A stretch of DNA of 30,482 nt from Candidatus Latescibacterota bacterium (GTDB lineage Bacteria > JAAXHH01 > JACQVL01). Location of the stretch: the NCBI GenBank assembly GCA_016209865.1, contig JACQVL010000269.1, positions 1 through 30,482 of the forward strand. Reading direction: 5' to 3'. Below, in pieces: positions 1 to 30,482 of the stretch (its first letter is position 1; each line of letters opens with the position of its first letter). The notes under the pieces were generated by a model that was given only the letters and a program-made list of their open reading frames with translations, had not been told where the DNA came from and made no database searches. The position numbers were made by a program, and so were the translations under genes.

Positions 1-43
1 CCCACGGCGGGGAGAGGGGAGACACCCGTACCCTGTGCGAACT

Positions 44-78
44 CCCCCTTTCTCGCCCCGTGTGGGAGAGAAAGGGGG
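44..78. repeat. REP-like palindromic hairpin
   Basis: Eleven bases at 44-54 (CCCCCTTTCTC) are perfectly complementary to 68-78 (GAGAAAGGGGG), with a 13-base loop. The element lies upstream of the first gene. There is no T-run, so it is not an ordinary intrinsic terminator. The C-rich arm and G-rich arm separated by a short loop resemble extragenic palindromic repeats found in many GC-rich genomes. I cannot count genomic copies from this window. Confidence 0.55.
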
Positions 79-120
79 CCGGAGGGATAGTGAGGGCCTA
101 CCAGACCAGGGAGACCCGCG

Positions 121-1083
121 ATGGAAGTGCTCGAAGGATTGCACCGGATAGAAACCCGTCTGGGGAACAGGAAGCTGTTCCAGCATCTCTTCGTCGGGGA
201 TCGGGTCATCGTCATCGACACCGGGGTTCGGGAGACGCCCGAGACCGACCTTTTCCCCTACTTAGAGACGATCGGGAAACGGCCGTCTGATATCGACCTG
301 GTCATCATCAGTCACGCCGACGCCGACCATTTCGGCGGGAACGAGACCATCCGGAAGGCCGCGCCGGCCGCCTGGCTTGCGGCCCATGCGTTCGACGTGC
401 CGTGGGTGTCGAACCCGGATCGCATCGTGGAGGAGAGGTACAACCAGTTCGCCAAGGCCCACGGGATCGCCTACTCGCCGGAGGTGCGCCAGATGCTCCG
501 GGACATGATGGGCGGCCCGGTGCCGATCGACCTCCAGTTGAAGGGCGGCGAGACGATCCTGCTGGACGAATACCGTCCGCTGCACATCCTGTTCCTGCCC
601 GGCCACACCCGTGGCCACATCGGGGTCTACGATCCCGTCCACAAGGCGGCGGTCCTGACCGACGCCATCCTGTGGCGCGGGCTGCAGGACGTGCAGGGCC
701 AGATCGTCATGCCGCCGACGTATTGCTACACGGAAACCTACCGGGCGACGATCCGGTTCGTCGAAAGCCTCGACATCCACTCGTTGTTCCTGTCGCACTA
801 CGCCGTGATCACCGGACGGGAGGATATCGGGGATTTCATCGCCGAGACCCAGCGGTTCGTCGACCGGACGGATGCGGCCATCCTCGATGTCCTAAGGCAA
901 TCCCACGGATGGAAGACCCTTGAAGAGATGATCGACGCGGTCGACCCACTGGTCGGGCCGTTTGGCGATGCACGTCTGGAACTGGCGTACCCCCTGCTCG
1001 GCCATCTGAACGAGTTCGTCCGGCAGGGCCGTCTCGAAGAGAGCGCCAGCGATGAACTGACCTGCTGGCGGTTCCGGGGATAA
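121..1083 (+). CDS. MBL-fold metallo-hydrolase
   Basis: A 320-residue metallo-beta-lactamase-fold hydrolase. The metal motif is HADADH at residues 65-70. The second position of the usual HxHxDH is Asp, a variant also seen in other branches of the superfamily such as ComEC-type domains. Further expected ligands are His162 in GHTRGH (161-166), Asp181 in LTDA and His226 in LSHY, so a dinuclear site looks complete. The C-terminal 80 residues are helical and probably form a small winged-helix-like or substrate-covering segment. The ATG at 121 is preceded by AGGGAGA. No signal peptide is visible, so it is probably cytoplasmic. It is 31 bases upstream of the HD-GYP regulator in the same direction and could share a transcript. 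The substrate is unknown; glyoxalase II-like thioester or lactone hydrolysis is possible. Confidence 0.88.
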   Translation: MEVLEGLHRIETRLGNRKLFQHLFVGDRVIVIDTGVRETPETDLFPYLETIGKRPSDIDLVIISHADADHFGGNETIRKAAPAAWLAAHAFDVPWVSNPDRIVEERYNQFAKAHGIAYSPEVRQMLRDMMGGPVPIDLQLKGGETILLDEYRPLHILFLPGHTRGHIGVYDPVHKAAVLTDAILWRGLQDVQGQIVMPPTYCYTETYRATIRFVESLDIHSLFLSHYAVITGREDIGDFIAETQRFVDRTDAAILDVLRQSHGWKTLEEMIDAVDPLVGPFGDARLELAYPLLGHLNEFVRQGRLEESASDELTCWRFRG

Positions 1084-1114
1084 GGCTTGGCTCATCCAGA
1101 AATGAGATCGTGTG

Positions 1115-2179
1115 ATGTCGTATAGAGTCCTCCTCGTCGACGACGATCTCAATGTGCGCGAGATCATCGGGGGACTGCTCGAGGTATTAGGCTACGAGTA
1201 CGTGACGGCTCCGGACGGGCAAGCTGGCCTCGACCATCTCCGGCAGGAGTCGTTCTCGGTGCTCGTGACCGACATCCACATGCCCCGGATGGACGGCCTG
1301 CAACTCGTCCAGCAGGCGCGACTCCTCGACCCGTTCCTGGGGATCATCGTCATCACTGGGCTCACCGACCTGAGCATGGCCGTGCAGGTGATGAAGGCCG
1401 GGGCGAATGAGTACCTGCTGAAGCCTGTGCAGTTCGACGCGCTCAGCGTCAGCCTCGAAAAATGTCTCGATCATCGGCGACTCCAGCTCGAAATCCAGTC
1501 GTACCAGACCGGCCTGGAAGAGAAGGTGGAACAACGCACCACCCAGCTCCGGAGCACCCTCCATGCCCTTCAGAGCGCGCACGACGCGGTGAAACAGGCA
1601 CACCTCGACCTCATCACCGTCCTGGCGAAAGCGGCAGAGATTAACGATGGGGATACCGGACATCACGTCCGTCGGGTCAGTGCGTATGTCGCCACGATCG
1701 CGGAACACCTCGGCAAGACGACGGACGAGATCGATCAATTAGCCCAGTTCGCCACGATCCACGACATCGGCAAGGTGACGATCCACCCCGACATCCTCCA
1801 GAAGCCCGGTAAACTCAGCTACGAAGAGTTCGACGTGATGAAACAGCACACCATCCGAGGCGCGGAGATCTTGAAGCAGGCCTCTTCGCTGGAGATGGCC
1901 GTCAACATCGCGCTCCATCATCACGAATGGTACGACGGCTCCGGCTATCCTCACGGCCTCTCCGGCGACACTATCCCGTTCGAGGCGCGCCTGACCAGCA
2001 TCGCCGACGTGTTCGACGCCCTCACGATGCGCCGGTGCTACAAAGAGGCGTGGACGATCGACCAGGCCATACATACGATCCGCGCGGAACGAGGTCGCCA
2101 GTTCGACCCGACCCTTGTCGATGCGTTCCTGCAGGTCTATGATAAGATTGTCACCATTCGACAGGCGCTTCCGGAATAA
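1115..2179 (+). CDS. Response regulator with HD-GYP output domain
   Basis: A two-domain signalling protein of about 354 residues. Residues 1-120 form a receiver domain, with an acidic cluster at 9-11, phospho-acceptor Asp53, Thr81 and Lys103 (LLKP). Residues 125-165 look like a coiled-coil linker. Residues 165-350 form an HD-GYP domain with HDIGK, HHE followed by DGSGYP, and ADVFDAL, all intact. The family hydrolyses cyclic di-GMP, so phosphorylation probably controls c-di-GMP breakdown. No cognate kinase is adjacent. The start could be GTG at 1112 or ATG at 1115; ATG gives the usual short N-terminus before the first strand. There is no DNA-binding domain. It shares a direction with the upstream MBL gene and the downstream oxidoreductase cluster, but a repeat and hairpin region separates it from the latter. 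Confidence 0.93.
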   Translation: MSYRVLLVDDDLNVREIIGGLLEVLGYEYVTAPDGQAGLDHLRQESFSVLVTDIHMPRMDGLQLVQQARLLDPFLGIIVITGLTDLSMAVQVMKAGANEYLLKPVQFDALSVSLEKCLDHRRLQLEIQSYQTGLEEKVEQRTTQLRSTLHALQSAHDAVKQAHLDLITVLAKAAEINDGDTGHHVRRVSAYVATIAEHLGKTTDEIDQLAQFATIHDIGKVTIHPDILQKPGKLSYEEFDVMKQHTIRGAEILKQASSLEMAVNIALHHHEWYDGSGYPHGLSGDTIPFEARLTSIADVFDALTMRRCYKEAWTIDQAIHTIRAERGRQFDPTLVDAFLQVYDKIVTIRQALPE

Positions 2180-2186
2180 AAGAATA

Positions 2187-2231
2187 GTGACGAGTGACAA
2201 GTGACGAGCAAAAGATTTGTCACTGATTTTT
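2187..2231 (+). repeat. 7-bp tandem repeat (x3) with weak terminator-like hairpin
   Basis: Three head-to-tail copies of GTGACRA lie at 2187-2207 (GTGACGA, GTGACAA, GTGACGA). An inverted copy, TTGTCAC at 2217-2223, can pair with the middle repeat. Five T residues follow at 2227-2231. This could be a weak intrinsic terminator after the HD-GYP gene or a binding site ahead of the Gfo/Idh cluster. The stem is only 6-7 bp, so termination is uncertain. Confidence 0.4.
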
Positions 2232-2254
2232 CACGACCACCGAAAGGGAGACTT

Positions 2255-3283
2255 ATGCCCAGTCGAACGAAAACATCAACGACAAAACCTGTCATCCGTT
2301 GTGGGATCATCGGCTATGGCGGCGCGTTCAACATGGGGAAAGCCCATGCCGGATGGATCAAGGAGACCGATGGCCTGGAACTGGCCGCGGTCTGCGATAT
2401 CGACCCGACGCGCACTGATGCCGCCCGGCAGGACTTTCCGGGGATCGCGACGTACAACCGGGTGGACGACCTGCTCGCCCGGTCGGCTGTCGACCTCTGC
2501 ACGATCGTGCTGCCGCACAACCTGCACGCGCCCGTGGCCATCCAGTGCCTCAACGCAGGACGGCACGCGATCGTCGAAAAACCGATGTGCATCAGCGTCA
2601 AAGAAGCGACGGCCATGATCGAGACGGCGAAGAAGGCGAAACGCATGCTCTCCGTCTTCCATAACCGGCGCTTTGACGGGGATTTCATGGCGATCAAAGA
2701 GGTCATCGACAAGGGACTGATCGGGCAGGTGTTCCATGTCGAGGCGGGCGGGGGTGGGTACGGCCATCCGGGCCGCTGGTGGCGAGCGGAAAAGAAAATC
2801 TCCGGCGGGGCATTCTACGACTGGGGTGCGCACATCGTCGACTGGATGCTCCATTTCCTGCCCGGCCGGATCGTCGGGATCAACGGGTATTTCCAGAAAC
2901 TCAAATGGTTCGACGCGACGAACGAGGACCACGTCCAGGCCGTCTTCCGGTTCGACACCGGCGCGGTCGGGGAAGTGCAACTGTCCCACCTCGCTCGCGT
3001 CGGCCGGGCGCGGTGGCGCATCCTGGGGACGGAAGGCGGGATTCTCGACACGGGCGGGGAGAGCTTCAAGGTGGTCACCGACATCCACGGCATCGCGACC
3101 GAGATGACCGTCCGGTACAAGAAGGGCGACTGGCCCGCCTATTACAAGAACATCGTCGGACATCTGCTCCGCGGGGAGCCGCTCGCGGTGACGCCGGAGT
3201 CGGCCCGGCGGGTGATCGCAGTCATGGAGACGGCGGAAAAATCGCACAAGAGCGGGAAGACAGAGAAAGTGCCGTACGAATGA
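2255..3283 (+). CDS. Gfo/Idh/MocA family oxidoreductase (first of three)
   Basis: An NAD(P)-dependent oxidoreductase of 342 residues. The Rossmann fingerprint GIIGYGGAFNMGKAH is at residues 17-31, and the catalytic Lys lies in VEKPM at 107-111. The C-terminal domain carries GGAFYDWGAHIVDW (184-197), whose His193 is the usual catalytic position of the family. The ATG at 2255 is chosen because AAAGGGAG lies just upstream; an in-frame start at 2201 would sit in the repeat region and has no ribosome site. Members oxidise or reduce hydroxyls of sugars, inositols or sugar acids. Here it begins a five-gene run with two isomerase-like barrels, which suggests ketose or inositol-type chemistry. The substrate cannot be read from sequence. 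Confidence 0.92.
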   Translation: MPSRTKTSTTKPVIRCGIIGYGGAFNMGKAHAGWIKETDGLELAAVCDIDPTRTDAARQDFPGIATYNRVDDLLARSAVDLCTIVLPHNLHAPVAIQCLNAGRHAIVEKPMCISVKEATAMIETAKKAKRMLSVFHNRRFDGDFMAIKEVIDKGLIGQVFHVEAGGGGYGHPGRWWRAEKKISGGAFYDWGAHIVDWMLHFLPGRIVGINGYFQKLKWFDATNEDHVQAVFRFDTGAVGEVQLSHLARVGRARWRILGTEGGILDTGGESFKVVTDIHGIATEMTVRYKKGDWPAYYKNIVGHLLRGEPLAVTPESARRVIAVMETAEKSHKSGKTEKVPYE

Positions 3284-3305
3284 TGCGACGACAGGGGAGC
3301 ACGCC

Positions 3306-4214
3306 ATGCGGGTAGGGACCTGTATCCCGGTCGATGAGACGGTGTCTGTCAACGGCCAGTTTCACCTCGAAAAAGCGCTGTCCGTCATGTTCCAGATGGG
3401 CATCCGGGGATGTCTGACCAACTTTGGTCCGGACGAATCTCGCTGGGATACCTCGGCGCGTGAGCTGGCAACCGCGTTGAAGAATACCGGGATGACCCTG
3501 ATGGAGTATAATGCGCCGCTGTGGCTGCAGCCGCGAGAGCGTTCTGGCTGTCAACCGCTCGCCCACAAGTTTGCCCGGCTCCTGGAGATCGCAGAAAGCA
3601 TCGGGTGTCTGAACGTGGTGGCATGCACTGGCGGGTTCGGGAAAGGCCTCGGTCCTCATCCCCGGAACCGGAGTCAGGAGTCCTGGGATCTGCTGCGGGA
3701 GACCTGCCTCTTGCTCGCGGGAGAGGCAGAGCATCAGGGATTACGCGCGCGCGTCCTGATCGAACTGGTCTACACCAGTGTCATCTGGTCGCCGCAGACG
3801 CTCGCCCGGTTCGTGACTGACATCAACAGTCCGAACGTGCAAGGTCACATGGATATCGCCAATTGTTTGACGTTTGACAATATCTATGATCATGCCGCGT
3901 TCATCCGGGAGTCGTTTGTGGTGTTAGGGGGACGCATCCAGAGCTCGCACGTCAAAGATGTCGCGCCGATCGAGTCGTATTTTCCGGGATTGGCGGAGTG
4001 TCTGGTTGGGGAGGGGGTGTTGGATTTCCGCGCGTATCTCGGCTGTCTGGCTCAGATGCCCCCGGAGTTCCCCGTCCTGATCGAGCACATGCGGGCGTCG
4101 CACGAGATCGAGCGCTCCTACCGGCGGGTTGCGGCCATCGCCGAGGAGATGGGCATTCGTGTGTGGAGCGATGAGACGCACCCACAGACACGCGAAACAG
4201 GCACAGCCGGATGA
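3306..4214 (+). CDS. Sugar phosphate isomerase/epimerase-like TIM barrel
   Basis: A 302-residue xylose-isomerase-like (AP-endonuclease family 2) TIM barrel. Likely divalent-metal ligands follow the family pattern: Glu153 in LIELVY, Asp183 in HMDIAN, His215 in SHVKD and Glu260 in LIEHM. It starts 22 bases after the first Gfo/Idh gene, with GGGGAG upstream of the ATG at 3306. Its 3' end slightly overlaps an alternative start of the next gene, so translation may be coupled. The family includes isomerases, epimerases and dehydratases such as IolE. Pairing with Gfo/Idh enzymes is typical of inositol and 3-keto-sugar pathways. The exact reaction is unknown. Confidence 0.88.
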   Translation: MRVGTCIPVDETVSVNGQFHLEKALSVMFQMGIRGCLTNFGPDESRWDTSARELATALKNTGMTLMEYNAPLWLQPRERSGCQPLAHKFARLLEIAESIGCLNVVACTGGFGKGLGPHPRNRSQESWDLLRETCLLLAGEAEHQGLRARVLIELVYTSVIWSPQTLARFVTDINSPNVQGHMDIANCLTFDNIYDHAAFIRESFVVLGGRIQSSHVKDVAPIESYFPGLAECLVGEGVLDFRAYLGCLAQMPPEFPVLIEHMRASHEIERSYRRVAAIAEEMGIRVWSDETHPQTRETGTAG

Positions 4215-4225
4215 AGGAGCCTCCC

Positions 4226-5290
4226 ATGCCTCCGATCCGTCTCGGTGGGATTGGCTGCGGGGGGATGGCCGCCGGGGTGCATTTCCCGGCGATCCAGCGA
4301 ATCCCTGAATTGCAGTTAGTCGCTCTGTGTGACCTCGATGAGGCTCGTCTGGCCGAGACGGCTGATCGGTTCCGGGTGTCTCACACGTTCGTCCGGTTCG
4401 AGGAGATGCTCGACAGCGGCCTGATCGACGCGGTCAGTATCATCGGCCCGCCATCCTTGCACGTGATCGCCGGCCGGGCGTGTCTGCTCCGTCAGATTCC
4501 GTTTATGACGGAAAAACCGCTGGCCCTGACAGTGGCCGAGGCGACGAGTCTGGCCGACCTGGCCGATCAACACGGGGATTGTGGGCAGGTCGGGTTCACC
4601 AACCGGTTTGCTCCGGCCCAACGCCTCGCCTGGAGAATCTCCCGCCTCCCCGAATTCGGCCCGCTCTGCTTCGTGGCGACCACCCATCTCACCCACTGTC
4701 GTATGAGTCCGTTCTGGGACATCGAGAACGGGGTTGAGGCGTTTATCCATCTCCACGGCGTCCATGCGATCGACCTGTGGCGATTCTTCGGAGGGGATCC
4801 GGTCGAGGTCTCGGCTTCGGTCGCGGGTCTGCGGCCGTTAGGCCCGCCCCACCATGCCTACGGCTCCATCTTAGTGTCCGTGCGCACCAGCGATGGTCCG
4901 CACGGCACGATTCAGATGAAAGCGAGCGCCTCTCATAACGGCGATATCAATGCCGATGTGATGGGGGAGCGGGGGCGCGTGCGTGTGGAGAACGACCAGT
5001 GCCTGACGTATGAACGCGGGCTGGAGTGGGTGCGACAGGTGATGGGGGATGACGTCCTGGCGGATACGTTCCTGACCGACCAGCCGGCCGGTCAATTTCT
5101 GGGGACCGGCAACATCATGCATAGCTATTGGGACTTTTTCCGGTATGAGTGGATGGCGTTCGCACGGACGCTGTTAGCCGGAGCCTCATTCTCCCCCTCG
5201 ATTCGCGATGGCGCGAAGACGGTCTGCCTCACCGACGCGATCTGCGCCAGCCTGCGGGCTGGAGGCGCTCCCACGCCGGTGAGCTTTTGA
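4226..5290 (+). CDS. Gfo/Idh/MocA family oxidoreductase (second)
   Basis: A 354-residue oxidoreductase with the N-terminal dinucleotide fold GGIGCGGMAAG at residues 7-17, the catalytic TEKPL at 95-99, and GVHAIDLWRFFGG (178-190) carrying the conserved His180 and Asp183. The preferred start is ATG 4226, because AAGGAG sits eight bases upstream. The earlier ATG at 4211 includes that ribosome site within its own codons. The gene follows the isomerase-like gene closely and precedes a second one with a 22-base gap. It is not a recent duplicate of the other two Gfo/Idh genes: the signature motifs and flanking segments differ clearly. It probably acts on a sugar or sugar acid in the same pathway. 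Confidence 0.9.
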   Translation: MPPIRLGGIGCGGMAAGVHFPAIQRIPELQLVALCDLDEARLAETADRFRVSHTFVRFEEMLDSGLIDAVSIIGPPSLHVIAGRACLLRQIPFMTEKPLALTVAEATSLADLADQHGDCGQVGFTNRFAPAQRLAWRISRLPEFGPLCFVATTHLTHCRMSPFWDIENGVEAFIHLHGVHAIDLWRFFGGDPVEVSASVAGLRPLGPPHHAYGSILVSVRTSDGPHGTIQMKASASHNGDINADVMGERGRVRVENDQCLTYERGLEWVRQVMGDDVLADTFLTDQPAGQFLGTGNIMHSYWDFFRYEWMAFARTLLAGASFSPSIRDGAKTVCLTDAICASLRAGGAPTPVSF

Positions 5291-5312
5291 TCTCATCATG
5301 AAGGAGGACGCC

Positions 5313-6362
5313 ATGCCCACGATGAAAGGTCCAGCGATTTTCCTCGCCCAGTTCATGCGGGACCGGGAACCCTACAACACCATCGACAACATCGGACGAT
5401 GGGTGGCGGGGTTAGGCTACAAGGGGGTGCAGCTCCCGGCCTGGGACTCGCGCGTCATCGACCTCGACACCGCCGCCGCCTCCAAGACGTACTGTGATGA
5501 GTATAAGGGGAAGCTGCATGAGCTCGGCCTCGACATCACGGAGTTAGCGGGCTACTTAGCGGGACAGGTGCTGGCCGTGCACCCGGCGTACGAACTGATG
5601 TTCGAAGCGTTTCATCCGGCGGGTCTGCGGGGGGAGGCCCGGACCGAGTGGGCGGCCGGTGAGCTGAAGAAATGCGTGCATGCCTCGGTCAACCTGGGCA
5701 CGACGGTCATCCCCGTCCTGTCGGGCGGATTTGCCTGGCATCTGGTCTACCCGTGGCCGCAGCGTCCGGCCGGGATTATCGAAGAAGCGTTCACGGAGCT
5801 TGCCAGACGGTGGCGGCCCCTTCTCGACCTGGCGGCTGACCACGGGCAGGTGTTCGCGTACGAGCTCCACCCGGGGTCGGACGTGTACGACGGAGCGACC
5901 TACGAGATGTTTCTTGGATATACCGATAACCATCCCGCCGCCTGCCTGAACTACGACCCGAGCCATTTCCTGCTCCAACAGCTCGATTACCTCGACTTCA
6001 TCACGCTGTATGGCGAGCGCATCAAGGGATTCCACGTCAAAGACGCCGAGTTCCGTCCGAGCGGCCGCGTGGGCGTGTACGGCGGCTATCAGCCGTGGAC
6101 CGGACGTGCCAGTCGATTCCGCTCGCCCGGGGACGGCCAGGTGGATTTTACGCGGGTGTTCACCCTGCTCACCGAGGCGGGCTATGCCGGCTGGGCGGTG
6201 CTGGAGTGGGAATGCTGCATCAAGAGTCCCGAGCAGGGCGCGGCCGAAGGCGCGCCGTTCATCGCCCGGCACCTGATCGAGACGACGGCGGTGGCGTTCG
6301 ATGATTTCGCGGGCGGCCAGCCCACCGAGGTCGCCCGGAATCGACAGATCCTCGGCTTGTAG
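5313..6362 (+). CDS. Sugar phosphate isomerase/epimerase-like TIM barrel (second)
   Basis: A 349-residue TIM-barrel protein of the xylose isomerase-like superfamily. Probable metal and substrate residues are Glu184 in YELHPG, Asp215 and His218 in NYDPSH, His241 in FHVKD and Glu298/Glu300 in LEWE. The stretch HVKDAEF followed by a Gly/Tyr-rich loop and PGDGQVDF resembles IolE/IolH-like relatives. ATG 5313 has AAGGAGG upstream; the ATG at 5298 lies before that site and is unlikely to be used. It is longer than the 302-residue barrel upstream, with a C-terminal extension after residue 305. Its position between two Gfo/Idh genes supports a joint oxidation and isomerisation route. Confidence 0.89.
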   Translation: MPTMKGPAIFLAQFMRDREPYNTIDNIGRWVAGLGYKGVQLPAWDSRVIDLDTAAASKTYCDEYKGKLHELGLDITELAGYLAGQVLAVHPAYELMFEAFHPAGLRGEARTEWAAGELKKCVHASVNLGTTVIPVLSGGFAWHLVYPWPQRPAGIIEEAFTELARRWRPLLDLAADHGQVFAYELHPGSDVYDGATYEMFLGYTDNHPAACLNYDPSHFLLQQLDYLDFITLYGERIKGFHVKDAEFRPSGRVGVYGGYQPWTGRASRFRSPGDGQVDFTRVFTLLTEAGYAGWAVLEWECCIKSPEQGAAEGAPFIARHLIETTAVAFDDFAGGQPTEVARNRQILGL

Positions 6363-6382
6363 GAGCGCGATTCATCGCGCTC
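6363..6382. repeat. Perfect 8-bp hairpin directly after a stop codon
   Basis: GAGCGCGA (6363-6370), loop TTCA, then TCGCGCTC (6375-6382) form a perfect GC-rich stem beginning at the base after the TAG of the second isomerase-like gene. No T-run follows. The form resembles dispersed REP-like sequences that sit between co-directional genes. It may stabilise the upstream mRNA 3' end or lower expression of the next gene. It differs in sequence from the hairpin at 44-78. Confidence 0.55.
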
Positions 6383-6425
6383 TGGGCGTAACACGCTGCA
6401 CCCTTACGCACAAGGAGACTCGATC

Positions 6426-7592
6426 ATGCAATCATGGACACGCAAACTGCGCATGGGGATGGTAGGCGGAGGCCAGGGGGCGTTTATCGGGGCAGTCCAT
6501 CGGATAGCCGCCACCCTGGATCAGCAGGTCGAACTGGTCGCCGGCTGCTTCTCGCGCGATCCCGACAACACCCGGATCACCGGGGCCCAACTCTACCTTG
6601 ACCCCGCGCGCTGTTACGCGACCTATGAGACGATGGCGGCGGCTGAAGCCCGGCTGCCAGAGGACAGGCGGATCGACTTTGTGACGATCGTGACGCCCAA
6701 CGTCTCGCACTTTTCCATCGCCAAGACATTCCTGGAAGCGGGTTTCCACGTAGTCTGCGATAAGCCCATGACGTACTCCCTCGACGAGGCTGAGCGACTG
6801 ATGGGACTCGTCGAGAAGACGGGACGCGTCTTTGCCCTCACCCACAACTATACCGGCCATCCGCTCATCCGGCACGCGCGCCATCTGTTCCGTTCGGGCG
6901 AGATGGGAGTAGTCCGGAAAGTGCTCGTCGAATATGTCCAAGACTTCCTGATGGTCCCGCACGAGAAGCTCGGCCAGAAGCAGGCGGCCTGGCGGGTGGA
7001 CCCCGCTCAGTCGGGGATCGGCGGCACGTTAGGCGACGTGGGCACGCACTGCGTGAACCTGCTGGAGTATGTCACCGGGGATCCGATCACGGCGCTATGT
7101 GCGGACAAGAGCACGTTCCTCCCCGACCGGACGCTGGATGAAGACGTGAACGCGCTCCTTCGCTTCAAGGGCGGCGGGAAGGGGGTGCTGAGCATCAGCC
7201 AGGTGGCGACGGGCGAGGAGAACGGACTCACCCTCCGCGTCTACGCCGATAAAGGGGCGATAAAATGGGCTCAGGAAAACCCCAACTACCTCGAACTCTA
7301 CCGGTACGGCGAGCCTCGGCGGGTGCTGACACGCGCGCAGGGCTACCTCTCTCAACCGGCGGCCGCAGCCACCCGGATTCCTCCGGGCCATCCGGAAGGC
7401 TACCTGGAGGCGTTCGCCACGATTTACGTGGGCGTGATCGAGGCGATCAGGCGGTCTCTCGACGGTCATCCGATGCGACCTGAGGACTACGAATTCCCGA
7501 CGGTGTACGACGGCCTGCGCGGGATGCAGTTCATCTCGAAGGCGGTTGAATCCTGTCACCAGGCCTCAACGTGGGTGGCCATGCCCTCTTAG
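6426..7592 (+). CDS. Gfo/Idh/MocA family oxidoreductase (third)
   Basis: A 388-residue oxidoreductase. The Rossmann motif GMVGGGQGAFIGAVHR is at 11-26, the catalytic Lys lies in CDKPM (111-115), and TLGDVGTHCVNLLEY (201-215) carries Asp204 and His208. AAGGAG upstream of ATG 6426 supports the start. It is the longest of the three because of an insertion of polar residues around 45-82 between the second and third strands; this subgroup is common among sugar 3-dehydrogenase-like proteins. Its TAG stop (7590-7592) overlaps the TAA stop (7591-7589) of the opposing PhyH gene, so there is no room for a terminator between the two transcription units. Confidence 0.91.
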   Translation: MQSWTRKLRMGMVGGGQGAFIGAVHRIAATLDQQVELVAGCFSRDPDNTRITGAQLYLDPARCYATYETMAAAEARLPEDRRIDFVTIVTPNVSHFSIAKTFLEAGFHVVCDKPMTYSLDEAERLMGLVEKTGRVFALTHNYTGHPLIRHARHLFRSGEMGVVRKVLVEYVQDFLMVPHEKLGQKQAAWRVDPAQSGIGGTLGDVGTHCVNLLEYVTGDPITALCADKSTFLPDRTLDEDVNALLRFKGGGKGVLSISQVATGEENGLTLRVYADKGAIKWAQENPNYLELYRYGEPRRVLTRAQGYLSQPAAAATRIPPGHPEGYLEAFATIYVGVIEAIRRSLDGHPMRPEDYEFPTVYDGLRGMQFISKAVESCHQASTWVAMPS

Positions 7593-8398
7593 GGGGGATG
7601 CTGCCTCAAGACCCGCAGCAACCGCTCGTCCGCCCCGTCGACGATATGATCGGGCAGCGGACGGGCGTAGAACGGATGGCCGAACCGCACGGTTGCCCAG
7701 CGCTTCGCGTACTGGCATTGGAGCAGGTAGCGTGGGCGGTCGGACAGGTTGGGCGCGCCCCGGTGCCAGGTCTGATGGTCCAAAAGATAGATGTCCCCGG
7801 CCTTGCAGAGAATCGACTCTGGCCCGCGCCCCTCGAACGACGGGCTGGCCGGGTCGTTGGGGGGACGGCCTGAGTAGTGGCTCCCCCGGACGACCTGGGT
7901 GGGCCCATGCTCCACCGTGTCGATGTCCGTCAAGGCCACCTGGGCGGTCAGCCAGAACACGGGCAGCCGGATGCGCGGGTCATGGCGCGGGATGTCGTCG
8001 GGCAGCGGAAACTCTACCATGTCGTCCACGTGCCAGACGGTGATCCCTTCGCCCGTGCGACTCCGGATCACGTTCTGCCCACAGAGTCGGGGTTCCGGGC
8101 CGAGGATGGCCTCCACCAGGCTGAGCATCGGCTCCCGCACCAGGATATCGCCGAAGAGCGGATCGAGCGCATGGGTATACCAGAGGACCTGCGTATTGAC
8201 CGCGGTGCGTAGAAACTGCGTGCCATTCAGGCTGGGATCGGCCATCAGTTCCTCGGTCCTGGCGCGGAGGGCTTCGACCTCCACGCCGGTCAGCACGCCG
8301 GGGACGAGCGCAAACCCATCCCGGTAAAACGGCTCCAGGATCGCGTGGGTGCGGGCCTCATCGAACGGCTCCCCTGACAGAATCACAGTTCGTCCCAT
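7589..8398 (-). CDS. Phytanoyl-CoA dioxygenase (PhyH) family protein
   Basis: A 269-residue Fe(II)/2-oxoglutarate dioxygenase-like protein. The HxD half of the iron facial triad is visible in WHVDD (about His123 and Asp125), and the distal His in TWHRG (about 212). Arg residues in DRPRYLL, ten residues later, fit the 2-oxoglutarate salt bridge. The start may be GTG at 8401 or ATG at 8398; GAGGAGA upstream fits the ATG. This is the last gene of the minus-strand operon, 22 bases after the cupin. The family hydroxylates very different substrates, so the substrate is not predictable. It is one of three distinct PhyH paralogues in this operon. Confidence 0.9.
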   Translation of the reverse strand: MGRTVILSGEPFDEARTHAILEPFYRDGFALVPGVLTGVEVEALRARTEELMADPSLNGTQFLRTAVNTQVLWYTHALDPLFGDILVREPMLSLVEAILGPEPRLCGQNVIRSRTGEGITVWHVDDMVEFPLPDDIPRHDPRIRLPVFWLTAQVALTDIDTVEHGPTQVVRGSHYSGRPPNDPASPSFEGRGPESILCKAGDIYLLDHQTWHRGAPNLSDRPRYLLQCQYAKRWATVRFGHPFYARPLPDHIVDGADERLLRVLRQHPP

Positions 8399-8420
8399 CA
8401 CCGTCTCTCCTCAGATTCTC

Positions 8421-8810
8421 TCATCCCGACGCTTCGTCGAGCATGGCGCTGATGAACAGGAATTTGAGAGGAGTCTCACCGATATTCCGGTGGCCGTGCA
8501 TGACGTTGCGAGGCAGCAAGACACAATCGCCCGGACCGACCTCATACGTCTTGTCGCCCACGGTCACCTCCATCCGGCCTTCCAGAATATAGAACGCCTG
8601 TTCCTGGTTGCTGTGGGCGTGAGCATCGCCCGAACCGCCTCCCGGCGCGTATTCATTCGTGTGGATGACCAGGCGTTCCGAATTCAGCGCCGCTGGCCGT
8701 TGCGTGCTCTGCGCCGACGGTCCCAGAATGACTCGTGAGACGCCGCCGGGATGACCGTGAAATTCCCCGGGCAAGTTGAACCCGTCCCGGACGCAGAATT
8801 CTGTCTTCAT
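8421..8810 (-). CDS. Cupin-domain protein
   Basis: A single-domain cupin of 129 residues. Cupin motif 1 is visible as HAHSNQEQAFYILEG and motif 2 as GPGDCVLLPRNVMHG, giving the expected His, His, Glu and His metal ligands. The chosen start at 8810 has GGGAGG upstream and forms an ATGA overlap with the stop of the molybdenum subunit, a sign of translational coupling. A longer start at 8843 would run into the upstream gene and lacks a ribosome site. The role could be a small dioxygenase, an isomerase or a ligand-binding accessory to the hydroxylase. The first seven codons and ribosome site are duplicated at 13875-13908 (see the pseudogene entry). Confidence 0.88.
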   Translation of the reverse strand: MKTEFCVRDGFNLPGEFHGHPGGVSRVILGPSAQSTQRPAALNSERLVIHTNEYAPGGGSGDAHAHSNQEQAFYILEGRMEVTVGDKTYEVGPGDCVLLPRNVMHGHRNIGETPLKFLFISAMLDEASG

Positions 8811-8823
8811 GCTGAACCTCCCT
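8790..8823. repeat. Copy A of a duplicated gene-start segment
   Basis: The 22 bases at 8790-8811 are identical to 13875-13896, and similarity continues to 8823/13908 with three mismatches, taking in the ribosome site. Both copies contain a stop/start ATGA overlap followed by MKTEFCV on the minus strand. Copy A is the start of the intact cupin gene. Confidence 0.8.
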
Positions 8824-11155
8824 CGCGTTGTTTCGCCTGCCACACCTTAACGATCTTCTCCGGAGTGAGAGGTAAATCCCAGATACGCACACCAATCGCG
8901 TCGTAAACGGCATTGCCGAGCGCAGGAGAGGTTGGCACGACCACGATTTCACCAGCGCCTTTGGCGCCGTAAGGCCCCTGCTGGTGGGGAACCTCGACGA
9001 TGATGGACTGCATGGATTCGCTTCGTGGCATTTCGATGATGGTGGGAATTTTGTACGCCTCCAAGTTGGAGTTGGTCATACGTCCTTTCTCATCGAAGCA
9101 CATCTCCTCGTGCAACGCAATCCCGATGCCCATACACGCGCCGCCGAAATTCTGCATCTCAACCCCCTGCGGGTTCATCGCCTTGCCGACGTCAATGGCG
9201 GAGACGAACTTCAGCACACGGACCTGCCCGGTCTCCACGTTGACCTCGACTTCCGCGGCCTGGGCGCCGTGTCCCATGTACGCCATCGGATGCTCACCCT
9301 GCCCGGTGTTCGGGTCATGCGGGCTGGCGGAGACCTCCCACGTCGCCTTGCCGAAAATCTCGACAGCCGCCGGCCGTTTGCCCGCCAGCATCTCGACCAC
9401 GAAGAGATCGCCGACTTCGATGAACCTGGCCGGGTTCTCCTTGACGAAGATACGCCCACCGGACACGTCCAGTTTGTCAGGGTCAACCCCCAACTGGGGT
9501 GCGGCTTCCTGGCGCATCTGGCGCGTGGCATCGGCGCACGCTAAGCGCGTGGCATTGCCGGTGTGGAAGGTCTGTCGAGAAGAGCCTGCGACGTGGTCAA
9601 AGGGGGTAATGGCGGTGTCTGGTGTGACGAGTTTGACCCGCTCGATCTCAACGCCGAACTCATCGGCCACGATCTGAGTGAGGACGGTATACGCGCCCTG
9701 CCCCAAATCGACCGCGCTCGTTCGGAGTTCATAGGTATTGTCCTCGTGGACCTTCACATCAACGCTGGCGGCGGTTGGGGCGAAGGAATATTTATTGCCC
9801 AGGGCAATGCCTTTGCCTCGGTACCAGGGGTGGCCGGGCTGTTCGCTGGGGGTCCCCCACTCGATGGCCTCGGCGCACTTGGTCAGGCACTCATGCGCGC
9901 TGAAGGCATGGGCCGGCATGGTGATGGCGGTGCGCTCGCCTTCGGTCAACAGGTTTTTCATGCGCAGCGCGACGGGGTCAATGTGGCACGTTCTGGCGAT
10001 GATGTCCATCTGGGTCTCGACGGCCCAGGCCGACTCCGCGCAGCCATAGCCCCGCAGCGCACCGCCAGCGATGCGGTTGGTATACACCCCGTAGGAGTCC
10101 ACCCAGAGCGCGGGGAGGCGGTAGGAGCCGGGGTACAGATGGGTGGAGAAGATCGGTTTCAGAAACCCCTCGCCGCTATACGCCCCACCCCAGAATATCG
10201 AGAGGATCTTCCGTCCGAGCAGCACGCCATCGTGGCTCACCGCGTCTTTGATGGAGAAGATAAACGGCGTGCGTGCTGACGTGGTCGTGAATTCCTCTTC
10301 ACGGGTCAACACGACCTTGACCGGACGGCGCGCTTTTTTAGCGAGCGCGGCCGCGATGGCGCCCTCGTGGACTGTGAGCTTGCCGCCGAACGCACCGCCG
10401 ACAAAGGGCACGATGACGCGGACCTTGGACGGCGGCAGTCCCAACGCGCGGCTCAGGCCGTCACGGGCGATATAGGGCGATTGCCCACCTGCCCAGACGG
10501 TCAGCGTCCCGTCCGGTCCCCACTGCGCGACCGCCGCGCGGGGCTCCATGCAGGTGGTGTGGACGTAGCCGGTCATGTAACGGTTTTCGAGGATGAAGCC
10601 GCCCTCCGCCTCCGCTGTGTGGAACGCCGCGTCGATATCCCCGTGACGAATGCGGTAGGCTTGCCAGAGGTTCGGCGGACGCTTGTCCATCTCGGCGAGT
10701 TCGATCAAGCGTTCGTATTCCTCGTAGTCCTCATGGAGGACGACCGGCGGGTCTAAAGCGATGGCTTCCTCCGGGTCGAACAGGGCTGGCAATTCTTCGT
10801 ATTCGACCGTCATCTGTTCACACGCTTCTCGCGCGATCTCCGGCGTGTCCGCCGCGACCGCCGCGATCGGCTCACCGACGAAGCGTACTGTGTCGTGGGC
10901 GAGCAAATATTCGTCCCGTGTCAGGACGCCCAAACGGACATCGGGCAGGTCGGCGGCGGTGATGACCGCCCGCACCCCGGGCACTTGTTCGGCTTTGCGA
11001 GTATCGATAGATAAGATTTTGGCGTGCGCCAACGGACTGCGCTTGATTTTCCCGAAAATCATACGTGGCAGTACGATATCCCCCGTGTATTGGGCGGCTC
11101 CAGTCACTTTCTCGATGCCATCGATGCGCTTGGGAGAAGTTCCAACGACTTTCAT
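8807..11155 (-). CDS. Molybdenum hydroxylase, molybdopterin-binding large subunit
   Basis: The 782-residue large subunit of a xanthine dehydrogenase/aldehyde oxidase-type enzyme. Visible family marks are an N-terminal a/b-hammerhead start (GTSPKRIDGIEKVTGAAQYT), GGQSPYIARDGLSRALGL (223-240), FVGGAFGGK (251-259), the active-site loop GALRGYGCAES (365-375), and GPYGAKGAGE near the end, with the catalytic Glu at about 736. The loop lacks the AYxCSFR of form I carbon monoxide dehydrogenase, so a hydroxylase of an aldehyde, purine or aryl compound is more likely. It probably binds Mo-molybdopterin cytosine dinucleotide. GAGGAGG precedes ATG 11155. It lies downstream of its 2Fe-2S and FAD subunits, and its stop overlaps the cupin start. 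No maturation genes such as xdhC are present in the window. Confidence 0.95.
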   Translation of the reverse strand: MKVVGTSPKRIDGIEKVTGAAQYTGDIVLPRMIFGKIKRSPLAHAKILSIDTRKAEQVPGVRAVITAADLPDVRLGVLTRDEYLLAHDTVRFVGEPIAAVAADTPEIAREACEQMTVEYEELPALFDPEEAIALDPPVVLHEDYEEYERLIELAEMDKRPPNLWQAYRIRHGDIDAAFHTAEAEGGFILENRYMTGYVHTTCMEPRAAVAQWGPDGTLTVWAGGQSPYIARDGLSRALGLPPSKVRVIVPFVGGAFGGKLTVHEGAIAAALAKKARRPVKVVLTREEEFTTTSARTPFIFSIKDAVSHDGVLLGRKILSIFWGGAYSGEGFLKPIFSTHLYPGSYRLPALWVDSYGVYTNRIAGGALRGYGCAESAWAVETQMDIIARTCHIDPVALRMKNLLTEGERTAITMPAHAFSAHECLTKCAEAIEWGTPSEQPGHPWYRGKGIALGNKYSFAPTAASVDVKVHEDNTYELRTSAVDLGQGAYTVLTQIVADEFGVEIERVKLVTPDTAITPFDHVAGSSRQTFHTGNATRLACADATRQMRQEAAPQLGVDPDKLDVSGGRIFVKENPARFIEVGDLFVVEMLAGKRPAAVEIFGKATWEVSASPHDPNTGQGEHPMAYMGHGAQAAEVEVNVETGQVRVLKFVSAIDVGKAMNPQGVEMQNFGGACMGIGIALHEEMCFDEKGRMTNSNLEAYKIPTIIEMPRSESMQSIIVEVPHQQGPYGAKGAGEIVVVPTSPALGNAVYDAIGVRIWDLPLTPEKIVKVWQAKQREGGSA

Positions 11156-11183
11156 GGGTGATTCACCTCCTCAACCGTCTGCG

Positions 11184-11648
11184 CTACGACTTCCTCGCCA
11201 CGCTCAGAATCGCCCGCGTGGCATGGGTGTACACCCCGCAGCGGCACAGGTTCCCAACGAGCGTGTGACGGATGTCTTCCTCAGTTGGGTTCGGGTTTTC
11301 GTCAAGCAACTTCTTCGCGGTCAGCAACATCCCCGGCGTACAGAACCCGCACTGCACGGCGCCGTGCTCGAGGAACGCGATCTGCAGCGGATGCAGATGA
11401 TCGGGCGTGCCCAGGCCTTCGATCGTCAAGACCGATTTTCCCTGCGCCTGCAGGCCGAGCACCAGACAAGATTTTACCAGCTCTCCATCCAGAAGGACGG
11501 TGCAGGTTCCGCAACGCCCATCCTCACAGCCGCACTTGGTTCCCGTCAGGCCGATGCCATCACGGATGACCTCCATTAAGGTATGGGAGGCCTCAACGAG
11601 CAGGTTGTACTGTTCATCATTGACGGTCAACGACAGGGAGTATTTCAT
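11184..11648 (-). CDS. Molybdenum hydroxylase, [2Fe-2S] subunit
   Basis: A 154-residue small subunit with two iron-sulfur domains. The plant-ferredoxin-like N-terminal cluster is ligated by Cys41, Cys46, Cys49 and Cys61 (CEDGRCGTC and KSC). The helical second domain has Cys100 and Cys103 (CGFC) and Cys135 and Cys137 (CRC). An extra Cys39 precedes the first cluster. It passes electrons from the molybdenum site to FAD. Its ATG at 11648 overlaps the TGA of the FAD subunit (ATGA), and 28 bases with a strong ribosome site separate it from the large subunit. Length and motifs are normal for the family. Confidence 0.96.
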   Translation of the reverse strand: MKYSLSLTVNDEQYNLLVEASHTLMEVIRDGIGLTGTKCGCEDGRCGTCTVLLDGELVKSCLVLGLQAQGKSVLTIEGLGTPDHLHPLQIAFLEHGAVQCGFCTPGMLLTAKKLLDENPNPTEEDIRHTLVGNLCRCGVYTHATRAILSVARKS

Positions 11649-12526
11649 GGCCGCACCTCCAGCGCGCGCGCAACCGCCTCCGTCAGCGCCGCCCGGGTCA
11701 GCACGCCAACGAGGTCCTGTTTGTATGCGCTCGATGCCATCGGCTCACTCCGTGGGGTGAGATGGGTGGCCGCGAGGGTGGCCGCTTCGGTCAGCGATCG
11801 GGTGTCTTCGAGGAGGTTGCGGTGAGCGAGCCGCTGTTCTGCCTCTGTGGCACGGGTTGGGGCGCCCAGGCAGTTGCCGAGCACGATGCGCGGCTCCTGA
11901 CACTGCCCCGTGTCATCAAGGCTGACGAACGCACCGACGCTGACAACGGGAAAATCGCCTGCACGCGGGGAAAACCGGCAGTAGACAGCCGCCGAGCGCC
12001 GGAGGGCAAACCCTGGGATCGTGACCTCCGTCAGTAACTCGCCCGGCTTGGCGGTCGTGGTAAACGGGCCGGCGAGAAACTCATGGAGATTGACCATCCG
12101 TTCCCCTTGCGTTGAAACCAGGGTGACTTCGGCGTTGAGCGTCATCAGCGCGGTGTTGATATCACTGGCCGGATGCGCCCCACAGATGTTGCCGCCGAGC
12201 GTTCCCCGGTTGCGAATGTGTTGATCAGCCACGGTGTGTGCGGCTTCGCTCAGCGCACGCAACGTCGGGTATTCGTTGCCTGCATTGCCTAAGCGGTGGA
12301 GCGTCACCATCGCCCCAATTCTGACGCCCCTCTGTTCAGCCGTGATGCCGTCCAGCCCGGCAACGCTCTGGAGACTGACCAGGCATGATGGCTTGATGAA
12401 ACCTTGCCGCAGCAACAGGGCGATGACTTGACCACCTGCCACGACTCTGGCGCCGTCGCCGTGTTCGGCTAACAGCGTGAGGGCCTCCGCGACGGTCGTC
12501 GGCTCACAGTAGCAACAATTGAGCAT
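11645..12526 (-). CDS. Molybdenum hydroxylase, FAD-binding subunit
   Basis: A 293-residue CoxM-type FAD subunit. The first FAD loop is ARVVAGGQVIALLLRQG, slightly divergent from the usual AGGQSL form, and the second is TLGGNICGAHPASDI. Both contact FAD in this family, and a C-terminal CO_deh_flav_C-type domain follows. The start at 12526 is chosen for its GGAGGAAGG ribosome site; a start at 12571 adds 15 residues that do not fit the family N-terminus. It is the first of the three hydroxylase genes and is translationally coupled to the 2Fe-2S subunit. It probably transfers electrons from the iron-sulfur clusters to an external acceptor. Confidence 0.93.
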   Translation of the reverse strand: MLNCCYCEPTTVAEALTLLAEHGDGARVVAGGQVIALLLRQGFIKPSCLVSLQSVAGLDGITAEQRGVRIGAMVTLHRLGNAGNEYPTLRALSEAAHTVADQHIRNRGTLGGNICGAHPASDINTALMTLNAEVTLVSTQGERMVNLHEFLAGPFTTTAKPGELLTEVTIPGFALRRSAAVYCRFSPRAGDFPVVSVGAFVSLDDTGQCQEPRIVLGNCLGAPTRATEAEQRLAHRNLLEDTRSLTEAATLAATHLTPRSEPMASSAYKQDLVGVLTRAALTEAVARALEVRP

Positions 12527-12595
12527 ACGGTTCCTTCCTCCAATACCGCCAAGGTGCCATTGAGGGAACACCCTTCCATCTCACCTTCTGCCTTG

Positions 12596-13810
12596 TTACC
12601 CGTCCCAACTGGCTATGAAGCTCTCGACCGTGAGATCGATCGGCATCTCGTTGAAGAAGTAACGCATTGGCCCTGACTGGAAGCCCGGAGCAAAACGCTC
12701 GTCATCGGCCTGGAGCTTGGCGTCGATGATCTTAAACCGTTCCCAGAGGACCTCCGCTTCCTTAGCTGAAAATCGATCCGCGAATGGGGGACCCCAATTG
12801 AACGTTCCGGGGTGTGGTCTCAGTGCCGCGCTCCGAAGCGCTGGCGGCACTCCCTCACGGGTGGGATGCTTCTGAAGAGAGATACAGAAGACCGCCTTGC
12901 ACAGATAGACCGTCGAGAGTAGCTTGCCGTTGTCGCCCCGCCCTGGATGAAGCCGATCGAGCGCCGCGTGGTAGGAGGGGCCGTCTTTGTGCATGACCGC
13001 CCGAAGGGCCGCTTCCGTGTGAGCCTGCATCTGCTCGCTGCGCTGTGCCCAGCGGTCAAACATCATCCGGGCTTCGGATGACAGAAACCTGGTATAACTC
13101 AAGTCTTTGTAGTACGTATGATTGCTATACCCGCCGTGGATCGTGCGCCGCAGCCTGGGGCTGTAGTTGCTCCCCCAATGTAGGAGGGGCAGGATATAGA
13201 CGACGCCGTCGCCGGCCTTCAGGTGTGTCTGGATGCCACCCGGCAATGGCACGCGCGGGTTCTCGAGCAATTGGCGATCTTCCACGTCGGTATTCACACG
13301 ACGATGGCTTCCCGGCACCACCCACAGCACATCGTCGTCGTAGAGCGGGATATTCCATTGCACATACCGCGGCCCATTCTCAAGGAGATCCATCAAGTAC
13401 CCCTGCAGGGGGGCGGTGTCGATGGGATGGACATCCCGGTGCCAGTTGGCGGGACCATGGTCGCGGACCGGATTGCACATCAGCATCATTTCCGTGACCG
13501 CCGGATCGGGGGTCCCCAACAATTCCCGGCTGACGCCCAGCGTATGGTCGTGCAGCCAGAACTCGACTGCCTTCGCCGTCTGCTCGTCGATCAGCTCGGG
13601 CGTCTGGTGGAGCAATAACCGTGGCTGGGCGGCTGTCTCCCAGGCCCCACCGGGTGGGTCCTGCGGCTGGCGATCCCGTGCCCAGATCGCCCGCTGGCGT
13701 TCGACCAGGGTTTCGTAGCTTGTCCGCAACGCATCCAGAGTGTCCGGTGGGATCACGTTGCGGAGGATCAGATACCCGTCCTCCAGGAATCGGTCTCGAT
13801 CCAGTAGCAT
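12596..13810 (-). CDS. PhyH-family dioxygenase-like protein, long form
   Basis: A 404-residue protein. The N-terminal 230 residues match the phytanoyl-CoA dioxygenase fold: DGYLILRNVIPPDTLDALR near the start, an HxD iron motif in NWHRDVHP (about His124 and Asp126), and a second His in LLHWGSNYSPRLRRTIHGG (about 211) with nearby Arg residues. The C-terminal 150 residues are unusually long for the family and carry no motif I recognise. ATG 13810 follows GAGGGAGG; an earlier in-frame start at 13858 lacks a ribosome site. It lies between tag and the FAD subunit in the operon. The three PhyH proteins of the operon share little beyond the core motifs, so they are probably not recent duplicates. Confidence 0.85.
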   Translation of the reverse strand: MLLDRDRFLEDGYLILRNVIPPDTLDALRTSYETLVERQRAIWARDRQPQDPPGGAWETAAQPRLLLHQTPELIDEQTAKAVEFWLHDHTLGVSRELLGTPDPAVTEMMLMCNPVRDHGPANWHRDVHPIDTAPLQGYLMDLLENGPRYVQWNIPLYDDDVLWVVPGSHRRVNTDVEDRQLLENPRVPLPGGIQTHLKAGDGVVYILPLLHWGSNYSPRLRRTIHGGYSNHTYYKDLSYTRFLSSEARMMFDRWAQRSEQMQAHTEAALRAVMHKDGPSYHAALDRLHPGRGDNGKLLSTVYLCKAVFCISLQKHPTREGVPPALRSAALRPHPGTFNWGPPFADRFSAKEAEVLWERFKIIDAKLQADDERFAPGFQSGPMRYFFNEMPIDLTVESFIASWDG

Positions 13811-13835
13811 GAGTGCGCCTCCCTCTAAGAACCGC

Positions 13836-13895
13836 TCACACCATAGCACCCTGAGCACAGCGAATGGTCTCAGAGACGCAGAATTCTGTCTTCAT
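13836..13895 (-). pseudogene. Truncated copy of the cupin gene start
   Basis: A 19-codon open frame beginning MKTEFCV, identical in its first seven codons to the intact cupin at 8810, then diverging and stopping at 13836. It keeps the GGGAGG ribosome site and the ATGA overlap with the upstream stop, here the stop of tag instead of the molybdenum subunit. The 22 bases 13875-13896 are an exact copy of 8790-8811. The simplest reading is a recombination scar or a copied gene junction left between tag and the PhyH gene. It could still be translated as a short peptide. Confidence 0.7.
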
Positions 13896-14515
13896 GTAGA
13901 GCCTCCCTTCCCAGCGCAGTGCAAGGCATACCCCGCGATGATCTCCTGCCTTCGGAAGCAATCGACCGTATGGTCATTCACCATCCCCGTGGCCTGCATA
14001 TGCGCATAACACACCGTTGATCCTATGAATTTGAAGCCTCGCTGGCGCAGATCCTTGCTCAGCGCATCCGACTCGCCACTCGTCGCGGGATACTCACTCA
14101 GTGCCCTCAGCTCGTGCACGATTGGCTTCCCATCGACAAACTTCCACATATAGGCGTCAAAGCTGCCGAATTCCTCCTGGACCTCCAGAAATCGCTGCGC
14201 GTTGATAATCGCGGCGAGGATTTTCGCGCGGTTGCGGATCAGTCCAGGATTCCCGAGGAGTTCTTGTACCTTCTGCTCGTCATACCGGGCCACTTTGTCA
14301 GGATCGAAATGATCAAAGGCGAGGCGATACTGCGCCCGTTTTCTCAGCACGGTATACCAGCTCAATCCAGCTTGAGCGGCTTCCAGGGTGAGGAATTCGA
14401 AGAGACGTCGGTCGTCATGAACAGGGATACCCCATTCTTTATCATGATAGTCGATGTAATCCGGTTTGTTGAGGTCCACCCAAGGACAGCGACAACGAGG
14501 GGATGTTTTGCGCAT
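13892..14515 (-). CDS. tag: DNA-3-methyladenine glycosylase I
   Basis: A 207-residue base-excision repair glycosylase that removes 3-methyladenine from alkylated DNA. Family marks are CPWVDLN with Cys10, YHDKEWG with His24, and DHTVDC with His182 and Cys186, which together form the zinc site. LTLEAAQAGLSW contains the catalytic-pocket Glu45. The ATG at 14515 follows GGGGAG; the open frame extends 172 codons further upstream, but that part only mirrors the PhyH gene in another frame. Its presence among dioxygenase genes is odd. Its last codons (GGST and the ATGA overlap) resemble the end of the molybdenum subunit, in line with a copied junction. Confidence 0.95.
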   Translation of the reverse strand: MRKTSPRCRCPWVDLNKPDYIDYHDKEWGIPVHDDRRLFEFLTLEAAQAGLSWYTVLRKRAQYRLAFDHFDPDKVARYDEQKVQELLGNPGLIRNRAKILAAIINAQRFLEVQEEFGSFDAYMWKFVDGKPIVHELRALSEYPATSGESDALSKDLRQRGFKFIGSTVCYAHMQATGMVNDHTVDCFRRQEIIAGYALHCAGKGGST

Positions 14516-14559
14516 CGGGACTCCCCGTGATCTGGCGTCTTTCGTTGACAGCGGATGCT

Positions 14560-15441
14560 TTAGCCTCGCCCGAATCGCTCGTGCGGTTTGACCTTCAGAT
14601 TCGGCAGTCGTTCCCAGTACCGGGCCGTGGGCGAGTCCCGCCATTCCTTGTCCAGGACCTCCCAGGAGAAGGGATCGCCGAGCCAGTGAAAGTGGGGCTT
14701 GAGCCAGGCGTCCGTGATCGTGTGACTCTCCCCCGCGTACCGAAAATCCATCGACAGCCGGAGCACATCCGGGGTGTGATTGTCGGCCGCGGCGTGTACG
14801 GTGAGGGATTTGAACAACAAGAGATCCCCGGTGCGGTAGTCGGACTGGAGCCACTCCAGGCTGGGATCGACCCAGACCGTGTTGCCGCCGGGGCCGGGGG
14901 CCGGCCGCGGCGCGAGGAAGCCCGCTTTGTGGCTGCCTTTTAGTATCCGCAGTCCTCCGACCGCTTCCGGAATGTCGCCGAGCGGAGCCCAGCAGGAGAT
15001 GATCTCCGTGGAACCCCCGACGTAGAGCCAATCTTGATGGGGCTGCGTGCCGCGCTCATTATCCCGCGGGAAGGCGATGCGAGCGATCGTCATGGGAAGG
15101 GCAAAGACCGGCTCCTGGAAGAGGTCTTCCATGATGCGGTGGACAGTGTCGTACAGCTTCAGCCGGTGAAACGCTTCCAGCGCCTGGACCTGCGCATAGA
15201 CGGAATGCCATGCGGGCTCGCCTTCGAGAATCGGGGGGTGATCGGTCAGGCCCTCCATCAGGTCGGAGCCTGGTCGGAGCCAGCCGGCGTCCTGACAGTA
15301 CTCGAGGATGCGCCGCTGCACGTGCAGCACTTCGGCTGTCGGCAGGATATTCCTCAGGAACAAGTAGCCGTCATCGCGGAGCCGTTTTCGCAGCAGGGAT
15401 GGCTGGCCAAGGAGATCGTTCGATTCGATGAAGTGCCTCAT
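14560..15441 (-). CDS. PhyH-family dioxygenase, first gene of the operon
   Basis: A 293-residue Fe(II)/2-oxoglutarate dioxygenase-like protein. DDGYLFLRNILP near the N-terminus is the usual PhyH opening. The iron site is TQPHQDW with His135 and Asp137 plus His216 in LTVHAAADNH, and Arg228 in DVLRLSMDFRY fits 2-oxoglutarate binding. The ATG at 15441 has AAAGGGG upstream. It is the promoter-proximal gene of the minus-strand operon, about 50 bases downstream of the predicted start of transcription, and 44 bases before tag. No signal peptide is visible. The substrate is unknown. Confidence 0.92.
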   Translation of the reverse strand: MRHFIESNDLLGQPSLLRKRLRDDGYLFLRNILPTAEVLHVQRRILEYCQDAGWLRPGSDLMEGLTDHPPILEGEPAWHSVYAQVQALEAFHRLKLYDTVHRIMEDLFQEPVFALPMTIARIAFPRDNERGTQPHQDWLYVGGSTEIISCWAPLGDIPEAVGGLRILKGSHKAGFLAPRPAPGPGGNTVWVDPSLEWLQSDYRTGDLLLFKSLTVHAAADNHTPDVLRLSMDFRYAGESHTITDAWLKPHFHWLGDPFSWEVLDKEWRDSPTARYWERLPNLKVKPHERFGRG

Positions 15442-15498
15442 CGGACACCCCTTTCTCAGAGGTCTTTCGTACGAGTTTTCTGAATGGCAGGCCAGTAT

Positions 15499-15527
15499 AT
15501 TATGCTACACTGGATTCCCAGAGTCAA
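15499..15527 (-). promoter_or_regulatory. Sigma-70-type promoter of the PhyH/molybdenum hydroxylase operon
   Basis: On the minus strand TTGACT (15527-15522), a 17-base spacer, and CATAAT (15504-15499). Both hexamers match the consensus at five of six positions. Transcription would start near 15491, about 50 bases before the PhyH start. No other good promoter or terminator is seen down to 7589, so all eight genes may depend on it. Confidence 0.72.
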
Positions 15528-15558
15528 GGAATTCTGTGTCAGCCGGTTTGAGAAAAGG

Positions 15559-15588
15559 CTTGATGCCATCAAGAGGGATTCCTATCTT
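15559..15588 (+). promoter_or_regulatory. Promoter with palindromic operator ahead of the DUF4038 gene
   Basis: TTGATG (15560-15565), 17 bases, TATCTT (15583-15588) make a plausible sigma-70 promoter about 75 bases before the gene. A perfect inverted repeat, CTTGAT-GCC-ATCAAG, at 15559-15573 covers the -35 element, the place where a repressor would block polymerase. It lies 32 bases beyond the -35 of the divergent operon promoter, so one regulator could act on both. Confidence 0.55.
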
Positions 15589-15662
15589 CGTGTCATCTCC
15601 TTCTCATCCGTTCTCAGGACTCTGCGTCGCGATCTCAGGAACCCACGCCAGGATAGGAACCG

Positions 15663-17270
15663 ATGACAGAATACTATGGCATCCAACACAGCGTGATTGA
15701 ATGGGCCTACGTGTCCGGCACGCGAGACGAGGCCACGTGTCACGAGGTTGAGCTGGATGTGGTCGTGACAGATCCGGAACAGCAAGAATGGAAGGTCCCG
15801 GCATTCTGGGCAGGCGGCCAGGACTGGCGGGTTCGTTTCAGTCCGCGAACGCCCGGTGTGTATCACTATCGAACGCACTGTTCCGATGAGCAGAACGGTG
15901 ACCTGCATGGCCGGGAAGGGGTCCTCACCGTCGCGGCCTACCAAGGCAACAACCCGCTGCTGACACACGGACCCTTACGAGTGAGCGCGAATCGCCGGTA
16001 CCTTGAGCACCTCGACGGCACGCCGTTTTTCTGGCTCGGGGATACCTGGTGGATGGGACTATGCCAGCGGAACGGATGGAGTTTTGAGGATTTTCGGGTG
16101 CTCGCGGCCGATCGCGTGAAGAAAGGGTTCAGTGTCATCCAAATCGTGGCGGGGCTGTATCCCGATATGCCACCCTTCGACCCGCGGGGAGCGAACGAGG
16201 CCGGACATCCGTGGGAGCACGACTACACGTGCATCAACCCGGCCTATTTTGATCGGATGGACCTGCGGATTCACTGGCTGGTCAAGTCGGGCCTGGTGCC
16301 CTGTATCGTCGGATGCTGGGGGTACTTTTTGCCGTGGATGGGACTGAAGAAGATGAAGCAGCACTGGCGGTATCTCATCGCACGGTATGGCGCGTATCCC
16401 GTGGTGTGGTGTCTGGCGGGCGAGGGGGCGATGCCCTACTACCTCTCGGCACAGCGAGAAGCAGACTCGGCTTTTCAGAAGCGGGGCTGGACCGAGGTGG
16501 GACGGTATGTACGGAGCATCGATCCCTACCATCACCCCGTCACCATTCATCCCAACACGACGGCCAGGGAGACGGTGGAGGAGAGCGCCGTGCTGGATGT
16601 GGACATGCTCCAGACTGGCCATGGTGGCTGGGGGAGCGTGTTGAATACCCTCACCCTGGTCAATCGCGCGTATACCCAGGCCCCGTCCATGCCGGTCATC
16701 AACGGAGAAGTCTGTTACGAAGGACATCAGCAGATCAGTTGGCATGATATCCAGCGGTTCCTGTTCTGGACCAGTATGCTGAGTGGAGCAGCGGGTCATA
16801 CGTACGGCGCGGGGGGTATCTGGCAGATGAACACCCGAGAGCAGCCGCATGGACCGTCCCCGCACGGGGGAACGTATGAAAACACCGCATGGGATGTGGC
16901 GATGCAGCTTCCAGGTTCGCATCAGCTTGGTCTGGGCAAAGCCCTCTTGATGCGCTATCCCTGGTTTCGGTTCGAGCCGCATCCTGAATGGGTTGAGCCT
17001 CGTTGGAGTCCCCAGAATTATATGCTGCCTTTTGCAGCCGGTATTCCTGGGGAAGTCCGCGTCGTCTACATCCCGTCGCGGATCTACAACTGGAGCGGCC
17101 CGGTGCTACAGCATCTGGAGGACGGTATCAGGTACCATGCCCGGTATGTCGATCCCATCAGCGGGCATGAGTATGCGCTGGGGGAGGTCGTCGCAACCGC
17201 CGATCAGACGTGGCAAGCGCCAAACGTGCCGTTGGCTCAGGATTGGGTGCTCGTCCTCGAACGGCATTGA
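15663..17270 (+). CDS. DUF5060/DUF4038 glycoside hydrolase (apiosidase-like)
   Basis: A 535-residue protein. Residues 1-92 form a beta-sandwich of the DUF5060 type (ending GVYHYRTHC and GREGVLTV). A DUF4038 TIM barrel follows from about 98, with RYLEHLDGTPFFWLGDTWW (112-130). Candidate catalytic acids are Glu254 in CLAGEGAMP and Glu349 in VINGEVCYEG at barrel strand ends. The C-terminal part (about 440-535) resembles the putative collagen-binding C-terminal domain found in this architecture. GH140 apiosidases share the DUF4038 fold; other members act on diverse plant glycans. No signal peptide is visible, so it may act on imported oligosaccharides in the cytoplasm. The ATG at 15663 has AGGATAGGA upstream. 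It is divergent from the dioxygenase operon and probably co-regulated. Confidence 0.87.
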   Translation: MTEYYGIQHSVIEWAYVSGTRDEATCHEVELDVVVTDPEQQEWKVPAFWAGGQDWRVRFSPRTPGVYHYRTHCSDEQNGDLHGREGVLTVAAYQGNNPLLTHGPLRVSANRRYLEHLDGTPFFWLGDTWWMGLCQRNGWSFEDFRVLAADRVKKGFSVIQIVAGLYPDMPPFDPRGANEAGHPWEHDYTCINPAYFDRMDLRIHWLVKSGLVPCIVGCWGYFLPWMGLKKMKQHWRYLIARYGAYPVVWCLAGEGAMPYYLSAQREADSAFQKRGWTEVGRYVRSIDPYHHPVTIHPNTTARETVEESAVLDVDMLQTGHGGWGSVLNTLTLVNRAYTQAPSMPVINGEVCYEGHQQISWHDIQRFLFWTSMLSGAAGHTYGAGGIWQMNTREQPHGPSPHGGTYENTAWDVAMQLPGSHQLGLGKALLMRYPWFRFEPHPEWVEPRWSPQNYMLPFAAGIPGEVRVVYIPSRIYNWSGPVLQHLEDGIRYHARYVDPISGHEYALGEVVATADQTWQAPNVPLAQDWVLVLERH

Positions 17271-17339
17271 TGCGTTCGGCACAGTGTCGGCACAGCACTT
17301 AGAACGCCTGCCTTCTACCGAAATGATTGATTTTGGCCA

Positions 17340-17407
17340 TTGACACCTTGCGATGGCGCTGTTACTTTATTCCAGTGTCTCTGAGTGAACTGATTGCGGA
17401 CAGTTGA
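17340..17407 (+). promoter_or_regulatory. Promoter and operator-like repeat of the toxin-antitoxin pair
   Basis: TTGACA (17340-17345), 17 bases, TACTTT (17363-17368). Downstream of the predicted start is an inverted repeat, TGAACTG-N8-CAGTTGA, with arms at 17386-17392 and 17401-17407 (one mismatch). A ribbon-helix-helix antitoxin such as BrnA normally represses its own operon at this kind of site. Confidence 0.5.
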
Positions 17408-17418
17408 GTGAGCGTGTT

Positions 17419-17706
17419 ATGCGCATTGACTATATTGTCTGTTCCGAACCCATCGAAGCAAAACTGGCCACAAAACACTCGATCACGGTTCGGGAAGCGC
17501 GTCAGGTCTTGCTCAATCGTCCACAGTTCCGTTTTGCGGAAAAGGGTTATACGAAAGGTGAGAATGTCTATGCCGCGTTCGGACAAACCTTTGGTGGCCG
17601 GTATGTCGTTGTCTACTTTGTCTATAAACCCGATACCGCCACAGCAATCATAATCAGCGCACGCGACATGAGCGCGAAGGAGCAGAGGGCCTATGGCCGC
17701 AAATAA
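17419..17706 (+). CDS. brnT: BrnT-family toxin
   Basis: A 95-residue BrnT (DUF497) family protein. BrnT toxins are small ribonucleases of the RelE-like fold that inhibit translation. The family pattern is visible: KLATKHSITVREARQVLLN, a Phe/Gly-rich middle (FRFAEKGYTKGENVYAAFG), then VVYFVY and IIISARDMSAKEQRAYGR at the end. The ATG at 17419 is chosen; a TTG at 17404 is possible, and neither has a strong ribosome site. Gene order is toxin first, as usual for brnTA, and its 3' end overlaps the antitoxin by 14 bases. No truncation is seen, so the toxin looks functional. Confidence 0.85.
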   Translation: MRIDYIVCSEPIEAKLATKHSITVREARQVLLNRPQFRFAEKGYTKGENVYAAFGQTFGGRYVVVYFVYKPDTATAIIISARDMSAKEQRAYGRK

Positions 17707-17971
17707 ACGCAGCAGCATTTCAAAAGCCGATTCTTTGGAGAAGATGGGAGAGTTTTGGGATACGCATGATTTCACAGAGTATGACGATCCCAACGCGCCG
17801 GATGCGGATTTTACGGTGACCTGTGCGGTTCCGATCGCGTTAGACATTTTCGAAGCGGTTGAACAGTACGCGCATCGGCAAGGGATAGGCGTTGAAACCC
17901 TGATCAATCTCTGGGTGCAAAAGAAACTGGCCGAAGAGGCTCAGACGACAGAGGATCGAGAGTCTGAGTAG
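17693..17971 (+). CDS. brnA: BrnA/CopG-type antitoxin
   Basis: A 92-residue antitoxin. The N-terminal part contains FWDTHDFTEYDD, a typical toxin-wrapping segment of BrnA and related CopG antitoxins. The C-terminal part (about 43-80) has the form of a ribbon-helix-helix: FTVTCAVPIALDIFEAVEQY followed by GVETLINLWVQKKL. It would neutralise BrnT and repress the shared promoter. The start overlaps the toxin gene by 14 bases, so translation is coupled. The acidic tail is normal for an antitoxin. Confidence 0.85.
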   Translation: MAANKRSSISKADSLEKMGEFWDTHDFTEYDDPNAPDADFTVTCAVPIALDIFEAVEQYAHRQGIGVETLINLWVQKKLAEEAQTTEDRESE

Positions 17972-18031
17972 CATTGCGCGGCATCCTCACCAGAGTCGGC
18001 CTCCCATCTTCCATCTATTCAGAATTGAGTC

Positions 18032-18060
18032 TTCGATAGCTATTCGAACACTCAAATAAT
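18032..18060 (+). promoter_or_regulatory. Possible promoter and inverted repeat ahead of the sensor kinase
   Basis: A weak sigma-70-like pair, TTCGAT (18032-18037) with 17 bases to AATAAT (18055-18060), lies about 60 bases before the kinase gene. An inverted repeat, TTCGA-N7-TCGAA (18032-18048), overlaps it. A second -10-like TATAGT at 18078-18083 has no partner -35. The site could be bound by the NarL-type regulator, but this is a guess. Confidence 0.3.
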
Positions 18061-18119
18061 CCCTGATCGAAAACCGGTATAGTAGGGCCGTTCGTTACTG
18101 AACTACGGAAATTCCAGCG

Positions 18120-19631
18120 ATGGTACGGATCTATTGTTTACCCGATGAACGTGAATTTGAGATCAAGACGGAGGTCACCATTTTGGACGCGGCGCTCCAG
18201 GCCGATACGCCTTTTACCTGTGAATGCGGCGGTGGTGGGGATTGCTGTACATGCCGCGTGCTGGTGCTGGAAGGATTGGAACACTGTACGCCGCGCACCG
18301 AGCAGGAACAGGAACGTGCCACGGCACTGGACTTTCCGCCCAATGTCCGTCTGGCCTGCCAGACACGGGTAACGGGCGATGTGACGGTACGGCGTCTGGT
18401 TATCCAGGACATGAAGCAGGGTACTTCTGATACAAATGAGACGCCAACTCCGCCGATCCTCGAACGGCATCACAGGCATCTGTCGATTCTCAACACCATT
18501 GCCGGGGAATTAAATCGATCTGTTGATCTTCGTCAGGCGCTCCAGACCGTCCTGGCACAGGTGGCGACTTTGCTGGATCTGGAGACCGGCTGGATCTTTC
18601 TGCTCGACCGGGATACCGAAGACTCGTATCTGGCCGCCTTGCAGAACCTGCCGCCAGCCCTTGCAGACAACCCACAGCTTCTTGAGGGCTCGTGTTATTG
18701 TCTCGACAGCTACCGGAACGGCAGTCTGAAAGGCGCGGCCAATGTCAATGTGATCACCTGCAGCCGGCTGCACAAGCTCACGGAGGGGACCGAAGGGTTG
18801 CGTTTTCATGCGAGCATCCCCCTGTATGCCCATGACCGAAAACTTGGTATTCTGAACGTGGCCAGCCGGAACTGGCGGGGACTCTCAGACGATGATCTCC
18901 GGCTGCTCAACACCATCGGAGACCTCCTCAGCATAGCGCTCGAACGGGCTCACCTCTTCGAGCAGAGCATCCATATGGGCGTCCTTGAAGAACGCTACCG
19001 GCTCGCGCGTGAACTGCATGATACGCTGGGTCAAGGACTCGCCGCCATCGTGATGAAACTTGACGCGCTGGATGCTGTGATCGAAGCGAATACAGCGCAT
19101 GAGCAGATCCATGATCAACTCCATTACATCCTGGAGCTGGCACGCGCCAACCTCGAAGAAGGGAGACGCGCCATGCTTGATCTGCGGGCGGCTCCCCTTG
19201 AAGGATACTCGCTGGCCGAGGCGCTCACCCGACTAACGAACACCATTGCCACCGAATATCCCATCCGCGTCTCATGCTCCACCAGAGGCGACAACCACCC
19301 TTTACCTATCCGCATTCAATCAGGACTCTTCCGCATCGCGCAGGAAGCGCTCAACAATATTGTTCAGCATGCGCAGGCCTGTCAGGTCTCAGTACAATTG
19401 GTGACCATGCCAGGCCATGTCCATCTCACCATCAGGGACGATGGCTGTGGCTTCGACCCCTCTATGCTTCCTCCGAATCATTATGGCTTGATCGGCATCC
19501 ACGAACGGGCGAAATTACTTGAAGGTAAAGTAGAAATAGAGAGCCGTCCTGAGCAGGGAACGACCCTTGATGTAAGTATTCCTTTGAGAGCCACGCATGG
19601 CGATGCCCATCCGCATCATGATCGTCGATGA
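18120..19631 (+). CDS. Ferredoxin-GAF-histidine kinase fusion (redox sensor)
   Basis: A 503-residue sensor kinase with an unusual N-terminus. Residues 1-97 form a [2Fe-2S] ferredoxin domain with Cys36, Cys42, Cys45 and Cys80 in the adrenodoxin-like C-x5-C-x2-C...C spacing; Cys34 and Cys43 are extra. Residues about 135-280 are a GAF domain containing GSCYCLD (Cys192, Cys194) and VITCSRL (Cys214), which could bind a metal or sense thiol state. A HisKA_3-type dimerisation domain has phospho-acceptor His300 in [14 protein letters not shown]. The HATPase domain shows Asn413 in ALNNIVQHA and DDGCGFD (441-447). No membrane segment exists, so it is cytoplasmic. The last 35 bases overlap the response regulator gene. 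It probably reads redox state or nitrogen oxides; the signal is not known. Confidence 0.9.
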
Positions 19632-20247
19632 TCATCCCGTCGTGCGGGATGGCCTGCGTGCGATCCTCAACACCCAATCCGACTTCGAGGTCGTGGCCGA
19701 ACTCAAAAATGGGACAGGGGTTGTGAACGCAGCGTCGTCCCTAAAGCCGGACGTGATCCTGCTCGATCTGGAAATGCCTGAAGTTGACGGCATCGAGGCA
19801 TTGCATCGCCTGCGGACAGCCGGTCGCGAAGCACGCGTGATCGTTCTCACCGTGTTCGATACGGATGAACGTATCCTCGCGGCTGTGCAGGCTGGGGCCC
19901 AGGGGTATCTGCTCAAGGGTGCCACACGTGATGAGATTTTTCAGGCAATTCGCGTCGTGCATGCCGGTGGGTCGCTCCTCCAGCCGCTCATTACCTCCAA
20001 ACTCCTCAAGCAGGTCCGTCAGGGCCAATCTGTACCCCAACCGGCCTGTCCGCTTACGCCGCGCGAACGGGACGTGCTGTGGCACGTCGCCAAAGGGTTA
20101 TTGAACAAAGAGATTGCGGACGTGCTGCAGATCAGCGAGCGGACGGTCAAATTTCACATCAGCTCGATCCTGAGCAAGTTAGGCGCGGGCAACCGGACGG
20201 AAGCCGTCGCCATCGCCACGCAGCAGGGCATCCTCCCGAAAAAATAA
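19597..20247 (+). CDS. NarL/FixJ-family response regulator
   Basis: A 216-residue regulator. The receiver domain has Asp11 and Asp12, phospho-acceptor Asp57 in [11 protein letters not shown], Thr85 and Lys107 (LLKG). A LuxR-type helix-turn-helix follows at about 152-212, beginning [15 protein letters not shown], with recognition segment [14 protein letters not shown]. The gene overlaps the kinase by 35 bases, so the pair is a coupled two-component system. ATG 19597 or 19603 may be used. A strong intrinsic terminator lies 57 bases downstream. Target genes are not known; the exporter operon is the closest candidate. Confidence 0.95.
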
Positions 20248-20304
20248 ACGCCAATCTGTCCGAAAAGACAGGTCATACCTGTCCTAATTACCAGTCATCA
20301 TCTG

Positions 20305-20334
20305 GCCCTTTGCCTGAGGCAAAGGGCTTTTTTT
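20305..20334 (+). terminator. Intrinsic terminator after the two-component genes
   Basis: A perfect 10-bp stem, GCCCTTTGCC (20305-20314) and GGCAAAGGGC (20318-20327), with loop TGA, followed by seven T residues (20328-20334). It separates the two-component operon from the exporter operon. Confidence 0.95.
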
Positions 20335-20374
20335 CTGGCTATCTTTGTCGTGCGCACTCAATAAGGAGATCCTT

Positions 20375-20752
20375 ATGAAAAAGCGGCATTCTTTTTTCTT
20401 TCGTGCCCAGCAGCGCCACCCGGTTCTGTTGCATCTGTTCGGTATGATGCTGGTGCAGGTGTGCATCATTTTCCTGCCCGTGGTACTCTATGCCGTGCTC
20501 TTTCAACCGGACATTCCATTCGCCTTCATTATAGCAAGGATTCCATGGGGACCGGTTCTTCTGGTCATCGCGATAGTGGCAGCCTTAAGCCTGCTCAACA
20601 TGCCCTTGGATTCCGGCATCTGGATTCAGGCGGCGCCTGAGCCGGAAGAGGACGATAACGCATCGGCACCTGATGTGCTAATACCAGAGCAAGAGTTTCT
20701 GCATACGGATACCGAAAACGGCGTTGTCAAGATAACTGAGGCGGCGTTTTGA
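20375..20752 (+). CDS. Small two-helix membrane protein
   Basis: A 125-residue protein of unknown family. It has a basic N-terminus (MKKRHSFFFR) and two hydrophobic segments, about 16-43 and 49-77, with a Pro-containing turn between them. A polar, acidic C-terminal tail (88-125) follows. The start ATG 20375 has AAGGAG upstream. The stop overlaps the start of the first ABC gene (TGATG), which indicates tight translational coupling and a shared function, perhaps as an accessory or substrate-handling subunit of the exporter. There is no signal peptidase or lipobox motif. Confidence 0.75.
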   Translation: MKKRHSFFFRAQQRHPVLLHLFGMMLVQVCIIFLPVVLYAVLFQPDIPFAFIIARIPWGPVLLVIAIVAALSLLNMPLDSGIWIQAAPEPEEDDNASAPDVLIPEQEFLHTDTENGVVKITEAAF

Positions 20753-22611
20753 TGTCCTCGAGGTCACAAAGGGATCGCTGCAACCACTGCGGTCGCCTGC
20801 TTCCCGATAACGGCATATGTCCGGCCTGTGTGAGGCGCATTCATACGCTCGATCGGCTCTTCCGTTATCTCAAACCTTATACCGACACCGTAGCCGTTCT
20901 ATCTCTTGCCGCGGTCATGAGCGCCGCACTCAACCTCATCCCGCCCCTGATCACCCGTCGCCTTGTGGATGAGGTGCTGGTCGTCCGGGAAGGGAATATG
21001 ATGTCGTTCGAAGACCGCATGAATCTTCTCATCTGGCTGGTCCTGGCGTTGTTCGGGCTTCGCCTGTTGCAGGAATTGGTAGACTGGGGAAGCCGCTGGA
21101 CAAGAAGCTGGCTCGGGCCTCGCTTGAAGTCCGACGTCCGCAGCCAGCTTTATCGGCACCTTGAGTGGCTCTCCCTGCATGAACACGACAAACGACCGAC
21201 AGGCGATCTCGTGTCGCGTCTCACGCACGATACACAGAAGTTCGAAGAATACCTCACGTCTTTTTTCTCCGGTCTGGTGACCAACTGCCTTATGGTTATC
21301 GGTACCTTCGGATTCCTTCTCTGGCTCAACCGGTCGCTGGCCCTGCTGCTGCTGCTCCCCATACCTCTACTGCTGGTCTGGACACTGCTTTTCAGCCAGT
21401 GTCTCCATGAGGATGCCCATCGCCGGCAGCGCTGCTGGTCGATGCTGACGACGCATCTGCAAGAGACCCTCTCCGGCATCCGCGTCATCAAAGCATTCAG
21501 CCGGGAGCACCGCGTGATACAGCAGTTCCGGCAACAGATCGAATATCTGGTCGATGTGACGGCACGCGGAGAGCGGAATCGGCACATCTCCTCCGAGACG
21601 GCCACCTGGATCATCGGGCTTGGCGGCCTGATCATCTGGTTTTTCGGGGGATTCGATGTTCTCCAGGGTGAACTGACGCTGGGCACACTGGTGGCGTTCT
21701 ACGGGTATATTTCGCTTTTCTACCAGCCGGTAGAGTCGTTCGGACAGTTGCAGAACAAGACGATCGAGGCGGTCGTCAGCGCACAGCGCGTCTTCGAAAT
21801 CCTGGACATTCGTCCGGAACCGTACCATGATCCGAAGGCGCATCCTATGCCCGCCATACAGGGCAGGATCCGATTTCGTGGCGTTACCTTCGGCTATGAG
21901 CCCCATCGTCCGGTGCTCCATGCCCTCGATTTCGACATCGCCCCCGGCGAGATGATCGGTCTGGTCGGCCGATCGGGCGCCGGGAAGAGCACGACTGTGA
22001 GCCTGATCGGCCGTTTCTACGAGGTGGATGAGGGGCATATTGAGATTGACGGGCTCGATATCCGGGAGATCCGTCTGGAAGACCTCAGACGTCAAACCGG
22101 CATTGTACTGCAGGATCCGATCCTGTTCGACGGGACTATCGCGGACAATATCCGATACGGCAAGCCTGATGCAACCTTCGCAGACATCATCCACGCGGCT
22201 GTCACGGCGAATGCTCATGATTTTATCGTCGCCAGGCCGGACGGCTACGATACCCGTGTCGGAGAACATGGCGTCAGGCTCTCCGGCGGTGAGAAGCAGC
22301 GCATCGCCATCGCCCGCGCGCTCCTGCAGGATCCGGCCATCCTTATCCTGGACGAACCCACCTCCTCGGTCGATGTGGAAACCGAGCGACAGATCCAGGA
22401 GGCCGTCGACCGCTTGGTACAGGGACGCACCACAGTCACGATCGCACACCGTCTCTCGACCCTGCGCTACGCGGACCGGCTGATCGTCCTCGACCGCGGA
22501 CGCATCGTGGAAACGGGCACGCATCAGGAACTGCTCGCAAGAGGCGGTGTCTTCTACCATCTTGTACAACTCCAGAAGCAGGTATCCGAAGTCATGGCGC
22601 TCACAGAATAG
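20752..22611 (+). CDS. ABC exporter half-transporter with N-terminal zinc ribbon
   Basis: A 619-residue fused membrane/ATPase subunit. Residues 10-26 hold a zinc-ribbon-like CxxC...CxxC (Cys10, Cys13, Cys23, Cys26). A six-helix exporter membrane domain runs from about 40 to 340. The ATPase domain has Walker A GRSGAGKST (406-414), signature LSGGEKQR (about 510-517), Walker B LILDEPTSSVD and the H-loop IAHRLST, all intact. It probably forms a heterodimer with the next gene. NCBI family names link ABC proteins next to DUF1854 with cyanophycin metabolism, but no cyanophycin gene is present here. Earlier TTG 20749 is less likely than ATG 20752. Confidence 0.92.
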   Translation: MSSRSQRDRCNHCGRLLPDNGICPACVRRIHTLDRLFRYLKPYTDTVAVLSLAAVMSAALNLIPPLITRRLVDEVLVVREGNMMSFEDRMNLLIWLVLALFGLRLLQELVDWGSRWTRSWLGPRLKSDVRSQLYRHLEWLSLHEHDKRPTGDLVSRLTHDTQKFEEYLTSFFSGLVTNCLMVIGTFGFLLWLNRSLALLLLLPIPLLLVWTLLFSQCLHEDAHRRQRCWSMLTTHLQETLSGIRVIKAFSREHRVIQQFRQQIEYLVDVTARGERNRHISSETATWIIGLGGLIIWFFGGFDVLQGELTLGTLVAFYGYISLFYQPVESFGQLQNKTIEAVVSAQRVFEILDIRPEPYHDPKAHPMPAIQGRIRFRGVTFGYEPHRPVLHALDFDIAPGEMIGLVGRSGAGKSTTVSLIGRFYEVDEGHIEIDGLDIREIRLEDLRRQTGIVLQDPILFDGTIADNIRYGKPDATFADIIHAAVTANAHDFIVARPDGYDTRVGEHGVRLSGGEKQRIAIARALLQDPAILILDEPTSSVDVETERQIQEAVDRLVQGRTTVTIAHRLSTLRYADRLIVLDRGRIVETGTHQELLARGGVFYHLVQLQKQVSEVMALTE

Positions 22612-22621
22612 GCGACCCCTT

Positions 22622-24457
22622 ATGCAAGGTTTTATTAAATCCCTCATAAAATCGTTCAAAAGAGGATCGACGCTCCGCCGGCTGGCCGCTTACCTTTTGC
22701 CCTATCGTATGCCTATGATCGGAGTGATTGCAGTGATCGTCGCCCAATCGGTGGTCAAGCTCCTCCCGCCGCTGCTCATGAAATATATCATCGATGACAT
22801 CCTGATACCCCGGTCCAACGCCGGCCTCCTCGTCTGGTGTGTTCTGGGACTGTTGGGTGTCAATATTCTGAACTGGTTCTTCAACATTTTGAATGAATGG
22901 GGGACTGCCTGGCTGGGGCACCGCGCCACGACAGATATTCAGGCGGACCTGTATCAGCATCTGCAAATGCTGCCGCTCAGAACTTATGATAAACAAAAAG
23001 TCGGTGCCCTGATAAGTCGAATCACCGATGACGCCGGGCGTCTGCAAATCTTGTTTTCCGGTTCCGGACCGTACTTCCTGGTCAATGCTGTGATGCTGGC
23101 GGGCATGCTGGCAATTCTGCTTTCCATGAGCTGGGAACTCACCCTGTATGCGATGCTGCCGGCGCCATTGATTATCCTGGCGACGCGTGTATTTCAGTAT
23201 CGCGATCTGTTGCGCCGTCTCTCCATCAACAATGCTCGGTTTAATGCCCATGTGAGCGAAACGCTGGCGGGGCTGCGGCTGGTCAAGACGTGTGCCCAGG
23301 AAGCGCGGGAGGCGGAAAGATTTGACGGGATTAATAATGAAGTGCGGCAGTCGCATACGGCATTCGGACGGATACTTGGCCATTACTTCCAGAGCAGCCA
23401 GTATATGCTGGGCCTCGGCATATTTCTGGTCTGGTACGCCGGTGGAAGGGCGGTGCTAGACCCTGCGGACGGCATGACGCTGGGCGGGTTACTGGCATTT
23501 CTGAGTTACATCGCCATGCTTTATCAACCTCTTAATTGGTTCATAATTTTCCATGGTCAGATCATCGGGGGCATGATGAGCGTGGAACGGGTTTTTGAAC
23601 TTATGGACGAAGCGCCGGAACCGTTCTATCATCCCGATGCCGTCCCGATGCCGCAGATGAAAGGTCATGTGGCATTTCATCATGTTTCGTTCGGTTATGA
23701 CCGGAGCACACCGGTGCTGGAGGATATCACGCTCGACGTCGCGCCTGGAGAGATGATCGGTCTGGTCGGTCGATCGGGCGTGGGAAAGACCACCATGATC
23801 AATCTCATCTGCCGATTTTATGAAGTGGAACGCGGCGCTCTGAAGATCGATGGGATCGATATCCGTGACATCCGGCTGCAAGATCTGCGCCGCCACATCG
23901 GCATCGCACCTCAGGCGTCATTTCTGTTCAACGGGACTATCGCGGACAACATCCGGTTCGGCAAACCAGAGGCTTCGATGGAGGAGGTCATTCAGGCGGC
24001 CGTGGCCGCACATGCCCATGATTTTATCGTTGCCAGAAAGGACGGCTACGACACCCTGATAGGTGAGCAGGGATCGAGACTTTCGGGAGGCGAGAGACAG
24101 CGCATCACCATCGCCCGGGCCATCCTCAGTGATCCCACTATCCTTATTCTCGATGAAGCGACTTCGTCTGTCGATGTGGAGAGCGAGCAGCATATCCAGG
24201 AGGCCATCGCCCGGTTGATTCAAGGCCGTACCACTTTCGCCATCGCGCACCGGCTGTCCACGCTTCGGAGGGCAGACCGTATTGTTGTTCTGGACGATAA
24301 TAGGATTGCTGAAATCGGTACCCATGAAGCGTTGATGGCGCGACAAGGACTCTTCTATCAGATGGTCAGGGCGCAGCAGGAGACCTCGGCGATCGTGGCG
24401 GTACACGGTGGTAAAGACGACCCGGAACGCGAGAAGGAGCACACCTATGACAGATGA
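22622..24457 (+). CDS. ABC exporter half-transporter (second)
   Basis: A 611-residue exporter subunit. The membrane domain spans about 28-320, starting LLPYRMPMIGVIAVIVAQS. The ATPase domain has Walker A GRSGVGKTT (383-391), Q-loop region GIAPQASFLFNG, signature LSGGERQR (about 487-494), LILDEATSSVD and IAHRLST. Both catalytic Glu and His are present, so both sites of a heterodimer could be active. It lacks the N-terminal zinc ribbon of its partner. ATG 22622 is ten bases after the partner's stop; an upstream in-frame TTG would overlap that gene deeply. The two transporters are clearly paralogous, most strongly around the ATPase and the YGYD-type insert, but not a recent tandem copy. Confidence 0.93.
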   Translation: MQGFIKSLIKSFKRGSTLRRLAAYLLPYRMPMIGVIAVIVAQSVVKLLPPLLMKYIIDDILIPRSNAGLLVWCVLGLLGVNILNWFFNILNEWGTAWLGHRATTDIQADLYQHLQMLPLRTYDKQKVGALISRITDDAGRLQILFSGSGPYFLVNAVMLAGMLAILLSMSWELTLYAMLPAPLIILATRVFQYRDLLRRLSINNARFNAHVSETLAGLRLVKTCAQEAREAERFDGINNEVRQSHTAFGRILGHYFQSSQYMLGLGIFLVWYAGGRAVLDPADGMTLGGLLAFLSYIAMLYQPLNWFIIFHGQIIGGMMSVERVFELMDEAPEPFYHPDAVPMPQMKGHVAFHHVSFGYDRSTPVLEDITLDVAPGEMIGLVGRSGVGKTTMINLICRFYEVERGALKIDGIDIRDIRLQDLRRHIGIAPQASFLFNGTIADNIRFGKPEASMEEVIQAAVAAHAHDFIVARKDGYDTLIGEQGSRLSGGERQRITIARAILSDPTILILDEATSSVDVESEQHIQEAIARLIQGRTTFAIAHRLSTLRRADRIVVLDDNRIAEIGTHEALMARQGLFYQMVRAQQETSAIVAVHGGKDDPEREKEHTYDR

Positions 24458-24482
24458 AATACCAGGCGGTTTGCTTTTCTAA
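24447..24482 (+). other. Possible 11-residue ORF at the end of the ABC gene
   Basis: MTDEIPGGLLF, starting out of frame inside the last codons of the second ABC gene. A strong AAGGAG site sits seven bases before the ATG. It may be a coupled leader or peptide, or the remaining start of a lost gene. The ribosome site lies within coding sequence, so it may be coincidental. Confidence 0.25.
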
Positions 24483-24538
24483 CGACGGTTGAGAGGCCAA
24501 ACCATTTCCTGAAAGACTATAATCCCGAGGACGTACCG

Positions 24539-25021
24539 ATGATCTTCCTCAAACCTGAAACGCTTCGACTTGACAGAACGCCATCCGGGGAAATACGAAT
24601 GAGCCTCGACGGCGAGCCAACTTTTACCCCGGTTACGATTATGCAGGCGGCCCCGCTATCCTATCCGGGACAATACATCTGCTTCCTCGATGCCCTTGAA
24701 AGGGTGGTCGGAATAATCAAAGATACCGACAAACTCGATCCTTCCGATCGGCAGACCGTTCACGAAGAACTTGTCCAGCGCTATCAAACTACGGCGATCG
24801 AGCGGATTTTCTCATTGAAGCATGAAAACAGGATGCTTTACTGGGACATCCTGACCGATCAGGGAAGAGAGGAGATACTGTTGGAGGATGAAGAAGATAA
24901 TATCCGCCGGTTGGATACAGGTCGTGTACTTTTGACCGATGTGGATGGCAAACGATTCGAGATCCCCGATCCGGAGAAGCTTGATACAGGGAGTAGAAAG
25001 GCGCTGAGAAAGGTTCTATAG
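24539..25021 (+). CDS. DUF1854-family protein
   Basis: A 160-residue soluble protein. It opens FLKPETLRLDRTPSGEIRM and contains a strand-rich middle with VVGIIKDTDKLDP and the helical segment VHEELVQRYQTTAIERIFS, as in DUF1854. The family usually sits beside or is fused to ABC exporters of this type, and NCBI labels some of them cyanophycin metabolism-associated. GAGGA precedes ATG 24539. It lies 81 bases after the second ABC gene and is probably the last gene of the exporter operon. It faces the PepSY gene convergently across a 99-base gap in which I see no convincing terminator. Its biochemical role is unknown. Confidence 0.85.
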   Translation: MIFLKPETLRLDRTPSGEIRMSLDGEPTFTPVTIMQAAPLSYPGQYICFLDALERVVGIIKDTDKLDPSDRQTVHEELVQRYQTTAIERIFSLKHENRMLYWDILTDQGREEILLEDEEDNIRRLDTGRVLLTDVDGKRFEIPDPEKLDTGSRKALRKVL

Positions 25022-25120
25022 GCGTCCACTTTAGCCAGCCACTAACGCTTCACTAGATTATCCGAAAAATAATCCAGCTTATTCAAACCAGGGAGGCCGA
25101 GATCATCTCCACCCCTGACC

Positions 25121-26713
25121 TCATCCTTTCGTTATGGGCGCTCTTCCAACCCTGACAGCGTGCGCCGACTTCCGTCTCATCCATCGGAAGAAGAGGATGA
25201 CGCCGGTGACACTGACGGTCGTTCCGCCTGTCAGCAAGATGATGACGATGATGTCCCAGAGAGGGCGCTTGAAGAAAATCTGAGGAAAATCCACACTGTG
25301 CAGCCCATGATAGACCCAGCGGTTCACACGGCTCAGCGACTGATAGATATCGACAACCGCACCGGTTTGGGGGCTGATATAATACCAGGTGCTGGGCGCA
25401 TCATCCATTTTGACCCTGAAGACCGGTAACGGTTTGGTCCGGTCTTTGGCATAGTAATAGGCATCATAGTCTGTGAGCAGACGGGATTCGGCGATGGGCG
25501 ACGGATTCACGCGCTTGACGGCTGTCAGCAGCTCGTCTTCAGGCAAGCGATTCATAGGTTTCGGCGCGGCTGCATCGGCGGCCAGCAGGAGGGTTGTATC
25601 CCCGGCAACGTAGGCCAGATAGTAGGGGCGTGCCTGAACCTGGATCAGATGGAGTTCTTTGACCGGGCTGTGCCCGTCTGTGGCCACTATGTCCACCGCT
25701 CGCCCGGGCGGCACCTGGAAATTCTGGAGTGTCAAAGCGCCTCCCTGCCAGCGCAGATTCTCCCCGTCTGAGAGTGAGCGGCTCGGGCTCCAGCGTAACG
25801 GATCCATCGAAAGCAGACCACTGAGGATCCAGGTCAACACAAAGAATCCGAAGAGAAATCCGGCCGAGTGATGCCAGCGAAACCAGCGTTGAGTGTAAGG
25901 GCTAAAAGTAAGAACCCCCTTTTTACGCTCATACCTCACGACTCCCTGGATCATCCCGGCGAGGCACATCACCACGCCGAGAGCCGAACTCCAGATCACG
26001 ACCTGTCGCCACAGGTCGTCGTGCACGCGCAGGTCTCGAAGGTAGACCCAATGCGGAATCGGACCGAGCCAGGCCCAGAGCTTATCACGCGCGTTCAATC
26101 GCTGGACGATTTCCCCCGTCGCAGACGACACATACAGGACGGTACGCGGCCCATCGTTCAGATCGACCCGGTACATGGGCATGTGGGGCACATAATCGGG
26201 TGTGGGCGTCCATTGATCCAGTTCGGCCATCTGGTCAATGTGGTGAATGGATGGTGCCGGTTCCTGACAGGCGTTCGCAATGCGTCGGACCAGCGCCGTG
26301 TCCACGACGAATCGTTCTCCGGTATCGGCATACACGGTCTGTACCTGTCCGTGCCGGTCTTGAAACCAGTAGACCGGTCGGTCCACGACCATGCCGACAC
26401 GGGCGGATGATAACGATGTCTCAATTCCGGATTGCCTGTGGGCAGTCTGAGGCAGCAGTCGAATTTCGCGGGAGGATAGGGGCTTGCGGAGGGCGAGGCT
26501 TTCGTACAGACTGAGGGATGGAAAGTCTGTGTACATCATGACAAAACCAGAAAGAAACCAGAGCAGGAACCCCAGGTTGAACACAAGCGCCAGATACCGA
26601 TGGATGAGTCGAATCCATTTCGTAAAGGTATTCAAGAACCGATTATGTTCGGGAGAAAGCGGACCGGCATCCGTCCCGTCGCTCCCCATCGCGGTGTCGG
26701 CGTCATGGCTCAT
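25121..26713 (-). CDS. PepSY-associated membrane protein
   Basis: A 530-residue PepSY_TM family protein. Hydrophobic segments are at about 39-61, 235-259, 281-303 and 485-509, separated by two large soluble domains that hold PepSY-like repeats (for example YRVDLNDGPRTVLYVSSATGE). His residues at or near helix ends (His38, His221, His281/282, and YHGLHSVDFP near 466) fit the conserved His pattern of PiuB/FoxB-like relatives, some of which handle iron or reduce siderophores. GAGGAAA precedes ATG 26713. The gene is monocistronic here. The IS3-derived element ends 38 bases upstream of the start, so its promoter may have been replaced or altered by that insertion. Confidence 0.87.
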   Translation of the reverse strand: MSHDADTAMGSDGTDAGPLSPEHNRFLNTFTKWIRLIHRYLALVFNLGFLLWFLSGFVMMYTDFPSLSLYESLALRKPLSSREIRLLPQTAHRQSGIETSLSSARVGMVVDRPVYWFQDRHGQVQTVYADTGERFVVDTALVRRIANACQEPAPSIHHIDQMAELDQWTPTPDYVPHMPMYRVDLNDGPRTVLYVSSATGEIVQRLNARDKLWAWLGPIPHWVYLRDLRVHDDLWRQVVIWSSALGVVMCLAGMIQGVVRYERKKGVLTFSPYTQRWFRWHHSAGFLFGFFVLTWILSGLLSMDPLRWSPSRSLSDGENLRWQGGALTLQNFQVPPGRAVDIVATDGHSPVKELHLIQVQARPYYLAYVAGDTTLLLAADAAAPKPMNRLPEDELLTAVKRVNPSPIAESRLLTDYDAYYYAKDRTKPLPVFRVKMDDAPSTWYYISPQTGAVVDIYQSLSRVNRWVYHGLHSVDFPQIFFKRPLWDIIVIILLTGGTTVSVTGVILFFRWMRRKSAHAVRVGRAPITKG

Positions 26714-26751
26714 ACTTTTCCTCTATAGTGGCACAGCGACAACCCAGGACT

Positions 26752-26957
26752 TGACCCGGTTTGGAGGACACGTATCTTCTTGTCAGAAAGGAGTCCATGA
26801 TGCCAAGAACACATCCCCCCTATCCGGTCGAGACAAGCCGTCGTCGTGGAGGCTTGGAGCCGTCGGGTCGTCGGTTGGGCGATGGCGTTCGGCCTGCGCT
26901 GCAAACAGGCTGACGTCCGTCCTTCCATAGCCGAAACCCGTCTACTAAACCGGGGCA
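26752..26957. mobile_element. IS3-family-derived miniature element (internally deleted)
   Basis: A 206-bp element with imperfect terminal inverted repeats: left TGACCCGGTTTGGAGG and right (reverse complement) TGCCCCGGTTTAGTAG, 15 of 21 terminal bases matching. It begins TG and ends CA, as IS3 elements do. It is flanked by a 3-bp direct repeat, ACT, at 26749-26751 and 26958-26960, the size of target duplication IS3 elements make. The interior contains an orfA start and an orfB fragment joined by deletion. It could be moved only by a transposase supplied elsewhere. It sits just upstream of the PepSY gene. Confidence 0.75.
26797..26913 (+). pseudogene. Remnant of an IS3 transposase (orfA start joined to orfB core)
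   Basis: AAAGGAG and ATG start a 38-codon frame beginning MMPRTHPPYPVE, the usual opening of IS3 OrfA proteins. Instead of continuing as OrfA, the DNA then encodes, in a different frame, VVVEAWSRRVVGWAMAFGLR, the conserved SRR(V/I)VGWAM segment of the OrfB DDE domain. Almost the whole transposase is thus missing between the two parts. No functional enzyme can be made. Confidence 0.75.
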
Positions 26958-27027
26958 ACTCCAGCCCGCCAATCGACCAGACCCCCTCCGACGGGCTCAC
27001 AGGATCCTGAGAGGGGATTGCCGTGTC

Positions 27028-28944
27028 TCACCGTTGCGTCGGCCACTTGAAGATCTGAGGCAGTTCTTCCCGCTCTTTCCTCTCGGCATTCATCAGCTCA
27101 CTCAGCGGCACCCCCGCTTCTTTCAGCGGCTGACCGGTGAGTTCGATGTAGAACGGGTCCAGGCGGTCCTGCATAAGAGTGGCAGCGTCCAGGTAGCACT
27201 GCAGCGCTTCGTCAGCCAACTGCTCCGCGTCCTGGTGGTCCTGCGGGCGATGCGAGCGGGCATACACGAGCGCCGCGATGGCCGCCATCACCTTCCGCTC
27301 GTAATAGTGAGCGAGCAACTGATACGCGTGCATAATATCGCGCGTGCGGATCGCCGCTTCCCGATTCTTGGTGACGCTTTTCAGCCCTTCTTCGGCTTCG
27401 TGCAAGCACTCGACGCCCATCGCGCGCACCGTCCGCATATGGACCGGCGGGATGACGTCGAAGACACTCCCCCCTTCACTGCCCCATAGTGCCTCTTGAT
27501 AGTAGGGCGGTCGATCAGGATCTGAGCCATCGTTGTCACGGAACCGCTCGGGATCCAGAGCGACGAACTCCGCGTAGTGCGTCACCGGGACCAGGTGACT
27601 GCCCCGGGCCGGGGAGGCTGTGTAGCCCCAGGGATACTCTCCGGTGAAGAACGCGTACGGCATGCGCAGCTCTCTGCGCAGCACATCGCCTCCGGAATAC
27701 ACCAGGGCGTCGGTTTCGGGGATGATGCGAGTGGAAAGGTCGTAGGCTTTGAGAAAATGCCAAGCCGCCGTCCGGTCGCCGAATTGCTGCTCCAGCACGG
27801 CCAGCCACGGCTCTTCTGAGTACGGTTCGGAATGGCTCGCATAATGGGCCAATGCCTTTCGGAAAAGCGGTCCCAGCAACGTGCCCGAGATATGGCGTTC
27901 CCAGTAGATGAACCCGGCGAAGCCCTCGACCTTCTTCATCTCAGCGACGATCTCGTAGGCGAACCGGGGCGAGTTGAAGGGGAAGTAGAGCTGGTTGGCG
28001 GGATAGAGGTCCACGACGGTCGGCAGGCCGGTCTTCTCGCTCCATTCGACGACGCCCGGATAGGGTTTCGCGTCCGTGATATTTTCCGAGTTATAGCCGT
28101 GGAAGCCGAGCCAGGTGTTGTCGTACACGTCCTGGGGAACGACATTCTTCACATACCCTTCCATCGGCGTTTGCCATTGCAGGGCGATGAACAAGGGCTT
28201 CCGGCCAGAACGCTTCAGACCGGGAACGATCGCTTCTCGGAACAACAGGCTTCGGTCGCCCGGCAGGGGTTCTCCCAGAAACCCGTAGAAGCCATCCAGG
28301 TCGGGATAGAGTTGCGGGAGCTCCGCGTAGACCGCTTCCGTGTACGCGCGCGTGAGTTCGGTACGGACGCCGCAGTGGACTGTCGTGCCGCCGCGCCAAA
28401 AGTCCGGGTACCCGGTGTTGTGCCACGAGGACACGGTTGGGGAGACCGGCATCGGCTGATCCAGGCCGTGCGCTTTCCCGAACGCCTGGGTAAAGAAGAG
28501 ATGTTGCGTGAGCAGAACGTTCTTCAGACCGAGTGCTTTGGCTCTGTGGAAGAGCCACTCCATCTGCGCAATCCGGCGCTCCGTCTCCTCCGGGGTGAGC
28601 TCCCGGGCCTCGGGGAACGCCGCATGTCGGAGGAGGACGTGTTGGCCGTTGGTGAGCTCATTGGGGCCGTACCAGATCACCGCGTTGTAGCCTTCACCGC
28701 TCCATAACACGAGCGTGTCGTTCCAATATTTTTTGTTCCAGAATGTTGGATCCTCCGGGTTCGGATACCCCGCCAGCATCGCCCGGAAGGGGAGCGTCCG
28801 TGTCGGCCCAGATACACCGATAGACTGCAGATCACCCTGAATCGCCATGAGTCTCTCTCCGGATGTCACATGCGGATGCTGGGTGCAGGAAACCAGGGTC
28901 AAGGCAACGACGAAGGCCATGCATGGCTCGACCTGTTTAAGCAA
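27028..28944 (-). CDS. Large lipoprotein, probable glycoside-hydrolase-like TIM barrel
   Basis: A 638-residue secreted lipoprotein if it starts at TTG 28944, which follows a near-perfect AAAGGAGG. The signal peptide is short and hydrophobic and ends in the lipobox LVSC with Cys20 as the lipidated residue. The mature part begins like a barrel (NAVIWYGPNELTNGQH) and contains LDGFYGFLGEPLPGDRS, with a Glu at a typical strand-4 end position, LGFHGYNSENIT, and FAGFIYWERHISG with another Glu. The C-terminal 150 residues are helical. The overall look is that of alpha-glucuronidase-like or clan A glycosidases, but I do not recognise a named family. The frame is open up to 29142, and an ATG at 29094 is an alternative start, but the extra residues do not form a signal peptide. 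Confidence 0.65.
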   Translation of the reverse strand: MLKQVEPCMAFVVALTLVSCTQHPHVTSGERLMAIQGDLQSIGVSGPTRTLPFRAMLAGYPNPEDPTFWNKKYWNDTLVLWSGEGYNAVIWYGPNELTNGQHVLLRHAAFPEARELTPEETERRIAQMEWLFHRAKALGLKNVLLTQHLFFTQAFGKAHGLDQPMPVSPTVSSWHNTGYPDFWRGGTTVHCGVRTELTRAYTEAVYAELPQLYPDLDGFYGFLGEPLPGDRSLLFREAIVPGLKRSGRKPLFIALQWQTPMEGYVKNVVPQDVYDNTWLGFHGYNSENITDAKPYPGVVEWSEKTGLPTVVDLYPANQLYFPFNSPRFAYEIVAEMKKVEGFAGFIYWERHISGTLLGPLFRKALAHYASHSEPYSEEPWLAVLEQQFGDRTAAWHFLKAYDLSTRIIPETDALVYSGGDVLRRELRMPYAFFTGEYPWGYTASPARGSHLVPVTHYAEFVALDPERFRDNDGSDPDRPPYYQEALWGSEGGSVFDVIPPVHMRTVRAMGVECLHEAEEGLKSVTKNREAAIRTRDIMHAYQLLAHYYERKVMAAIAALVYARSHRPQDHQDAEQLADEALQCYLDAATLMQDRLDPFYIELTGQPLKEAGVPLSELMNAERKEREELPQIFKWPTQR

Positions 28945-29034
28945 CCCATCCTCCTTTGTCTGGCGGGCTAACGTCTGAGGCCCCGCTGTTCCCGCACGGC
29001 TTAGGCGATCAGCAACCCCACGCCTCCCCCAAGG

Positions 29035-29094
29035 CAAAAGCGAGATTTTGGGATCCGCCAGCCGCCAAAACCCAACCCAGAACTTCAGCCTCAT
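29035..29094 (-). pseudogene. Possible N-terminal fragment of a prenyltransferase gene
   Basis: GAGGAGG and ATG 29094 begin MRLKFWVGFWRLADPKISL, which resembles the opening of UbiA-type prenyltransferases (RLADPKISLAS...) as I recall them. After about 19 residues the sequence changes to low-hydrophobicity residues and runs in frame into the lipoprotein gene. It is probably a gene start cut off by deletion. The recognition is from memory and the match is short. Confidence 0.3.
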
Positions 29095-29134
29095 GGGCCT
29101 CCTCGGTCGTGACAGGCATGACCGCCGTCGTGCT

Positions 29135-29403
29135 TCAAGCACCCCGCCGTCGGACCCGAGGTGGGACGTGGGGAAAGGGGCGCTCTTGAGTCAACAGTTC
29201 CAGATTCTCGGTCACCCGCTGGCTATGCCGGGCACCATAGAGGAGTTCTGCTTGCACAAGAGCACAGAGGCGGATTGCGGTAGGGGTCTGGTGAGCCAGG
29301 AGCTGCGTGAGCTCGGGAGCTGTCCCATTGCGCAGCGCGCGGCGGCTCGTTGGCGGAGTTGCTCCGCAATCGGCTCCGGCACCTCGACCTGAAGTTGGGG
29401 CAT
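29135..29403 (-). pseudogene. vapBC toxin-antitoxin relic
   Basis: ATG 29403, with a strong CAGGAGG site, starts an antitoxin-like frame, MPQLQVEVPEPIAEQLRQRAA. From about 29340 the DNA encodes, in another frame, LRNGTAPELTQLLAHQTP, then AIRLCALVQAELLYGARHSQ and VTENLELL, a central part of VapC PIN-domain toxins. The first PIN Asp and the C-terminal half are missing. A deletion has therefore joined vapB to the middle of vapC with a frameshift. The antitoxin frame still reads 63 codons to 29212, so a truncated antitoxin-like peptide could be made. Confidence 0.65.
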
Positions 29404-29438
29404 GGCGTGACCTCCTGAGGAAAGAACAGCCCTTGTCC

Positions 29439-29467
29439 ACTATGCAGACGAAGTTCCTCTCTGTCAA
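29439..29467 (-). promoter_or_regulatory. Promoter of the vapBC relic
   Basis: On the minus strand TTGACA (29467-29462), 17 bases, CATAGT (29444-29439), about 35 bases before the antitoxin start. The full -35 consensus and ideal spacing suggest that the relic is still transcribed. Confidence 0.6.
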
Positions 29468-29809
29468 GTTCAAAACGAAGCGAATCCAGATTCTCTGGAC
29501 TGGGCTTCACGGTGGGGGCCTAACGCTCGCGGTGAGCCGCCGGAACCGCGAACGCAGGCGATGCGATTTGCAACTGTCCTGGGATAATCTCAGGTTCCAA
29601 CCCAATAGAGAACATAGCCAAACAATCTTGAATCGAACAGAGATTCGTTGAGAAATGGGTAACTAACTGGCGATCTCGCAGGGGGGGATGAGACGCACAG
29701 CAGCACGTCAGCGTAGATCGTGCGAAAACCGGGGCAAGGCAAGATAGATTCTGGCCGAAGAAGGCATTGGTCTCTCACACACATGTTAGCAAGTCGTTAG
29801 CAGACACAC
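29468..29809. other. Stretch without a recognisable gene
   Basis: Between the vapBC promoter and the tRNA terminator I see no gene with both a ribosome site and a recognisable product. It holds a short palindrome, TCCAGA-TTC-TCTGGA, near 29495-29509, and an integron attC-like half motif, GCCTAAC, at 29518-29524 without a proper partner. With the relics on its left side it looks like decayed accessory DNA next to a tRNA gene. Confidence 0.5.
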
Positions 29810-29864
29810 AAAAACGGGCAAAAGCCTCAAGGGAGATGTCCCTGTAAGTCAATCTGCCCGTTTT
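29810..29864 (-). terminator. Terminator of tRNA-Pro
   Basis: Read on the minus strand, AAAACGGGCA (29864-29855) pairs with TGCCCGTTTTT (29820-29810), enclosing an inner hairpin with arms AGGGA and TCCCT. The stem ends in five T residues. It lies 11 bases downstream of the mature tRNA 3' end. Confidence 0.85.
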
Positions 29865-29875
29865 AGTTGCTACAG

Positions 29876-29951
29876 TCGGGGCGAGTGGATTTGAACCACC
29901 GACCTCCTGCTCCCAAAGCAGGCGCGCTAAACCGGACTGCGCTACGCCCCG
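29876..29951 (-). tRNA. tRNA-Pro (anticodon TGG)
   Basis: 76 bases. The acceptor stem CGGGGCG (29951-29945) pairs with CGCCCCG (29883-29877), with discriminator A at 29876. The anticodon stem-loop is CCTGC-TTTGGGA-GCAGG, giving TGG, the proline anticodon that reads CCA and other CCN codons. The T-arm GGTTCAAATCC is standard. CCA is not encoded. It is transcribed alone from its own promoter. Confidence 0.97.
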
Positions 29952-29968
29952 TCGATGACGGATGCAGC

Positions 29969-29997
29969 AATATAGAACCGCGGCAAAAACGTGTCAA
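29969..29997 (-). promoter_or_regulatory. Promoter of tRNA-Pro
   Basis: On the minus strand TTGACA (29997-29992), exactly 17 bases, TATATT (29974-29969). It begins about 20 bases before the mature tRNA 5' end. This is the strongest sigma-70 match in the window. Confidence 0.88.
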
Positions 29998-30022
29998 GCA
30001 GAAAATGGCCCCTTCTTTCTGG

Positions 30023-30051
30023 TTGACGCGCCAGACGTTCTGGTGTATTTT
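30023..30051 (+). promoter_or_regulatory. Promoter with spacer operator ahead of the dehydratase
   Basis: TTGACG (30023-30028), 17 bases, TATTTT (30046-30051). Within the spacer lies an inverted repeat, CCAGA-CGT-TCTGG (30031-30043), the position where a repressor excludes polymerase. Transcription would start near 30058, about 32 bases before the gene. It diverges from the tRNA promoter. Confidence 0.6.
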
Positions 30052-30089
30052 GCGGGGCGAGACGGGATGTTTAATCGAAAGGAACCTGT

Positions 30090-30482
30090 ATGCTCAGTAC
30101 AACGGATATTCCGCCGGCCATCGAGTTCGAGGCGATCGTCGGGTCGGGGGATGAGACGCTGTGGGCGGTGCAGACTTCAGCCGCCGGCCCGCAAGGCCGT
30201 CTCCCCCTCACGCCGGAGATGTTGCTCGACCGGCCCAGCGGAGATGTGTTCGCGTTGAGCCAGAATGCTGGCATGGGGTGGGACCCCGAGGAACTGGGCC
30301 GGTCGCAGTTCCTCATCCTGAGCACGCAGGGCGGCATCCGCGCGCCGGACGGCTCGCCCATCGCGCTCGGTTATCACACCGGCCATTGGGAAGTGGGCCT
30401 GCTGATGCAGGCGGCGGCCGAGGAACTAAAAGCCGCCGGGTTCATCCCGTTCGCCGGCTTCTGCACCGACCCGTGCGACGGC
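30090..30482 (+). CDS. YjhG/YagF-type sugar-acid dehydratase, 5' part
   Basis: The first 131 codons of a gene that runs off the right edge. The sequence closely follows the N-terminus of E. coli YjhG/YagF (D-xylonate dehydratases of the IlvD/Edd family): [51 protein letters not shown] and the end CTDPCDG, where the Cys of DPCDG is a predicted cluster ligand. The family removes water from sugar acids to give 2-keto-3-deoxy acids, and usually needs an iron-sulfur cluster and Mg. AAAGGA precedes ATG 30090. It is probably part of the same carbohydrate theme as the left half of the window. The rest of the gene is outside the window. Confidence 0.87.

Follow-up and report, generated by a model that had tools for sequence, protein, structure and literature searches.

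By what route a redox signal reaches iron-sulfur kinases is not well established. AirS is said to react with oxygen or peroxide, and the cyclase CyaC, whose input is related, responds to quinones. In the window (by which we mean the whole stretch of DNA that was analysed, 30,482 nucleotides from a draft genome of Candidatus Latescibacterota), a gene for a histidine kinase that begins with a ferredoxin-type domain raises the question of what such a domain might contribute to a kinase, and of how the two came to be joined.

Domains of the kinase and its response regulator

The kinase gene and the sequence that follows it contain these features:

18120..19631 (+), Fer2-GAF-HisKA_3-HATPase_c sensor histidine kinase, 503 aa (open reading frame and Pfam)
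18141..18374 (+), Fer2 (PF00111), aa 8-85 (Pfam E 1.5e-10; 41.3 bits, cut-off 21)
18225-18227, 18243-18245, 18252-18254 and 18357-18359 (+), predicted [2Fe-2S] ligands Cys36, Cys42, Cys45 and Cys80, respectively (alignment)
18522..18944 (+), GAF domain, aa 135-275 (Pfam GAF_2 E 9.4e-15)
18990..19193 (+), HisKA_3 dimerisation/phosphoacceptor domain, aa 291-358 (Pfam E 1.5e-14)
19017-19019 (+), predicted phospho-His300 (invariant in a 38-sequence alignment)
19320..19589 (+), HATPase_c, aa 401-490 (Pfam E 1e-13; matches the ATPase domains of VraS and DesK)
19597..20247 (+), NarL/LuxR-type response regulator, 216 aa (Pfam Response_reg E 3e-29, GerE 2.6e-21)
20305..20334 (+), terminator-like hairpin and T run, 3' of the regulator (read from the sequence)

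The reading frame at 18120-19631 (+) is exact in coordinates and frame, starts with ATG and has no internal stops. The original prediction, that a ferredoxin-type domain sits on a soluble GAF/HisKA_3 kinase, was borne out by Pfam (Fer2 8-85, GAF_2 135-275, HisKA_3 291-358, HATPase_c 401-490), by alignment and by the structure model. In particular, HisKA_3 and HATPase_c domains together with an H-box histidine make this a DesK/NarX-like kinase, and a highest 19-residue Kyte-Doolittle mean of 1.52 agrees with the proposed lack of a membrane segment. The Pfam search of the kinase returned no PAS match, which rules out an NreB-like PAS sensor (GAF and Fer2 are present instead), and no Guanylate_cyc match of the kind that would mark a class III cyclase domain.

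The four cysteines named in the original prediction (Cys36, 42, 45 and 80) fall column for column on those of ferredoxins of solved structure, such as 1i7h, and are invariant among the nearest Fer2 relatives. Moreover, pLDDT is mostly 84-97 over the Fer2 part of the structure model. Note that the bare cysteine spacing arises in about 1% of shuffles of the Cys-rich 97-aa stretch and would by itself be weak evidence; it is the profile match that places the Fer2 domain beyond chance. The domain is thus predicted to bind a [2Fe-2S] cluster.

The regulator gene overlaps the 3' end of the kinase gene by 35 bases, which, together with the terminator-like hairpin after the regulator, suggests that the two genes form a two-gene operon. 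A similar regulator lies directly downstream of most homologous kinases, and the GAF-HisKA_3-HATPase architecture with an adjoining response regulator is that of an AirS-type system. Beyond the regulator, the homologue loci share no gene neighbourhood from which the signal could be read. On the sequence evidence, the protein is best explained as a soluble, cytoplasmic, redox-sensing two-component kinase with a DNA-binding partner. (Elsewhere in the window, a BrnT-like toxin gene at 17404-17706 (+) (Pfam E 5e-11) lies directly upstream of the kinase gene, with a possible BrnA-like antitoxin frame at about 17700-17970 (+) just 3' of the toxin gene. Tandem ABC half-transporters are encoded at 20749-22611 and 22547-24457 (+), the first of which was covered by the Pfam scan, and are followed by a DUF1854 protein at 24539-25021 (+). 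On the minus strand are a molybdenum hydroxylase set at 8807-12571, with large, small [2Fe-2S] and FAD subunits resembling CO/xanthine dehydrogenases, and a 704-aa open frame at 27028-29142 with no Pfam matches.)

A second candidate cluster site in the GAF domain

The original prediction was right about the ferredoxin site and incomplete as an account of the protein, having overlooked a set of residues in the GAF domain:

18693..18809 (+), candidate cluster site: Cys192 18693-18695, Cys194 18699-18701, Cys214 18759-18761, His230 18807-18809 (conservation)

These residues, which form the pattern Cys192-X-Cys194-X19-Cys214 plus His230, are invariant across 38 aligned sequences that span Bacilli AirS-like proteins (six in number) to Chloroflexota kinases at 31-60% identity. 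The set is also all-or-none: among 60 homologues, 46 have all four residues, 14 lack the set, and none is mixed. The Bacilli homologues (31-33% identical to the window kinase) carry exactly C-X7-C-X-C-X17-C, which is the published [2Fe-2S] cluster motif of Staphylococcus aureus AirS (PMC4601167). The candidate site in the window kinase corresponds to the C-X-C-X17-C part of this motif. AirS's first cysteine is absent from the window kinase, in which positions 184-185 are Asn-Pro, and likewise from its Chloroflexota relatives; with three of the four cysteines, spaced C-X-C-X19-C, we call the window kinase AirS-like rather than AirS. His230, which is conserved both in the Bacilli proteins and in the group formed by the window kinase and related Chloroflexota kinases, is our guess for a candidate fourth ligand.

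The full-length structure model has low confidence in the GAF domain and the linker. In the model of the GAF domain pLDDT is mostly 80-95, with GAF fold matches at Z of about 15-18 that include fRMsr structures. (A third group of GAF kinases, L220, L221 and L222, from another bacterial family, has a CxC...C...H motif and also lacks the first AirS cysteine.)

Origins of the two halves and spread of the fusion

The closest kinases are GAF-HisKA_3 proteins at 52-60% identity, mostly from Chloroflexota and from a second phylum represented by 64 genomes, and they have the same GAF motif and, in most cases, the regulator too. In the tree, the window kinase is one of nine members of a group that it forms with kinases of that second phylum (support 99/99), and no full-length orthologue turned up in the 15 further genomes of its own phylum. 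Because its relatives lie elsewhere and the phylum's other genomes lack an orthologue, the kinase core probably came from outside the phylum. None of the homologues surveyed has Fer2: no match starts before about residue 70, and in the loci that could be inspected no Fer2 was found in the same frame as the homologous kinases. Since no examined homologue has Fer2, we infer that the domain was gained on the lineage leading to the window gene.

How widely the fusion occurs was a question raised with the original prediction, and the survey gave a narrow answer: Fer2-GAF-HisKA_3 was found once, in one draft genome. The same fusion was absent from the 66 matching genomes among 400 Chloroflexota, from the 19 matching genomes among the 64 of the second phylum, and from the 10 matching genomes (the window's own aside) among 384 sampled across the domain. 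It was likewise absent from 80 retained homologue loci, from viral contigs and from the plasmid matches listed, among which one low-identity match covers 80% of the query. (A split-gene version, with a stand-alone ferredoxin gene beside the kinase gene, was also considered and rejected, there being no strong Fer2 match in the relatives' loci.)

The ferredoxin half most closely matches ferredoxin domains that stand at the N-terminus of class III cyclases (L107, at 52% identity, L152 and L153) and of a HisKA-type kinase from a Calditrichota genome (L108, at 46% identity). Thus, the nearest Fer2 domains are fused to signalling outputs, either class III cyclases or another kinase. In a tree built from a short alignment, the window Fer2 groups with those cyclases and L108 (moderate support of 97/56, with an inner group at 91/83), apart from DUF4445/ASKHA proteins and most stand-alone ferredoxins. 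The literature describes class III cyclases in which a ferredoxin follows a diheme-type membrane anchor (PMC4821796), and quinone oxidation activates CyaC of Sinorhizobium meliloti, which contains a [2Fe-2S] cluster (PMC10463352). Given the tree grouping and the example of CyaC, the window ferredoxin appears to belong to a subfamily that already serves as a redox input to signalling enzymes. L108 (133-1788 (-), Fer2-HisKA-HATPase) is apparently a separate fusion; counting it and the window kinase, histidine kinases appear to have acquired a cyclase-type ferredoxin domain on two or more occasions. (The Calditrichota genome that encodes L108 also encodes a Fer2-free AirS-like kinase, L051. The Chloroflexota cyclase L153, at 433-1800 (-), has an N-terminal Fer2 and a C-terminal Rieske [2Fe-2S] domain, and thus two predicted clusters.)

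Neither half of the window kinase is of a new kind; their combination turned up once in the genomes searched and in no open-access paper searched, and we found no papers in the open-access literature on a Fer2 histidine kinase. The survey also uncovered many AirS-like kinases, from Chloroflexota and other phyla, whose GAF domains have a Cys3/His site; they make up a large family of which we found no description in that literature.

A possible two-cluster redox kinase and its relation to known systems

The reading that we favour, by a modest measure, is that an AirS-like Fe-S GAF kinase has gained a CyaC-type ferredoxin input to become a two-cluster redox kinase. The GAF domain would hold an Fe-S cluster through Cys192, Cys194, Cys214 and probably His230, and the N-terminal CyaC-type [2Fe-2S] ferredoxin (Cys36, 42, 45 and 80) would most likely exchange electrons with a cellular donor or partner. 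The reduction state of the ferredoxin might then pass to the GAF cluster or act by way of the linker, and the redox state would set autophosphorylation of His300 and, in turn, transfer of the phosphoryl group to the regulator, whose gene comes next. With its cluster oxidised, AirS is reported to have full activity, and with the cluster reduced, weak activity (PMC8774646). Because AirS is active when oxidised and CyaC is active after oxidation, our default guess, by analogy, is that oxidation would switch the window kinase on. More tentatively, the attached ferredoxin could wire electrons from a reductase or ferredoxin pool into an AirS-type GAF cluster (three cysteines and one histidine), and might thereby turn a sensor of the oxygen/peroxide type into a reader of cellular reducing power. 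If true, the existence in nature of an Fe-S GAF kinase with a ferredoxin attached would mean that an electron carrier can be a direct kinase input, and in one soluble 503-aa protein both sites would be open to titration and mutation.

We entertained three other explanations. The ferredoxin alone might bind a cluster and sense redox, much as in the original prediction, with the GAF cysteines binding another metal or acting as a thiol/disulfide switch. The GAF domain does have three cysteines against the four of AirS, GAF proteins with redox-active thiols are known, and fRMsr structures are among its fold matches; but the Cys3/His set is invariant and all-or-none, including in AirS-like kinases with the published cluster motif, and we regard this explanation as unlikely. 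We think it somewhat less likely still that sensing falls to a GAF cluster and that the ferredoxin, whether passive or serving for docking (making contact, for example, with Fe-S assembly or a reductase), exerts no control over the kinase. Such an explanation would fit with the fact that all surveyed homologues do without Fer2, yet the ferredoxin has retained all four ligands, and what appears to be the same Fer2 subfamily has repeatedly been attached to signalling outputs.

An assembly or binning artefact is what one might suspect of a fusion seen in a single fragmented genome (356 contigs, 83% complete), with no second example and no orthologue in 15 relatives of the same phylum. Against this, the protein is encoded by one open frame, the join coincides with the point where the homologues usually begin and has a plausible linker, and third-position GC is similar on either side of it (0.62 and 0.68). 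Moreover, the genome yielded no further Fer2 of this subfamily, and its own cyclases lack a Fer2 motif in the stretches read. An artefact thus strikes us as highly improbable.

Among known systems, AirSR (YhcSR) of S. aureus shares with the window pair the GAF-HisKA_3-HATPase architecture, the adjacent NarL/LuxR-type regulator, and the C-X-C...C and conserved histidine of the GAF domain. Unlike AirS, the window kinase has an additional N-terminal Fer2, lacks the first cysteine, and has X19 rather than X17 before the last one. The chloroplast sensor kinase (CSK/Hik2) has a [3Fe-4S] GAF domain, a conserved GAF Cys19 and a Hik2-type kinase core (PMC6949291). With CyaC and other Fer2 class III adenylate cyclases the window kinase has in common an N-terminal Fer2, apparently of the same subfamily, placed before a signalling output as a probable redox input; its own output, in contrast, is a histidine kinase rather than a cyclase, it has an extra GAF domain, and, having no membrane segment, it is missing the six-helix diheme membrane anchor. 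The Chloroflexota C-X-C-X19-C kinases (for example L028, L030 and L032) have a core that is 52-60% identical, the same GAF motif and usually the same regulator, whereas Fer2 is present in none of those examined. L108 likewise carries Fer2, apparently of the same subfamily, on a histidine kinase, but its kinase class is different (HisKA, PF00512) and it has no recognised GAF cysteine motif.

NreB is a soluble Fe-S kinase with a [4Fe-4S] cluster in a PAS domain and no Fer2, whereas the window kinase has Fer2 and GAF domains. The original prediction presented the protein as a design different from that of NreB, which holds with respect to the PAS [4Fe-4S] module; the core is nonetheless related to AirS, itself a known [2Fe-2S] kinase. 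Similarly, the ferredoxin proposed there as a sensor or input module is a real domain, although ferredoxin redox input was already known from CyaC-type cyclases. In the window kinase, sensing may be done by a GAF cluster, with the ferredoxin as a further input.
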